From Puniceicoccus vermicola (GTDB lineage: Bacteria > Verrucomicrobiota > Verrucomicrobiia > Opitutales > Puniceicoccaceae), in contig NZ_JACHVA010000143.1 of the NCBI RefSeq assembly GCF_014230055.1, positions 1 to 64,000 on the forward strand: a DNA stretch of 64,000 bases, written 5' to 3'. Positions 1 through 64,000 of the stretch are shown here, one piece after another; position 1 is the stretch's first letter; the number at the start of each line of letters is the position of its first letter. Position numbers and translations under genes: made by a program. Below the pieces are notes generated by a model. It was given only the letters and a program-made list of their open reading frames with translations, was not told the DNA's origin and ran no database searches.

Positions 1-402
1 GCACAAGTCGATGGTCGAGGCATCGAGCGCGTAAACCATCTCCTCGATGTCCAATCCGTTGGAATCTTCGACATACAATCGGCGGGCTTTGCGAATCAGT
101 ATTTGGCCGAGAGCTTCGTAGACGCGCCAATCCCGATTCTCGTTCGCGTAGGCGAGATTGGTCCGGACGATCTTCCCGCGAATACCCATCGCGTAGCAAT
201 GAGCGCAACCGTCCAGGCACGCTTCGATATCGCGCAGACTCTCCCTGAAGGTCATCTGGGCGAAGGCCATGGCGAGAAACTGGTCGCGAGCGGTCATACT
301 TTTACTCGCCCTTGGCATCGGGTGCAGCAACATGCAGCGGTTGAACTGTTCGCGATGGATGAGATCGGTGATCTGGGTGAAAATCAGGCGTCCGGAGTTC
401 AT
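1..402 (-). CDS. IS4-family transposase (DUF4372 N-terminal region), partial
   Basis: The reverse complement gives 134 codons from an ATG at 400-402 to the window edge, without a stop. The protein starts MNSGRLIFTQITDL and contains FAQMTFRESLRDIEACLDG, MGIRGKIVRTNLAYANE and NRDWRVYEALGQ, then YALDASTIDLC. These are the conserved blocks of the IS4 group whose members begin with a DUF4372 domain. The aspartate in ALDASTID matches the first acidic residue of the DDE triad in that family; the second D and the E lie beyond the window. What is present shows no frameshift, so the copy may be intact. It lies next to a regulator and at the edge of an AT-rich accessory block, consistent with insertion during island assembly. 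Confidence in the family is high; activity is unknown. Confidence 0.85.
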   Translation of the reverse strand, partial: MNSGRLIFTQITDLIHREQFNRCMLLHPMPRASKSMTARDQFLAMAFAQMTFRESLRDIEACLDGCAHCYAMGIRGKIVRTNLAYANENRDWRVYEALGQILIRKARRLYVEDSNGLDIEEMVYALDASTIDLC

Positions 403-532
403 CCCTTATTGAGAATGAACTCGACCACGGTCGGCCAGCACGTTCAAATGCGTCACATGCCTTTTTATCCATTAAGCACTCGTTGTGAACAAGATACGAA
501 CTCTCGAATCGTCCTTAACTGGACACCAGTGA
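1..532 (-). mobile_element. Left-truncated IS4-family insertion sequence
   Basis: The first 402 bases encode the N-terminal part of an IS4-type transposase reading leftward out of the window. Upstream of its start codon, at 513-532, lies CCTTAACTGGACACCAGTGA, which may be the terminal inverted repeat next to the transposase 5' end. The other end lies outside the window, so repeat pairing and target duplication cannot be checked. The transposase call is firm; the element boundary is a guess from motif shape and position. Confidence 0.5.
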
Positions 533-634
533 TTCTAGGTAATTACTCCGGTGTTCATATATCCGACACAACGGCTTGGTAACCACAGAGTATAATTTGT
601 TGTCAAAGATAATAAGAGTAGATTCTTTAACTGG

Positions 635-1786
635 ATGCCCAAGAAAAAAACGGCTAAGAATTCTGTGGAGTTTCCAGAAGAGCTGGATTTTCAAATCCAG
701 AGCAACGAGGTAGCCTACCTAAGCATCACTCAGAAAATACGTGATCTCATCTTATCCAGAAGACTATTACCGGGAACGCGCCTTCCTACATTGCCACATT
801 TAGCCGAACACTGGGGAACCAACTACTATACGGTGCAGACGGCGCTGACACCACTGGTAAATGAAGGCTTACTAATTCGTCGACAGCGATCGGGTACATT
901 TGTTGCTCAGGATACACCGCAGATGCGGTCGATCGGCTTTTACTTTGGCGCACATTTCTGGACCGTAAACTCCGCTTCCTTTTATCAGGGATTTTATCTA
1001 GCTGCTCGTGAGTTTTTTGAGGTTAAGGGCATTCAAGTTCACCTATTTATAGATACAAGAAAGCCCGAGCAGCAGACAGAGCCTTGGAAGCCCCTGATAG
1101 ACGCAATCAAGGCGTGTAGTGTAAATGCCGTAATTGGGTCATTATTAAATCCAACTAACGTGAGTTGGTTGGTAAACCTTCGCGCCCCCAAGGTCCTAAT
1201 GACAGGAGCAGTTGGAGCAGGACCATACCGCCTAGCCTTCGATAATCATTTCCTAGAAAAGAGTTTCCGGCGCTTGCATAAGCGCGGATGCAAACGTGTA
1301 GGTCTTATTTGTAGCTACGGCTTTCCTGAGTTTGATGAGGTTGAGCGTCTTGCTCGTAAATTTGAGTTGGCCATAAAACCTACTTGGGTAAAAAGATTCG
1401 AAGGCGGTTCCCACGACTTCGAAGAAGTCGGATACCTGGCATTTGATGCGATATGGAGCCAGTCGGAGCGGCCGGATGGAATCGTGATCCACCCTGATAG
1501 TATCGGCAAGGGCGTTATCATGTCGATTTTGAAGCATCAAGTGAAAATTCCAGAAGACGTAAACCTAGTCATGCATAGCAACGACAAGGTCTATTTCCAC
1601 TGTCCACTTCCCATAGACTGGGCCGTTGTTAGCGTTGGAAGACTATTGGAGGAAAGCTGGGCTCATCTAAAGAAGCAACTCAAAGGGGAAGTCGTTGATG
1701 TAGTCGATGTGCCAATCAGCTTCACCCCCAGAACAATCAAATCCCCCCCAGTGACCCGAACAAGGCGTAATCTGAAGGCGACTTGA
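635..1786 (+). CDS. GntR-type transcriptional regulator with LacI-like sensor domain
   Basis: This is a 383-aa one-component regulator. Residues about 25-92 form a GntR winged helix-turn-helix (ITQKIRDLILSRRLLPGTRL, then LAEHWGTNYYTVQTALTPL and a wing ending SGTFVAQ). Residues about 97-365 resemble the periplasmic-binding/LacI effector domain, with RLHKRGCKRVGLICS and the PDGIVIHPDSIG and IPEDVNLVMHSND blocks, so a small sugar is the likely effector. Such GntR-LacI hybrids are common in Verrucomicrobiota and Lentisphaerae near carbohydrate genes. A TATAAT box at 591-596 is a candidate -10, but no good -35 or Shine-Dalgarno sequence is visible. It sits beside the propeller/CBM9 gene block and is the best local candidate for binding the shared AT-rich elements at 8361, 12545 and 12657. 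That link is inferred from proximity only. Confidence 0.85.
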   Translation: MPKKKTAKNSVEFPEELDFQIQSNEVAYLSITQKIRDLILSRRLLPGTRLPTLPHLAEHWGTNYYTVQTALTPLVNEGLLIRRQRSGTFVAQDTPQMRSIGFYFGAHFWTVNSASFYQGFYLAAREFFEVKGIQVHLFIDTRKPEQQTEPWKPLIDAIKACSVNAVIGSLLNPTNVSWLVNLRAPKVLMTGAVGAGPYRLAFDNHFLEKSFRRLHKRGCKRVGLICSYGFPEFDEVERLARKFELAIKPTWVKRFEGGSHDFEEVGYLAFDAIWSQSERPDGIVIHPDSIGKGVIMSILKHQVKIPEDVNLVMHSNDKVYFHCPLPIDWAVVSVGRLLEESWAHLKKQLKGEVVDVVDVPISFTPRTIKSPPVTRTRRNLKAT

Positions 1787-1858
1787 CTCCCTAGCCTGAG
1801 TCACTGCCAGAGTAAACTGGGCGGACTCGAACAGTCTGAGTTAATTTGAAGCATATCT

Positions 1859-3616
1859 TCAATCCTCTGCCATACGATGAACTTGCAGCTTAACCAGCCG
1901 CTGGTTTCCACTGTCCATGACCACTGCTCGCCCCCCACTAGCAGCGATACGTCGAGGCTCACTCAGATGACCGATCATGGGATCCCCGGAGAAAACGCCT
2001 AATTTCGAGAGATTGCCATCGGGCAAAACTTCCAAGAGCACGATACGCTGATTCACCGGATCTGAAACCCATAAATTCTGACCATCTGAGGCAATATATA
2101 TCCCCGCCCCAAAGCAATCCCCACCACTTCCAAGCCAGCGGTCACTTCGACTGGTCTCATAAAAAACATCTCCCTCACGCTTTAACCCGATCAACTCGTC
2201 ACCATCGGCCGCAAACAGGGAACCATCCGATGTCACTGCCAAGCTCGTAATGGAGTGTGCTGCTATTTTTAACTGGAGTCGAAAAGGTCTCGGAGCTGAA
2301 CGAAGCCCTCCAATATTATTAATGGGCAAAAGAGCCCCGAGTCCCTTCGCGTCCACGACAGCGACCGTTTCCTCACCGGACTGCTCCAGCAAAGCAGCCC
2401 CCGTTACATGGCTGGGAAGACTATATCTAGACACCCCGGCGTCGAAGCGTTCGCGATCAAAGTCTACCGGTCCTAAAAGAAGAATCGGCGCATTACGTCG
2501 ATAACTCAAGCCTGACATCGCATCACTGGAATTGAAGACGAGTTGCCAACCATCAGCCTCCGTTGTGTATGTGGTATTACGTAGAGTGTGAGCTGGCCCG
2601 TCACTCCAATCCCAGTATCCAGTGTTCCACCAAACACGCCCTTGGCGGTCCACTCCCAACCCAGATTCCCGGTAAATGGCTCCGATTCGGCGTGTTGCTG
2701 TAAAGAAACGCTTCTGCGGATCCCAAAGCAACAAATGAATCACGCCGATATCACTTGTCACAGCGTATCGCGCACCGCCCAAATGAACAAGACCGCTGGG
2801 CATATCGACTTCACCGTCTTCATGCAAACGTCCGAGAAAAGCTCCAGACTTACCACCATAAACCACTCCCGGGTGTGGTGTCCCATCTGCCTGAAGGCGG
2901 TGAATGCTCATGTGCCAGGTATAACTGTAAACACTCCCGTTTACCCACTGCGTAAACCGCGTGGGCATACCTTCAATCATAGTCAGCCCCCCGTCAGGAT
3001 CAACCCGCAGTTGGCCATCAACAAGAAGTCCACCATCCGGCAACAGTAAAATCGTATCCCCACGAACCACTTGACCATCATATTTTAAAGGAAGCGGTAG
3101 ATAGTGCGTCACGTCACCGGTATGAGCATCCCAAACAAACAAATCCCGATCGTCTCCGATCAAAGCGAGTTTTCTGCCCACAGGCGAAAGGGATATAGCT
3201 TCAACCTTGATATCCAAAGCGATACGTTCAGGAGCGGCCCCAGATGCAGAAGCGATCGGCAACATCCAGAGCTGCTGATTCGCAAGAATGATCACGCGAT
3301 CATCGACCACAGTGATCGATTTGGGGCCGGTTCCCATCTCTTTCGGCAGATGAAAAGTCGCCATCATACGCCCATCCTGAGCATAGCGATTAATCGTAAA
3401 CGGCCCGGCGAAATTCCAAAGGAAGCCTTCCCCATCCAGTCCCAGTCCATACAAACTATTTTGGGGCCGATCTTCGCCCACGCCGAATCGAACCTGCGTT
3501 TGCCCGGAATGCCCCGAGTTACCCAAAATGCCGTGACTGCTGATGGTAACAGAAGGAAGAGCAAGTGCACTATGACAAGCGATCAGTACTGCTACGATTT
3601 GGCGGAGGGAAAACAT
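1859..3616 (-). CDS. Secreted NHL-type beta-propeller protein
   Basis: A 585-aa protein with a probable signal peptide (MFSLRQIVAVLIACHSALA) followed by repeated four-strand blade motifs, for example LYGLGLDGEGFLWNF, GVDRQGRVWWNTG, SLAVTSDGSLFAADG, YIASDGQNLWVSDPVNQRIV and RIAASGGRAVVMDSGNQRLV. The last two are typical NHL blades. No catalytic motif was recognised; such propellers usually bind ligands or proteins, though some are lyases. It starts 19 bp after the stop of the upstream 1231-aa gene and probably shares its transcript. It resembles the propeller part of the two giant neighbours but lacks their FlgD-like Ig and CBM9-like domains. It is probably periplasmic or surface-located; the function is unknown. 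Confidence 0.75.
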   Translation of the reverse strand: MFSLRQIVAVLIACHSALALPSVTISSHGILGNSGHSGQTQVRFGVGEDRPQNSLYGLGLDGEGFLWNFAGPFTINRYAQDGRMMATFHLPKEMGTGPKSITVVDDRVIILANQQLWMLPIASASGAAPERIALDIKVEAISLSPVGRKLALIGDDRDLFVWDAHTGDVTHYLPLPLKYDGQVVRGDTILLLPDGGLLVDGQLRVDPDGGLTMIEGMPTRFTQWVNGSVYSYTWHMSIHRLQADGTPHPGVVYGGKSGAFLGRLHEDGEVDMPSGLVHLGGARYAVTSDIGVIHLLLWDPQKRFFTATRRIGAIYRESGLGVDRQGRVWWNTGYWDWSDGPAHTLRNTTYTTEADGWQLVFNSSDAMSGLSYRRNAPILLLGPVDFDRERFDAGVSRYSLPSHVTGAALLEQSGEETVAVVDAKGLGALLPINNIGGLRSAPRPFRLQLKIAAHSITSLAVTSDGSLFAADGDELIGLKREGDVFYETSRSDRWLGSGGDCFGAGIYIASDGQNLWVSDPVNQRIVLLEVLPDGNLSKLGVFSGDPMIGHLSEPRRIAASGGRAVVMDSGNQRLVKLQVHRMAED

Positions 3617-3635
3617 AATTGCTATAAAATTTGAA

Positions 3636-6600
3636 TCATTCTGATCGAAGCGTCCCCCACAGGCTGGGATTGATCTGAGTTTCGCCAGGCACGTCGTTGA
3701 CTAAGCCCGTGGCAGTATTGGACCAGTAACTTCGAAGTACATTACTATGACCTTCGGGGTCTCCGTAAATGACACCAAAATCCGCCAAAAAGGGTTCGCC
3801 CAGGCCTTTCAGCAGTCCTAAGTCGGCCAATGGAATCCGGGCGATCAGTCGATAACCACCTGAAGCCTTCTTGACCGATATATGAGCCTGCGGAATCGCC
3901 TCCACCCTGTCCACCCGTGTCGAACGCCACGGACTGTTGAAAAGCACCGGATCCCTCGTTCCGGGTACTTTAAAATCATACAATACAGCTACTGGTTCAT
4001 CCTGATAATTGGCAATTAGCAGACGCTTGTCTCCAGGGACAGGATCCCGGCGAGCACTATTTGCAGATGGATCAGTGGAAAACTGAAAGTCCACGGCATC
4101 TCCCGTTTTAAACAAAAGGTTTGTGGCAGTGCCCTGGTTCAGCCAAGGGCTTGGATCTTTCACATCATATCCCAGTAAGAGGTCATCCCCTTGGCGAACA
4201 ATCTTGACCCGAACATATGGGAAAGTGCGTGTAGAATCACCCCAAACGGCTGACCATCCCCCAGGCCATTGTCCCGGATGATCTCCCAAATCAACATCAG
4301 AGGGAACTGAATGAAAAGAGGTACTCTTGCGGTTCGTCGCTTGAGCAGCATCGGCTTCGATCAACTTCTGTGCAGCGACAATCTGAGACTCCGAAACGAA
4401 TAGATCGCCACTGGAACGTATAAGCTGGTCGAGTCCGTGCATTTGGTAAATACGATATCCCCCCTTCCCCGCCTGGAGCAGAAAGCGTCCGGTTTCCATA
4501 TCCTTGGCGAAATAACCACCAAAAGCCTCACCACCAACCTTGTAGGGGCTATTCGAAAGCGCCACCCGGATGTCCTCAAAGAAGTCATCCAAATAAATAC
4601 CGTCGGTAGTAAGTATGTGAAACCGACCATGATTGCCGTTGAGAACTGTTATGTCGCCTTGATCGTCAAACGGTGCACTACCGATAAAGCCAAGATTTCC
4701 CTGCATCACCCCTGGCACAGGCAAGGGAGCATTCTGAGAACCATGTACCCCACACCAAGCATTTTTCAGGCTCCACAGGACATCACCATTGGGGGCGATG
4801 GCGGACATGGGTGACGTATTTACGAGCAACCGACCTGCGCGGTCAGTCATTGTAGACTGAATCGCTGCCTCCTGTACAAAATCCTTCACGGGGACAGCAT
4901 TGGAGTATGCCTCCTCAAGATTCCATTTCGGAGCACCGGTAGGTAAAAATCCGTTCAGCAGAAGTGCACCGCGTAACCAGCCAGCACGATCATCCTTTAC
5001 AAGAAAGTCCAGATTCAGGTCACGCTGTCGGGCGGTCCAGTATGGTATGATCAACTGGGGATCTGTAGGCTTAGAGACCTGCAGCTCGTCCACGTCAATT
5101 TTTCCATCTGCATTTGAATCGACCCAAAGCACTGTAAAGCGTGCGGCCTTCGGGCTCATTTTCGCACTATTCCTCAGATCACCATGCTCGCCAAGAACGC
5201 GGGTAAAGTCATTGAGTTCTTCTCGCAAGGCCGGGTGACGCGTAAATACCTCAGGCACACTCCAGCGTGGCTCCTTGATCTCATAATCCTGAAGAGAGCC
5301 TAATGTGGCCCACAGTCTCGCACTCCCATCTTTGCTGACCTCGTAAACTCGTAGCGTACGCCCTTTGGCTAATAAAAACGTCCGACCACTCTCGTAGATC
5401 AACTGCAAGCGTTCATCAGCCAAGTCGGGATTCAAAACCGACACGATATCTGCTGTTTTATTCTCAAAATCCAAACGCCAGGACGAACCTCCTCCCAGCC
5501 AATGCGTAGCGTCTTCAGGATCAAAACATGCCCCCGTACCACCGTAAGGAGGCGGACCGAAAACTTGATCCAAAACCTTACCTGAATTTGTATCCCACAG
5601 ACTAACGCGCTTGGGTGTGGCCAGGTTCTCCGTCAACCAAAGCCGATCCATCGTGTCATAGACAATTCCATGAGGACGTAAAATCGCATCCGCGACCCAT
5701 GGGCCACTGGGATCTCGCCCGCCACGGGGACCAATCTCGCGGAGATTCGTCCCGTCCTCAGCATACAGCTTGAGGTTTTGATCGACCCCATTGTCACTGA
5801 GGCAAACCTCTCCCAGTGAATTGACGGCCAATCCGGCCGCCACCGGCCAGGTTGAGCCATCCCGCTTTTTGTTTGGTAATGGCTCACTCAGATGCACCGT
5901 AAATAGTCTATCTGCCTGAGCTCCGACTCCCGGTTGATTGATCCGGTAGAGCCCCCGATCGTTATCACCTAAAATATAAATAGCGTCTCCGTTTGTGGCG
6001 ATAGGACCCGGTGAAGGAACGGCAATCGCTCCCAGTTCCTGTCTAGTCGCCGCATCAAAGATAGCGATTTTATTCTCGTCGTGAAGAGAGATATACAGCT
6101 TCCCGTCAAACCACACCGCCCCGCGCAAGTTATCCAGCAAAAGGACTTTATTACGAGTCCGGACAGAGACCGCCGGATCGTCCATAGGTCGATAGTATGT
6201 CCGTACCAGGTGCTCACCGTTTGCCCCACCATACCGCTGTTGCTTGCCGGTGTAGTCCCAGGAGACAAGGGAAAGGTCACCATAGACAGATGGGATACCT
6301 TCTTCATTTTTACGGATCCCATTGTAATGCGGACTGCCTTCCGTGAAAGCGTATATACGATCAGGTCCCAAAGCTAGAAACACGTGCCCCAGCCCGATAA
6401 ACGACGAAAGGTTAACACCACACAGCTTGTTACCATCAAGATCCGTCAGAACGATATTGTTACCAGACTCCGCTACCGGCGCACCAAGCACGATATGCTT
6501 CCCATAGGACGCCGCACTAGTGGGATTGCTGTGATCGGCCAGCCAGTTGTGATGCGCCCAGGGCTCATGACCAGGAATGTAGAAATGCATCAAATACTCT

Positions 6601-7331
6601 GGAGTGATTCCTGGATGTGAAATAGCCCGCCAGCTATACGTTCCAAAGGGAACTAAACTACCTTTTTCATCCAACCCATCCCAAACGATTTCGTGCGCAC
6701 CCGCGTCAAAGTCCAATCCGGAGACCAGATTACGCACACGATCTCCATTTTCATCTTCGATCACAATCGAAGCCTTTCCCTTCATCGCTTGCATAAAAGT
6801 GAAGCGAATACGCTGGGCGTTCAGATCCTGATCATGCAGAAAAGCAGGCGTACTAAAAAAATCCCACTGAGCCTTGCCACTTCGAATATCTCTAAAAGAT
6901 GCCCAGTCAGACGGCACAAAGTAATTTTGCCGTAGGGCAGACTCGCCCGATGGGGAGAGCCAATCAACCGACATTGCCCAATGAAAAACCGACTCGGCTG
7001 GCTTTGCTCCCAATAATGATACAGGCAGTTTAAAAACATATTCCCATTTTCCGTCTCCTGTCTGCTTGACCGCAGCATCCTTTTCGCTCTCCAGTAAGGC
7101 ATCCTCCTGGGCTGCCACCCCCAAGCTAAGCTTCGGAGCAGGGAAACCATCCACCAGCGGCTCTACACGGACTTTTACCTCAAGCCGATCTGTCAGTGGC
7201 TCAACCGCATAAGCAACCTCTGGCGTCGCCCCCGTCGAAAGCGGCAAGTAGATGGATGAAGCCAGCATCTCTGCCGGAATGAAGGCGGCGAAGACACATG
7301 CGAGTGAGTATCTTTTCAACAAAAACCTCAT
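3636..7331 (-). CDS. Giant secreted FlgD-Ig/propeller/CBM9-like protein A
   Basis: A 1231-aa protein; the ATG at 7331 is preferred over a TTG two codons upstream. A signal peptide (MRFLLKRYSLACVFAAFIPA) is followed by a beta-sandwich region. Next comes a FlgD-like Ig domain at about 175-240 (VIEDENGDRVRNLV, then EIVWDGLDEKGSLVPFGTY), then NHL-like blades over about 280-720. An EF-hand-like loop (DSNADGKIDVDE) lies near residue 740 and a CBM9/DOMON-like C-terminal domain at about 1005-1225 (DAVDFQFSTD). The C-terminus SYWSNTATGLVNDVPGET is nearly repeated in the paralogue ending at 8425. The EF-hand loop suggests calcium binding and the CBM9-like part carbohydrate binding; no catalytic residues were identified. 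It sits between the PEP-CTERM gene and the 585-aa propeller on one strand and probably forms an operon with them. Confidence 0.75.
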   Translation of the reverse strand: MRFLLKRYSLACVFAAFIPAEMLASSIYLPLSTGATPEVAYAVEPLTDRLEVKVRVEPLVDGFPAPKLSLGVAAQEDALLESEKDAAVKQTGDGKWEYVFKLPVSLLGAKPAESVFHWAMSVDWLSPSGESALRQNYFVPSDWASFRDIRSGKAQWDFFSTPAFLHDQDLNAQRIRFTFMQAMKGKASIVIEDENGDRVRNLVSGLDFDAGAHEIVWDGLDEKGSLVPFGTYSWRAISHPGITPEYLMHFYIPGHEPWAHHNWLADHSNPTSAASYGKHIVLGAPVAESGNNIVLTDLDGNKLCGVNLSSFIGLGHVFLALGPDRIYAFTEGSPHYNGIRKNEEGIPSVYGDLSLVSWDYTGKQQRYGGANGEHLVRTYYRPMDDPAVSVRTRNKVLLLDNLRGAVWFDGKLYISLHDENKIAIFDAATRQELGAIAVPSPGPIATNGDAIYILGDNDRGLYRINQPGVGAQADRLFTVHLSEPLPNKKRDGSTWPVAAGLAVNSLGEVCLSDNGVDQNLKLYAEDGTNLREIGPRGGRDPSGPWVADAILRPHGIVYDTMDRLWLTENLATPKRVSLWDTNSGKVLDQVFGPPPYGGTGACFDPEDATHWLGGGSSWRLDFENKTADIVSVLNPDLADERLQLIYESGRTFLLAKGRTLRVYEVSKDGSARLWATLGSLQDYEIKEPRWSVPEVFTRHPALREELNDFTRVLGEHGDLRNSAKMSPKAARFTVLWVDSNADGKIDVDELQVSKPTDPQLIIPYWTARQRDLNLDFLVKDDRAGWLRGALLLNGFLPTGAPKWNLEEAYSNAVPVKDFVQEAAIQSTMTDRAGRLLVNTSPMSAIAPNGDVLWSLKNAWCGVHGSQNAPLPVPGVMQGNLGFIGSAPFDDQGDITVLNGNHGRFHILTTDGIYLDDFFEDIRVALSNSPYKVGGEAFGGYFAKDMETGRFLLQAGKGGYRIYQMHGLDQLIRSSGDLFVSESQIVAAQKLIEADAAQATNRKSTSFHSVPSDVDLGDHPGQWPGGWSAVWGDSTRTFPYVRVKIVRQGDDLLLGYDVKDPSPWLNQGTATNLLFKTGDAVDFQFSTDPSANSARRDPVPGDKRLLIANYQDEPVAVLYDFKVPGTRDPVLFNSPWRSTRVDRVEAIPQAHISVKKASGGYRLIARIPLADLGLLKGLGEPFLADFGVIYGDPEGHSNVLRSYWSNTATGLVNDVPGETQINPSLWGTLRSE

Positions 7332-7412
7332 GGTCAAACCGAGCTACCCGAAGACTAAGTTCCGCAAATAGACCCCGGTCCTATAAAACTCAAAATTGTG
7401 AGTTAGCATTCC

Positions 7413-8228
7413 TTAACTGCGACGACGAACACCCAGGATGCTTAAGGCGACCATGGCAGCGATGAGCGCGAATGAACTCACTTCAGGAATCGCTTGCGCG
7501 ACCACGATGGAATCAAAACTAACTGCACCATCCGCCCCATTCCTCGAATTAATATATAGCTTGTTGAAGATCCCGGTATTCAAATCCACCCCAGATGAAA
7601 CCATCACCAAACTTACGTAATCGCTGGAAGTAGTATCGAAATAATACATTTGAATGGTTGCTCCATCATCAACACTTTCACCATTCAGCGATAACGAAAG
7701 CTTCATGTCCATATACTCTTCCGAAACCATCGGGGCCTCAGAACTAAGATTTGAGGTCACAAATCCCCCAGACGAGTTGCGGTAGTCCAGACTACTCACC
7801 TGAGCCGCCATTGGACGTTGGGTCGTGCCAAATAGTCGATCTCCAGTTGATTCTGAAAATCTCACACTGAACTTGTTGACTTCAATCACACTAACATCAA
7901 ATGCACTCACACGAAAATAGACTGATATATCTCCATCGAGAACATTAACACTCTCTGGAAGAACTAAAGTAGAAGCCACCTCCGAATTGTCTCCCGGAGC
8001 GGCAGGCGACCATGCTGAAGCGTCGATCTCACCTGTGCCAGAAGTCGCCACCCCCGTTCCGTTAACAACGCTAATGTTAGTCCAGCCAGAACTATTGTCA
8101 TTAAAATCATCGGAAAAAAGAATGGCGTCCCCTTCCGAGATTAGAGGCAAAGCTGCAGTCGCGGGTGAAACCGCCGAAAGGCAAAGGAGAGATGCGGTAA
8201 GACTTCGGAGCATATTTTTTTTGTTCAT
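7413..8228 (-). CDS. PEP-CTERM-type sorting-signal protein
   Basis: A 271-aa secreted protein. The N-terminus (MNKKNMLRSLTASLLCLSAV) is a signal peptide, and the body is a beta-rich LamG/jelly-roll-like region (ILFSDDFNDNSSGWTNIS) of the kind seen in sugar-binding sandwiches. The C-terminus IPEVSSFALIAAMVALSILG followed by VRRRS has the three-part PEP-CTERM layout: a PE-containing motif, one membrane helix and a basic tail. Exosortase normally processes such tails for surface attachment or export; no exosortase is encoded in this window. It is the first gene after the AT-rich element at 8361-8380 and precedes the 1231-aa protein by 81 bp, so it probably heads that transcript. The ligand is not predictable. 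Confidence 0.85.
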   Translation of the reverse strand: MNKKNMLRSLTASLLCLSAVSPATAALPLISEGDAILFSDDFNDNSSGWTNISVVNGTGVATSGTGEIDASAWSPAAPGDNSEVASTLVLPESVNVLDGDISVYFRVSAFDVSVIEVNKFSVRFSESTGDRLFGTTQRPMAAQVSSLDYRNSSGGFVTSNLSSEAPMVSEEYMDMKLSLSLNGESVDDGATIQMYYFDTTSSDYVSLVMVSSGVDLNTGIFNKLYINSRNGADGAVSFDSIVVAQAIPEVSSFALIAAMVALSILGVRRRS

Positions 8229-8360
8229 ATTTTTTGTAGATGAGGTTAAGGCTGATTTCTGAAGGGATGAGCGCTTACGATTAGACTTAAAGAGGGTTTT
8301 CGCAGACTACTCGGACATTCCTATATTCTGAAAATAGAGTAATTAGCATGCATCTTATTA

Positions 8361-8380
8361 ATTATATTATATATTTCAAG
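8361..8380 (-). promoter_or_regulatory. Shared AT-rich element A upstream of the PEP-CTERM gene
   Basis: Read on the minus strand it is CTTGAAATATATAATATAAT, about 133 bp before the start codon at 8228. It differs at only one of the first 18 positions from the element at 12545-12564, and shares TATATAATATAAT with the element at 12657. It could be an operator or a promoter core (it includes TATAAT). No protein-DNA evidence exists here. Confidence 0.45.
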
Positions 8381-8424
8381 AAAAAACAGCAAGCTTTTGA
8401 ACCGTTTGGCTACAGATATTGAAA

Positions 8425-11400
8425 TTACTCCAACTCGATTACACCCCATCCGTCGGGAGAGAACCAGGATTCGCTTGGTTCATCATTGACCAGTCCTGTA
8501 TCCTGATTTGACCAGTAAGTTCGGGCGATGTTAAAGCTACCTGAAGCATCGGACGAGACAAAACCCAAGTCTGCACCAAGTCGTGCCCCGGATTTCGGAT
8601 CGATATTAAGATCGGAGAAAGGAATAGCTGCCATCAGCACATATCCATCAGTGGTTTCCTGAGTCTTCAGTCGAACACTATCCAGTATTTCCACACGATC
8701 AAAACTGCGGGAAAGAACCGGTGATGCATAAGTCTTCGCATGCTGAACTGAAGCTTCTTTATCGACGGGTCGCATCAATACAGCGACCGGTCTATTCTGG
8801 AAGAATGATATGAGCAAACGATGGTCCCCCTCCTCTGGATTTCGACGCCCTGCACCGAGTTCACCTAGTTGCAGGTCGATGGCATCACCTGATTTAAAAA
8901 GCCGAAGAGCATCCTTGCCGTTGTTCATCATCGGAGAGGAATCTGTTACCTCCGCACAGAGAAACAAATGACTGCCATCATGTGCGAGTTGAAAGCTGGC
9001 TGCTTCCGGCGATCCCATTTTCGACGCTTCAACACGCTCACTCCCTTCCCATGAGCCCACCCGATCCCAGGCGAACCCCGGCTCCATCCGCTTGACGAGA
9101 TAGAAATGCTCACTTGTATTAGCGGCCTCCTCCGCCTCCTTCTCAAGCACGGAAAGACAATCTCTCAACTCCATTGCAGTCACTTCAATATCACCGACTG
9201 AAAACCGTCTTACCGAATCGAGCCCAGTCACCTCTACGACCAGTGCCGCCTGCCGGGCAATCGACGTGGTCATCCGAATTATCCCGTCGGACTGCTTACC
9301 GATCCACCCTGAAAATGGCTCCCCGCCCTCACTGAACGAAGCTAACGACTTTCCCCTCAACTCCTCTTCAGTAGCAGGCATCGATGGACGGGGAAAGCGG
9401 GCATCACGAAATAAAGATCCAACATACAACCCGTCAGTAGTGAAGAAAAAGTCCTGTCCCAAATTACCACGGAGACCAATCACTTCCCCGATCTCATCAT
9501 CCACAAAGACAGTGCCCATACTTTTTAGAGGGCCGATCAACTGCCCTGGAGCAGGCATAGGCGCTTTATGTGAAGCATGAACACCGGGGTAGTCGTTCGG
9601 ATAGGACCAGACAATCTCTTTACTTTTCGAGCCGACACCGATGAAGGCCATATCCTGACGCAACGCCCCACTCATCGTTTGAATCGCAATCAAAAACTCA
9701 TTCTGCTTCGTAGCGATGGGGACAAGGACCCCTTTGTATTCAGCAGGCAGTAAAGAATCCAAATCCAACAGTTGCTCCACGCCTTCGGGGCCATAAACAG
9801 GTGCCCCTTTTTCCGTAAAGCTCACGGGGTTCATTTTAAATATACCACACGCCATCCAGGACAGATCCTGAGGATCTATAGTATTGTTCCACTGGGCGCT
9901 AACCGCAACAACTGGAGGCTCACCGGAATAGCGCGAGCCGACAGGGGATGGCTTTCCAGAAGGAATGATCGCACATTCCGAACGCTGCACACGACCATCT
10001 TCATTATCGTCATTCCAGAAGAATCCATCCCAGGCACTCAAATCTGCAAAATCCCCTTGGGGAACCTCCAAAATCTCCCTCCCCTTCAAATCCATTTTAC
10101 CGGAGATATGCCCAACCAAACCAACAGCAGCAACGGGACGCCAGGAATCAAATGAATCCTCCATAAACAGAACCGCTGGTAGCTCCGTATGGTGGTTGTA
10201 CGTAGGCTGCCTAAACATATATTCGCGCGTCCGGCCACTAGCATCGCTTTGAAATCTTGAGGCCAAAACGTTCGAGAGAGGGTCCACATCAAAACTCAGA
10301 GGCTCGTCATCCCGTTTATCATCGGATTTCCATAAAACCCTAGTCACCTCATAATCCCCGCTACCACGGTTAAGCTTCATCTCAACAGGACCTGCATATG
10401 CAAGCGTGGGGTCATCGGAATGCAAATAACTACCGGCTCCCGAATACGCCGTGTTTCCGACATAGTCTTTAATCCGTATACCGTCAGGGCTCCATACGCA
10501 AACTCGCCGAGGATAGTTCCAATTTTCCACGACCCAAATCCGTCCTTTCGAGTCATACGCAATTGAGGAAACATGACTGAGCCCATTCGCCTCAAATATA
10601 CCACGCTCAGGGCGCCCCCCAAGTTGTCCGATAGTCGACAGCAAATCACCATTGGGAGAATAAACTTTCACCTGATAATCTTCCCCGACGTCCATTACCG
10701 CAATGTGCCCCTCAGCATTGACTGAAATCGCCTCGCCCCACCCAAGCTCCGGTGTCGAGACGGCAACGACTTTCCCCGTGCTCAAGTCCAGTCGAGATAG
10801 CTTTCCATCAGCAACAACATAGAGGAATTCATCCGATGCAAAAGCCAAAGAGACAGGAATCCCATCCAAGGGAAAAATTTTCAATAATTCAGCAGTGTCT
10901 GCATCCAGTAAGGCCAATCGCTGATCTTCCAAGCCCATAGCCAAATATTGTTTGTTGGCTGCCATTGAGCGGACAAAGCCATCCCCATCCTTTCTCTGGT
11001 CGACACCGAGAAAACCACTGGCCTGTGGCGCTTCGGGTATGATATCGGTTAGTGCCAATGCAAACGGGCGCTGCTCACCATTCAACTCAAAAGGAGCATA
11101 GCTGCCATCAGCAGCCATAAATCTGCCGAGATTACCGCTACTTTGCCAATCAGCCATAATTGAATACACATACTTCCCATTCCCTGCAGTCACTAAGGAG
11201 CCACGCACATCCCCCCACATTTTACGTCCATCGGGCCCTAACCCAATCAGCCCACTTCCACCCTCAGCAAAATCCCAGGAAACCACCATCCGATCACCTG
11301 CGGCGACGATTCCCCGAGGCGGATAATGATCCGAGCCCCAGCTCCCCGTCCCATCACGAGTCGCCCAGCTCGGAGTTCCCGGATTATAAAAGGTCATATC

Positions 11401-12528
11401 AAACAGCGCATCAAGCCCCTCATGCCAGAGTCCTCTGACCTGATATACACCAGGTTCGACAATGCTTCCAGCGTCATCACAACCATCCCAACTAACTTGT
11501 AGTTGATATTTGTCTTGAGTGACTGAATCCGCGAAATCAGCTGGATCACAATCGGCATACAAGTTCCGCACACGCTTGCCCATCGCATCCTCAATCACTA
11601 TCGTAAAACGATTCGCTTGAAGGGGAATCTCGAAATCGATTTTTATAGGATACTCAACCTTACGAGTGTCCAGCCCGTACGTTCGCAGCGGGACATTTCC
11701 TTCCGCAGAAAGCACAACATCCCCCCAGACCTCTGAAGACGTCCAGAAAAACTCCCGGGACGTCGCTCCGGGCTGCATATTATCAGCATAGCGGTGCATA
11801 GGCGCCCCTTTACCATTAGATTTCCCCCATAAAAACTCATATCCCATTTTAAAGACCATTCCGGCCTTAACATCGGGCAATTTCTCGTAGAGCACGCGCC
11901 AGGGAAGGCGAATTTCCTGCGTATAACCATAATCCTGATGACGATAGGCCATCTGAATGCCGTCACCCAGGTCCACCTCGCCCGGCTTACCAAAGTACTG
12001 CGTGGATTCAGTACCATCACGGGAATTCAAAGGATTGTTCCACACATCCTTAACCATATTTGAAGTCGCTTTGCCTGCATATTGCCAAGCTGTCATCCAC
12101 AAGACCTGATCGGTCTTTACCCTCATTTGTAAAGCATCGCCCCGCCAACCATCACTCGCACTAAAGGCCGGATCGTTATCATTATCCAACGGCACCAGAT
12201 CCCTCCAACGTAAACCTAGATAGAAATAATCCGCATCCCACATGGCGGCCGTTTCAACCGAGTACTCATCCCGAAGTGAGTAATCTGCGAAACTCCAGAT
12301 ACGACCACTCAAGTCCCACTCTTCAAGGTCCCCGTCAATAATCACTACCCCAGGTGCTGGAACCGCAGTCAAACCACTGTTCTGACTCTGAGCCCCCAGC
12401 ATATTCCCAGAAACCTCCTGCCCGACTCCAATCCCAGGCCACATGAAAAGTACTGCCAGAAAAAGTGAGCCAAAGAGAACGAAACACGACCTCAGCAGGC
12501 ATTCAATCAAGGGGGTAACTGTGCTCAT
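8425..12528 (-). CDS. Giant secreted CBM9-like/FlgD-Ig/propeller protein B
   Basis: A 1367-aa protein from an ATG at 12528; an in-frame start 22 codons upstream would run through the AT-rich element and is disfavoured. A hydrophobic export signal (CFVLFGSLFLAVLFMWPGIG) is followed by a CBM9-like domain at about 55-250 (VVIIDGDLEEWDLSG, DADYFYLGLRWRD). Then come a FlgD-like Ig domain at about 300-390 (VIEDAMGKRVRNLY, VSWDGCDDAGSIVEPGVY) and a propeller at about 400-800. An EF-hand-like NDDNEDGRVQRSE lies near 840 and a second CBM9-like domain at about 1150-1360. The ending TYWSNQDTGLVNDEPSES mirrors paralogue A (SYWSNTATGLVNDVPGET), so the two arose by duplication, with B having the clearer N-terminal CBM9. 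The likely role is surface glycan binding; no active site was recognised. Its promoter region is shared with the divergent gene at 12715. Confidence 0.75.
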   Translation of the reverse strand: MSTVTPLIECLLRSCFVLFGSLFLAVLFMWPGIGVGQEVSGNMLGAQSQNSGLTAVPAPGVVIIDGDLEEWDLSGRIWSFADYSLRDEYSVETAAMWDADYFYLGLRWRDLVPLDNDNDPAFSASDGWRGDALQMRVKTDQVLWMTAWQYAGKATSNMVKDVWNNPLNSRDGTESTQYFGKPGEVDLGDGIQMAYRHQDYGYTQEIRLPWRVLYEKLPDVKAGMVFKMGYEFLWGKSNGKGAPMHRYADNMQPGATSREFFWTSSEVWGDVVLSAEGNVPLRTYGLDTRKVEYPIKIDFEIPLQANRFTIVIEDAMGKRVRNLYADCDPADFADSVTQDKYQLQVSWDGCDDAGSIVEPGVYQVRGLWHEGLDALFDMTFYNPGTPSWATRDGTGSWGSDHYPPRGIVAAGDRMVVSWDFAEGGSGLIGLGPDGRKMWGDVRGSLVTAGNGKYVYSIMADWQSSGNLGRFMAADGSYAPFELNGEQRPFALALTDIIPEAPQASGFLGVDQRKDGDGFVRSMAANKQYLAMGLEDQRLALLDADTAELLKIFPLDGIPVSLAFASDEFLYVVADGKLSRLDLSTGKVVAVSTPELGWGEAISVNAEGHIAVMDVGEDYQVKVYSPNGDLLSTIGQLGGRPERGIFEANGLSHVSSIAYDSKGRIWVVENWNYPRRVCVWSPDGIRIKDYVGNTAYSGAGSYLHSDDPTLAYAGPVEMKLNRGSGDYEVTRVLWKSDDKRDDEPLSFDVDPLSNVLASRFQSDASGRTREYMFRQPTYNHHTELPAVLFMEDSFDSWRPVAAVGLVGHISGKMDLKGREILEVPQGDFADLSAWDGFFWNDDNEDGRVQRSECAIIPSGKPSPVGSRYSGEPPVVAVSAQWNNTIDPQDLSWMACGIFKMNPVSFTEKGAPVYGPEGVEQLLDLDSLLPAEYKGVLVPIATKQNEFLIAIQTMSGALRQDMAFIGVGSKSKEIVWSYPNDYPGVHASHKAPMPAPGQLIGPLKSMGTVFVDDEIGEVIGLRGNLGQDFFFTTDGLYVGSLFRDARFPRPSMPATEEELRGKSLASFSEGGEPFSGWIGKQSDGIIRMTTSIARQAALVVEVTGLDSVRRFSVGDIEVTAMELRDCLSVLEKEAEEAANTSEHFYLVKRMEPGFAWDRVGSWEGSERVEASKMGSPEAASFQLAHDGSHLFLCAEVTDSSPMMNNGKDALRLFKSGDAIDLQLGELGAGRRNPEEGDHRLLISFFQNRPVAVLMRPVDKEASVQHAKTYASPVLSRSFDRVEILDSVRLKTQETTDGYVLMAAIPFSDLNIDPKSGARLGADLGFVSSDASGSFNIARTYWSNQDTGLVNDEPSESWFSPDGWGVIELE

Positions 12529-12544
12529 GAAGTACGGACTACTA

Positions 12545-12564
12545 TATATATTATATAATTCAAG
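12545..12564 (-). promoter_or_regulatory. Shared AT-rich element B upstream of giant protein B
   Basis: Read on the minus strand it is CTTGAATTATATAATATATA, 16-36 bases before the start codon at 12528. It matches element A closely and helps decide the start, because the longer reading frame would translate through it. It may be a promoter core or an operator overlapping the leader. Confidence 0.45.
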
Positions 12565-12656
12565 ATAAAAAACGACCCTCCAAAAGTACCACAAGATCCA
12601 AGACGTCCACGAATCATCATGGAACCCGACGTATTAGCTCGCATAAACCCGAAGCC

Positions 12657-12677
12657 TATTATATTATATAATATATT
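12657..12677 (+). promoter_or_regulatory. Shared AT-rich palindrome C upstream of the 12715 gene
   Basis: Contains the perfect 16-bp palindrome TATATTATATAATATA at 12660-12675, about 40-60 bases before the ATG at 12715. In reverse orientation it shares TATATAATATAAT with element A. Elements B and C lie about 95 bp apart in the divergent region, as expected for co-regulation of both genes. Confidence 0.45.
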
Positions 12678-12714
12678 TGACAGTCTCCATCCACTAAAAA
12701 AAACTTCGATCGAA

Positions 12715-14754
12715 ATGAAAACAGCGGCACAGTCGACGAAACATCACGATGAACTTTCCCTCAGGCGGAATGCCACCCAACAACTAGTCAGTGACTTCTG
12801 CCACGAGTGGTTTGACCGAAACGGGCACTGGATACATCCCGTCCGCATCCAGGAAAACGGGGAATGGATAAACCCTCCACAAGCAATACCACCGACATAT
12901 ACCCGACTTGTATTCTGGCTCTGCATGGGATTAATGAATGGTTCTGGCGAGGACGTAAGTCTGGGCAATGCCATCATGGATAAAGCTAGATTTTATTCGC
13001 ACAACACGCCCCCCTCCGCCGAGAGTATCACCAACAATGGCGACTTTGATCTGTTCGACATTTTTGTCACAAATCATGCCATGCAGATGCTAGCCATCCA
13101 TGGAGAGAAACTGTCTGAAGGCGTCCGTAAAAAAGTAGCCACTTGGGCAAAGAACGGCTTACGCACCTACAAAGGCAACAGGCAAGCCGATTACCAATTT
13201 CATGGATTTAATGATAACATGCCAGCCAAGGCCACACTCGGACTTATCCTTGGCGGAGAATACTTTCAGGACAACGATGCACTTGAACACGGCCTATGGA
13301 ATCTGGAACAACTCGCATCCATACTTTCCAGGCGTGGACTAATCAGCGAATACAATAGTCCAACTTATACCCCGTTCACACTGATGAACCTGAGCGTTAT
13401 CGCTCAGAAAGCCCGTTCCGCGAAAGCTAAGGAGCTTGCGACGGGCTGCTGCGAGCGCATTTGGGCAGAAATACTAGCTCACTTTCATCGCCCATCAGGG
13501 CTAATGGGAGGTCCATTCTCACGTGCTGCCCACAATGATTCCACCGGACACCTAAACACCTTAGGCTTTCTATTGTGGCTTTCTCTCGATGAGTACGTCG
13601 CGCCAAACCCGATTGAAGAATTTCAAACAAGGCCCATACGCCTATTACACGCGCATGGCTTTGCCCCAGAATCACTCGGAAGGCTATCGTGGGTCAGCAG
13701 CAGCAAACTGCTCCCCCCGCCTCACCTCTTGGCTTGGGCTCGAAATCGGACATATCCCTTCCATTTCTCCGCGACCGCCGAACGTGGTGGCAGCGGAGAG
13801 CGCCATGCCAACGAAATACTCATCACACATTACCAGGAAGAAGAGTTCTCACTGGGTAGCGCAGACGCAGATAGCTGGACACAACTTCAGACTGAAGCAT
13901 TTTACTTAACATACAGGAAAAATGTTCCTGCCCATGCACGCGATGATGTCCGCGTAGCTTATTCTCACTATTTGGTTAATGAAGAAGCCCCAAGAGATCC
14001 CGATCATAGCCTTCCTTTTCACGGTGCCATCCATACCATTCAGAACAAGCGAACGGTCCTGACGTTAGCGCGCCCATCATTACTTCTAAAGGATACAGAA
14101 ATCCAACGCATGCGCCTATGTGTATTGATCCCCGCGCACTTCGGACGTGTTGATAATTTGGAACACAAAGGAAAATTCGTCTTTATCGAAGATGGTCCCG
14201 TCCGCTACGCCATACGGGCATTAAACCCATCTGACTGGGGCGGTGCAGCCGAACTTAAAGTTGAGTCCATGGACAATTACCTAGTTATATCCATGGAAAA
14301 CTATAACGGAACCGCTCGCCGATTCAGTCAGGCCGAACTCGAAAGAACGCTGAACGGTTTTGTCTTCAATATCGCTCGCAGCAACGAAGAATCCTATGAG
14401 GAATTCCGTGAACGCCAAATAGCCGCACAATGCCTGGATTACTGGACATTCGGTTACCGAACGGTTTGCTATCAAAACAGTGAAACGCGCATCGAGTTCG
14501 ATTACGCCGTGGACAGCGGGCATGTCGCTTACGCAAAAATCAATGGTCTTCGTATCGAGAAGCCAGTCTGGAAAGCCGATGGGATGCCGGGGAGAGAGTT
14601 AGCATTCCTGGGATCCCCATACATCCCCGAAACATTGCGTTTCCCGTATCGCTCACTTAAAGTTAATTGGGATCCCAATGCTCCATGGGTCATCGCCTCA
14701 AACTTCAAAGAGAAAGACATTGGAAGCTCCGGACCAGGATGGAGATCACAGTAA
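12715..14754 (+). CDS. Cytoplasmic protein resembling alpha/alpha-toroid polysaccharide lyases
   Basis: A 679-aa protein from the ATG at 12715 (MKTAAQSTKHHDELSLRR). An ATG at 12619 is in frame but would place the AT-rich palindrome inside the gene, so the later start is preferred. No signal peptide is visible. The N-terminal two-thirds is helix-rich with recurring pairs such as WATWAKNGLRTYKG-like and DALEHGLWNLEQL, and conserved-looking patches HGFNDNMPAKA, SEYNSPTYTPF and AAHNDSTGHLN, compatible with an (alpha/alpha)6 barrel. The C-terminal third is beta-rich, as in heparinase- or alginate-lyase-like enzymes. The His, Asn and Tyr residues in these patches are plausible active-site residues, but I cannot assign a family. 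It is divergent from giant protein B and shares its AT-rich control region, which ties it to the same glycan response. It stops 11 bp from a convergent neighbour. Confidence 0.55.
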   Translation: MKTAAQSTKHHDELSLRRNATQQLVSDFCHEWFDRNGHWIHPVRIQENGEWINPPQAIPPTYTRLVFWLCMGLMNGSGEDVSLGNAIMDKARFYSHNTPPSAESITNNGDFDLFDIFVTNHAMQMLAIHGEKLSEGVRKKVATWAKNGLRTYKGNRQADYQFHGFNDNMPAKATLGLILGGEYFQDNDALEHGLWNLEQLASILSRRGLISEYNSPTYTPFTLMNLSVIAQKARSAKAKELATGCCERIWAEILAHFHRPSGLMGGPFSRAAHNDSTGHLNTLGFLLWLSLDEYVAPNPIEEFQTRPIRLLHAHGFAPESLGRLSWVSSSKLLPPPHLLAWARNRTYPFHFSATAERGGSGERHANEILITHYQEEEFSLGSADADSWTQLQTEAFYLTYRKNVPAHARDDVRVAYSHYLVNEEAPRDPDHSLPFHGAIHTIQNKRTVLTLARPSLLLKDTEIQRMRLCVLIPAHFGRVDNLEHKGKFVFIEDGPVRYAIRALNPSDWGGAAELKVESMDNYLVISMENYNGTARRFSQAELERTLNGFVFNIARSNEESYEEFRERQIAAQCLDYWTFGYRTVCYQNSETRIEFDYAVDSGHVAYAKINGLRIEKPVWKADGMPGRELAFLGSPYIPETLRFPYRSLKVNWDPNAPWVIASNFKEKDIGSSGPGWRSQ

Positions 14755-14765
14755 AATTGAAAATC

Positions 14766-15476
14766 TCAACCTTCATCCAAAATGTATTCCGGCACCTTCT
14801 CTGAATACATCCGAACCAACGCAGGAGCAGGAGGAATATCTACGTTATAATAGGTATCTTTTTCAAAATCGAACACAAATATATACGCACGCATACCTGG
14901 ACGAGCAATGCTCCCTCTATTAAAAATAATCTTCCAATCTCGCCCCCCCTGAATAGCGACTTTCACCATCGTCGGACCACTGCTAAAAGGAATTACTTCA
15001 AAGTCACCGGGATCCACGACAACAACCGTTTTATTCAGATTGATTGCCGCAGAAAGATGAGACATATTGAACAACCTCAGATATCCGGATTTATGAATAT
15101 CATAATCATCATCGAACGGGTATACTCGATATCCACCCCTACCGTCTTTTAGCACGAAAAGAATCACGTTACTAAGAGATTCCGGAACCTGGACCTCTGC
15201 AACAATTTCACGAATAGGCTCGTCTTCTCCTTCGACAAATACCTCGCGATAAATCTCTAAATCACCATCAGGCAGAGGGAACGGGGATGAAAGAGATCTC
15301 CCGACTCGAATGGTTTTCTGCTCTCCAGCAAAATCATATTTCAGAGAATTCGTGATCGTCGATGCACTAGTTACAACCCGAAATTCTCTAGAAGCAACAT
15401 CTTGAGCACGAACTACCAGCATTCCACTCTGATAGAAAAAGAAAAAAATAGAGATAAAATAATATGTTCTCATCAT
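14766..15476 (-). CDS. Small exported protein coupled to the giant prepilin-like gene
   Basis: A 236-aa protein. The ATG at 15476 overlaps the TGA stop of the upstream gene (ATGA arrangement), indicating translational coupling; an in-frame start seven codons upstream is less likely. The N-terminus (MMRTYYFISIFFFFYQSG) is a signal peptide or membrane anchor. The rest is predicted beta-rich, with repeated strands such as EFRVVTSASTIT, EVFVEGEDEPIREIVAE and FEVIPFSSGPTMVKVAIQG, and no motif I recognise. The coupling suggests that it works with the 1247-aa prepilin-like protein, perhaps as a periplasmic accessory. Function unknown. Confidence 0.65.
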   Translation of the reverse strand: MMRTYYFISIFFFFYQSGMLVVRAQDVASREFRVVTSASTITNSLKYDFAGEQKTIRVGRSLSSPFPLPDGDLEIYREVFVEGEDEPIREIVAEVQVPESLSNVILFVLKDGRGGYRVYPFDDDYDIHKSGYLRLFNMSHLSAAINLNKTVVVVDPGDFEVIPFSSGPTMVKVAIQGGRDWKIIFNRGSIARPGMRAYIFVFDFEKDTYYNVDIPPAPALVRMYSEKVPEYILDEG

Positions 15477-18400
15477 ATCTCTGAGCGATTCAACCAACGA
15501 AACGATACCACCTGAAATCGGCGCCCAAAAACCCGACTCACAAACGACAAATTTGCATCATCAAGAGCCGTCTCCGGTGCATCCGAGTCGCTAACAAATT
15601 TCGGAACCCGTTGTAGCACTAACTCGCACCACGCCTCGGCATCTAATTCCCCTTCCATCGAGTTCGTAGATGCTCCATATGCTCGAATTCGAAATGTATC
15701 TGTCCGTGCCGAGAGAGAAGGTCCAATTGTTGACAATATATCCGCCTGTGTCAGATATTTCGGAGAACCGGCGAACTGAAAACGAAAAGAAGATTTTTCC
15801 GGGCTGCCGGATATGACATCCAAAGATCCTCCGAGATACTGCTCCAAATCATAATCGTATGCCGGATTGCCGTTATATGTGTTCGCACGATCATCCAAAA
15901 CGGATCCCGCAACATCCCGCCATGCTTGGTACGGATTTGCCTGAGAAAATTCCATACTATCAATAGCTTCTTGAAGAGCACCTTTTATTCCGAGAACATG
16001 ATCCGATCCGGTCATAGAACGATTAACAAAGTCAGATAAGGATAGAAAAGGACCTCGCTGCCGAACTTCATCGACAACTTGTCGGGCCAATTCTTCTACT
16101 AAATTTTCCACACGATCATTCGTAGTATTGTTTACATCCTGAAGATACAGCCCTCGATTTCCGAGATACATCTGATTCCCGAAAACAGAATTGATATTAG
16201 TATTTAGAATCATTGTCTCATCATAAGAAAGATACGGAGAATCTCCTTCTGACTGAACATTAAGACTGGAAGAAATCCGAGGGAATGGAATGATCTGTCC
16301 AACATTATCCTCTGTCTCTGCATAGTCAGAATTGGTAGGCACCCCATAAGTCCCAGATAATACAGCTCTCCATGCTTGCTCGGAGGTTGAATTAATATTG
16401 AATGATCCGGCATTCAAAAGATTTGAAGCTGCTTTATCATACGCACCTTTACTGGCCCCAGTAAACCGAATATCCTCGACATCTAATCCTGACGAAGAGG
16501 CACTTTGATAGGGAACCATTCTTGAATTGGGAAAAGGATCCCTTCTTTCCAATTCGACTTGAGAGAAATTTTCCGGAACCGTCGAAAAAAAGTATCTATC
16601 CCACATCGCCCGATTTAAATGGTATGAAAGATCATATAATGTATCGTCGGATGATTTTCCCGGCCTAGGAACTGCATCTTTCAAATAGTTTGTTGTTCTC
16701 GGAGTTCGATATTCTGCATAAGAATTCCCAAAAGGGTATGTCGTATAAAACGTGTACCGCGAGAAAGGAACGTGTTGTAATTGCCCCAAAGAAAGAAGTC
16801 TCAAAGAATCTTTAAGAATATCAAAATAAATTCCCTTTCGAGCCTTCGGCTTATGGCCATCTGGAGAACTGGTCATACTCATTGCGTATTCATTCGACGC
16901 TGGATACAAATTTACGTCTCCATAAGACCCGTCAACCCGATTTGCTATCACAAAGCCGTAAGAGATGTTACCACCAGCCAATACTGCGTTGTAGTTTGTC
17001 GTATTTATTTCGACATTCGTCAATGCCCCTGTCGGTGCTCTATGATTTCCATGCCTCATCCATACCCTTGAAACAAAGGGCAATCCAACCACGTAACAAG
17101 AGCTATACCGCCCACCTCTTTGTTCCCCTGCGCTTCCGTAACGAAATGCGGACCGAGGTCCTGTCGTCAATCCCTCCCAAGCATTTCCGTACTCAATCCT
17201 CTCACCATACTTATGCTTCACATGGCCGGGATCGAGTTGCTCCTTCTTTTCGACAGGTTTTCCCTTATCATCATAATCAATGTAAGTGTCGCCTTCGCCG
17301 AGATGCACGACAAATTGATCGCCCGGATGCTCTGCGTAGGGAGCAGCCTTGATCGTCTCGGCGTGCTGGAGAAAGTCTCTGCCATTCTCGATGCCGCCAG
17401 CGAGAGCGAGAACCACATCTGCCTTGGGAACCCCTAGCCTATAACTATTCCCCCATTTCGCATCTCCACCGACAACTTGAATATAGAAGTCGTCCGTCGG
17501 ATCCATTGCAACTGCTCCTGGCATCTTGCAGTAATATAAAGGAGTCGCATCCTGCCCTGCGGGAGATCGTGTCAACGTCATTCCCTCGGAATAAACGGCT
17601 TCGTTATGGCTTGGATCGAGATAATAGATGTGAGCTTCTCCAGGCGGAATTTCCATGCCATCAATCGAAAAATATATGAAGTTACTTTCAGTACCTCTCT
17701 CATCTCCGGACCTTACTTCAAATTTCCCCCAGTCGATTACCGCATCTGTAGCAAACCCCTGAATCAGATCCTCTGGATCTGCGCTAGAATCTTCCTTTGC
17801 AGTTCTCACCTCAAACAGAGAATCCTCAGTGAAGCGAAAACCAACTTCATAGTCCGTCGCCTTAATAGGGTAAGGATAAGGGTTGAACAAGGTGGCAATC
17901 GGAAAAATATCGACTTCAAGAATTTCATCTACCACCCGGACATCAAGACCTAAAGTCGCAAAAGTCAGCACAGGAGCAATACCCGCATCCTCGTCCGATG
18001 GGACACTAGGCAGTAATTGTCCGTCAACACCAGGATGAGTTCTTGCCCAGCTCCTAAAATGTCCCCACGTAGGCAAGTTTTCTTCTGAAGTCGAAACGGG
18101 TGTAAAAATAGGCTCATCATCTCGCGGTCGATATTCAAAATCCGAGCTTTCATCGGCAACATCCGCAGTGAGGTCTTTTTTTAATCCGCCGGCATAAGAG
18201 TCAGACAATACCCCAAAGCTCGAAGCTGTGAGATCATGAAACCGAACGTTTGATACCGCCTGAAGTTCAGCAGCGTCACCCGCGCTCGTGGCGGCAAAGG
18301 GAAGTTGATTCAATTCATCAATACGAGTAATTCCACCATTCTCAAAATCATATATATTGAGCAACATCCTCCCCGGTGTTTGACCTTCGATAAACTCAAC

Positions 18401-19216
18401 CCCAGACCTCTGGGAAACTAAGAAACTGTAAATCTCATCATCAAACACACCTGTTTTTTGGTATCCATTCTGAAGATTCACTCTCGCTTTCACTCCTTCA
18501 TCACCAACCCACCAAGCGAAGCGCCCATTTATATTACCAGTAGACGCACTGACGATCTCCTCCAAAGGAGCAACCACATAACTCTCAGGATTTGCCACAG
18601 TGGCATCTACCGAAGCGGGACCCACCAAAGTCACCGCAGGTCTACCATTAACAGACGGATTACCTGGATCGGCCAGATTGATCCCGTCTCCTGGAGTAAA
18701 ACTCGGATTGTTTCCTGAGTTTACCCCTCCTTTTCGTCCGTCGAAGCTAAAACCCGCGTTACCATTTCCGCTCACCAACCAATTCAACAAAACTGGCGAC
18801 ATCCCCCTCACATTGCCATTCAGTCTCGGCATTTCATCCGGTGCGATGTCGTAACCAATATCACGATGGTCATTGCCCCAAACCGCAGTCCAGTACCGCG
18901 CACCGTCACTGACATCGATCCTTGGGGTCGTTGAGTAAAGAGGATCAGGCGTCGCATCCCCATCGACCTCCATCGTTGCCACCAAGTCTGCCGTCGTCGT
19001 CACCCGCTGGTCAGGACCGGCGAATTTTTGCAGTTGTCCGGTCGCGATCGTCATTCCGAGAAACGCGTCTTGGCGGGCGAGAATAACTTTGGACTCCTGA
19101 TTCAGCCCCTGCCCTTCAACCGCAATTGACGAAGAAATCAAGACGAGGAGGAGAACGGTGAAGGCCATCAATCCTAACGAGATGATCAATGCAAAACCGT
19201 CTCGCTGATGCCTCAC
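15473..19216 (-). CDS. Giant prepilin-like (PilX/GspK-type) protein
   Basis: About 1247 aa from a GTG at 19216, preceded by AAAGGGA; an ATG at 19321 and a TTG at 19399 are in-frame alternatives. The chosen start gives a short basic leader VRHQRDG, then FALIISLGLMAFTVLLLVLI. This is a prepilin-type G|F cleavage site and membrane helix, without the usual Glu5, as in PilX- and GspK-like minor pseudopilins. The following SKVILARQDAFLGMTIATGQ is the amphipathic spine seen in that group. The very long remainder is beta-rich and Asp/Asn/Ser-rich and is far larger than ordinary minor pilins (150-400 aa). It recalls the Verru_Chthon cassette A proteins of Verrucomicrobia, though other cassette members are absent here. 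It probably caps or decorates a type II/IV pseudopilus; no assembly ATPase is present in the window. Confidence 0.7.
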   Translation of the reverse strand: MRHQRDGFALIISLGLMAFTVLLLVLISSSIAVEGQGLNQESKVILARQDAFLGMTIATGQLQKFAGPDQRVTTTADLVATMEVDGDATPDPLYSTTPRIDVSDGARYWTAVWGNDHRDIGYDIAPDEMPRLNGNVRGMSPVLLNWLVSGNGNAGFSFDGRKGGVNSGNNPSFTPGDGINLADPGNPSVNGRPAVTLVGPASVDATVANPESYVVAPLEEIVSASTGNINGRFAWWVGDEGVKARVNLQNGYQKTGVFDDEIYSFLVSQRSGVEFIEGQTPGRMLLNIYDFENGGITRIDELNQLPFAATSAGDAAELQAVSNVRFHDLTASSFGVLSDSYAGGLKKDLTADVADESSDFEYRPRDDEPIFTPVSTSEENLPTWGHFRSWARTHPGVDGQLLPSVPSDEDAGIAPVLTFATLGLDVRVVDEILEVDIFPIATLFNPYPYPIKATDYEVGFRFTEDSLFEVRTAKEDSSADPEDLIQGFATDAVIDWGKFEVRSGDERGTESNFIYFSIDGMEIPPGEAHIYYLDPSHNEAVYSEGMTLTRSPAGQDATPLYYCKMPGAVAMDPTDDFYIQVVGGDAKWGNSYRLGVPKADVVLALAGGIENGRDFLQHAETIKAAPYAEHPGDQFVVHLGEGDTYIDYDDKGKPVEKKEQLDPGHVKHKYGERIEYGNAWEGLTTGPRSAFRYGSAGEQRGGRYSSCYVVGLPFVSRVWMRHGNHRAPTGALTNVEINTTNYNAVLAGGNISYGFVIANRVDGSYGDVNLYPASNEYAMSMTSSPDGHKPKARKGIYFDILKDSLRLLSLGQLQHVPFSRYTFYTTYPFGNSYAEYRTPRTTNYLKDAVPRPGKSSDDTLYDLSYHLNRAMWDRYFFSTVPENFSQVELERRDPFPNSRMVPYQSASSSGLDVEDIRFTGASKGAYDKAASNLLNAGSFNINSTSEQAWRAVLSGTYGVPTNSDYAETEDNVGQIIPFPRISSSLNVQSEGDSPYLSYDETMILNTNINSVFGNQMYLGNRGLYLQDVNNTTNDRVENLVEELARQVVDEVRQRGPFLSLSDFVNRSMTGSDHVLGIKGALQEAIDSMEFSQANPYQAWRDVAGSVLDDRANTYNGNPAYDYDLEQYLGGSLDVISGSPEKSSFRFQFAGSPKYLTQADILSTIGPSLSARTDTFRIRAYGASTNSMEGELDAEAWCELVLQRVPKFVSDSDAPETALDDANLSFVSRVFGRRFQVVSFRWLNRSEI

Positions 19217-19784
19217 CTTAGAGCATTCCCTTTGCGCCGAGCTCCCCCTGTCTGCAAAGCGTCTTTCGAAGCCCAGACTGGCAGAAATAGGAGATTTCAC
19301 CTGAAGAGATTTGGGATACATGGGAGGTTTGATTCGGATCACTTCGCAACGGGATGAATGATCGAACACTGTTAACCTACGTCGCCTTGTTCCTTTCAAT
19401 CAACTTCAATTGACGCTTTGAAAAGACCAGTCTTAGGCATAAACCCAGACAAAAGATCCTGGGACAAAGAACCCTATCGCCTTAACAATAAGAACCTTAT
19501 GGCAACACAGAAAAAGGCTAGGACTCCTGAATAATCCATTTCTAGACCCCCCGTATACTTAATGTATAGGCAGAGCTCGGGTTCCCGATTTGCGACAAAG
19601 GGAGCAATATCCAGGAGCATTTTGAAGGGCCTTTATCTACCAACCCCAAATCATGACACAGCCAGACCTGACCTCTCTGCCAGATCAGAGCACGACACGT
19701 CCCCCGGACCCCTTATTGAGGGGCACCATTGCTCTTTGGTGGGTTCCGATTCCTGATAACACCGTGATAGGGGAACGACTACCC
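19217..19784 (-). other. Non-coding region between the prepilin-like and uxaE genes
   Basis: No convincing gene was found. It should hold the promoter of the prepilin-like gene. TATAC-TTAAT-GTATA at 19554-19568 is an inverted repeat that could be an operator, and CCCCT-TATTG-AGGGG near 19706 could form a small hairpin. Base composition changes from AT-richer on the left to GC-richer on the right around here. Confidence 0.4.
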
Positions 19785-19789
19785 CTATC
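19766..19789 (-). terminator. Hairpin overlapping the uxaE stop codon
   Basis: GATAGGGG and CCCCTATC form a perfect 8-bp stem with an 8-base loop, and the uxaE stop codon lies within it. There is no U-tract on the minus strand after the stem, so it is a weak candidate terminator or 3'-stabilising hairpin. Confidence 0.35.
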
Positions 19790-21032
19790 CCAAGATCGGC
19801 ACCATGTGGCGTTCGAAGAGATTCTTCGTCACGCCGGCACCGATGACTTCCGCATTGGCCTTAAGAGCATCCGTATAGCGATCGCCCATTTTCGCAGCGA
19901 CTTTAAAGGCTACGTGAATCAATTGGCGCAGGTGCAGGTTGTAGTCGGAATTCGAGAGATCGTGCTCAAGTGCGGCTACGAATTGCTCAGAGGTCCAGCC
20001 GTTGACTTCGTCCACCGACGGGAGTTTTGCGGTGTCGATGTCGATGACGGTACTGTACGGAGCCGTGAGCGCTTCAAAGTTCTCAATCCCACCCGCATAG
20101 ATCTCTTTGGCAATGGCCAAGCCTTCGCCACCAGCGCGTGCGAGACCGATCACTTCTTCCAACCAGGTGGTTCCAGCAGTCTTCACGTGAAGGCCTGCAC
20201 CGTGCTTTTTGATGAGCCGGTTGATGATTGGATAAAGGGAGAACTTATCACTACCGGAGTGAACACTGATCTTGAGGGTTTCGGGAAGACCGAAGGTCCT
20301 CACGGCAAAAGCGATGATGCAAAGATCGGCATGAAATTCGGTTTCGAACTGAGCCAGGTCGCCAACATAATCGACTCCCTTGTTGAAACGGCCCGTGAAT
20401 TTGGGCGCCACGGTTTGCACCGGAATCTTTTCCCCGGCCATCATGGAGAGAAGGTAGAAGATATCGGCAGGGCCCTGCGGTTGGTCCGTCTCATCAATCG
20501 ACACTTCCGTGACGAAGGGAGAGTCCGACTTTTGGGACTCAATGTGGCGGTAGAGTTCGCCAGCCTTGGCAATCGCCGAGAAGTATTGTTTCCCGGCTTC
20601 ACTGGCAGCTTCCCTGCTGAGCAAAAGCGGTTCCTTCAAGCCTTCGATGGACAACGTGCCGTAATAGGGATCGAGAGAATCGAGCCATTTCTCAAGTTTG
20701 GCCTCATCGGGGGTCTCCCCGACATAGTCCGCAACGTCCAAGGTAAAGAAGTTACTGCCCGCCAGGAAGTCCCCTACAGTCTCCATGCGGATGTGGTCAG
20801 CGTCGACATAGTAGCTCTCCTCCCACTTCAGGGCCTTCACCGCGGCATCGGCCTCGTCCCGCAGACTCTGCGGTTCGGTTCCGACAATACTGTGCTCCCG
20901 GTAGGATTTGTTCCAGGTCGGAAAGACTTCGATTCCAGACTCGCGAGCCTGGAGAACGGCTTTCAACTGGGCTTCGCCTTGGTGACCGAAGCGGTCACCC
21001 ATTCCAAAAGTGTAGGGTTCAATCGTTTTCAT
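19785..21032 (-). CDS. uxaE: D-tagaturonate epimerase
   Basis: A 415-aa protein collinear with the UxaE family (hexuronate epimerase interconverting D-tagaturonate and D-fructuronate). Blocks shared with the Thermotoga-type enzyme as I recall it include TFGMGDRFG, YVDADHIR, FTLDVADYV, EVSIDETDQP, GVDYVGDLAQFE, KISVHSGSDKFSLYP, HVKTAGTTWLE and LRQLIHVAFK. The Asp/His/Glu residues in these blocks fit a metal-dependent TIM-barrel active site. Known members are about 400-500 aa, so length is normal. It starts 9 bp after the upstream Gfo/Idh gene and is the last gene of a three-gene operon, pointing to uronate catabolism (galacturonate to tagaturonate to fructuronate). No isomerase, reductase or KDG kinase is in view. 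A 636-codon open frame on the other strand is a shadow. Confidence 0.88.
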   Translation of the reverse strand: MKTIEPYTFGMGDRFGHQGEAQLKAVLQARESGIEVFPTWNKSYREHSIVGTEPQSLRDEADAAVKALKWEESYYVDADHIRMETVGDFLAGSNFFTLDVADYVGETPDEAKLEKWLDSLDPYYGTLSIEGLKEPLLLSREAASEAGKQYFSAIAKAGELYRHIESQKSDSPFVTEVSIDETDQPQGPADIFYLLSMMAGEKIPVQTVAPKFTGRFNKGVDYVGDLAQFETEFHADLCIIAFAVRTFGLPETLKISVHSGSDKFSLYPIINRLIKKHGAGLHVKTAGTTWLEEVIGLARAGGEGLAIAKEIYAGGIENFEALTAPYSTVIDIDTAKLPSVDEVNGWTSEQFVAALEHDLSNSDYNLHLRQLIHVAFKVAAKMGDRYTDALKANAEVIGAGVTKNLFERHMVPILG

Positions 21033-21041
21033 AGGGTTTCT

Positions 21042-22358
21042 TTACTCAGAAGGGATTTTGAGGAGGTCGGCAACGGTAATCGGGAGGCCGGTCGCGAAAG
21101 ACTTGTTCGCGGCAATTCCGGTGAGGATGGATTGCGCGCCATCGACGTGACTCGCAGCCCGACGGAATGGGTCCTCCTGCTTCCCATCGCCAAAGATGTC
21201 GCGGAGCATGACGACGTCGCCTCCTCCGTGGGAGCCTTCGCCTTCTTCCAACTCCACCTCATACGGTTTCTCCCAGAGTGGGCGCACCAACAGGGTCCGG
21301 CTCGAGGCCTCGCCTTCTCCGCTTGTTCCTCCGCCGGTGTTCACGTACGACTTTTCGACTTCCTCCAACTCGATTCGGCCCTTTGTTCCGTTGAAGGCAA
21401 TCCGCAGCCCCTCCCATGGGGAATAGGCTGTGAGCGAATAGGACATCTGGGTCCCGCTCTTATAACGAACGAGAACATTCATCGTATCCTCGATGTTGAT
21501 CCCGCTGCTGAACACCGACTGGTCCCGGAGGTAACCGTCTTCCTTCTCGGCGTTCAAATATAGGCCCTTCAGCGTTTCGTCCGAATTCAGGTCCAGCGCG
21601 AAAGGATCGTCTTTCGCGTTCGGGTCGTTGGTCCCGCGGTAGTAAAACTTCTCCACGCCGCGTTTTTCGGCGTTCTCCTTCCCATAGAAGGCGAGTTTCC
21701 CCATCCCGTAAACGGTTTCGGGAGAAGAACCGAGCCACCAGTTTACCAAATCGAAGTGGTGAGTCGATTTGTGGACCATGAGTCCACCGGAATTGAGTTT
21801 ATCACGGTGCCAGCGACGGAAATAGTCTGCACCGTGTTTCGTATCGAGAAGCCATTCAAAGTGAACGGAAGTGATGTCACCGATCGTCCCGTTGGAGATC
21901 AGCTCCTTCACCTTGGTGCGTGAGGGAGCGTACCGATAATTGAAGGTCACCTTCAATTTCTGGCCCGTGCGTTCCACTGCGTCGAGAATCTCCTGACACT
22001 TGTTCTCGTCCGTGGTCATTGGCTTCTCGGAGATCGCATCGCATCCGAGCTCCATCGCACGGATGATATACTTGTGGTGAGTGCGGTCCATCGTCGTCAC
22101 GATGACGACGTCGGGCTTTTTCTCAGCAACCATGCGATCAAAGTCCGCTGCCGCATAAGTCGGAAAAGGACCTGCCTCATACTTCTTCGCGAAGGAGGCA
22201 TTGTGAAAATCCATCCGGGTCTGGTTGGTATCGCAGAGCGCGACCAGCTCGGAGGTATCCTTATAGTCTTTGAGAAGTGCTTCAGAAAAGAGGCTGGAGC
22301 GGCCACCTAGGCCAACAATGGCAAATCGTTTGCGGGGAGTTTCGTTCATAGAGATCAT
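21042..22358 (-). CDS. Gfo/Idh/MocA-family oxidoreductase
   Basis: A 438-aa NAD(P)-dependent dehydrogenase. The N-terminal Rossmann fold has FAIVGLGGRSSLF with the glycine-rich loop, then VVIVTTMDRTHHKYI and the family signature AISEKPMTTDENKC (EKP with the catalytic-region Lys). The C-terminal alpha/beta domain includes RRWHRDKLNSGGLMVHKSTH, where the H-x-x-H-x-D type pattern (KSTHHFDLVNWWLG) is expected. Starts at 22358 or 22349 are both possible; neither has a clear ribosome-binding site. It lies between the FAD oxidoreductase and uxaE, so a sugar acid or glycoside derivative is the likely substrate, but members of this family vary too much to name it. Confidence 0.85.
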   Translation of the reverse strand: MISMNETPRKRFAIVGLGGRSSLFSEALLKDYKDTSELVALCDTNQTRMDFHNASFAKKYEAGPFPTYAAADFDRMVAEKKPDVVIVTTMDRTHHKYIIRAMELGCDAISEKPMTTDENKCQEILDAVERTGQKLKVTFNYRYAPSRTKVKELISNGTIGDITSVHFEWLLDTKHGADYFRRWHRDKLNSGGLMVHKSTHHFDLVNWWLGSSPETVYGMGKLAFYGKENAEKRGVEKFYYRGTNDPNAKDDPFALDLNSDETLKGLYLNAEKEDGYLRDQSVFSSGINIEDTMNVLVRYKSGTQMSYSLTAYSPWEGLRIAFNGTKGRIELEEVEKSYVNTGGGTSGEGEASSRTLLVRPLWEKPYEVELEEGEGSHGGGDVVMLRDIFGDGKQEDPFRRAASHVDGAQSILTGIAANKSFATGLPITVADLLKIPSE

Positions 22359-22451
22359 TATGCCGGGATTCGGAATCCCCGTCTATGTCTCCTCCGCTCA
22401 GGTTTTTGACATTTTCAATCAAGAACCCGCCCCGATTGAGGCCTCCCCTCT

Positions 22452-25322
22452 CTAACTCAGCACCCTATCCGATGCCAGAACCGCCGACGCGTGACGGGCG
22501 AAGTGCCCGCGAAAGTCTCCCCGATATTCCTCCAAGATCTCTTTTCCGAGCCCTCCAAGATCGCCACAACGATAAACAGCCCGGGCAAGGTGCAGCTCCC
22601 GTAGCGCCAAGTTTCTCACTTGGTTTTCATTGATGTCTTCGCTTAACGCATCCTGAGCCGACTGCTGATCCTTGTGAGCATAGCCTCGATAATTGGGACG
22701 CTCCAGCACCTCGGCCAGAGCCGAAGATGCTTTCGAATTCGGGTGCCTGGGATAGAGGGACTCGCAAGCCATGGCCAGAGCACGAATGTGAGAAAACTCG
22801 GCGTCTTCAGGAAGAGTTTCGATCTTCTCCAGCAGACAATCCCAGGCATCTTCACCCCCGACACTCCCCAGACAGACCAAAAGGGAGTCCAGCTCGGACA
22901 TATTCATTCCGAATTGATGCATTCCTTGAAACTGCCATCCGGCATCCCAGTCCCGTTTTGAGATTTCCTCGGTAAGCTCCCGTTCTCCGCTGTCATCTCC
23001 CAGCATCGCCAAGATTTGCGCATAACGAAGAGAACGGGACGAATCGTTCGTTTGAACCGAGCGATAAGCATCCCGGACAAAAGGCAAACTGCGCTCGCCC
23101 TCATGGAGCATCAACGATACGCCGGCGAGGTTGTCCCAATCCTCATTCACCGCTTTTTCCAAAACCGCATCGGTGACGGGGAAATTATCCTCATCCGCAA
23201 GGACCCGCTCGGGAAGATTTCCGATGTCGATCAAATGCTTCTGCACATCTTTTAAATCCACCTCGCGAACCGGCACCCCTTCCATCGCCGAACGAGCCGC
23301 AATCTGCCCGGCAGCGTATCCTTGATTTTGCACATCGGCCTGCATCCGGATGACAGGGAGAGTGTCGCGATGGGCACTCATTCCCAGCCCCGTCACCAAA
23401 ACTCCGTCCAATCCTTTCGGCAACATACACCCCAAGGGAATATCCGCCCAAAGGGCTTCCTTTTTGTCCGGAGGAATGATCATAAAAACCGGATCTACCG
23501 TGAAGCCGTGAGAGTCAAAATTGGAGGTAGCGACACAAACGGTATCCGGGAAACGGCGCCCAAAAAGAACATCCACCGGAGTCATGCGGAAATCACCAAT
23601 GATCTGTCTCCGCTCCCGGGAGTCCACCAATTCACCGCAATCAAAGTCGCCACGGAACTTCAGCTTCGAACTCACAAAGAATGAAGTGGCATCGACCACA
23701 TCCGTGTCATCTGAAAAACTGTGATCCGAATTGTGATAATCCCTTCCGGGACGAACTCCGGCCAAGCCCGTGCCCTGGACCGCAACATGCTCCTTGCCGA
23801 TCACAGCCGTAGGCGCACCCGCCGCGGCCGGGATATCAGAGCATCCGGTTGAATCGACAACACAACCGACCGAAACCACTCCATAACCATAAGGTCCGGC
23901 TACAATCAGTCCGACCACTCGGTCCCCATCGACAATCGTCCCAACGCAAGCCGTATTAAACCAATAGATACATCCTGCCTCGACACCATTCCGATGATAC
24001 CACGAACATTTGGCCGCGACCGACCATCCCTCTGGGTCCTGCTGAAGCTCTTCCTTCCATTCCAGATTTTTCACTCCCCGGTCAATTTCCGAAGTAAACC
24101 CGACCCGGTTCCCACACCAGTAGCGAGAGATCTGACCCATCGTGCCGACCCCTCCCAGGCCCGAAGTTGCCTCAATCACCAGCGTCGAAGCTCCAGCCCG
24201 CCCAGCCGCAATCGCTGCAGGCGCCCCTCCGGTGCCTCCTCCGGCAACGACGACATCAAACTTGCCCAGAACCGGAAGCTCCTCCGGATTCCAAGCAACC
24301 GTATCCTTCGCCGAGGCTCCCGGGCGCAGTGCATCCCGAAGAGTCGAAACCACACCCCTCTCCAACGGTTTGCTTCCGGCACAAGAAGCCACGATCCTCT
24401 CGTCGCCCACCGGCTCCACCCTTAACTGAGACAGCTCTTTCGCTAGATCCGCGGCAACCGCCATTCCCGTCAAAGGATTCGCAAAGACACTTTCCTTCCC
24501 CTGCGAAACCTGGCCCGACTCCGAAAGGCTCAGCAGCCCCTCTTCGACCCAGAGATCCCGCAGGACCGGAAAGGTTTCCGGCTTGCTATGGCGAGGCGTC
24601 AAAAGGGTTTGATGACGATACTCCGACTGCACCCAGCAACGTTCGACAACCTCGCTCAGCGCACGTCCACAGGCCTCCGGGGAGCCATCCCCATAATCGA
24701 CCTCCACTTCATAACGTCGTGCAGAAATCTGAAAATCGGAATCTGCATAGCCCGGAAGCTCTTCCAGCAATCGCTCACTCGCGGCCGCCTCTCCTTCCCC
24801 TTCGCAAAGAGTTACGAAATCAATCCTGTCCTTCCCTTGCGGCTTCCACACCGCGTCACAACCCGCTTGGCGAAGCAGCATCGCTTCCATGGTCGCATCG
24901 ACGACAACATTCGCGCGCACAGCTTGGTGCCCCGAGCGATTCGCGATGACAGCTCCGGCGACGCGTCCGCTCTCACTCCAAAGAACTCCCGCAGAGTAAC
25001 TGTTGAGCAGAAATGGTATTTTTTTGTTAACCAGACTCTGCTCGAGAGTCAGTTTCACGTGCATCGGGGTCGGAGGCGTTGGGCCCTCTCCAAACACTTC
25101 TTTTGCCAAAGGGTCTTCCCGGGGACCTTCCGGCCAAAAACGATAGGCTCCACAAATGTCCTCTCCCAGATAAGAGCGCGGCGCCAGCAGAAAGACGCTC
25201 TGCCCTTCACTTTTCAGCTTCAATGCAAACGCAACGGCCTGAGACGTACCACCGACAATTAACACATCCACGTCCGCGACAACGGGAATTTCTGAAGCAG
25301 GAAGAGAGGGGACTTGAATCAT
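22452..25322 (-). CDS. FAD-dependent oxidoreductase with two Rossmann modules
   Basis: A 956-aa protein from the ATG at 25322 (preceded by AGGGATC); a TTG 12 codons upstream is less likely. It carries two FAD-binding-type modules: VDVLIVGGTSQAVAFALKL near residue 19 and FDVVVAGGGTGGAPAAIAAG near residue 352, each followed by an acidic or hydrophobic second strand. The second has the stronger dinucleotide motif (GGGTGG) and continues with LGGVGTMGQISRYW, typical of the FAD_oxidored family. The first has a degenerate motif and may be structural. The C-terminal 250 residues are helical and HEAT-like. Such double-module proteins occur near carbohydrate genes in Verrucomicrobia and Bacteroidetes; the substrate is unknown. 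First gene of the operon with Gfo/Idh and uxaE. Confidence 0.78.
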   Translation of the reverse strand: MIQVPSLPASEIPVVADVDVLIVGGTSQAVAFALKLKSEGQSVFLLAPRSYLGEDICGAYRFWPEGPREDPLAKEVFGEGPTPPTPMHVKLTLEQSLVNKKIPFLLNSYSAGVLWSESGRVAGAVIANRSGHQAVRANVVVDATMEAMLLRQAGCDAVWKPQGKDRIDFVTLCEGEGEAAASERLLEELPGYADSDFQISARRYEVEVDYGDGSPEACGRALSEVVERCWVQSEYRHQTLLTPRHSKPETFPVLRDLWVEEGLLSLSESGQVSQGKESVFANPLTGMAVAADLAKELSQLRVEPVGDERIVASCAGSKPLERGVVSTLRDALRPGASAKDTVAWNPEELPVLGKFDVVVAGGGTGGAPAAIAAGRAGASTLVIEATSGLGGVGTMGQISRYWCGNRVGFTSEIDRGVKNLEWKEELQQDPEGWSVAAKCSWYHRNGVEAGCIYWFNTACVGTIVDGDRVVGLIVAGPYGYGVVSVGCVVDSTGCSDIPAAAGAPTAVIGKEHVAVQGTGLAGVRPGRDYHNSDHSFSDDTDVVDATSFFVSSKLKFRGDFDCGELVDSRERRQIIGDFRMTPVDVLFGRRFPDTVCVATSNFDSHGFTVDPVFMIIPPDKKEALWADIPLGCMLPKGLDGVLVTGLGMSAHRDTLPVIRMQADVQNQGYAAGQIAARSAMEGVPVREVDLKDVQKHLIDIGNLPERVLADEDNFPVTDAVLEKAVNEDWDNLAGVSLMLHEGERSLPFVRDAYRSVQTNDSSRSLRYAQILAMLGDDSGERELTEEISKRDWDAGWQFQGMHQFGMNMSELDSLLVCLGSVGGEDAWDCLLEKIETLPEDAEFSHIRALAMACESLYPRHPNSKASSALAEVLERPNYRGYAHKDQQSAQDALSEDINENQVRNLALRELHLARAVYRCGDLGGLGKEILEEYRGDFRGHFARHASAVLASDRVLS

Positions 25323-25407
25323 GATCCCTATTGGAACGAATTTACCGCGGAGAGCCAATCAAGGAGGCCTATACAATCAAGACATTTTCTGGTATATTTT
25401 GCGCATC

Positions 25408-26235
25408 ATGGCCCAACTAGGAAGCGCAGAACCCCAATACTCGATTGGGATGACCTACGACGATCGAGTGCCAGAACCGTACCTTCTTCAGAGAAATCAT
25501 ACCGGAACGGCTTACGTCACCTGGTTTTTACGCAAAGGCCATGTTTCGGTGCGCAGTCAGGACCGGATCATCCGGGCGAGCACGGGCGACTGGGTGATCA
25601 TCGATCCCCTGACCACCCGCAGTCATGACTTCTCCCCGGATGCCAAACTCCTTTCGATTCGTTTCCGGGTCGATTGGCAAGGCATCCCCTTCATTCCGCC
25701 CCTCCGAGAACCACGCGTCTATGATGGGAGCGCGAGTAAAGCACTGCTTGAAGCGTCCGAAAAGCTCATTGAGGACCAACAATCCTCAAAACTCAAATCA
25801 TCGCCCTCCAAACATTCAGATGCGTGCAAACGAAAAGCCGCTCTATTCGAATGGCTGAGCCATTGGCATCGATTACGAGAGGAATCCGAGAACATTCCTC
25901 TCTCGAAAACAGATGCAAGAATCTTTGCTATTCTCAGGGCGATCGGAGGCCCTGCCTCAATCGCTCCTCTCGACTACGCCCAATTATCTTCTGAAGTTGG
26001 TCTTTCGAAAGCCCAGCTCATCCGAATCTTTAAGGCGAATCTAGGCCTCACTCCCCAACAATGGCGCGAGGCCCAATGCCTCAAGAGCGCCGAGGATGAT
26101 ATTCTCCAGCGCAAGCTCTCCGTAAAGGAGATCGCCGCCCGGTTGGGCTTCTACGATGCCTCCCATTTTACGAAATGGTTTCGAAACAAAACCGGATCTT
26201 CCCCCAGAAAGTGGCGAGAACAACAAACGGTCTAG
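25408..26235 (+). CDS. AraC-family transcriptional regulator
   Basis: A 275-aa protein from the ATG at 25408; an upstream in-frame ATG at 25321 overlaps the start of the divergent FAD gene and is disfavoured. The N-terminal half is a cupin-like sensor (GHVSVRSQDRIIRASTGDWV, then KLLSIRFRVDWQ). The C-terminal about 100 residues hold two helix-turn-helices: YAQLSSEVGLSKAQLIRIFK and VKEIAARLGFYDASHFTKWF, the latter followed by the family's TGSSPRKWR. It is divergent from the FAD/Gfo/uxaE operon across about 85 bp and is the obvious candidate activator of that operon. The effector is presumably a sugar or uronate; this is inferred from position. Confidence 0.88.
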   Translation: MAQLGSAEPQYSIGMTYDDRVPEPYLLQRNHTGTAYVTWFLRKGHVSVRSQDRIIRASTGDWVIIDPLTTRSHDFSPDAKLLSIRFRVDWQGIPFIPPLREPRVYDGSASKALLEASEKLIEDQQSSKLKSSPSKHSDACKRKAALFEWLSHWHRLREESENIPLSKTDARIFAILRAIGGPASIAPLDYAQLSSEVGLSKAQLIRIFKANLGLTPQQWREAQCLKSAEDDILQRKLSVKEIAARLGFYDASHFTKWFRNKTGSSPRKWREQQTV

Positions 26236-26296
26236 GTTCTCAACTCGAAGGGAAGCATGCATGCAAGGTAATGCTCACCACGAGGAAGATCGAAGT

Positions 26297-26755
26297 CAAC
26301 GGGGGCGAACGCAGGCTTTGCCTTCGCGTAGAAATCGCACAGCTCAAGCCATTCGAAAACGGGAAACCAAAGTAGCGAGAGCTTCCAGCTCTCGATCCGT
26401 TGCACAGGCTGGCAGCCTGTGGTACGGGAAAATATGCGCCTTCTATCTCTGACAACGGGGGGTGAACGGAGGCTTTGCCTTCGCGTAGAAATCGCACGGC
26501 TCAAGCCATTCGAGAACGGGGAACCAAAGTAGCGAGAGCTTCCAGCTCTCGATCCGCAGCACAGGCTGGCAGCCTGTGGTACGGGATCAAAAGCGCCTTC
26601 TACCACTGACAACGGGGGTTAACGCAGGCTTTGCCTTCGCGTAGAAATCGCACGGCTTAAGCCATTCGAGAACGGGAAACCAAAGTAGCGAGAACTTCCA
26701 GCTCTCGATCCGCAGCACAGGCTGGCAGCCTGTGGTACGGGATAAAAAGCGCCGC
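26297..26755 (+). repeat. Three tandem 156-157-bp units of paired REP-like hairpins
   Basis: Units start at about 26297, 26453 and 26610 with CAACGGGGG. Each holds GTAG followed by the hairpin CGAGAGCT-TCC-AGCTCTCG (GTAG at 26372 in unit 1), then CACAGGCT-GGC-AGCCTGTG followed by GTAC. The second hairpin is thus an inverted element with a GTAC foot. In the third unit the hairpin reads CGAGAACT. Open frames across the repeat are artefacts of it. The rest of 26236-27013 is non-coding and should contain the GH31 promoter. Confidence 0.8.
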
Positions 26756-27013
26756 CGCTGCACATCCATCGACACCAATCATCTCCATCCTTCTTCAGGA
26801 ATGAACCAGGCTCTTCACCCTCCCTTCATCGAGTCCCATTTTATCAATCCCATCCAGGGTTCATTCGGGCCTCACTTTCAAGGAATCTGAGAATCCAGGA
26901 TAAATTCTCGACCTGCCTCTCTCCTGTGGCCATTGAATAGGAAAATGCATGCACCTGCGTCTCCAGCCTGCTCGGAGCCGCAAGCATGCCGGACCCTCTC
27001 AAGAACCCAATCC

Positions 27014-29359
27014 ATGCATTTCCACAAGTATCCGTTTCCGTACAACTTTGAATTTATTTCCAAAGTCGACGAAGGCCGCTCCATCGAGACCTCGCAAGGG
27101 CCCTATGAGCTCCAACTGAAGGCCTTTGAGGACGATGTTTTCCAAATCAAAGTGACCGGAGCGGGTTGGGAAACCCAGGAGTCGCAGTCGGATCTTCAGC
27201 TTCCGACTGCCGTGGAGGGATTGGAAAGCGAAACCGCCAGGATCACCCTGACTCGGCACGGCCAGCTCTCTCTGGAAACCGTTGGAGGACAGAATCTTCT
27301 CAGCTCGGGAGCAGGCCGATTCTTTGGACAATGCGGTGAGGCCTCGATGTTCGAGTTTCTCCGCGAGGACAGCGACTGCTACTACGGCATGGGAGAAAAG
27401 TGGAGCAGCCTCGAGCACACCGGGAAGAAAGTGAAATTTTGGAACACCGATGTCTGGGCTGATTTTCATCCGAATTCATTTGTGGATGGGAACCCGCCCG
27501 TAGACCCGGCCTACCTTTCCATCCCCTACCTCATCGTAAAACGCGGCAGCCAGTACATCGGTCTTCTTCTCGACAATCCGTTCAGCAGCTTCATTTCCAC
27601 AAAGTCGACGGAGTCCGTGGCCGGACAAATGGAGGTAAAAGGAGAATCCGAACGGTTTTATCTGGGATCGGAAGAAGGACAGCCCAACCTCATCTTGATT
27701 CTGGGTCCGTCCCTTCCCGAACTGACCCGTAAGGTCCAGAAACTCATGGGAACGACTCCCCTGCCTCCCGCTTGGTCTCTTGGATATCAACAGTGCCGCT
27801 GGGGCTACGAGTCGGAAGCCGACCTCATGGAACTCGACCGCAAGTTTAGCGAGCATGAGATTCCCGTAGATGGCCTCTGGCTCGACATCGAATACATGCG
27901 GGGCTATCGCGTCTTCACCACCGAGCCCGACAATTTTTCCAATTTCGCGGAGACTCTGAAAACCTTGGATCGTCGAGGACGAAAGGTTGTCCCGATCATC
28001 GACCCTGGTGTAAAGAGAGATCCGGACTACGGCGTGTACCAACGCGGTCGCGAGCACGGAGCCTTCTGCCTCAACCCTCAGGGCCTTGAATACATCGGGC
28101 TCGTTTGGCCGGGTCAGACTGCCTTCCCCGATTTCTCCATCCCGGAAGGTTGTGACTGGTGGGCCAATGAAGTGGCCAACTTTGTCGCGAAAGGAGTCCA
28201 CGGGGCCTGGCTCGACATGAACGACCCGGCCACGGGAGCGGTCGAGAACGCGCACATGCTTTTCAACAAGGGGACAAAATCCCACAGCAGCTTCCACAAC
28301 CAATACGCCTTGGGGATGGCCCGGGCCAGCCGCGAAGGGTTTCTCAAAGCCTTTCCCGACCAACGCCCCTTCCTCCTTTCCCGCTCCGGCTTCACCGGAT
28401 CCGGACGCTACACGGCAATCTGGACCGGAGACAATTTCAGCAATTACCACCACCTGAAATCCAGCATCCCGACGACGCTAAACCTGGCTCTCTCCGGAAT
28501 CCCCTTCAACGGTCCCGACGCCGCTGGCTTCGGAGGAGACACTTGGCCGGAACTGATCCGCGACTGGTTCAAAGCCGGATTCCTCTTCCCGATCTTCCGC
28601 AATCACTGCATGAAGGGGAACCGATCGCAAGAGCCATGGGCCTTCGACGAGGAGACCTTGGAAGTAACCCGGCGCTACATCCGCCTCCGGTATCGGCTCC
28701 GCCCCTACCTGTATCAACTCTTCGCCGCCCAGGAAGAATTGGGTGAAGCCATCCTCCGCCCGCTTTTCTACAATTTCGCCAGCACCCCCGAACTGCCCTT
28801 GGAGAAAGTGCAGGACCAATTCCTCGTCGGCGACTCAATCCTCCAAGCCCCCTTCGTTGAAGAAGGCCAAACGGAACGCGATGTGATTCTTCCCGGAGAA
28901 CGATTCTGGTTCGACTGCACCGCTGGCGAGTGGATCTCCGGCAATCAAAAGCAAACCGTTCAGGCGACTCTGGAGGACACGCCGATCTACGTTCACGACA
29001 GATGCATCCTCCCCTTGGCCCGGATCGGGCTTGCGGAATCCGGTTTCTACGCCGAGAAAGCCGACTTCCAGATATTCCTCTCCGAAGATGGCGAAGCCGA
29101 GACCCGCTACGTTTTCGACGATGGCCACAGCTTCGCCTACCAAAAGGGCAAACGCTCGATCGCACTGGTGAAAGCGACCCGCCAAGACTCCTCCCTGACC
29201 TTCACGGTCCATTATCCGAAGACCGGATACGGAGAAGGCGACTTCACCTTCACCACTGAGTCCTCCATCGAATCGGTCACCCTCAACGGAAAAGAGCTGA
29301 ATCCCGCCGATCCGCAAGGCGTTCCCTTGACCGCGGGTTCTTGGAAGACCTGGGCATAG
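27014..29359 (+). CDS. GH31-family alpha-glucosidase/alpha-xylosidase
   Basis: A 781-aa glycoside hydrolase from the ATG at 27014; upstream in-frame starts at 26933 and 26945 add 27 or 23 unconserved residues. Residues about 1-240 are the N-terminal beta-sandwich. The TIM barrel starts near PPAWSLGYQQCRWGYESEAD and includes GLWLDIEYMRGYRVFTT. The nucleophile is Asp401 in GAWLDMNDPA and the acid/base is Asp473 in IWTGDNFSNYHHLKSS, as expected for retaining GH31 enzymes. PFNGPDAAGFGGD and RPYLYQLF complete the family pattern, and a C-terminal beta domain follows. No signal peptide is visible, so it probably acts on imported oligosaccharides. Activity on alpha-glucosides is the commonest in the family; alpha-xyloside specificity is possible. 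An AraC-type regulator gene lies about 315 bp downstream. Confidence 0.9.
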   Translation: MHFHKYPFPYNFEFISKVDEGRSIETSQGPYELQLKAFEDDVFQIKVTGAGWETQESQSDLQLPTAVEGLESETARITLTRHGQLSLETVGGQNLLSSGAGRFFGQCGEASMFEFLREDSDCYYGMGEKWSSLEHTGKKVKFWNTDVWADFHPNSFVDGNPPVDPAYLSIPYLIVKRGSQYIGLLLDNPFSSFISTKSTESVAGQMEVKGESERFYLGSEEGQPNLILILGPSLPELTRKVQKLMGTTPLPPAWSLGYQQCRWGYESEADLMELDRKFSEHEIPVDGLWLDIEYMRGYRVFTTEPDNFSNFAETLKTLDRRGRKVVPIIDPGVKRDPDYGVYQRGREHGAFCLNPQGLEYIGLVWPGQTAFPDFSIPEGCDWWANEVANFVAKGVHGAWLDMNDPATGAVENAHMLFNKGTKSHSSFHNQYALGMARASREGFLKAFPDQRPFLLSRSGFTGSGRYTAIWTGDNFSNYHHLKSSIPTTLNLALSGIPFNGPDAAGFGGDTWPELIRDWFKAGFLFPIFRNHCMKGNRSQEPWAFDEETLEVTRRYIRLRYRLRPYLYQLFAAQEELGEAILRPLFYNFASTPELPLEKVQDQFLVGDSILQAPFVEEGQTERDVILPGERFWFDCTAGEWISGNQKQTVQATLEDTPIYVHDRCILPLARIGLAESGFYAEKADFQIFLSEDGEAETRYVFDDGHSFAYQKGKRSIALVKATRQDSSLTFTVHYPKTGYGEGDFTFTTESSIESVTLNGKELNPADPQGVPLTAGSWKTWA

Positions 29360-29675
29360 GGGCCATCCACCGTTTTCGCATGGTTTGATTCCTCCTGCGG
29401 GTGCCATTTCGTCCTCGCGTGCTTTGGACATGCGATTCACGGCGAAAAACGAGCCGTCGAACGAGGCTGCAACCTCGCCGAATCGGCACCACCCCGCATT
29501 GCTCATGATCGGAAGCCGATTCGACCGAGCGACTAAAGTCGGTCGGGAACGGGATTGCCTGCTCAGAGCAAACCCGACATCGAGTCTAGCCCAACCAAAG
29601 TAGCGAGAACTTCCAGCTCTCGTCCGTTTGCACAGCAACATTTGACAAAATCAATCAGGTCCAGAATCTAGGCAA
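29360..29675 (+). repeat. Intergenic region with dispersed hairpin repeats
   Basis: No gene. CGAGG-CTGCAA-CCTCG at 29462-29476 is a hairpin. The stretch 29511-29551 (GCCGATTCGACCGAGCGACT onward, with CGACTAAAGTCG) is repeated with few changes at about 38771-38813. GTAG followed by CGAGAACT-TCC-AGCTCTCG at 29600-29622 is a single copy of the unit repeated at 26297. A TTGACA at 29642-29647 is a candidate -35 for the following AraC gene, but the spacing would put transcription start almost on its ATG. Confidence 0.65.
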
Positions 29676-30479
29676 ATGCTTGCGTACTTCAGCCATGGAA
29701 AGCGCCGTTACTTTGAAGAACCGACGCATTCAATGAAGCGCCGTTTCTGGGAGTTTCAGGCGGTGGTCCACGGGCGCATCGCCTGGGTGCCGGCATCCGG
29801 ACCAGCTACGGAAACCAAGGCTCGAACTCTCTGGGTCTCTCCCCCTGGATCCTCCCACGGTTGGACGGGAATTCCCGGCGAAGAAGCGGTGATCGTCGTT
29901 TTCCACTTCCGGCTGATTCCCGAAACTCTCCGCTTGCGACTCGGAAAGTCTCCCTGCACGGCGATTCATTTGTCCGCCGCAGAATGCGTCCAGATGGAAG
30001 AACTGGCCAGGGGAGTAGACCGCTACTGGAGGAAACCGGCTCCGGGCATGCTTCTCTGCTACGAACACGCCCTGCTCCAGATCAGTCACTTGGCCTACGA
30101 GTCCCTGACGATCCAGCATCCCGAGGAACCGGAGAACCGCATCCGGGATCAGGTCCAGAGCGCGCTCTCCCTCTACAACGAAAACATGCAGACCAACCCC
30201 GGTCTCCCCGAAATCGCTCGCGCCTGCCACAGCTCACCCGCCAACCTGCGCCGCTTGTTTCACAAAACCCTACAAGCTTCGCCGAAGGAGGTCTTCGACC
30301 AACTCCGCTACCAACGGGCCATGCAGCTTCTAACCGAGACGACGCTTCCCCTCGCCCACATTGCCGAGCAATGCGGATTTCAGGATCAGAGCGCTTTCTC
30401 CCGCGCCTTCAAGAACCATTTCCAGTGCACCCCCCGCGACCTGCGGGCCGGACGCGAGTTGCCATTGCAGAAAGAATAG
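29676..30479 (+). CDS. AraC-family transcriptional regulator
   Basis: A 267-aa protein with an N-terminal cupin-like arm (RIAWVPASGPATETKARTLW, GSSHGWTGIPGEEAVIVVFH) and a C-terminal AraC DNA-binding domain of about 95 residues. The two helix-turn-helices are LPEIARACHSSPANLRRLFH and LAHIAEQCGFQDQSAFSRAF, followed by FQCTPRDLRAG. It follows the GH31 gene on the same strand and is probably its regulator. The short upstream region contains TTGACA but no clear -10. The inducer is not predictable. Confidence 0.87.
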   Translation: MLAYFSHGKRRYFEEPTHSMKRRFWEFQAVVHGRIAWVPASGPATETKARTLWVSPPGSSHGWTGIPGEEAVIVVFHFRLIPETLRLRLGKSPCTAIHLSAAECVQMEELARGVDRYWRKPAPGMLLCYEHALLQISHLAYESLTIQHPEEPENRIRDQVQSALSLYNENMQTNPGLPEIARACHSSPANLRRLFHKTLQASPKEVFDQLRYQRAMQLLTETTLPLAHIAEQCGFQDQSAFSRAFKNHFQCTPRDLRAGRELPLQKE

Positions 30480-30518
30480 CACTTGCCATCGCCCCGCGAG
30501 ACCGACGCACTAAACGCT

Positions 30519-31385
30519 ATGTCTATTCGAGCCATTGTCACGCACCCGGGTGGTGCTCACAAAGATGAGTTCCTCGCCTGCGCCGCGCTCCTCGCTGAGA
30601 ATCCGGTCCCCATTTCCCGCAGGGATCCAACTCCAGAGAATCTCGCCGATCCTACGATCGCCGTCGTCGACATCGGGCACCAACATGACCCTGAGCTCTG
30701 CAATTTCGATCACCACCAGTTTCCACGAGATCACGTCCCGACGTGCGCCCTTTCTCTCGTCCTCCAAAAACTGGACCTCTACGAGGATGCCCAGAAATTC
30801 TGCGACTGGCTCGAAGTCGTTGAATGGTTCGATTGTCGCGGCCTCAAGGATACCGCCGAGTGGCTCGGCACAGACCGGGACACCCTCGCCAAGCTAAACT
30901 CCCCAGTTGATTCCGGAATCCTTCGTCGCTTCGCCAGTTGCACCGAACACCAACCCGGAGAGCCCATCTGGGAATTGATGCGCATGATCGGCCAGGACAT
31001 GATCGAATACATCTCCGGCCTTCGCACCCGCTTGACCTTCGTCGATCAGCACGCGGAATTTTGGACCATCGAAGGGAGCGAGGAATCCTTCAAGGCCCTC
31101 TTCATGCCCCGCACCGATCCTCTGCCGGATGATCCAGCCGTCGGGCTTTTCCGCTACGTCCAGCAGCAAGGTCTCGAAAACGAGGTCCTGGCCATGATCT
31201 ATCCGGATAGCCGTGGCACTGGTTACGGTCTGCGCCGATTCAGTGACGACCCCCGACTCGATTTCACTCAAATCGAAAGCGAGCCCGACGTGCACTTCGC
31301 GCATGCTCGTGGATTCATCGCCAAGAGTTCAGCCGATTCTGTAGAACGCCTAAAGGAGCTTGTCTCCGCAGCCTGGATCTCCTGA
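30519..31385 (+). CDS. MYG1-family (UPF0160) DHH-like hydrolase
   Basis: A 288-aa protein from the ATG at 30519, giving the conserved N-terminus IVTHPGGAHKDEFLACA seen in MYG1 proteins; an in-frame ATG 12 codons upstream adds nothing conserved. NFDHHQFPRD resembles the metal-binding DHH motif, and VVDIGHQHDPE precedes it. C-terminal MIYPDSRGTGYGLRRF and DVHFAHARGFIAKS are also family-typical. Eukaryotic MYG1 has been described as a 3'-5' RNA exonuclease and the family is considered metal-dependent; the bacterial role is not settled. It lies 39 bp after the AraC gene and probably has a housekeeping function unrelated to sugar use. Confidence 0.82.
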   Translation: MSIRAIVTHPGGAHKDEFLACAALLAENPVPISRRDPTPENLADPTIAVVDIGHQHDPELCNFDHHQFPRDHVPTCALSLVLQKLDLYEDAQKFCDWLEVVEWFDCRGLKDTAEWLGTDRDTLAKLNSPVDSGILRRFASCTEHQPGEPIWELMRMIGQDMIEYISGLRTRLTFVDQHAEFWTIEGSEESFKALFMPRTDPLPDDPAVGLFRYVQQQGLENEVLAMIYPDSRGTGYGLRRFSDDPRLDFTQIESEPDVHFAHARGFIAKSSADSVERLKELVSAAWIS

Positions 31386-31600
31386 TCCGAAACGAAAGGC
31401 GCGGGACCAAGCCTCGCCGATCGGGAATAGGAGCGATCGGTGGGAATAGGTCCCCGTCTCCGCAGGATGTGTGAACTTTTCGCGCAAATACGGAAATTAG
31501 GTTGAAGACCATGCCCTGATTCTCTCCCCTATAGCTTTGGGCCTGGGGCAGGAAGCAATTGCGACTCGGGTCGGAGTTTTATTTCCTTAGAAGCAGCAAC

Positions 31601-33286
31601 ATGAAGAATCTGGGCAACACATCCAAGACCCTCTCTCCCATCGGCCTCTACGATCTGCCCTCCGGGCCGGCGCTGATGGACCAGCCGTTATTGAACAAAG
31701 GCACCTCGTTCACCAAAGCCGAGCAGGATGCCCTCGGACTCCGCGGGCTCCTTCCCCCGCGCATCTTTTCCATGGAGGAACAGCTGGAGCGTTCCTTGGC
31801 CCAGTTCCGGGGCAAAACAAGCCCACTGGAAAAATATATCTTCCTCGTTTCACTGCAGCACCGCAACGAGACTCTCTTCTACCGTCTGCTCCTCGACCAT
31901 CTCGAGGAAATGATGCCAATCATTTACACGCCGACGGTCGGAGAAGCCTGCCTCGAATACAGCGGGATTTTCCGAAGCCCCCGCGGTCTTTGGATCACCA
32001 TCGAAGACAAAGGGAAAATCGAATCCGTCCTCCGCAACTGGCCCCGGCGCGGTGTGCGACTGATCGTGGTGACCGACGGCGAACGCATCCTCGGTCTCGG
32101 GGATCTCGGCGCACTCGGCATGGGTATCCCGATTGGAAAACTTGCCCTCTACACCACCTGCGCTGGAGTCCACCCGTATTATTGCCTCCCCATCACCATC
32201 GATGTCGGCACCAACAGTGAGCGTCTTCGGGGGGATCCGATGTATATCGGGATGAATCACGAGAGAACCCGGGGGGATGTCTACAACGACTTTATGGAAG
32301 AGTTCGTAAATGCCGTCCGAAAGGTCTTCCCCGGATGTCTTCTTCAGTTTGAAGATTTCGGCAACGCAAACGCCTTCCACCTCCTCGAAAAAAATCGTGA
32401 CCGTATTTGCTGCTTCAATGACGATATCCAGGGAACGGCCGCTGTTGCTCTTGCCGGAATCATTGCCTCGGCCCGCCTGACTGGCGCCCCGATCGAGAAA
32501 GAAAAGCTTCTCTTCCTCGGAGCCGGCGAAGCCGGAACTGGCATCGCGGAACTGTTTGTCAGCGCGCTGGAAAGCCACGGCATCGATCGGGAAGCCGCCC
32601 GGCGCCAATGCTGGTTTGTCGATTCCAAGGGCCTCCTCGTCCGCGATCGCGGCGACAAGCTCCCCGACCACAAGAAACCCTTTGCCCACGAGGGAGAACA
32701 TCTTCCCGACCTGTTGAGCGCGGTCAAACACCTCAAACCAACGACCCTCATCGGCGTCGCGGGAGTGGGAGGCGCCTTCAATCAAGATGTCGTCGAAGCC
32801 ATGTGCGCGTCAAACGAACGACCCGTGATCTTCGCCCTCTCCAATCCGACCAGCAGCGCGGAGTGCACCGCGGAAGAAGCCTACAAATGGAGCCGAGGAA
32901 AAGCTGTCTTTGCCAGCGGAAGCCCCTTCAGTCCGGTGACCTATGACGGGCAGACCTTCGAACCCGGCCAAGGGAACAACGTTTATATCTTCCCTGGCGT
33001 CGGTCTCGGAGCTTTGGCCTGCGGTTCCACACGGGTGACCCATTCGATGTTCCTCGCCGCGGCCGAGGCCCTCGCTGAAGCCGTTCAGGACAGCGACCTC
33101 GCCTGTGGACGAGTCTATCCCAACCTCAAAGGAATCCGCCGCGTTTCCCTCGACATCGCCATCGCCGTTGCCGAAGAGGCTTGGGATCTCGGTCTCGCAC
33201 AAGTGCCAAAGCCCGAGGACGTGGAGACCTTTATTCAGGAGCAAATGTTCGAGCCCGAGTATCGAGACTACTTTTGCGAGGAATAA
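31601..33286 (+). CDS. maeA: NAD-dependent malic enzyme
   Basis: A 561-aa enzyme converting L-malate to pyruvate and CO2 with reduction of NAD(P). The ATG at 31601 gives the usual length (about 560 aa); the frame extends 14 codons upstream. N-terminal LRGLLPPRIFSMEEQ, IIYTPTVGEAC with the catalytic Tyr, GLGDLGALGMGIPIGKLALY and ICCFNDDIQGTAAVALAG (metal ligands, Asp pair) are all present. The nucleotide-binding loop FLGAGEAGTGIAEL follows, then VIFALSNPTSSAECTAEEAY. It matches the long eukaryotic-type/E. coli MaeA class, not the short MaeB class. It stands as a single gene with about 215 bp of non-coding DNA upstream. Cofactor preference for NAD is inferred from the class. Confidence 0.92.
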   Translation: MKNLGNTSKTLSPIGLYDLPSGPALMDQPLLNKGTSFTKAEQDALGLRGLLPPRIFSMEEQLERSLAQFRGKTSPLEKYIFLVSLQHRNETLFYRLLLDHLEEMMPIIYTPTVGEACLEYSGIFRSPRGLWITIEDKGKIESVLRNWPRRGVRLIVVTDGERILGLGDLGALGMGIPIGKLALYTTCAGVHPYYCLPITIDVGTNSERLRGDPMYIGMNHERTRGDVYNDFMEEFVNAVRKVFPGCLLQFEDFGNANAFHLLEKNRDRICCFNDDIQGTAAVALAGIIASARLTGAPIEKEKLLFLGAGEAGTGIAELFVSALESHGIDREAARRQCWFVDSKGLLVRDRGDKLPDHKKPFAHEGEHLPDLLSAVKHLKPTTLIGVAGVGGAFNQDVVEAMCASNERPVIFALSNPTSSAECTAEEAYKWSRGKAVFASGSPFSPVTYDGQTFEPGQGNNVYIFPGVGLGALACGSTRVTHSMFLAAAEALAEAVQDSDLACGRVYPNLKGIRRVSLDIAIAVAEEAWDLGLAQVPKPEDVETFIQEQMFEPEYRDYFCEE

Positions 33287-33296
33287 GGCCTCGGGC

Positions 33297-33320
33297 AGCC
33301 GGACCACAAGCACTCCGGCT
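33297..33320 (+). terminator. Weak hairpin after malic enzyme gene
   Basis: AGCCGGA and TCCGGCT can pair as a 7-bp stem with a 10-base loop just after the stop codon at 33286. No U-tract follows, so termination is uncertain. Confidence 0.3.
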
Positions 33321-33412
33321 CTCACGCCTTGTTTGACGAGGAGGAACCGGCCGAATCCGGAGATGAGTGAAAGGACCTGGACATTATTGAGACTTTGTCT
33401 CAAATTAAACCC

Positions 33413-34468
33413 ATGGACTCTTCTCCTCTACCCAAGGCAAAAAACTGCGGCCTCGCCAGAACGCTCCTCGCAGTCCGCACCTTGCGAGCTTCCTTCCTCG
33501 GGAGCCTTCTGGTCGGCCTAACTCTCGGGGCCGTCACATCCAAGGCCCTCTCCGAAACGGAAGCAGATTCACCTCAATCCTCTGCGGAAAAGCTCTTTCC
33601 AGAACCCAGTCCCCTGAGTTTCTGGATCGACCTCTATCGCGCTGAACCCGTTCGCTTCTTGGAGGTCATGAACGATCTCTCGACTGTCGATATCATCTAC
33701 ACCGGAGAGATTCACACCCTGGACCGCCACCACTACTGGCAAACACGGATCCTCTCCGGATTGATCGAAAAGAAGAAGGGCCAAGCTGTCCTCGCATTGG
33801 AACCCATCGAGCAGTTTCAGCAGCCTCTCGTCGATCGTTTCAACGACGGAGAATTCGACTTCAACGAACTCGCAGAGGCCATGAATTGGTCCAATCGATG
33901 GAGTAATTTTGAGGACTATCGCGCTCTACTCGAACTGGCCCAGAAAAACGATGTGCCCGTGCTCGCCTTGAACGCCCGTGCCGAGACCATCCGCAAGATC
34001 GGTCGCCAAGGTCTCGAATCACTCTCCCAAGAGGAGCGCAACGAACTTCCCGAGACCCTCAACTTTGACGATCCACAATACCGCCAGCTGCTCAACATGC
34101 TGCTCATGGTTCACGCCAGCATGGATGAAAGCGTCCTCGACCGCATTTTCGAAGCGCAAGTGGCCCGGGATGAAAAAATGGCGTCCACGCTCGCAGCCTT
34201 CCTCAGCCAACCGGGAAACCAGAACAGGACGGCTTTGGTCATCGCTGGTTCGGGCCATATCCAATATGGGCTCGGGACAGTTTCTCGAGTTCGCTCCCGT
34301 CTGCCAGAAAAGAAGGATCGAATCGTTCTCATGACTGAAAGCGGAGAACTCGTGCTCTCCGAGGAGGAGGCTGCCATGTCCCGAGACATCTCCATCACCC
34401 ACGAAGATCTCCGCTTCCTCCAGCAACCCAAAGCCGATTACCTTCAAGTCACTGAACTGCAAGAGTGA
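33413..34468 (+). CDS. ChaN/Tiki-superfamily exported protein
   Basis: A 351-aa protein from the ATG at 33413; an in-frame TTG lies six codons upstream. An N-terminal hydrophobic stretch (ASFLGSLLVGLTLGAVTSKA) is a signal anchor. The body shows the ChaN/DUF399 pattern: IIYTGEIHTLDRHHYWQTRI near residue 95, then AVLALEPIEQFQQPLVDRF, and AGSGHIQYGLGT near residue 280. The GE-x-H and G-x-GH-x-x-YG motifs are the two conserved histidine sites of the Tiki superfamily, which includes haem-binding ChaN and metalloprotease-like members. It is likely periplasmic or lipoprotein-like, although no lipobox cysteine is evident. It is followed by a convergent PAS-AraC gene 18 bp away, with no operon partner. 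Confidence 0.78.
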   Translation: MDSSPLPKAKNCGLARTLLAVRTLRASFLGSLLVGLTLGAVTSKALSETEADSPQSSAEKLFPEPSPLSFWIDLYRAEPVRFLEVMNDLSTVDIIYTGEIHTLDRHHYWQTRILSGLIEKKKGQAVLALEPIEQFQQPLVDRFNDGEFDFNELAEAMNWSNRWSNFEDYRALLELAQKNDVPVLALNARAETIRKIGRQGLESLSQEERNELPETLNFDDPQYRQLLNMLLMVHASMDESVLDRIFEAQVARDEKMASTLAAFLSQPGNQNRTALVIAGSGHIQYGLGTVSRVRSRLPEKKDRIVLMTESGELVLSEEEAAMSRDISITHEDLRFLQQPKADYLQVTELQE

Positions 34469-34486
34469 GATCCAGCCTCTCGGGTA

Positions 34487-35212
34487 TCACCGCCTTTCCC
34501 GAAACTGACCGGGAGAAGAGCCAAAGCGCTGCTTGAAGGCGCGCGAGAAGGCGGAGAAACTTTCATAGCCGCATTCAAGCGCGATCTCTCCGATCTTTAG
34601 GGTGCTGGCCTGCAAAAGGTGCCGGGCGTGATTCGTGCGAATCCGTTGCAAAAGTTCTCGGGGAGTGATTCGCAGATGACGGCGTAGATAGCGCTCCAGA
34701 GAGGAGCGGGACAACCCCGCGCGAAGCGTCAGGTCTTCGACTGAAATTCCATTCTTCAATTCTCGATGAGCGAAAGTTACGAGATCCGCTAAATCTGCAT
34801 AATCAGCAGGAAGATCGACCGAATGGTCAACCGGTCGACTCATTCCATAAGTCCCAATGACTTCACCTTCGGCCGACAGAATCGGATACTTGCTGGTCAT
34901 GTTCCAACCGACAACTCCGGTAGATGCCATGACCAACTCAGGCTTGTTGACGATCGGAGGCCCCCCACGGATCAGCGAAGCATCGTCTTCCATGTAAACC
35001 ATGGCCAGCTCGTTGAAATAAAGATCACTGTCCAAAGTGCCCAAGACCTCTTCCCGGGACAAACGCGCCGACTCCGCCAAAGCCAAATTGCACCAGACAA
35101 ACCGCCCTTGCACATCCTTCACCCAAAACATCAGATCCTCCATGAGATCCCAAAGCGGACGATCCGCGAAAGCGGCCAAGTCGACGGATGGATTCTTGAA
35201 CGGTTTGGACAT
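34487..35212 (-). CDS. PAS-domain AraC-family transcriptional regulator
   Basis: A 241-aa protein from the ATG at 35212 (MSKPFKNPSV). Residues about 20-125 form a PAS-like sensor (LMEDLMFWVKDVQGRFVWCN, LSREEVLGTLDSDLYF, GEVIGTYGMSRPV). Residues about 145-241 are an AraC DNA-binding domain with VEDLTLRAGLSRSSLERYLR and IGEIALECGYESFSAFSRAF, ending RFGSSPGQFRERR. The PAS-AraC combination is common in Planctomycetes and Verrucomicrobia and rare elsewhere. It is divergent from the sugar-isomerase gene at 35296 over 83 bp and probably controls it and the following genes. Ligand unknown. Confidence 0.85.
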   Translation of the reverse strand: MSKPFKNPSVDLAAFADRPLWDLMEDLMFWVKDVQGRFVWCNLALAESARLSREEVLGTLDSDLYFNELAMVYMEDDASLIRGGPPIVNKPELVMASTGVVGWNMTSKYPILSAEGEVIGTYGMSRPVDHSVDLPADYADLADLVTFAHRELKNGISVEDLTLRAGLSRSSLERYLRRHLRITPRELLQRIRTNHARHLLQASTLKIGEIALECGYESFSAFSRAFKQRFGSSPGQFRERR

Positions 35213-35295
35213 CACTCTTTGAACTGACGAATTCTGCACAATTTTGGAAGAGTCTGGGCATTGTCAAACCCAGAGCACTCTGGTAACGTACCTTC

Positions 35296-36330
35296 ATGAG
35301 CCGAGCAGTTACCCTCTTCACCGGTCAATGGGCCGACCTTCCTCAGGATGAACTATTTCCACTCGTCAAAGAGATGGGATACGATGGCGTCGAACTCGCC
35401 TGCTGGGGCGACCACTTCGACGTCGATCAGGCGCTTGAGGATGAGTCCTACATCCCCAATCTGTGGAAAAAGCTTCAAGAGCACGGGCTGACCTGTCACG
35501 CCATTTCCAATCACCTCGTCGGGCAGGCGATCTGTGATCCCATCGACGACCGTCATAAAGCGATTCTCTCCGACAAGATCTGGGGAGACGGCGATCCTGA
35601 AGGCGTCCGCCAACGGGCTGCGGAAGCGATGAAAGACACCGCTCGGGCCGCTCGCAAATTCTTCGATGCACGACCGGACGAGACGGTGATTCACCCGGTC
35701 GTGAACGGCTTCACCGGATCCTCGATCTGGGCCGCTCTCTACGCCTTCCCCCCGACTTCGCAGGAATATCTCAACAAGGGCTACGAGGACTTTGCCAAAC
35801 GCTGGCTTCCCATCCTCAATGTCTTCGAAGAAGTCGATGTCAACTTCGCCCTTGAGGTCCACCCGACTGAAATTGCCTTCGACACCGCTTCTTCCGAACG
35901 GGCCCTTGCCGCGGTCAATCAGCACAAACGTTTCGGGTTCAACTACGACCCCAGTCACCTCGCCTATCAGGGAGTCGACTACGTTCAGTTTATCCGCAAA
36001 TTCTCCGACCGCATCTACCACGCCCACATGAAAGACGTCTGGTGGGGTCATGGCGACGGCTCTGTCGGAGTTTTTGGAGGACATACCGAATTCACCGATC
36101 CGCGACGCTACTGGGACTTCCGCTCGCTGGGTCATGGAGACGTCCAGTTCGAAGACATCATCGTGGCACTGAACGATATCCAATACGCTGGCCCCCTTTC
36201 CGTGGAATGGGAAGACGGCCGTATGGACCGCGTTCACGGCGGCACCGAAGCCGCTGCTTTTGTCCGAAAGATCGACTTTGAGCCCAACAAGCTGGCGTTC
36301 GACGCTGCTTTTGATAAGAGCAACCAGTAA
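35296..36330 (+). CDS. Sugar phosphate isomerase/epimerase-family TIM-barrel protein
   Basis: A 344-aa AP-endonuclease-2-type TIM-barrel protein. [78 protein letters not shown] and [13 protein letters not shown] carry the Glu, His, Asp and Glu residues that usually bind the divalent metal in this superfamily. Relatives include inosose, xylose and 3-dehydroshikimate-type isomerases and dehydratases, so the exact reaction cannot be read from sequence. Two Gfo/Idh/MocA dehydrogenase genes follow on the same strand, an arrangement typical of catabolism of inositol-like or unusual sugars. The PAS-AraC gene is divergent. Confidence 0.85.
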
Positions 36331-36370
36331 CTCTGCCAACAACTGGACAGCAAGAAACGCCCTCCCCAGC

Positions 36371-36428
36371 CAACTTCCAAACCTCCCAACCTCTAAACCT
36401 CTGAACTTCCAAACCTCTTAACTTCTTC
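36371..36428 (+). repeat. Pyrimidine-rich low-complexity repeat
   Basis: A degenerate run of AACTTCCAAACCTC-type units (CCAAACCTCCCAACCTCTAA and similar) between the isomerase and the first following Gfo/Idh gene. On the other strand it reads as GAGGTTTGGAAG repeats. No function is assigned; it directly precedes the start codon at 36439. Confidence 0.6.
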
Positions 36429-36438
36429 CTAGAATCCA

Positions 36439-37602
36439 ATGACACAACCACGCAAAATTCGCATGGGTATGGTTGGCGGTGGCCATGGTGCCTTTATCGG
36501 TGCCGTTCACCGCATCGCCGCAAATATTGACGGCCAAGTTGAACTCGTCTGTGGGGCCTTCTCCTCCGACTCCGACCGCTCCAAGGCCTCCGGCAAAGAC
36601 TTATTCCTCCCAGAGGACCGCTGCTACAGCGACTACGCAACCATGATGACCGCAGAAAAGTCGCTCCCGGAAGGAGAGCGTATGGACTTCGTCGCCATCG
36701 TCACCCCCAACCACGTCCATTTCCCCGTGGCCAAAGCCGCTCTGGAAGCTGGCTTCCACGTTCTCTCCGACAAACCGGCAACTCTGAATTTGGCAGAGGC
36801 ACAAGAGCTCGCGGCTCTGGTTGAGAAGACAGGTCTAAAATATGGTCTGACCCATAACTACACCGGATACCCGATGGTCAAACAGGCCAGAGCTTTGGTC
36901 CGCAACGGAGAGCTCGGAACCATCCGCAAAGTGGTCGTCGAGTATCCACAAGGTTGGCTCGCCACTCCCGTCGAGAAAGAGAACAACAAGCAAGCCTCTT
37001 GGCGAACTGATCCCGAGAAGTCTGGCGCCGCTGGATGCATCGGCGACATTGGCACCCACGCAGAGAACCTTGCCGAATATATTTCAGGACTGCAGATTGA
37101 GGAACTCGCAGCCGACCTCACCCGATTCGTCGACGGTCGCATGCTCGACGATGACGGCTCGGTTCTCCTCCGGTTTGCAGGTGGCGCCAAAGGCATCCTC
37201 TACGCCTCACAAGTATCGGTAGGTGAAGAGAATTCCCTCACCATTCGCGTCTACGGTGAAAAAGGAGGACTTGAGTGGCACCAAATGGAGCCGAACACCC
37301 TCCTAGTACACCGCTTGGGCGAGCCCACGCAAATCCAGCGCACCGGGAACGACTACTTGGATTCGTCATCTACTGATCACGCACGAATCCCGCCGGGCCA
37401 CCCCGAGGGATACCTCGAAGCCTTCGCCAACCTCTATCGTAATTTTGCGGCCGATATCGCTTCCGATCTCCTCGGCACCGAGGCTCCGCCTTATGCGAGC
37501 GATTATCCCACCGTCTCCGATGGGGTCCGCGGCATGGCCTTCATTCAAGCAGTTGTCGAAAGCTCCTCCAACAACGCGGCTTGGACGAAACTTCCTCTGT
37601 AA
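36439..37602 (+). CDS. Gfo/Idh/MocA-family oxidoreductase
   Basis: A 387-aa dehydrogenase. MGMVGGGHGAFIGAVHR is the glycine-rich dinucleotide loop; VAIVTPNHVHFPVAKAALEA and HVLSDKPATLNLAEAQEL give the DKP form of the family signature. C-terminal GAAGCIGDIGTHAENLAEYI carries the catalytic-region Asp and His. It lies 108 bp after the TIM-barrel isomerase and only 4 bp before the next Gfo/Idh gene, so all three probably form one operon. It is only distantly related to its neighbour (DKP versus EKP signature), suggesting sequential or alternative oxidation/reduction steps on a cyclic polyol or sugar. Substrate unknown. Confidence 0.87.
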   Translation: MTQPRKIRMGMVGGGHGAFIGAVHRIAANIDGQVELVCGAFSSDSDRSKASGKDLFLPEDRCYSDYATMMTAEKSLPEGERMDFVAIVTPNHVHFPVAKAALEAGFHVLSDKPATLNLAEAQELAALVEKTGLKYGLTHNYTGYPMVKQARALVRNGELGTIRKVVVEYPQGWLATPVEKENNKQASWRTDPEKSGAAGCIGDIGTHAENLAEYISGLQIEELAADLTRFVDGRMLDDDGSVLLRFAGGAKGILYASQVSVGEENSLTIRVYGEKGGLEWHQMEPNTLLVHRLGEPTQIQRTGNDYLDSSSTDHARIPPGHPEGYLEAFANLYRNFAADIASDLLGTEAPPYASDYPTVSDGVRGMAFIQAVVESSSNNAAWTKLPL

Positions 37603-37606
37603 TCCC

Positions 37607-38728
37607 ATGACAACATCCCTCAAACCAGTCGGACTCGGCATCATCGGGTGCGGAAAAATTTCACAAGCCTACTTCGACGGCGCCAAAACCTTTGAGATCC
37701 TCAAAGTCGTCGGCTGCGCAGACCTTAATCCCGCCGTTTCTCAAGCTCAGGCGAAAGCTAATGGCTGCGAGGCGATGAGCGTAGACGAACTTCTTGCCCA
37801 TCCCGAAATCGAGCTCGTCATCAACCTGACGATCCCCGCAGCTCACGCAGAAGTCTCGCGAAAGATCCTCGAAGCCGGCAAACACAGTTATTGCGAAAAG
37901 CCAATCACCGTCGATCTGGAAGACGCACAAGAGCTGCTGGCCTTGGCTAAGGAAAAAGACCTTCTCGTCGGCTCCGCGCCCGACACCTTCCTCGGAGGAG
38001 GCATCCAGACCTGTCGCCAAATTATCGATTCCGGCGCCCTCGGTCGTATCGTTAGCGGAACCGCCTTCATGATGGGCCGTGGCCCTGAGTCCTGGCATCC
38101 CAACCCCGGATTCTACTATTTGAAGGGAGGAGGCCCTGTTCTGGACATGGCGCCCTACTACCTGACGGCTCTCATTAACCTGATCGGCCCCGTGGCCAGT
38201 GTTCAGGCTCATACCTCAAAGGCCTTCGAGACTCGCATTGCCACCTGTAAAGAACACAATGGCGAAGAACTTCCAGTCGAAGTTTCAACCCACTGCTCAG
38301 CCATCCTTGAGTTTGTTTCCGGCGCGGTCATCACCGCCGTTTTCTCCTTCGATGTACCCAAGCACGGTCATTCTCCAATCGAACTCTATGGGACGAAAGG
38401 TTCCCTTAAGGTCCCAGATCCAAACACCTTTGGAGGACCGGTTCAGCAATACCTTCTGGATTACGAGGAGAAAGAGTGGAAGGACGTCGAACTCACCTTT
38501 GGCTACGACAGTAATATGCGAAGCATCGGAGCCGCTGACATGGCCTACGCGATCCGCACCGATCGACCCTACCGCGCCAACGGTGATGTCGCCACCCACG
38601 TTCTGGAAGTCATGCACGCCTTTGAGAAATCATCGGACTCGCAGCAAGCCGTCACCATCAGCAGTCGTCCCGAGAGGCCGAAGGCCCTCCCGGAGGGATT
38701 GGTCGAGGGACTGCTGGACGAGTCGTAG
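37607..38728 (+). CDS. Gfo/Idh/MocA-family oxidoreductase
   Basis: A 373-aa protein from the ATG at 37607; the frame is open 54 codons further upstream but that part overlaps the previous gene. PVGLGIIGCGKISQAYFDGA is the cofactor loop, ELVINLTIPAAHAEVSRKI the following strand, and HSYCEKPITVDLEDAQEL the EKP signature. FYYLKGGGPVLDMAPYYL holds the expected Asp and Tyr near the active site (this subgroup has Asp-x-x-x-Tyr instead of the usual His). It is the last gene of the isomerase operon; repeats follow at once. Similar two-gene Gfo/Idh pairs occur in polyol and glycoside oxidation pathways. Confidence 0.87.
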   Translation: MTTSLKPVGLGIIGCGKISQAYFDGAKTFEILKVVGCADLNPAVSQAQAKANGCEAMSVDELLAHPEIELVINLTIPAAHAEVSRKILEAGKHSYCEKPITVDLEDAQELLALAKEKDLLVGSAPDTFLGGGIQTCRQIIDSGALGRIVSGTAFMMGRGPESWHPNPGFYYLKGGGPVLDMAPYYLTALINLIGPVASVQAHTSKAFETRIATCKEHNGEELPVEVSTHCSAILEFVSGAVITAVFSFDVPKHGHSPIELYGTKGSLKVPDPNTFGGPVQQYLLDYEEKEWKDVELTFGYDSNMRSIGAADMAYAIRTDRPYRANGDVATHVLEVMHAFEKSSDSQQAVTISSRPERPKALPEGLVEGLLDES

Positions 38729-38756
38729 GGAATATCTCCCCCGGGGTATCGCAGTC

Positions 38757-39075
38757 CTCCGCCGATCGAGATTCGAAGCCAATTCGGCCGAACGACTAAA
38801 GTCGATCGGGAACCTCCTTCTTTCTCGTATGTCTTTTCCAGCGTGAGCTCGTCGAATGCAGGCGTGCGATGGGCTTCGGCGGGAGAAGGTATCGAGATGC
38901 CGCTCTAACGGGCGAGAGCTGGAAGCTCACGCTACTTTCACGTTTCGGCGGGTCTCCCTTTGAACCCCCGAAGGCACATCTAAACTCGTACCGTGTACCC
39001 CGCAGGCGCGGGAAAACGGTTGCGCCAGTGAGGCGGAGTTGAGGCAAGATCGGTTTCCCCTCGCCAGCGAGATGC
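38757..39075. repeat. Dispersed repeat region upstream of exoD end (copy 1 of the 220-bp family)
   Basis: Non-coding. It contains the 38771-38813 repeat shared with 29511. From about 38896 there is a unit GCCGCTCTAACGGGCGAGAG, then CTGGAAGCTCACGCTACTTT, continuing through CCCGCAGGCGCGGG and GGTTGCGCCAGTGAGGCG. It is the diverged relative of three copies at 39858-40430. In reverse orientation it shows GTAG followed by the CGTGAGCT-TCC-AGCTCTCG hairpin. Confidence 0.7.
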
Positions 39076-39120
39076 ACGGGACCGAACTCGATACCTTCGC
39101 AGAGTTTCACTGACGCTCTA

Positions 39121-39708
39121 CTAGCTCAGCAAAGAATAAACGCCAAACCCAATCAGTGGCGCGGCAATGATGCCGATGAGGGCCACCAAACCATCTTGCG
39201 TGGTCAGGGACATCCCCATCAGCGTCAGGACAATCCCAGCAGTTGAGGCGAGGAAAGGGAGTGGTTCCAAAGGCGGCATCGTCGCCGCGACGAGAATACA
39301 AAACACCGCTACAAATCCGGCTCCCACTCCTCGGGTGAGAACCCGCATCCGGGGACGCATGAATCGGTCCACAAATCCAGCGGGGCGCATGAGCATCTCC
39401 ATCCCTTTCCGAATTTTATTCCCGGCGATTTTCTTTCGTAGAATCCAGTCCGGCAGCCAAAAGTGATCTCGCCCCACGAGCATCTGTCCCGCTGAGACAA
39501 TCACGATCAAAGCAACCGTCGAAGGAACTCCCGGAATCCCGCTGAGAGGAGAAATCGCAATCAATCCCGCCAAGAGTAATAGCGGCCCAAAGGAACGAGA
39601 ACCCGTCGTTTCAATCATATCCCGGACCGACATTTCCTCCTTCTCTTCCCCTTTTTCACGGAGGCGTTGAAGGATGTCTTGGATGTCGGTTTTAGATTGA
39701 GAGTCCAT
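39121..39708 (-). CDS. exoD: ExoD-family membrane protein
   Basis: A 195-aa integral membrane protein of the ExoD family (Pfam exopolysaccharide synthesis ExoD). A basic N-terminal region (QDILQRLREKGEEKEEMSVR) is followed by FGPLLLLAGLIAISPLSGIP, VALIVIVSAGQMLVG with the usual GRDHFWLPDWI, and three or four further hydrophobic segments ending FGVYSLLS. WLP..I.R is a family hallmark. ExoD was described in rhizobia as affecting exopolysaccharide production and alkaline tolerance; the biochemical role is unclear. It stands alone, flanked on both sides by members of one repeat family. Confidence 0.85.
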   Translation of the reverse strand: MDSQSKTDIQDILQRLREKGEEKEEMSVRDMIETTGSRSFGPLLLLAGLIAISPLSGIPGVPSTVALIVIVSAGQMLVGRDHFWLPDWILRKKIAGNKIRKGMEMLMRPAGFVDRFMRPRMRVLTRGVGAGFVAVFCILVAATMPPLEPLPFLASTAGIVLTLMGMSLTTQDGLVALIGIIAAPLIGFGVYSLLS

Positions 39709-39857
39709 AATATTACCCTCACAGAAAAGCTTCCCGTCTTGAAGATCAACCGAGCCCCCCTACTCCGAAAGTCGTAGGCACTCGAACTTGCGAAATCGAG
39801 GCACGAAACCACCGCACCAAGATGGTTGGGCCCGAGGGCAAACCGGGAGGACGAACT

Positions 39858-40430
39858 GGAGCCGCTCCTACGTGCGAGAGCTGGAAGCTCACGCTACTTT
39901 CACGATGCGGCGGGTTTCCGACCGCAACTCCGAAGACACATCAAAATCGTACCGTGTATCCCGCAGGTGCGGGAAAACGGTTGCGTCAGTAAGGCGTTGG
40001 TGAGGCAGAGTCCGTTTTTCCTCGCCTGCGGGCTGCACGACGGAACTCTAAACATCCCGGGTTCAAGCCTTGGTCTGCAGATGCCGCTCCTACGGGCGAG
40101 AGCTGGAAGCTCACGCTACTTTCATGTTGCGGCGGGTTTCCCGCCGCAACTCCGAAGACACATCCAAAATCGGACCGTGCTGCTTCAGGAAACGGTTGCG
40201 TCAGTGAGGCGTAGAAGAGCCAGAGTCCGTTTTTCCTCGCCTGCGGGAAAACAGTACGGAAATAAAGACCTTCCCTGAATTCAGCTTTGCTTACCAGATG
40301 CCGCTCCTACGTGCGAGAGCTGGAAGCTCACGCTACTTTCACGTTGCGGTGGGTTTCCCACCGCAACTCCGAAGATACATCCAAAATTGGACCGTGCATC
40401 CCGCAGATTCGGGAAAACGGTCGGCACCCA
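39858..40430. repeat. Three tandem imperfect ~220-bp repeats
   Basis: Copies start at about 39858, 40081 and 40298, spaced about 217-223 bp. Each begins GCCGCTCCTACG, then a GAGAGCTGGAAGCTCACG hairpin core followed by CTAC (GTAG in reverse). GGCGGGTTTCCCGCC-type hairpins, CTCCGAAGACACATC and, in copy 2, CCCGCAGGTGCGGG follow. Later parts have GGTTGCGTCAGTGAGGCG. There is no coding content; short frames within are accidental. A related single copy is at 38896. Confidence 0.8.
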
Positions 40431-40432
40431 GA

Positions 40433-40465
40433 CAAAAAAAGAGGGACATTCACTGTCCCCCTTTT
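40433..40465 (-). terminator. Rho-independent terminator of monomeric isocitrate dehydrogenase
   Basis: On the minus strand GGGGGACA-GTGAA-TGTCCCTC forms a strong stem and loop followed by TTTTTTT. It begins about 40 bases after the stop codon of the gene at 40505-42733 and is the clearest intrinsic terminator in the window. Confidence 0.85.
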
Positions 40466-40504
40466 GGTTCTCCGAGGCATTTCCTCGGATCTCTTTAAAT
40501 TCGA

Positions 40505-42745
<2,241 letters not shown>

Positions 42746-42813
42746 CTAGGCGTAAATCGATGAGTTTGGAAGGGCTTTTCTACTCTATCAGCAGATTTTA
42801 TCGTAACACAGCC

Positions 42814-43827
42814 ATGATTTCAGAAGAGATGATACCCCGGAAAACGGAGGATTCTCCGCCCAATTTCTTCAATTCTTCGGAAAATCGTTGTATCGGAGCA
42901 AGACTTCCACCCTTCTTCTCCACTGTGGAAACGACCTCGCCCCCTTCCCTATCCCTGCGTCAATTGACCAAGCGATTCCGCACGGTCACCGCAGTCGATC
43001 ATGTCGACCTTGATATATTCCCCAGAGAAGTCGTGGCCCTCCTCGGGGCAAACGGTTCGGGGAAATCGACGACCTTCCGACTGCTGCTCAACATTTATCG
43101 CGCCACGAGTGGCCAGGCCCTTCTCCTCGGAAAATCCTCTCGCGCCCTCGACGGCCAGGACTTCGACGAGGTGGGATACATCGCCGAGGGCCAAAAATTA
43201 CCGACCTGGATGACCGTCTCGGCATTCATCCGTTACTGCGCCTCCTTCTACCAAGAATGGGATACGGAAATGGAGGAGCGGCTTCTCGCCGGCTTTGGTC
43301 TCCCTCTCCAGCAGAAGATCAAGCATCTCTCCCGTGGCCAACGGATGAAGGTGGCGGTGGCCAGTGTTCTGCCAGCCCGCCCCAAGGTCGTCCTCATGGA
43401 TGAGCCCTTCAGCGGTCTGGATGTCGAAACCCGCGCCCAACTCGGCAATCTCCTGCAAAAACTTTCTCAGGATCATGGCCTGACCATCGTGATTACGACC
43501 CACGATGTGGAAGAGGTCGAAGTGGCCGCCTCCCGCATATCCCTCCTCAATCGAGGGCAGCTTAAGGTGAATGAACCGATGGCGGGCTACCTCCAAAGAC
43601 ACCGATTCGCCTCCATCGAAAAAGGCAAGCTCGGCGACCTTCCTCCGGAAATCGCGAAGCAGATCGCTCCGATGCCCAATTTGGCCGGCGAATCCACGGA
43701 GCACTTCGTTGCCACCTACAATGACGACTTCGCCCAGAAAATCGACGCAATTTCAGGAGTGCAGATCCGCTTCGAGCCGATGAATCTCCGTCAAATCCTC
43801 ACCGCGCATTCCCTCCCCCTGTCATGA
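42814..43827 (+). CDS. ABC transporter ATP-binding protein
   Basis: About 337 aa. The start is uncertain: ATG at 42760, 42814 or 42829 are all in frame and none has a good ribosome-binding site; the conserved part starts near LSLRQLTKRFRTV. Walker A is GANGSGKSTT, the signature LSRGQRMKVAVA, Walker B VVLMDEPFSGLD and the switch His is in ITTHDVEE. The C-terminal extension after LNRGQLKV is typical of ABC-2-type exporters (drug or lipid efflux class). The next gene overlaps its stop codon by 4 bp (ATGA) and encodes the permease. The substrate cannot be predicted. Confidence 0.87.
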   Translation: MISEEMIPRKTEDSPPNFFNSSENRCIGARLPPFFSTVETTSPPSLSLRQLTKRFRTVTAVDHVDLDIFPREVVALLGANGSGKSTTFRLLLNIYRATSGQALLLGKSSRALDGQDFDEVGYIAEGQKLPTWMTVSAFIRYCASFYQEWDTEMEERLLAGFGLPLQQKIKHLSRGQRMKVAVASVLPARPKVVLMDEPFSGLDVETRAQLGNLLQKLSQDHGLTIVITTHDVEEVEVAASRISLLNRGQLKVNEPMAGYLQRHRFASIEKGKLGDLPPEIAKQIAPMPNLAGESTEHFVATYNDDFAQKIDAISGVQIRFEPMNLRQILTAHSLPLS

Positions 43828-45356
43828 GCGCCTCTCTAAATATTCTCCGCAAAGACCTTCGGCTCTACCGCTGGGGTTGGATCTTCGCACTCGTCCTCGG
43901 GGCCGTGAACGTCTACCTCCACGGGACTACTGCCGGTCTGGTTGAGAGCGACCTCAACGAGGCTCTAGGAACATTTTCCGGTTTTGGCCAAGCCCTGCTT
44001 CCCTTCTTTCTCTTCGCGTTGGTCACGCAAAAAGAAAACCTCGTCGATCCGGACGCCTACTGGCTCGGGCGACCGATGCCCCGTTTGCAGATCCTCGCGG
44101 CGAAGCTATTCTTTGTCGCCATCATACTCGGGATCTTTACGAGCTCGGATGCGCTGGTCCTCCTCCTCAACCAAGGGGCATCCAGAGTTCCATTTGTCCT
44201 CGCCGGTTTCTTCACCCTCTTCGTTTCATGGATCAGCCTCGTCTTTCTGGGAGCCCAGACCAAGTCTCTGCCCTGGCTCCTGGCCTTTCTGGTCCTCTTC
44301 TACATCGGGCTGATGATTGTGGGCTTCCTGGCCGGAGCCATCATCCCCGACGACTCGATCATTGAAGATTTTTTCCAGGCCCTGCCACAACTTCCGTCTG
44401 ACACCCCGACGCATACCGTTGCGCTTTTCCAGACCTCGTTCTGGTTTGTGGCCGGAATCGCAATCCTCGCATTCTACTACAAATCCCGGCGAAGAAAAAC
44501 CGCCTGGGTATTTCTGGCAGTTGGGGGAATCGGTGCATTGGTGCTCACCCCCTCAAACGACCCTCAGGACCGCCCTCAGCAAGTTGCTGGAACCGGCACC
44601 GAGACATTTCAGGCTAAGATCATTGGGATCCAAAAGATCGGCACGCAGCATTCCAATGACGCAACTTCGGAACGATATGCCTTCGTTCTCGAATCGAATA
44701 CCTCCGGCCTCCCCGAAAACGCGTGGATCCAGACGCGTAACTTAGAACTGAGGACGGAGGAGAACCGCAATCTCTTCTATGGTGATCAGCAGCCGAGGAC
44801 AAGGACCTCTCAAAAGATCAGTGGCCAGCCATTGGCACCCTCAAATCAGTTTCTCATCGAAGCCTTTTCGATCAACCGAGAGCGCCTCGACACCTTTCCC
44901 GTTTCCGGTTTACAAGCCTATCTCTCGGTCGAAATCAGCTACTTCTCGGCACAGGAAGTCGGGAGGATCTCAGTGCGTCCCGACCAAGGTTTCGCGAACA
45001 ACGGCAACCGCCTCCTGATCTCGTCCTTCGACGAGAATGCCAACCATCTAGAGGTCCAGATCTCCGCCTACCTGCCCTCCCCCATTTTCGAGCCGAAAGA
45101 GTTCAGTGCGTACTCGGAAGGCCTTCGCGGGATCTATTCTTTCGCCCTGGCCATGCCAGACCAGCCCGAGCCGGTTCCCTTCACCATGAACGGCATCAGT
45201 TCTTCCCTGTCCGATTCCTACGAAACCCGTATCGAAGTAGACTTGCCGACAGGCGTAAATGCAAACGAGTGCGAATTGGTCATCTACAAGCGAGTTCTTC
45301 TCAAAAGGACAAGCCAGAGCTTTCAGGGCGACGATCTTTCCCTTCCTCCGAATTGA
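43824..45356 (+). CDS. ABC transporter permease with large soluble C-terminus
   Basis: A 510-aa membrane protein whose ATG overlaps the TGA of the ATPase gene. About six membrane segments occupy residues 15-240, including WIFALVLGAVNVYLHGT, FGQALLPFFLFALVTQKEN, ILAAKLFFVAIILGIFTSSD, FVLAGFFTLFVSWISLVFLG and LLAFLVLFYIGLMIVGFLAG. Residues about 250-510 are hydrophilic and beta-rich without recognised motifs, probably extracytoplasmic. Such a long soluble part is unusual for ABC-2 permeases. It ends the two-gene operon; a hairpin GGCGTC...GACGCC at 45424-45446 might terminate it. Confidence 0.75.
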   Translation: MSASLNILRKDLRLYRWGWIFALVLGAVNVYLHGTTAGLVESDLNEALGTFSGFGQALLPFFLFALVTQKENLVDPDAYWLGRPMPRLQILAAKLFFVAIILGIFTSSDALVLLLNQGASRVPFVLAGFFTLFVSWISLVFLGAQTKSLPWLLAFLVLFYIGLMIVGFLAGAIIPDDSIIEDFFQALPQLPSDTPTHTVALFQTSFWFVAGIAILAFYYKSRRRKTAWVFLAVGGIGALVLTPSNDPQDRPQQVAGTGTETFQAKIIGIQKIGTQHSNDATSERYAFVLESNTSGLPENAWIQTRNLELRTEENRNLFYGDQQPRTRTSQKISGQPLAPSNQFLIEAFSINRERLDTFPVSGLQAYLSVEISYFSAQEVGRISVRPDQGFANNGNRLLISSFDENANHLEVQISAYLPSPIFEPKEFSAYSEGLRGIYSFALAMPDQPEPVPFTMNGISSSLSDSYETRIEVDLPTGVNANECELVIYKRVLLKRTSQSFQGDDLSLPPN

Positions 45357-45731
45357 CCCAAATCTCCAAGCCTAAACCCGTTAGCCCTCAGGAAAAATTC
45401 AGGCGGCCAAAACTTCGAAACTCGGCGTCGGGATTCTCCTGACGCCAAGTTTCCCGTGAATGTAATCCTCTCCGCCGAGCAGGAAGGTCTGACAGTCCGC
45501 AGTGACTCCGGCCGACGCCCCGGACACCGTGTCGCCCACAATGGTAGCCCATCCAAGTCCTTACCACGACTACAACGGGGACTCTGACATCAATTGTAAG
45601 TCTACATATACCCAACAGAAAAGACGATATGTAATTATCGCCGATCCAATTTCCGAACAAAATTCATTGATCTGCTAATTTCCCAAGATAATATGTCAAA
45701 ATCCCATAATCACTAGTTCATCAAAAATGGA
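45357..45731. other. Non-coding stretch, possible terminator hairpin only
   Basis: No supported gene. GGCGTC at 45424-45429 pairs with GACGCC at 45441-45446. The rest becomes AT-richer towards 45,700. Nothing else is recognised. Confidence 0.4.
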
Positions 45732-45968
45732 ATGATTAAGAAGATTAGAAATCTTTGCATCTGCTTCGCTATTTCTCCGGTCGCATTTCTGATTGTATGG
45801 ACGATGCTGGGCGAAATAGGCTCTTTGAATTCTATCCACATCGAAGAAACGATGATGGAAATGATTTCGACCCTAGGAATTGTTGTGACAGTTACATCAG
45901 CTACTGGCGCAGTTATAGCCCAAAAGAGAATGCACAGAATGGAGGCTTATGAATTTGAACGAAAGTAA
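45732..45968 (+). CDS. Small two-helix membrane protein
   Basis: A 78-aa open frame with two hydrophobic stretches: NLCICFAISPVAFLIVWTML and ISTLGIVVTVTSATGAVIAQ, separated by an acidic loop (SIHIEETMMEM) and ending in a charged tail. AT-rich codon use matches the following small genes. No homologue is recognised and no clear ribosome-binding site is visible, so the gene is plausible but not certain. Confidence 0.45.
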   Translation: MIKKIRNLCICFAISPVAFLIVWTMLGEIGSLNSIHIEETMMEMISTLGIVVTVTSATGAVIAQKRMHRMEAYEFERK

Positions 45969-46340
45969 GGATAAACCAGTCGGAGCAGGACAACCCGATA
46001 ACTCGCCCGCACACCCTAAAAATCAATCGGACTCCTGAGCCTTGTGGGCTCGTTGTCTGGTCTCCACGTTCAGGAAGCTTCGAAAAAGAGAAACTCCTTC
46101 ACTGTAGATTTTCGCCGCTTATGTGCGCTTATCCGCTCCGACGGAACAGAAAGAGAGAAATATATAAGCGTAGATCAGCGAAAATAAGCGGTCTCCAGCT
46201 ATGCTGGATCTTCCTCTTCCTTCTATTTTAGAAAGTTTCATGAGCACCGAAGCCAACTACCACGAACAAGTCGATTGTGGACAACTCCATTCGCGCCTCC
46301 GTCACCCCCCATGCCGCCTCTTGATGTAACGTAAGAAGAA
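45969..46340. other. Spacer with two-fold inverted repeat motifs
   Basis: No gene. CGCTTAT occurs at 46116-46122 and 46126-46132 and its complement ATAAGCG at 46164-46170 and 46184-46190, forming an imperfect inverted repeat over 46103-46191. GGACAACCCGATAACTCG near 45990 and GGGCTCGTTGTCTGG near 46045 are partly complementary and vaguely like an integron attC site, but this is not convincing. Confidence 0.4.
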
Positions 46341-46796
46341 ATGAACCGCTTTGCTACAGTTCAAGATTTACCATCAATCGCAGACCTTCGCTTTCGAATG
46401 TTTGATGAAATAGGCACCACCGGGCAGCTAACCGATAATTTCCTCTCAAAAACTATAAATTTCTACACAAGTGAATATGAAAACAAAGTATGCATTCATG
46501 TTGTGTCCGAAAGCGACAACTCAATCATTGGATGCGCAGGAGGATTGATACGGAAAGATGAGTTCCTTCAGGCTTCCTTCAAACAACCGAACTATGGCTA
46601 CCTAATGGACGTCTACGTCCTTCCCAACTTCAGAAGAAAAGGAGTCGCGAGATCTATGATCGAAATGCTCTGGGGATGGTTTGAAGCATCAAACATTTCG
46701 ACAGTAAATCTAGACGCATCTCGATTAAGTGGCGACCTCTACGAAAAATTGGGGTTTAAATCTTCAATCCAGATGACAAGAAAGATAAACACATAG
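46341..46796 (+). CDS. GNAT-family N-acetyltransferase
   Basis: A 151-aa protein with the GNAT layout. VYVLPNFRRKGVARSMIEML is motif A with the acetyl-CoA-binding R/K-x-x-G-V-A loop; NLDASRLSGDLYEKLGFKSS is motif B with the C-terminal YEKLGF. The N-terminal DLPSIADLRFRMFDEIG is typical of small-molecule or protein N-acetyltransferases. The substrate is unknown. It is surrounded by non-coding spacers and unrelated small genes in an AT-rich segment, as in acquired gene cassettes. Confidence 0.85.
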   Translation: MNRFATVQDLPSIADLRFRMFDEIGTTGQLTDNFLSKTINFYTSEYENKVCIHVVSESDNSIIGCAGGLIRKDEFLQASFKQPNYGYLMDVYVLPNFRRKGVARSMIEMLWGWFEASNISTVNLDASRLSGDLYEKLGFKSSIQMTRKINT

Positions 46797-46852
46797 CTCG
46801 CCGATGGAGATAACGGCTAAGGTCTGAACTCCCCTCGACGTTCGAAATAGAG

Positions 46853-47365
46853 ATGACCCAGGAGAGAACGACATATCATTTTGAGAGACCACGCTCCCAG
46901 AGAGTCGGCTCTGTCCTCTGTCGCCTCCCTCTCGGTTTGGTCGGATTATCTCTCGCCGCAGTATGGGTCTTTGTCCTCACCATGGGATCTTGGTGGGCCA
47001 TATTTCCATTGATTGTCTCTCTATTGTTATCATACGGATTTTTGTATTCTCTGGTTAGATACATACTCTTCCCCCATGAGAAAATGTGTCTAGCTATAGA
47101 GGAGAGAGGTATCGGTTTTGGCAAAACCGAACCTGATCTGTGGATTTTTTCAGATGGGATCGATTCCCTCGTGAAGAAGAAAGACGGATGGTATGAGTTA
47201 CATCACGTTAATGGGACTTTTTTGACCTTCCCGTCGGACATCATCGATCATTCGGATGTTGATTTTATTCATCAGAAAATAGATTCGAACAAGGCCAGTG
47301 CAGCCAATCCCCGACAAGCTTCACGTTCTGGAAATTGCTGCCTGGCGACGTCATGTCGAAAATGA
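46853..47365 (+). CDS. Small membrane protein of unknown function
   Basis: A 170-aa protein with two adjacent membrane helices (LPLGLVGLSLAAVWVFVLTM and WWAIFPLIVSLLLSYGFLYS) followed by a soluble domain of about 90 residues (MCLAIEERGIGFGKTEPDLW, KKKDGWYELHHVNGTFLTFP), which resembles the bPH/YcxB-like fold seen after paired helices. Its last 13 bases overlap the start of the following SanA-like gene, so the two are probably cotranscribed. No specific function can be given. Confidence 0.6.
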   Translation: MTQERTTYHFERPRSQRVGSVLCRLPLGLVGLSLAAVWVFVLTMGSWWAIFPLIVSLLLSYGFLYSLVRYILFPHEKMCLAIEERGIGFGKTEPDLWIFSDGIDSLVKKKDGWYELHHVNGTFLTFPSDIIDHSDVDFIHQKIDSNKASAANPRQASRSGNCCLATSCRK

Positions 47366-48012
47366 ACAAAAAGACATTGGCAAAGATCGCTGTTCTAACC
47401 GCGACAGTTTTGAGCTTGATCGCCATTCTGGCAGCCGAGGCGATTGTTTCCGGCCGAAGTGACGGTTACGTTCATAGCGAAGTAACGGATTTGCCGAACT
47501 GCGATACTGCATTGGTCCTAGGTTGCTCTCCGGTTTTGAGCGATGGCAGAGAGAACTTGTTCTTCAGATACAGGATCGAGATGGCCCATGAACTCTACAG
47601 ATCCGGCAAAATCCATACATTGATAGTCAGTGGTGACAATCACAGTGTCGACTACGACGAGTCAACCGCGATGAAAGAGGCGCTCGTTGAGCTCGGAGTG
47701 CCCCAGGAGCGTATTTTCTGCGACTATGCGGGATTCAGCACACTCGACTCGGTTGTCAGAGCGAAAGAGATTTTTGGACAAGACGAGTTTGTTGTCGTCT
47801 CTCAGGAGTTCCACAATCGCAGAGCCGTGTTCATCGGTCGTAGCAAAGGACTGACGATCCATGGGATCAACGCGAAGGAAGTCGTGATGAGGCATTCGAT
47901 CAAGACGAAGATCAGAGAGAAGTTGGCCAGAGTAAAAACAGTTCTAGATATTTGGGTTTTCGGCAGAGAACCCCGGTTTTTAGGCGAGAGAATCGAAATC
48001 CAGAATACATGA
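47353..48012 (+). CDS. sanA: SanA-like DUF218 membrane protein
   Basis: A 219-aa protein from the ATG at 47353; an in-frame TTG at 47335 and a second ATG at 47362 are alternatives. One N-terminal membrane helix (LTATVLSLIAILAAEAIVSG) is followed by a DUF218 domain: DTALVLGCSPVLSDGRENLF, YRIEMAHELYRSGKIHTLIV, SGDNHSVDYDESTAMKEAL, DYAGFSTLDSVVRAKEIFG and VVVSQEFHNRRAVFIGRSKG. These match SanA of enterobacteria, an envelope-barrier protein linked to vancomycin sensitivity. DUF218 proteins also include YdcF-like members of unknown activity. The gene overlaps the upstream membrane-protein gene. Confidence 0.8.
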   Translation: MSKMNKKTLAKIAVLTATVLSLIAILAAEAIVSGRSDGYVHSEVTDLPNCDTALVLGCSPVLSDGRENLFFRYRIEMAHELYRSGKIHTLIVSGDNHSVDYDESTAMKEALVELGVPQERIFCDYAGFSTLDSVVRAKEIFGQDEFVVVSQEFHNRRAVFIGRSKGLTIHGINAKEVVMRHSIKTKIREKLARVKTVLDIWVFGREPRFLGERIEIQNT

Positions 48013-48317
48013 CCAGTCGGCCCATACGCAGCACCCCCCTCCACTTCCCATGGAAGCACCTCCCGTCCGAGCAAGAGAGTACTCTTGAGGGTAGACCTGA
48101 AGAATCCATACGACCTCGATCGAGAAAAATCCGCTATTTTAGACCGGAATGTGTTGCTCCCTTTTCCGTTCGATCTTGATTCTCAGCTGCCCCAAGTTCT
48201 AACTTGCCAACGAGCGAACTGGCTTTCTAAAATGGGAGCAAGATCGACTCAAATTCATCCTGCACCCTCCCTTCCTAGCCTAATTTAGCTGAACGAGCTC
48301 TGATTCGATCCTCTCCC
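48013..48317. other. Intergenic region before the MoxR-type operon
   Basis: No gene is supported. It must contain the promoter for the gene at 48318, but no convincing -35/-10 pair was seen. Composition is mixed. Confidence 0.35.
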
Positions 48318-50894
48318 ATGGTAACTATTATTCGCGTAGTCCTTCTCGCTTTGATCAGTTTACCACCACTGGCTTATTCGAATTCCGGGGCGCTGATCGT
48401 CGTGGGGCTTTCCGGTGACAATCGAATCGCTGAACAGCATAAAGAATTGGCCGGACGCACGGCGGAAGCTCTCAAAGAACGCGGTATTCCCGAAGATCAG
48501 ATACGCGTGCTCATCACCGGGGTGACGAGGCAGAGTATTCTGGATGCACTGGATGAACAGCTCAGCCACACGGTGCCCGGCGACGAATTTTGGCTCGTTT
48601 TACTGGGGCATGGCGGATTGGGCCGCGACAATGAACCACTATTTCAAGTTCGGGGCCCACGCTTGAAAGCCACTGATCTACGAGAGGCACTCCTTAAATA
48701 TCCTAGTCTGCGCCCTGTCGTCCTGCTCGGTTTTGATCGAAGTGGTGGCTTTTTGCCCCATTTCGAGGCTCTTCCCGCGTGGGGAATCACAGCGACCTCC
48801 AGCGCCGCGGAACGCAATTTACCTCGTTTCACTGCCTATCTAGTCGAAGCATTGGAGGATTCGCCGCAGGCGGATATCCCCTTGTTGACGGCTCGCGCGG
48901 CCGAACGCACTCAGGACTATTATGAGAGCCATCGTCTCGCCCGCACCGAAGAAAGCCGTCTTTACGATCCGCAGTCGGGAGAGTTCTTGCAGCCACCCTT
49001 CGGCGTTTCAGATTTGCAGGCCGAAGCCGGGCAGACGACTCCGGCCATAGAAGCGTTTTCCGAATTATTGGCCTCGGAAATCGAAATCCCGAAATCCAAT
49101 AAGGAGGAGCGGTTTACCGAACTGCCGGCGAGTGAAGAAACACGAGCGTTGATCGCCGAGGCGAAAAAGGCTCCCAACCCTGCCCATTTTTCCGGCCTGA
49201 TATTGCGTCGAGAAATCGAGCTTACCGTCACACCGAGCTATCAAGCGACCCGGCGTGAGCGCTTACGGGTCTACCTCGCCAATGAGGACTCCTTTGATCA
49301 GTGGGCGAACTACCAATTACCAATGAATCCACCGGTGCAGATGTCTCGCATCGAGTCAGCTCGGTTAATTCTGCCAGATGGCCGTTCGCGTGTGATGGGG
49401 AGATTCCCCGAAACCGACGATAATTCCAACCAATCCTCGATCAACCAGCTCTATTTTCCCGGAGTGGAACCAGGCTCTCTGGTTGAAGTCGAATTCGTAA
49501 CGGATTCAAGGGCTCGACAGGATATCCCCGCCTATTACACCGAGATTCCCCTCCAACTCGGTCTCCCCATCCTATCCAGCGAAATCACCCTCAACCTACC
49601 CGCGGACGAAGCATTCCACTTTCACCTGGCCAATCTCGACACCGCACCGACGAAAATCGAAGACGAGCAAAGCAGGAAATACACTTGGCAAATGAACCCT
49701 CTACCCGCCTACGAACCGCTCCCCTACGATCCTGACCCGAGGGAGTGGGCCGGATGGCTGGGCGTCTCTTCCATCCCCTCCTGGGAGCAGTTTACAGACT
49801 GGTTCTCCCGCATCTCGGAAGGAGCCTTTGAGGCGAGCCCTGAGGTGGTTGCGCTTGCCGAATCCATCGCCGCGGATCAACCCGACCAAGAAGACCGCAT
49901 ACGGGCCGCCTACGAATATGTGTCCGCAATGCGTTACACCGCCATTGAAATCGGCGTTCAGGCCTTTCGGCCACGCACTCCCGGCCAAGTGCTGGCGCAG
50001 GGATACGGCGACTGCAAAGATAAGGCCAACTTGCTCACGGCTCTCCTTCGAGAGATGGACATCCCGGCACAAATCGCCCTGATCAATCGCTTTTCATTCA
50101 CGGAACCTGAATTCCCGGGCTGGCAGTTCAATCATGCGATTGCCTACGTTGAGCCGACCGAGAAGCACCCCGGCGGGCTCTGGCTCGACGCTACTGAAAG
50201 AACGACCTCTTACGGAGAACTCGCCCCGGGCAATGCTGGCCGCCAAGCGCTGATCATCGATCAATCCGGCGAGGGAAGATTCCGTCTCGCTCAACCGGAC
50301 TCCCGTATAAAGAAGCTGGAAACTTGGACATTGACCCCAGACGAAGGCCGTTGGTCGGCGATCTACAACCGCGTCCTCGACAACGCTCTCCAGCGTCAGA
50401 TCAGCGGAAAATCTCCCCAACAGCGAAATTACATTCTACGGGCGTGGATCAAGGCTTTAAATCCTTCCAGCCAATTTGAGATTCAGACCGTCTCCATCCT
50501 CGAAGAAGACCATACCGATCCGGCGATCATTCGTGCCCAAGTCTCCCTCGCCGACGGAACTCTTCCCCAGCCCAGTATTCCTTGGCGGGACGCTTTTCTC
50601 TCTCCTGTCCGCGACCGCCCGCTCCAGCTTGGTGAAGCACCCACTCAGTATACGCAAGTGATCACGATGCCTGCGCCCCCGGCAGAGTCCCTGCCGGACG
50701 ATTTTCGAAATACAGTAGGTTCCGACTATATTGATTGCCGCATCATTTGGAGCCGCTCAAATCAGGACGAGATCCTTCGCTCCGCCGTCATTGAAATCCG
50801 CGAACCCGTCATTCCTTCGGAAGCGTATCCAGCGGTTCGGAAGGCTTTCAGGGAATGGTGGCAGCAGCTCAATTATGATTTCGCACTCATCTGA
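48318..50894 (+). CDS. Exported pseudo-caspase/DUF3857/transglutaminase-like protein
   Basis: An 858-aa protein with a signal peptide (VVLLALISLPPLAYSNSGAL). Residues about 25-205 look like a caspase-hemoglobinase (C13-like) fold: EFWLVLLGHGGLGR gives the catalytic-type His98, and LRPVVLLGFDRSGGFLPH sits where D-x-C-x-S-G is expected, but has Asp140-Arg-Ser and no Cys, so this domain looks inactive. A DUF3857-like beta domain spans about 290-500, then a transglutaminase-like domain with Cys566 in QGYGDCKDKANLL, His606 in FNHAIAYV and Asp624 in LWLDATE, an intact triad. It is likely periplasmic. It precedes the MoxR gene by 72 bp on the same strand and may belong to that operon. Confidence 0.78.
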   Translation: MVTIIRVVLLALISLPPLAYSNSGALIVVGLSGDNRIAEQHKELAGRTAEALKERGIPEDQIRVLITGVTRQSILDALDEQLSHTVPGDEFWLVLLGHGGLGRDNEPLFQVRGPRLKATDLREALLKYPSLRPVVLLGFDRSGGFLPHFEALPAWGITATSSAAERNLPRFTAYLVEALEDSPQADIPLLTARAAERTQDYYESHRLARTEESRLYDPQSGEFLQPPFGVSDLQAEAGQTTPAIEAFSELLASEIEIPKSNKEERFTELPASEETRALIAEAKKAPNPAHFSGLILRREIELTVTPSYQATRRERLRVYLANEDSFDQWANYQLPMNPPVQMSRIESARLILPDGRSRVMGRFPETDDNSNQSSINQLYFPGVEPGSLVEVEFVTDSRARQDIPAYYTEIPLQLGLPILSSEITLNLPADEAFHFHLANLDTAPTKIEDEQSRKYTWQMNPLPAYEPLPYDPDPREWAGWLGVSSIPSWEQFTDWFSRISEGAFEASPEVVALAESIAADQPDQEDRIRAAYEYVSAMRYTAIEIGVQAFRPRTPGQVLAQGYGDCKDKANLLTALLREMDIPAQIALINRFSFTEPEFPGWQFNHAIAYVEPTEKHPGGLWLDATERTTSYGELAPGNAGRQALIIDQSGEGRFRLAQPDSRIKKLETWTLTPDEGRWSAIYNRVLDNALQRQISGKSPQQRNYILRAWIKALNPSSQFEIQTVSILEEDHTDPAIIRAQVSLADGTLPQPSIPWRDAFLSPVRDRPLQLGEAPTQYTQVITMPAPPAESLPDDFRNTVGSDYIDCRIIWSRSNQDEILRSAVIEIREPVIPSEAYPAVRKAFREWWQQLNYDFALI

Positions 50895-50966
50895 ATATAG
50901 AACCGTGCTCTCAGAAAAACTATATTCACACAAGTCAGCCTGAAGCAGGCATCACTACTATTATCC

Positions 50967-51998
50967 ATGTCACAATCGCAATTATCCGAACCTGCATCCG
51001 AAACGGACGCCTCCCTCAATGAACGCGACATAGAGTTACTGCGAAACGCACCCGAGCTTTACCATCAAATCTGCAACGAACTCGGCAAGCGTATCATCGG
51101 TCAGCGCGATGCGATCCGGCATCTTTTTATTGCTCTGATGGCACGCGGGCACTGCCTCATGATTGGTGTCCCGGGCCTCGCGAAAACTCTTCTCGTGCAA
51201 AGCTTGGCCGATATCCTCGACCTCGACTTTCAGCGCATTCAATTTACGCCCGACCTCATGCCGGGTGACATTACGGGCTCCGAAATTCTCGAAGAGGGAG
51301 ACGATGGCAAGCGCTACTTCCGTTTCGCCAAGGGTCCCCTGTTTATCCAACTTCTGTTGGCCGACGAGATCAACCGCACGCCCCCCAAAACTCAGGCTGC
51401 GCTCCTTGAGGCGATGCAGGAAAAACATATCACCGTAGCTGGACACACTCATCAGCTTCAGGCCCCGTTCTTCGTTCTCGCCACCCAAAACCCTGTTGAA
51501 CAAGAAGGCACTTACACTCTACCGGAAGCCCAACTCGATCGCTTCATGTTCAACCTCACGATCGATTATCCCTCCCATGAAGAGGAAGTCGAGATCCTCC
51601 TCTCGACCACGGTGGATCGGAACGCCACCCTCAGCAAGCTGCTCGATGCTGATCGCATCCTCGCTCTCCAACACGCAGTGCGCCAAATTCCGGTTCCGCG
51701 TTCGGTAGCTGACTACGTAGTCCACCTCGTGCAAGCCACGCGCCCGGATCATCCGGACTCGCCCGACTTCATTCGCCGCTACTTACAATGGGGTGCTGGC
51801 CCGCGAGCTTCGCAAAACCTCGCATTGGCTGGAAAAGTTATCGCCATGCTCGATGGCCGATTCAATGTCGCCAAGGAAGACATTATCGAGGCGGCTCCTC
51901 TCGTTTTGCGCCACCGCCTATTGACCAACTTCCATGCTGAAGCCGAGGGCCGAAAGGTGAACGACTTGATCGCAGACCTCATCCGCCATATCAATTGA
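50967..51998 (+). CDS. moxR: MoxR-family AAA+ ATPase
   Basis: A 343-aa cytoplasmic ATPase. ELGKRIIGQRDAIRHLFIAL is the usual N-terminal start; Walker A is GVPGLAKTLLV, Walker B LLLADEINRTPPKTQ, sensor 1 ATQNPVEQEGTY, and the arginine-finger/lid region follows (PEAQLDRFMFNLTIDYPS). MoxR proteins act with VWA-domain partners as chaperone or metal-insertion machines; DUF58 and VWA genes directly follow. The next gene starts in its stop codon (TGATG), indicating coupling. Confidence 0.93.
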   Translation: MSQSQLSEPASETDASLNERDIELLRNAPELYHQICNELGKRIIGQRDAIRHLFIALMARGHCLMIGVPGLAKTLLVQSLADILDLDFQRIQFTPDLMPGDITGSEILEEGDDGKRYFRFAKGPLFIQLLLADEINRTPPKTQAALLEAMQEKHITVAGHTHQLQAPFFVLATQNPVEQEGTYTLPEAQLDRFMFNLTIDYPSHEEEVEILLSTTVDRNATLSKLLDADRILALQHAVRQIPVPRSVADYVVHLVQATRPDHPDSPDFIRRYLQWGAGPRASQNLALAGKVIAMLDGRFNVAKEDIIEAAPLVLRHRLLTNFHAEAEGRKVNDLIADLIRHIN

Positions 51999-52990
51999 TG
52001 GAGTCGGTATTTCAGTCGAGATCCCCTGCCGAGCCGCGGTCGAGCGAAGTCCTTCGGCACTCGCCCGGCAAAACGTCCAAGCACGCGCCACAACGATCCC
52101 GACTGCCCAAAGTCAACCCCATCGACATTGGATTACTCGGGCAATTGCCAACCCTTGCCCTGCGCGCCCGGTATCTGGTCGAAGGTTTTATCAGTGGCAA
52201 ACATCGCAGCCCTCTCACCGGACACAGCGTTGATTTTTCCGAATATCGCGCCTACCAGACCGGCGACGAATTTCGCGCCATAGACTGGCGTCTCTACGGC
52301 CGCACCAACCGCTTGTCCATAAAGGTCTACGAAGATGAAACACAGCTGAATGCTTGCCTGGTGCTCGATTGCAGCGCCTCTCTGGCCTACCAGAGTCGCG
52401 AGCCTCTCATGACCAAACTCGACTATGCGCGCACCTGCCTAGCCGCACTCTCCTTACTCATTAAACGCCAGGGAGATGCTAGCGGACTCGCGATTATATC
52501 GGATGACATTGATCATTACCTACCGGCCTCGGCCCGACCCAGTCGATTCTATGAAACCTGCCAGAGACTCGACGCCATCGAGGCCAGCCCTGATTCTGCA
52601 TTTGCCCGCAATCTCGGGCGACTCAGCGAGCTACTGAAACAGCGGTCCCTAGTCGTCATCGCCAGTGACTTTTACGAAGAGCCCGAACATCTCCTCCGAG
52701 TTCTAAACCGCCTCCGCTTTGATGGTCATGACGTGATCGGCCTCCAAGTACTCGACCCCGCCGAGATCGAATTCGATTTGGAGGAACCCGGTCAGTTTAT
52801 GGATCTGGAGCAGGGGCAGATGATCGCACTTTCCCCGGAAGAAATTCGCGAAAGCTATCTCCAGCATTTTCGGGCCTTTCAAGGGGAACTGCGTCGCGAA
52901 TTCGTCGACGCCGGCTTCGAGCTGATTACACTACGCACCGACCAGTCGCCAATGGAGGCGCTCTCGCTTTACCTGGCCCGTCGCCTATAG
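51998..52990 (+). CDS. DUF58 domain protein (MoxR partner)
   Basis: A 330-aa protein whose ATG overlaps the MoxR stop. RARYLVEGFISGKHRSPLTG and SEYRAYQTGDEFRAIDWRLY contain the DUF58 signature (Y..GD..R.IDW). The VWA-like half starts LVLDCSASLAYQ, giving an intact D-x-S-x-S MIDAS. TKLDYARTCLAALSLLIKRQ and LVVIASDFYEEPEHLLRVL follow. No membrane segments are seen, so it is probably cytoplasmic and bound to MoxR. The N-terminal about 45 residues are basic and poorly conserved. Confidence 0.9.
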   Translation: MESVFQSRSPAEPRSSEVLRHSPGKTSKHAPQRSRLPKVNPIDIGLLGQLPTLALRARYLVEGFISGKHRSPLTGHSVDFSEYRAYQTGDEFRAIDWRLYGRTNRLSIKVYEDETQLNACLVLDCSASLAYQSREPLMTKLDYARTCLAALSLLIKRQGDASGLAIISDDIDHYLPASARPSRFYETCQRLDAIEASPDSAFARNLGRLSELLKQRSLVVIASDFYEEPEHLLRVLNRLRFDGHDVIGLQVLDPAEIEFDLEEPGQFMDLEQGQMIALSPEEIRESYLQHFRAFQGELRREFVDAGFELITLRTDQSPMEALSLYLARRL

Positions 52991-52992
52991 CC

Positions 52993-54927
52993 GTGATCGC
53001 CCCACTATTTATACTAGCCGGACTGGCGGCGTGCGGCGTCCCCATCGCATTGCACTTCCTGCGCCCTAAACCGCGGCGGATCATCCCCTTTCCCACTTTG
53101 CGATTCCTCCGCCCTGCGGCACAGCGGGAAAGTCGCCGCCACAAAGTCCTTCGTTGGCTGGTACTCGCATTGCGATGTCTCGCACTGCTGCTACTCGGCC
53201 TCGCCTTCGCTCGACCCCTCTTCAACCAGACTCACCCCGGTAGCGGCCAGGCCGTCGTGGTCGTGGTCGACCACTCCTTCAGCATGCAAACGACGGATCG
53301 TCAGCGCGAGTTGACCGAATGGGCACTGAAGCAGGTCGACGACCTGCGGTCCGATGCGAACGCCGGAATTCTGCTCGCACAGGAGCGCCCCCAATGGGCG
53401 GTGCCGTTCGGCTCGCCATTATCCACGGTGAGAGCGGAGCTCAGGAATCAGAAACCCGGATATGAGAACGGCGGATACCGATCCGCGATCCGATTAGCAG
53501 CCGAGCGACTCCGGGAGAGCCCAGCCCGGGAACGACGTCTCGTTTTGCTCGGAGACCACCAAGAGCTCGCCTGGCAGGAAGTTGACTTTGACCAACCTCT
53601 ACCAGCCGGGATCCAGCTTACTCTTCCGCCTACGCCGAAGTCTCCCGTCTCACAAATTGCACTCACAAAGATCGAAGTGCTGGAAAGCAACAAAGACCGG
53701 TCCGCGGTGGTATCGATCATGCCCTACGCAGTTACGGAAGCAGCACACACCGTGACCCTCCGAGTCGACGGCGAGGTCTTCGAGACCCAAACCCTCCAAT
53801 TGATGCCTGGGCAAGCGGCCCGCGTCGCCTTCAACTTGCCAGAGGACAGCGATCCAAATTGGCTGGAGGCCAGTATTGATTCGGACGACTTGCCCGCCGA
53901 CAACTCCATTTACACCGTGCTGCGCAAGCAACAGATCGACCTGCAGCTGACTCCAGCGAATGAGAACGTTGACTACCTGGCGATCGCTATTGATGCCGGA
54001 TCTCGCACCAACCAACGCCCTATGCAAGTAGTCGACTGGCCCGAGGACGAATGGCCGAACGAGAACACGGCTGTTTTGCGCGGCGAATCGGCTTTCCAAG
54101 GAGCTGAATTGGCCAAGCTTGATCGCTTCCTCTCCCGAGGGGGACGAGCGATCATGTTTTACGACGGAGGGACCTCTCAGAAAGAGTGGTTGCGAAGCCA
54201 TGGCATCGATACCGCTCCGGTGGAAACTTCAGCCTCCGGCACAGACCGCCCCCTCAGCTTGCGGGACTGGGATCTCGCGCATCCCTCAATGATACCTTTT
54301 GTCGATAGTGATATCACCCCTCTCCTTCAACTCCGCTTCGAGGAAGGCCAAAGCCTTTCCCCCGAGCAGGTCTGGCCAATCGCACGTTGGCCAGACCGGA
54401 CCGTCGCTTTAGCAGAAGCAAACATCTTGGGCGGCACTGTGGTAATCGCCGGATTTGAGGCCGGGAGTAGCAGCACCCTTGTCCGCAGTGCCTCCTTTCT
54501 TCCTCTGGTTCACGGGTTGGCCAGCTGGTTATCTGGTCAGGAAGAAACAGCGGAAAATCTAAGCACTGGTAGCGTCCTTCAACTTTCATCGGCAGGTCAA
54601 TGGCAAGCTATGGCAGGTCCGGATTCAGGCCACTCCACTACAGTCGGAGGACACATTCAACTGACGACACCGGGGGTTTTCCAATTTCGAGGCGAAAACG
54701 GCGAACGGTTATTCTATGCGGTCAATGTCCCCACACAAGAATCGGATCTCCGCCCTTGGGTGACTACATCCGACTTTGCCCGACTGCAAGACCGCGAGTC
54801 GAGCCCCCAAAATCAAGCACAACTTCTATCCACTTCCGAGTCTTCGACATTCGCGTGGTGGGCACTCGCCTTAGCCATCGTCCTGATCGTCGCCGAAGTT
54901 CGTCTCTCCAACCAAACCGCCCGATGA
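52993..54927 (+). CDS. BatA-domain/VWA membrane protein
   Basis: A 644-aa protein from a GTG start 2 bases after the DUF58 stop. The N-terminal APLFILAGLAACGVPIALHF and LRWLVLALRCLALLLLGLAF are the paired helices of the BatA N-terminal domain (TIGR02226-type), with the RPKPRRIIPFPTLRFL linker. A VWA domain follows, with VVVVVDHSFSMQTTD as intact MIDAS. The middle and C-terminal regions are beta-rich, with a glutamine-amidotransferase-like segment (LDRFLSRGGRAIMFYDGGT), and a final membrane helix (FAWWALALAIVLIVAEVRLS). It is probably anchored at both ends with a periplasmic core. The next gene overlaps it by 4 bp. Confidence 0.87.
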   Translation: MIAPLFILAGLAACGVPIALHFLRPKPRRIIPFPTLRFLRPAAQRESRRHKVLRWLVLALRCLALLLLGLAFARPLFNQTHPGSGQAVVVVVDHSFSMQTTDRQRELTEWALKQVDDLRSDANAGILLAQERPQWAVPFGSPLSTVRAELRNQKPGYENGGYRSAIRLAAERLRESPARERRLVLLGDHQELAWQEVDFDQPLPAGIQLTLPPTPKSPVSQIALTKIEVLESNKDRSAVVSIMPYAVTEAAHTVTLRVDGEVFETQTLQLMPGQAARVAFNLPEDSDPNWLEASIDSDDLPADNSIYTVLRKQQIDLQLTPANENVDYLAIAIDAGSRTNQRPMQVVDWPEDEWPNENTAVLRGESAFQGAELAKLDRFLSRGGRAIMFYDGGTSQKEWLRSHGIDTAPVETSASGTDRPLSLRDWDLAHPSMIPFVDSDITPLLQLRFEEGQSLSPEQVWPIARWPDRTVALAEANILGGTVVIAGFEAGSSSTLVRSASFLPLVHGLASWLSGQEETAENLSTGSVLQLSSAGQWQAMAGPDSGHSTTVGGHIQLTTPGVFQFRGENGERLFYAVNVPTQESDLRPWVTTSDFARLQDRESSPQNQAQLLSTSESSTFAWWALALAIVLIVAEVRLSNQTAR

Positions 54928-57425
54928 ATCCCCTTGAACATTTGCGTACTGCGAGCCTCCAGCGGCGTCTCCGCCTTCCTTTATGGCTTCTCATTACTGG
55001 ACTGGTGTTGGCCTTGGCAGCATTTTTAGTCTCACCGTCGGGTTTTCTCCCGCTCCTGCTTTGGCTGGCTGCAGTGACCGTGAGCCTGTTGGGAGCCTGG
55101 CTCGCCTACACCTGCATCCGCCCCAACGAGAACGAGACAGCACGTCGATTAGACGCACAACTGAATGCCAAAAATCGCTTTGAAGCTGCGGCGGAGCTTT
55201 CCTCTCAGACTTCGCCGATGGCAGTGGCGCAGCGACAAGAAACCCAAAGCCGCTATTCCGACCTCAAAAAGGCTCCTGCTGTGGCTGCATGGGCGATGTT
55301 CGCCCTTGCCTTACTCCTGATCTCCAACCTGGGATTTCTCATTGGCTGGGCGGTCACGATCCCCTCCTTTCAACCCGTGCCCGAAATAGACGAACTGCCT
55401 ACAGCTGCCGTCCCCGAACCCACGGCGAAGATCGAATGGATATCTCCCGAAGCGGAGACATCCGCCACATCGCTGGAGGTGCTCCCCCTTACCGCAAACG
55501 CAACGTCGAGTTCGGGTCTCGAAAACCTGGAACTGGTGGTCGCTGTCAACGGGCAGGAACAAGAGCACTTATCCATTGAAACGAATCTGTCTGAACCTGG
55601 TAGCTCTGAGTTGGAGATCGATGTCTATCTAGATCTGTATGAACTCGGCCCCTACGACATGGTGACTTATTTTCTCAAGGGCCAACGCATCTTTGAGAAA
55701 GAGTTGATGCCGACGGTATCCGATTTACAATTCGTGCAGATTCGGCCCTTTCGCAGTGACGTCGAACGCGTTCAATCAGCAGGTGGCGGCGGACCTTTGG
55801 AAGATGCTTCCAACCTGATGAGAGAACTCAAACTGGCCCAACTAACCCTGTATAAACAAAACTTTCTCCTGGCGCATGCGGATCGTGAAAATGACGTGTG
55901 GCCGGACGAAAACAGGAAGGTTGCCTTGGAACAAGCGAGCCTCGTAGAGAAGACGATCGAAGCGATTGACTTTCTCACCGCAGAAGGTGCCTCCGCGGTA
56001 ATTGTAGACCTACTGTCCCAGTCCAGACCACTTATGGACGAAGCCGCGGAGTCTATTACCGCGAGGAAAAATACTTCGGCCCTCCCACCTCAGGGACAGG
56101 CACTCGGCAAACTCACCGAAATCGAGAAGCATATTCGCAAGCTAATCATCGAGTCGAAAGGCTCAGGCTCGCCCTCGCCTCCTGAGGTGAAAGATCCCTT
56201 CGCGGATTCAGAAAAATACCACCTGCCCCCGCGCGAGGAAACCTCGGCGGGCCAACTGGAGCAGCTCGCTCAAGAGCAAGAGACGCTCATCGAGGAATTC
56301 GATGAGGCAAATTCCAAGGAAGTTGCGGAGAAGCAAGAGGACATTGCTCAAGAATTGGAGAGTATGATCCAAAACTCCGGTATGTCACCCGAGATCAAAG
56401 CAGCTATGCAGACTGGTTCCGATTCCGCGAAAGAAAGTCTGGAACAACTCGAGGCCGGGGATCCAGGCGCAACCCGGGAACCCGCTACACGTGTTTTGAA
56501 TAGTCTAAATGAGGCCATTCAAAAAATGCACATTGAAGCGCAGACGAAAGCCCGGGACCTACTCGCCGAGACCCAACGTGAGCTGAACGATGCGGCACGC
56601 GAGCAATCAAGTTCACCTCAAAACGAACGCGAATCCTCACCTAAAGAATCGTCGCAGAACGAGTCGAATCTGGCGAATCAGAGCGATCCCAGCAAACAGC
56701 GGGCCTCCGACGATTCCGGACGAGGCGAACAGCCAACTTCTTCGGGAGGCGACAATGGGAGCGACACCACTGGCGAAAACAAAAATCTCAGAAGTGCACA
56801 GGCAATTGCTCAAGCCAGAGAAGCTTTGCGTCAAGAAGCTTTGCGGCAGCAGCAATTCGGCTCAGAAGAATTCGCGCTCTTGCTCGCAAAACTGGCTGAA
56901 CAAATGGATACCGGGATTACCAATCTGGACTCCCCCCAAGATCCGTCGGCGATCCTAACCTCGTTGTCCGACGATACGGCTAAAGCGCTTTTCACCATTG
57001 AGGACAGGCGAGAAGCCTTGACGATGACCCGCAATCTCTTGGAACGCTCGGCTGCCAATTTAGACCGATTATCGCAGACAATACCGAGTGCAGAACACCC
57101 TGTGGCAGTGGATGAAGCAATCGGTGATCTTCTCACGGCTGCCCAGATGGCCCGCCTACTACTCCGATCGCCGACAGCTGAGAATGCCTCCGAAACGCTT
57201 TGGCAAGATCTTGGCACTGGAGACCGCGGTGCCCAAGGAGTTAGCTGGGACAACATTAGGCCCCCGGTCGAGTCACTTATCGCAATGCTCAACAAAGGAA
57301 TTTCGGGCATGACGCGTGATTCTATCATCCGGATAGACACCGCAGGCGCCGCGCCCGAGGCCTATCGCGACGCGGTCTCCGCATACTTTGAACGCTTATC
57401 CGAAACCTCAACAGACTCCGAATGA
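54924..57425 (+). CDS. Coiled-coil membrane protein (DUF4175-like)
   Basis: An 833-aa protein starting at the ATG that overlaps the previous TGA; the frame is open further upstream but lies inside the VWA gene. Three membrane segments are near the N-terminus: LWLLITGLVLALAAFLVSPS, LLLWLAAVTVSLLGAWLAYT and WAMFALALLLISNLGFLIGW. A beta-rich region of about 200 residues follows, then an extended acidic, Gln/Ser/Glu-rich coiled coil (LEQLAQEQETLIEEFDEANS, AQAREALRQEALRQQQFGSE). It corresponds to the large DUF4175-like protein found in MoxR operons of alphaproteobacteria and Planctomycetes. It probably scaffolds the complex. The following DUF4159 gene overlaps its stop. Confidence 0.8.
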   Translation: MNPLEHLRTASLQRRLRLPLWLLITGLVLALAAFLVSPSGFLPLLLWLAAVTVSLLGAWLAYTCIRPNENETARRLDAQLNAKNRFEAAAELSSQTSPMAVAQRQETQSRYSDLKKAPAVAAWAMFALALLLISNLGFLIGWAVTIPSFQPVPEIDELPTAAVPEPTAKIEWISPEAETSATSLEVLPLTANATSSSGLENLELVVAVNGQEQEHLSIETNLSEPGSSELEIDVYLDLYELGPYDMVTYFLKGQRIFEKELMPTVSDLQFVQIRPFRSDVERVQSAGGGGPLEDASNLMRELKLAQLTLYKQNFLLAHADRENDVWPDENRKVALEQASLVEKTIEAIDFLTAEGASAVIVDLLSQSRPLMDEAAESITARKNTSALPPQGQALGKLTEIEKHIRKLIIESKGSGSPSPPEVKDPFADSEKYHLPPREETSAGQLEQLAQEQETLIEEFDEANSKEVAEKQEDIAQELESMIQNSGMSPEIKAAMQTGSDSAKESLEQLEAGDPGATREPATRVLNSLNEAIQKMHIEAQTKARDLLAETQRELNDAAREQSSSPQNERESSPKESSQNESNLANQSDPSKQRASDDSGRGEQPTSSGGDNGSDTTGENKNLRSAQAIAQAREALRQEALRQQQFGSEEFALLLAKLAEQMDTGITNLDSPQDPSAILTSLSDDTAKALFTIEDRREALTMTRNLLERSAANLDRLSQTIPSAEHPVAVDEAIGDLLTAAQMARLLLRSPTAENASETLWQDLGTGDRGAQGVSWDNIRPPVESLIAMLNKGISGMTRDSIIRIDTAGAAPEAYRDAVSAYFERLSETSTDSE

Positions 57426-58135
57426 TGCGAACGCTCTTTTTACTTTTCGCTTTTATCTGTCTAACGCCGTCAATGACGACCCTGCAGGCACAGGACACAC
57501 TCGAACCGCGCGCTGGCGAAGTCTCCTGGGCCCGTTTGAAAACAGACTACAGACATTGGAATCGCCACTCTTCAGCAGAACCGACCATCGTAAATTTTAT
57601 TCACGACCATACGAATCTCGATATTGAGTCCACCTGGGTGGCCGCAGACATTGATCATCTCGATCAATTAATCCGCTATCCATTCTTGTATTCGGAGGGC
57701 ATTCACACCGTGACGAAACCCAAGCAACTCGAAAATTTACGGGAATATCTGCTACGGGGAGGATTCATCGTGATGGATTCGTGCATCAATCCCGAAGTCA
57801 CAGAAGACCCCGACGCTTTTGTCGTCGATCAGATCGCGAAGGTGCAGGAAATACTGCCCGGCGCTACCGCAAGAGCGCTTCCCCGGGATCACATTATCTT
57901 CAGGATATTCTTCAAAATCGAAGGCGGGGCACCACACTCCTATATGAACAGCGTTTACGATCCCGAGTGGGAGAAACACGGTTTCTACGCCATCTATTTC
58001 GAGGATGCTCCCGTCGCGCTTGTCAGCGTCAGTGGATTGAAATGTGGATGGGCAGGCCTTCAGACTATGCCGGGGCATGATGTGCTCTGCAGCCAGATGA
58101 TGGTCAACATCTATGTCTGGGCGATGACCCAATAG
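57422..58135 (+). CDS. DUF4159 exported protein
   Basis: A 237-aa protein with a signal peptide (MMRTLFLLFAFICLTPSMTT). The body fits DUF4159: ARLKTDYRHWNRHSSAEPTI, DIDHLDQLIRYPFLYSEGIH, LENLREYLLRGGFIVMDSCI, HIIFRIFFKIEGG and DVLCSQMMVNIYVWAMTQ. This domain has a flavodoxin/glutamine-amidotransferase-like topology and is found almost only in MoxR/VWA operons. No catalytic residue is known. It overlaps the upstream gene (ATGATG) and lies 15 bp before the next, so it is cotranscribed. Confidence 0.9.
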   Translation: MMRTLFLLFAFICLTPSMTTLQAQDTLEPRAGEVSWARLKTDYRHWNRHSSAEPTIVNFIHDHTNLDIESTWVAADIDHLDQLIRYPFLYSEGIHTVTKPKQLENLREYLLRGGFIVMDSCINPEVTEDPDAFVVDQIAKVQEILPGATARALPRDHIIFRIFFKIEGGAPHSYMNSVYDPEWEKHGFYAIYFEDAPVALVSVSGLKCGWAGLQTMPGHDVLCSQMMVNIYVWAMTQ

Positions 58136-58150
58136 AAGAGTCACGCGGAC

Positions 58151-60406
58151 ATGGATACGGTCGAAACATTTACTTGGGAATTTGGAGGTCCTCTGGCGGG
58201 TATACCGGTGCTCCTCGCCTTTTCCCTTCTATGTCTCGCTTTTATCGGCAGCTTGATTGTCGTCTGGTGGTCCTACCGAAACGCCCTCCGCCAGCTTTCG
58301 CTTCAGCGTCGATGGACGCTGTCGACCCTGCGCCTTCTCACGCTCGCAACACTTTTCTTCTGCTTGGCCAATCCAACACGGGTGGATCGGACCTACCTCG
58401 CGGAGAATGAATCGCCGAAAGCAATCCTTCTCATCGATCATTCCGCCAGCATGACCATCGCGGACAACCGCGGACGGACGCGACTTGACGACGCAGTCCG
58501 CACTTGGCGCACCTTCGCGAATCAGGCGATTGACCGCTTTGGCGAGATAATTACTTACCATTTCGACTCCGACCTTCGGAACGCGCCCCGAAGCGAACTC
58601 TATCCCGAACAAATACCCGGTCCAGACGACACCCAGCTGCTCAAAGCGTTGCAATCCATAATGGATACAGAAAAGCCAGAGGCGATCTTCGTGATCACCG
58701 ATGGTCTGGACACCAACGATTCTCAACAGGACGAAGCGTTGAACTCCATTTTCCAGAGCACCGTCCCGATATCATTCATCACCGGAGAGAACCGTATTGC
58801 AGAAGAGAAAATGCTAACCCTCCGCGAATTCGACTCGCCGGAAGAAGTGCTGCGCGACACGGCTTTTCCGGTTCGATGGGTGATTGAAGCACGACTCCAG
58901 AGAAACAGGAGTCTGCCTATCACGCTCCAGGTCGATGATCAAACTGTGATGACCGCGGAGCTGTCTCTAGCGTCCGGCTACAACCTGCTGCCGTTGTCCG
59001 CAACCGTCACAAGCGGGCAACCTGGTGAGCGAGTGCTCACGCTGACGGTCGGGGACGACAGAGAGTCGAAAACCTTCCGCCGGATTGTCTCCGTGGGGAG
59101 TCAGCGGTCGACTCGTGTACTTTATTATCAGGGCACCCCCGACTGGGGTTTCCGCTTCACAAAAGACATCTTTGCCCGTGAGCCGAGCATTGAGTTGACC
59201 TCTGTCTTTAAGCCGACTGATGAGATGACCGTGATCTCCGGACAGGACGAGGTGGATGAACTGCCGGAACAATCGCAGGCTCTAGCTGGTTTCGATGTGG
59301 TATTACTCTCTCAAGTTCCCTCCCGTCAATTGACCCCCGCCCGCCAGAAAGCGCTTCAAGAGTATGTCCGCCAAGGCGGGGGCCTCCTGCTTTTACTATC
59401 CGACGCCGACCAGGCAGAAGCACTCAGGCGATCAACGCTTGAATCGATTCTGCCCGTATTCCTGGAAGATGCTGAGCCGCCTCCGAATGGAGGCGACACA
59501 CTGCGAAATCAAATGCGTCAGCTTCGTCAAACAGGAGGCGGAAAAGCGATCCAGCTGCACCCCTTTTCAATAGTCGAGAGTTCTCGGTATGCTTATATTT
59601 TTGGCAATGAGGATAGGGAGGAACAAGTCATCCCCTGCTTTTTCACGGCAGCCCCAATCTTCCGAGCCAAGGCGGGCGCGGATATTCTCGCCCAAGATCC
59701 CAGTGAGAAGGACTCAGCGGGGCGAAGCGGCATCTTGCTCGCCATCCAACGTTTCGGCACAGGCCATACAGCGGTCCTAGCCACGGATTCCCTCTGGCGT
59801 TGGAAATTGGCCGAGCCCAGCGATTCGAAAGCACCCGAACAATTTTGGCAACAACTGCTGCATACCGTCGCCGGTGCTGGCATGGGCTCCGATGCCTTAC
59901 ATTTCGTGCGACTCCCAGTAGAGGTACCCGTGGGCGAACCGATAAATCTAAAACTGAATGCCGGGCCGGACATGGACGATTCCTTAGAAGTCGTCGCAAC
60001 TAGTCCCGAGCAGGAGGATTTTATACTTACCCCCTTAGAAAAAGATAATCCGGACGTCCGCGAAATTTCTTGGACCCCGAAAACACCCGGCGAGTGGACA
60101 ATTTCCGCAAGCACCGCGGACACGAAAACACGCCAGTTCATCACCGTAGGCCCACCCGCTGTGCCCAAACCGGATCGAGCTCACGAGAACGTTGATTACC
60201 ACTTATTACGGAGCCTCGCATCCGCCACTGGCGGCGACATGCTGGAAATCGGAAGCAAGCCCGGATGGATGAACCGGACAGATGACGGTCCGACGATTCT
60301 GGATGAAAGGCGAATCCCCCTTTGGAGCATCTGGCCGTTATTCTTACTCGCCACTGCATTCTATCTTTTTGAACTAAGCCTGCGGCGCTATTGGAAGTTG
60401 CTGTGA
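58151..60406 (+). CDS. VWA-domain membrane protein with amidotransferase-like region
   Basis: A 751-aa protein. Two N-terminal helices (LAGIPVLLAFSLLCLAFIGS and LSTLRLLTLATLFFCLANPT) precede a VWA domain with AILLIDHSASMTIAD (intact D-x-S-x-S) and IFVITDGLDTND. A beta-rich linker leads to a glutamine-amidotransferase-like region near residues 360-500 (FDVVLLSQVPSRQLTPARQK, EYVRQGGGLLLLLSDADQAE) and a C-terminal helix (LWSIWPLFLLATAFYLFELS). It is the third VWA-type protein of the operon. The architecture resembles the large VWA/GATase proteins of Planctomycetes; it is presumably in the inner membrane. Last gene of the operon. Confidence 0.87.
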   Translation: MDTVETFTWEFGGPLAGIPVLLAFSLLCLAFIGSLIVVWWSYRNALRQLSLQRRWTLSTLRLLTLATLFFCLANPTRVDRTYLAENESPKAILLIDHSASMTIADNRGRTRLDDAVRTWRTFANQAIDRFGEIITYHFDSDLRNAPRSELYPEQIPGPDDTQLLKALQSIMDTEKPEAIFVITDGLDTNDSQQDEALNSIFQSTVPISFITGENRIAEEKMLTLREFDSPEEVLRDTAFPVRWVIEARLQRNRSLPITLQVDDQTVMTAELSLASGYNLLPLSATVTSGQPGERVLTLTVGDDRESKTFRRIVSVGSQRSTRVLYYQGTPDWGFRFTKDIFAREPSIELTSVFKPTDEMTVISGQDEVDELPEQSQALAGFDVVLLSQVPSRQLTPARQKALQEYVRQGGGLLLLLSDADQAEALRRSTLESILPVFLEDAEPPPNGGDTLRNQMRQLRQTGGGKAIQLHPFSIVESSRYAYIFGNEDREEQVIPCFFTAAPIFRAKAGADILAQDPSEKDSAGRSGILLAIQRFGTGHTAVLATDSLWRWKLAEPSDSKAPEQFWQQLLHTVAGAGMGSDALHFVRLPVEVPVGEPINLKLNAGPDMDDSLEVVATSPEQEDFILTPLEKDNPDVREISWTPKTPGEWTISASTADTKTRQFITVGPPAVPKPDRAHENVDYHLLRSLASATGGDMLEIGSKPGWMNRTDDGPTILDERRIPLWSIWPLFLLATAFYLFELSLRRYWKLL

Positions 60407-60910
60407 GCCGACCATATTTTTAAACGGGATGGATACGCCTCTACCCTACCTATGCTACCTAAGTTCACCTCGGAGATTTTCCATAGCCATGATAAAAAAT
60501 AGAAAACGATTGCGGTAGGGATCGACTTCGGTTGGAGGGATCTATTGCCGTTGTGCTTGGGCAAGGCTGAAGCCGTGCCCCACTGGGAGGGCGATGATTC
60601 CTTTCTCGCGCGCCGTCGACTGTGAATCCCGCAGATTGCGTGTGGGATTTTTCGATTTCGGTCTTTGCTTGCCTTCACCTCAACGAAAAATCGCTCTCTT
60701 GCGTTCGCTCCGAGGCTATGAGACGCTATAAGTTTCGCTCTAGGGAGTCCGATTTGAGGATCACGGAAGAAACGTTTGTAAAGATCGCGTCCTTTTTGGG
60801 AGAATCCTTCAAATCCTCGCCGAAACGGCTCTCGCCAATTCGAAATTGGCCCGGTAGGTTTACACTGAGTCTCTCCTTGCGAGAGCGACTACCTCTATCA
60901 AAAAGAACAC
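60407..60910. other. Non-coding region between VWA operon and rnr
   Basis: No gene is supported; the frame at 60622-61041 overlaps rnr and lacks protein character. Short self-complementary fragments are present (GTAGGGATCGACTTCGGTTG, CCCGCAGATTGCGTGTGGGA), the latter a possible hairpin. The rnr promoter should be here, not identified. Confidence 0.35.
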
Positions 60911-63187
60911 ATGATTTTTCAGGAAAAGACTATCACCCACATGTTGGGTGCCGAATTTACCCCCACGACTCCCGACGACCTCGTCACCGCGCTCAAGATT
61001 GCCAAAGGCGAACAGGACAAGTTCCTCGCCGAGCTCGATGAGATGCAGACCAAGGGCTTGATCGTCCGCTTGAAGCGCGATCGCCTCTGTCTGCCCAAGG
61101 ACGCGGATCTCGTCACGGGGATCATCTATTTTCGTCAAACCGGAAAAGCGACGGTGCGCCCGGACACCAAGACCTATCAGGCCTCCCCAGAACCGGTTGC
61201 CATTCGCTCGGACGATACGGGCCTCGCCATGCACGGCGATCGCGTCGTGGCCCGCCTCGATTCGGACCGCCCGCGCCGCGGACGTCACGGCAAGGGGCGC
61301 AAACCCAAGGATACGGGCAACCCAATCAACAAAACGGGCCGCGTGATTCGCATCCTTGAGCGCGCCCGGACCAGCCTGCCCGGGACTTTAAAGAAAGCAC
61401 GCCACGCATTTTACGTCATTCCCGACGATCCCCGGATCATTCAGGACATCATCGTCCCGAGCCCCGGCACCGAAGGAACCCCGAAAGCCCGCGTCGGCGA
61501 CAAAGTCATCGTCAAACTCTTTGAGTGGACGCAGCGTCACATGAACCCCGAGGGCGAGATCGTAGAAGTCCTGGGACGCACCCATGAGCCGATGGCCGAG
61601 TACAAGGCCATCCTCCACAAGTTTGATCTGGACCCGGATTTTCCCGAGGAGGTCATGCGTCAGGTGGAGAATGTGCCCGATAAAGTTTCGGCCAAAGCCG
61701 CCGAGGGTCGCCTCGACTGCCGGGATCTGATGACCCTGACCATCGACCCGGACGACGCGAAGGATTTCGACGACGCCATCTCCCTCGAGAAACTCGACGA
61801 CGGCAACTGGCGGGTCGGAGTCCACATCGCCGACGTCAATGCCTACGTCAAGCCAGGGTCGCCCCTCGATATCGAAGCGTCCAAACGCGGGAACTCCACC
61901 TACCTGACCGGGACCGTCATCCCGATGCTCCCGCACAAACTTTCGAACGGCATCTGCAGTCTGGTCGAGGACGAAGACCGTCTGACCAAAGCGGTCTTCC
62001 TCGATTTCACACCGCAAGCCCGGCTCGTGGCCTGGCAGTTTGCCAACACCGTCATCCGCAGCAACAAGCGCCTCACTTACCGTCAGGCCTATGCGATGAT
62101 GACCGAGAGCGATCTGGAACAGATCCGCAACGCTCCGCTTCCGCCGAAGCATCAAACGGGCTCCATCGGGCGAGATCTCAAGAGCCTCAAGAACGCCGAG
62201 CTACAGGATCTCCGCAAGACTGTCCGCAAGCTCTGGTCCTTCGCCGAGAAGATGCGTAAGGGGCGTATGAAGGACGGCAGCCTCGATCTCGACATGCCGG
62301 AGGTCAAAATCTTCGTCGACGAGACTGGCGCCGCCGATCGAATCGAAAGCATCCACAACGACGAAAGCCACCAACTCATTGAGGAATTCATGCTGGCTGC
62401 GAACGAAGCGGTTGCGAAGGAAATCAAACGCCTCAACATTCCCTGCATCTACCGCGTCCACGACGAACCCGACGCGGAGAAATTGGATGAATTCCGCGAA
62501 TACCTGGCCACCGTTGGCATCACCGTTGGCGATCTTTCGCGTCGTCGCGAAATCACCAAGATGCTCAATGCCATCAACAATCACCCACAGGCCTACACCC
62601 TGCGCATCCAATTCCTGCGTAGCCTCAAGCAGGCCTGCTACCGGGCCTCGCCGGATGGTCACTACGGACTCTCCAAGAACGACTATACTCACTTCACTTC
62701 GCCGATCCGCCGCTATTCGGACCTCATCGTCCACCGGGTCTTTGAAAACCTTCTCCTGAAACGAGGTATCGACAGTGCCCCCGAGAACCTCGGGATCGTC
62801 TATACCCAAGCCAAACTGGAGTCGATCGGCGAACATCTCTCGATCACCGAGCGCAACAGCACTGACGCCGAGCGTGAGTCGGTGAAGGTGAAGCTCCTCG
62901 AATACTTCGAACGGGAGATGGCCAAATCGGGCAAGAAAACCGTCTTCGACGCCGTCATTACCGACGTCAAGAATCACGGGATGTTCATCGAGCTCTCCCA
63001 GTCCCTGGCCTTTGGGCTCGTCCACATTTCAACTTTGCGCGACGACCACTACAATCTCTCCCCCGACGGCACAAAGCTGGTCGGCAAGCGAAAGGGACGC
63101 GTCTATCGCCTCGGCCAGACGATTCCCGTCGTCACCGAACGGGTCGACCGCTTCAAGCGCCAGATCGACTTCGCCCTCGCAGAGTAA
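60911..63187 (+). CDS. rnr: Ribonuclease R
   Basis: A 758-aa 3'-5' exoribonuclease. The N-terminal winged-helix part (TPDDLVTALKIAKGEQD, ELDEMQTKGLIVRLKRDRLC) and cold-shock domains precede the RNB domain at about 270-600, whose metal site is DLMTLTIDPDDAKDFDDAIS with the spaced Asp residues, and SSPIRRYSDLIVHR-type block (HFTSPIRRYSDLIVHRVFEN) downstream. A C-terminal S1 domain (VTDVKNHGMFIELSQSLAFG) ends in RQIDFALAE without the lysine-rich tail of E. coli RNase R. It is a housekeeping enzyme of RNA turnover and quality control. It is followed by a paired REP-like element. Confidence 0.93.
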   Translation: MIFQEKTITHMLGAEFTPTTPDDLVTALKIAKGEQDKFLAELDEMQTKGLIVRLKRDRLCLPKDADLVTGIIYFRQTGKATVRPDTKTYQASPEPVAIRSDDTGLAMHGDRVVARLDSDRPRRGRHGKGRKPKDTGNPINKTGRVIRILERARTSLPGTLKKARHAFYVIPDDPRIIQDIIVPSPGTEGTPKARVGDKVIVKLFEWTQRHMNPEGEIVEVLGRTHEPMAEYKAILHKFDLDPDFPEEVMRQVENVPDKVSAKAAEGRLDCRDLMTLTIDPDDAKDFDDAISLEKLDDGNWRVGVHIADVNAYVKPGSPLDIEASKRGNSTYLTGTVIPMLPHKLSNGICSLVEDEDRLTKAVFLDFTPQARLVAWQFANTVIRSNKRLTYRQAYAMMTESDLEQIRNAPLPPKHQTGSIGRDLKSLKNAELQDLRKTVRKLWSFAEKMRKGRMKDGSLDLDMPEVKIFVDETGAADRIESIHNDESHQLIEEFMLAANEAVAKEIKRLNIPCIYRVHDEPDAEKLDEFREYLATVGITVGDLSRRREITKMLNAINNHPQAYTLRIQFLRSLKQACYRASPDGHYGLSKNDYTHFTSPIRRYSDLIVHRVFENLLLKRGIDSAPENLGIVYTQAKLESIGEHLSITERNSTDAERESVKVKLLEYFEREMAKSGKKTVFDAVITDVKNHGMFIELSQSLAFGLVHISTLRDDHYNLSPDGTKLVGKRKGRVYRLGQTIPVVTERVDRFKRQIDFALAE

Positions 63188-63198
63188 AAGGATCGCCA

Positions 63199-63302
63199 AG
63201 GTAGCGCGCCATGGCCTCATGGCGCACCCAAGTTTCGATTCAATCTACCCACTCTGATTTCCATTCCGAAAAGACGCGGGTTGGGCCAACCCGCACTACC
63301 TT
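63199..63302. repeat. Inverted pair of GTAG-footed hairpins after rnr
   Basis: GTAG at 63201 is followed by GCGCCATG-GCCT-CATGGCGC (63206-63225). About 50 bases on, GCGGGTTG-GGC-CAACCCGC (63276-63294) is followed by CTAC, which is GTAG on the other strand. The two hairpins differ in sequence but share foot, stem length and loop size, forming a BIME-like pair bounded by AAGGTAG and CTACCTT. Confidence 0.65.
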
Positions 63303-63445
63303 GCGAATCCTTGTGCCGCCCTGTGGCCACCTAATGCATCCTTTCCTATTCAGTTCCAGGTTCCTCGGTCTTTTCGAATCTGGCCTCGTCGTTCCGAAAT
63401 GATCGAACTATTGGACAAATCCAGATCCCGCGAATAAATTCCGGC

Positions 63446-64000
63446 ATGAACCTTAAGCTGAAGAACAAGTTAGCACTCGTCACTGGAAGCACCGCTGGTA
63501 TCGGATTCTCGATCGCACAGACTCTCGGCAAGGAAGGTGCCAATGTAATCGTCAACGGACGCAAGCCCGCCGATGTCGAGGCGGCAACCGATGAAATTTC
63601 TCAGTCCGCCAAAGGTGATGTCTTCGGTTTCGCCGGTGATCTTTCCCAACCGGAAGTCGCGGAATCTCTCCAATCTACTTATCCAGAAGTCGACATCTTG
63701 ATCAACAATCTTGGTATCTTCGAGCCCAAGCCATTTCTCGAAACGCCCGATGAGGATTGGAAACATTTCTTCGACGTCAATGTCCTCAGCGGCATCCGTC
63801 TCACCCGCCTCTACCTTCCGCGGATGCAATCCCAGAATTGGGGCCGCATCATCTTCATCTCCAGCGAGAGTGGGATGAACATTCCTCAGGAGATGATCCA
63901 CTACGGCGTCACCAAATCAGCCCAGATCGCCGCCGCGCGCGGATTAGCCGAGAGCCTCAAAGGCACGGGAATCACCGTGAATAGTGTGCTGCCCGGACCA
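63446..64000 (+). CDS. SDR-family short-chain dehydrogenase/reductase, partial
   Basis: The first 185 codons of a classical short-chain dehydrogenase/reductase, cut by the window end. LALVTGSTAGIGFSIAQ is the TG-x-x-x-GIG cofactor loop, ANVIVNGRK suggests NADP preference (Arg after the second strand), ILINNLGIFEPKPF replaces the usual NNAG, ISSESG supplies the catalytic Ser, and YGVTKSAQIAAARGLAESLK gives Tyr-x-x-x-Lys. A typical SDR is about 250 aa, so about 65 residues are missing. Substrate unknown. It is on the same strand as rnr but separated by about 260 bp with REP elements, so it is probably independent. Confidence 0.9.
   Translation, partial: MNLKLKNKLALVTGSTAGIGFSIAQTLGKEGANVIVNGRKPADVEAATDEISQSAKGDVFGFAGDLSQPEVAESLQSTYPEVDILINNLGIFEPKPFLETPDEDWKHFFDVNVLSGIRLTRLYLPRMQSQNWGRIIFISSESGMNIPQEMIHYGVTKSAQIAAARGLAESLKGTGITVNSVLPGP

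Follow-up and report, generated by a model that had tools for sequence, protein, structure and literature searches.

What is a protease-like domain that lacks its catalytic Cys doing in front of a transglutaminase-type domain, in a gene that precedes a MoxR/VWA operon? The question is raised by a locus at 48318–50894 of the window (here the whole 64,000-nucleotide stretch of Puniceicoccus vermicola DNA that was analysed), where an earlier note, made from the sequence, had described a pseudo-caspase fused to a transglutaminase-like domain.

The fusion protein and the operon behind it

The locus is an open reading frame on the + strand with an ATG start, encoding an 858-aa protein that is laid out as follows:

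48318–48380, + strand: signal-peptide-like N-terminus, residues 1–21 (residues 1–19 hydrophobic, Kyte-Doolittle 2.18)
48378–49016, + strand: predicted caspase/legumain-fold domain without catalytic Cys, about residues 21–233 (AlphaFold2, Foldseek, VIA-align, hhalign)
48609–48611, + strand: His98, the former catalytic His position (pairs with the GHG segment of C14 in the profile alignment)
48735–48737, + strand: Asp140, the former catalytic Cys position (pairs with the C14 Cys in the profile alignment)
49017–49106, + strand: linker of low confidence or disorder, about residues 234–263 (pLDDT <50 at 234–263)
49236–49712, + strand: DUF3857, residues 307–465 (PF12969, E 2.6e-12, 47.6 bits against a cut-off of 24.6)
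49851–50207, + strand: transglutaminase-like core, Pfam match at residues 512–588, extended past Asp624 (PF01841, E 8.3e-9, 36.1 bits against a cut-off of 23)

The signal-like N-terminus predicts export of the protein to the periplasm, and hydropathy gives no TM-like segment beyond the N-terminal one. Residues 1–226 match no Pfam family, and the domain itself has no Pfam match at E up to 1, C13 (PF01650) and C14 included; NCBIfam has no name for it, and PDB sequence searches with the domain alone and with the whole protein as queries returned no meaningful match.

The C-terminal half combines a PF01841 match above cut-off with a Cys-His-Asp triad, which together place it in the transglutaminase-like superfamily. 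The earlier note had called this triad (Cys566/His606/Asp624) intact, and it is present in 19 of the 19 proteins compared (the window protein, 17 of 18 fused loci and one further protein, L114); the transglutaminase-type enzyme is, by these residues, apparently intact. For the full-length model the best solved match is 3kd4 (Foldseek E 1.3e-28), the putative protease BDI_1141 of Parabacteroides distasonis, a 505-residue chain that resembles the DUF3857-transglutaminase part (TM 0.73 on target) and presumably matches the portion of the fusion behind the caspase-fold domain. Some transglutaminase-fold domains are peptidases, and crosslinking is therefore only one possible reaction of this one. 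The full-length model has a pTM of 0.65 and a disordered linker, with the relative placement of the two halves uncertain.

Downstream of the fusion gene, as the earlier note had also recognized, lies a MoxR/VWA operon (50967–60406), also on the + strand, whose genes overlap or are separated by short gaps:

48204–48233, + strand: weak promoter-like site upstream of the operon, TTGCCA-18-TAAAAT (10/12 matches; 9 sites in the stretch against 5.3 expected)
50967–51998, + strand: MoxR AAA+ ATPase (PF07726, E 3.8e-62)
51995–52990, + strand: DUF58 protein, cytosolic by hydropathy (PF01882, E 9e-41; no TM-like segment)
52993–54927, + strand: BatA-type membrane-anchored VWA protein (PF07584, E 1.6e-15; PF13519, E 1e-6; TM-like segments at 1–19, 55–73 and 620–638)
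54924–57425, + strand: large conserved membrane protein with no Pfam family above cut-off (three TM-like segments)
57422–58135, + strand: DUF4159 protein with signal-like N-terminus (PF13709, E 1.6e-23; hydrophobic at 5–23)
58151–60406, + strand: second membrane-anchored VWA-like protein (DHSAS motif in the translation; TM-like segments at both ends)
60624–60650, + strand: weak terminator-like hairpin after the last operon gene (10-pair stem; 15 sites found against 14.0 expected)

The MoxR, DUF58 and BatA-like VWA genes stand in order, as in operons of the Bat/cmd type. Similarity of the second VWA-like protein to GATase1_like is weak and below cut-off (PF07090, E 6.1e-5), and the promoter and terminator scans of the window gave results near chance.

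Fold of the N-terminal domain and its lost nucleophile

AlphaFold2 modelled residues 21–236 with a mean pLDDT of 95.2 and a pTM of 0.92 from an alignment of 17 sequences; the structure alignments (A4/A5) comprised the window protein, 15 of the 18 fused loci and L114, with the divergent L079 and L081 and the frame-split L083 omitted. Among solved structures Foldseek placed legumains at the top (4n6o, E 3.1e-9, TM 0.65 on query), with further matches to MALT1, a metacaspase, GPI transamidase and caspases. VIA-align put metacaspase-4 (6w8r; Z 20.1, 192 residues, rmsd 2.5) and legumain (4nol; Z 19.8, 181 residues, rmsd 2.3) in a tie. At the sequence level, hhalign aligned the family profile with that of Peptidase_C14 at a probability of 96.4% (E 1.2e-9; 14 family members against 9 Peptidase_C14 domains from relatives, from 9 of the 11 loci fetched). 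Control profiles from the same operon reached only 0.6% (DUF58) and 0.2% (MoxR) against C14, and the C14 likeness of the domain is therefore not chance. Pfam C13 was matched by 2 of the 14 family members, with a best E of 0.0029; these 14, out of 28 domain sequences, make up the family alignment A1, in which one member also matches EF-hand_5 weakly (E 0.26). We are confident, from the structure models, that the N-terminal domain has the clan CD caspase/legumain fold. A caspase fold had been proposed in the earlier note, and that much holds, but the nearest structures are legumain and metacaspase rather than animal caspases specifically.

The same note had placed His98 in the right context (LLGHGG) and had read the expected Cys position as FDRSGG, and both assignments are borne out: His98 aligns with the GHG segment of C14, and Asp140, within LLGFDRSGG, stands opposite the catalytic Cys. 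The window domain contains no Cys anywhere, which rules out for this protein a Cys hidden elsewhere in the pocket. By its sequence, then, the window domain lacks the pair of His and Cys that an active clan CD peptidase requires. The domain may be a pseudo-orthocaspase: the dyad is missing and the profile relates it to C14, yet it has no Pfam C14 match.

The loss extends to the whole family, as the check in orthologues proposed in the earlier note reveals. In 52 distinct domain sequences, 26 from long fused-type proteins and 26 from short ones, Cys occupies the nucleophile column in none of the 51 relatives having a letter there, and a local pseudogene event was rejected for this reason. The column holds Ser (20), Thr (4) or Ala (2) in the 26 short proteins and Thr (9), Arg (5), Pro (3), Ser (3), Glu (2), Ala, Asp or Asn (1 each) in the long ones; the His column holds His in 25 of 26 short proteins and in 17 of the 25 long ones with a letter there. 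Because the residue at the His98 position is His in 13 of the 19 fused proteins compared and lost in 6, the exact old pocket, read from these sequences, is not kept by every fused protein. A Cys stands one residue before the nucleophile column in L024 and L040, both also without the His, and one residue after it in L042, where the His is kept and a shifted active site is possible from the sequence.

Five matches to the domain profile have no operon gene nearby. Four of them (L213, L218, L220 and L221) carry both His and Cys in the alignments, for example in DACNSGG and CCESGSF, and look by sequence like ordinary caspase relatives; the residues of L221, which fell out of the conservation alignment for length, were counted from its own alignment. 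The remaining match, L214, belongs to a fused protein on a contig of 5.3 kb and has neither His nor Cys. Loss of the Cys thus tracks the operon-linked lineage. Within the operon set Gly97 (50/50), Ser142 (43/50), Asn167 (36/50) and Glu211 (47/47 with a letter) are conserved, the last in a C-terminal segment where unlinked relatives have gaps; the set also includes L073 and L076, whose fetched contigs carry no operon gene, as well as L082, with only DUF4159. Since Gly97, Ser142 and Glu211 stay conserved, the domain is not decaying, and this pattern of residues argues for a working fold without catalysis.

Two further features of the separate copies were seen. Most have Ser at the nucleophile column with the His kept (for example L026, L029, L035 and L047), a possible His-Ser dyad. 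An EF-hand-like DxDxDG..E stretch occurs in some (for example L028 and L016, segment DLDxDGQxSLLE), with a similar stretch in C14 relatives; it is missing from the fused window protein.

Linkage to the operon and distribution in the phylum

We compiled the neighbourhoods of 43 domain copies (42 places from the phylum search other than the window, plus G021). At least one of MoxR, DUF58, BatA, VWA or DUF4159 lies beside the domain in 38 of the 43, and a core gene in 32. In the fused layout MoxR is the next gene in 11 of 14 neighbourhoods. In the other main layout the domain is a separate secreted-type protein, adjoining a VWA gene in 19 of 25 operon-linked copies, with DUF4159 between in 3 more. 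A third layout has a short form (277–305 aa) directly before MoxR without a transglutaminase (L206, L207 and L209). None of the 25 operon-linked separate copies has a transglutaminase match in its fetched stretch, and for 10 of them a lax threshold gave the same result. Because separate copies sit in the same type of operon without the transglutaminase, the domain goes with the operon and not with the enzyme; that it is a transglutaminase accessory only was rejected on the same count.

An 80-locus set gives the same picture: a core operon gene is present in 15 of 18 fused loci (L068–L085) and in 0 of the 62 others (Fisher p 1.2e-13), although this set overlaps the 43 neighbourhoods and the linkage counts are not independent (by their lengths, at least the pairs L048/L070, L051/L074, L052/L082, L054/L077, L062/L084 and L067/L085 seem to share a contig). 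The three fused loci without a core gene are two on truncated contigs and L082 with its lone DUF4159. At L083 (5352–7785) the coding sequence is divided over two open frames, one with the domain and the other with the transglutaminase part, either because the gene is split or through an assembly error. The one domain among the 62 other loci is that of L114, on a 3.7-kb contig titled Poribacteria, where the same domain is fused to a transglutaminase-like protein (602–3517).

By their titles, the 18 fused loci come from Verrucomicrobia, Lentisphaerae, Kiritimatiellota or uncultured bacteria of unstated phylum. The fused domains cluster together in a 58-row tree (support 100/96), except for L114, which sits on a long branch and whose placement is unsure. 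At E ≤1e-6 the domain profile matched 40 of 387 phylum genomes, with 4 of the 43 places being the His/Cys relatives. In Verrucomicrobiota, counting Lentisphaerae and Kiritimatiellota as members, the dead domain thus recurs as a partner of the MoxR-DUF58-BatA operon, fused or separate. The earlier note had considered the arrangement uncommon, and this is only partly right given that recurrence.

Full-length matches were found in 3 of 70 relatives, the window's own genome included, and the domain is absent from two genomes of the same genus (G001 and G002), and so the operon seems, from these searches, to be an accessory one that comes and goes. G002 is also without a DUF4159 match. Despite the absence from G001 and G002, and despite a G+C content of 55.6% in the operon against 52.7% in the window before it, the tree offers no clear donor for a recent gain from another organism.

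Proposed role and comparison with known systems

The fold, the loss of the Cys, the kept triad, the genomic linkage and the occurrence in fused and separate forms were computed directly; export, binding, partner, reaction and envelope role of the fusion are what we infer. A sensor or binding role for the dead domain, suggested in the earlier note, may apply, and we lean, without great assurance, towards placing the fusion, as an exported subunit, in a Bat/cmd-like envelope operon of the MoxR-DUF58-VWA kind, with the dead domain as its binding (docking or recruiting) module. The caspase/legumain-fold domain, incapable as a Cys protease, would serve as a binding module, and in the fused version a flexible linker would tie it to the DUF3857-transglutaminase unit, which holds the sole intact active site. 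If exported, the dead domain of this operon-linked protein would lie in the same compartment as the membrane proteins' VWA parts; it may bind a stretch of peptide in an envelope protein or in the neighbouring periplasmic VWA proteins. Binding would deliver the transglutaminase-type Cys566 enzyme to its substrate, with MoxR and DUF58 working on the same assembly from the cytosol. We favour docking or recruitment because the domain occurs both with and without the transglutaminase. Experiments have placed a BatA-like VWA domain of Borrelia on the periplasmic side, and envelope and morphology changes are recounted for Rhizobium leguminosarum cells in which a related operon is defective (PMC5700661, available in part); an envelope role here would be carried over by analogy from these other phyla.

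Could the domain be a structural leftover or spacer with no function of its own? The variability of His98 in the fused group would suit such a relic, but Gly97, Ser142 and Glu211 are strongly conserved, the model of the fold is of high confidence, and separate copies have been retained as operon genes of their own; we consider such a relic very doubtful. We give equally little credence to a hydrolase activity retained through another nucleophile: the His in 25, Ser in 20 and Thr in 4 of the 26 separate copies at the dyad columns would permit a His-Ser dyad in most of them, but 2 of the 26 have Ala, the fused group ranges over Thr, Arg, Pro, Ser, Glu, Ala, Asp and Asn, and the window protein itself has Asp. 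We know of no natural Ser version of a caspase-fold protease.

Direct fusion through a long flexible linker, with an intact triad beside a dead domain, would also fit a brake, with the dead domain restraining the transglutaminase-type domain of its own molecule until an envelope signal or the VWA/MoxR machinery sets it free. For the inactive caspases of other MoxR-vWA systems, dominant-negative or peptide-binding roles have been proposed (PMC7159879, available in part). The 25 operon-linked separate copies have no transglutaminase in their stretch, however, and braking cannot be the general function; we think it unlikely. A defence role, in which the operon would act against phages or in conflict after the manner of the MoxR-vWA ternary systems and the dead caspase would be its effector, strikes us as quite improbable. 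About 70% of effector-position caspase domains in those systems are inactive (PMC7159879, in its available part), and the window MoxR matches the bpMoxR model (39.4 bits against a cut-off of 27), but PADLOC, which returned no system match, gives MoxR only a marginal AAA match and assigns no family to the other operon proteins (DUF58, BatA, the large membrane protein, DUF4159, the second VWA protein) or to the fusion. Moreover, the fusion looks exported from its N-terminus, the gene set is DUF58-BatA-DUF4159, and DUF58 and BatA do not appear in the main text of PMC7159879.

The reading of the dead domain as an exported binding module can be extended, tentatively and with rather less expectation of being right, to the whole phylum: exported dead caspases could be a standard part of the MoxR-DUF58-VWA machinery, in which the old substrate cleft would now be a peptide-binding groove that hands envelope proteins to the fused transglutaminase in one branch and to periplasmic VWA proteins in the other. 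If true, the dead caspases in MoxR-vWA conflict systems would thereby have a counterpart in the periplasm. Little is known of how the widespread MoxR-DUF58-VWA operons work, and a conserved dead-protease subunit, fused and separate, gives a concrete handle on them; such a subunit predicts binding rather than cutting, with a caspase fold recruiting clients in the periplasm.

With legumain/Peptidase C13 and metacaspase/Peptidase C14 of clan CD the domain shares the fold over its whole length, the GHG His loop and the SG after the nucleophile; it differs in that the window domain has no catalytic Cys, the family sometimes has no His, and there is an extra conserved C-terminal segment with Glu211. 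Like the bacterial pseudo-orthocaspases (PMC6426788 and PMC7889975, both available in part) it looks like a caspase p20 homologue without the His-Cys dyad, but the window-family domain looks exported by sequence and is tied to one operon. According to the available part of a 2019 survey (PMC6426788), Alphaproteobacteria and Cyanobacteria together account for 90% of pseudo-orthocaspases, and its main text contains neither the word "Verrucomicrobia" nor "transglutaminase"; a large, apparently unnamed lineage would thus join the short list of bacterial pseudo-caspases from outside the groups mostly covered there. MoxR-vWA ternary (VMAP) systems, in the available part of PMC7159879, likewise combine inactive caspase domains with MoxR and vWA proteins, and the peptide binding or dominant-negative action that its authors propose is a precedent for our binding idea, though from another system with different core genes; here these are DUF58, BatA, DUF4159 and an exported-looking transglutaminase fusion. 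The Bacteroides Bat and Rhizobium cmd operons share MoxR, DUF58 and membrane VWA proteins with the present one, but the available part of PMC5700661 mentions no caspase-fold or DUF3857-transglutaminase subunit in them. In the literature on MoxR, DUF58, DUF3857, DUF4159 and caspase, mostly open-access, we found no description of an exported, transglutaminase-fused, phylum-wide dead-caspase family. Dead bacterial caspases are already published (PMC6426788; SyOC, PMC7889975; each available in part), as are dead caspases accompanying MoxR-vWA; the exported, transglutaminase-fused family that spans the phylum is apparently new.
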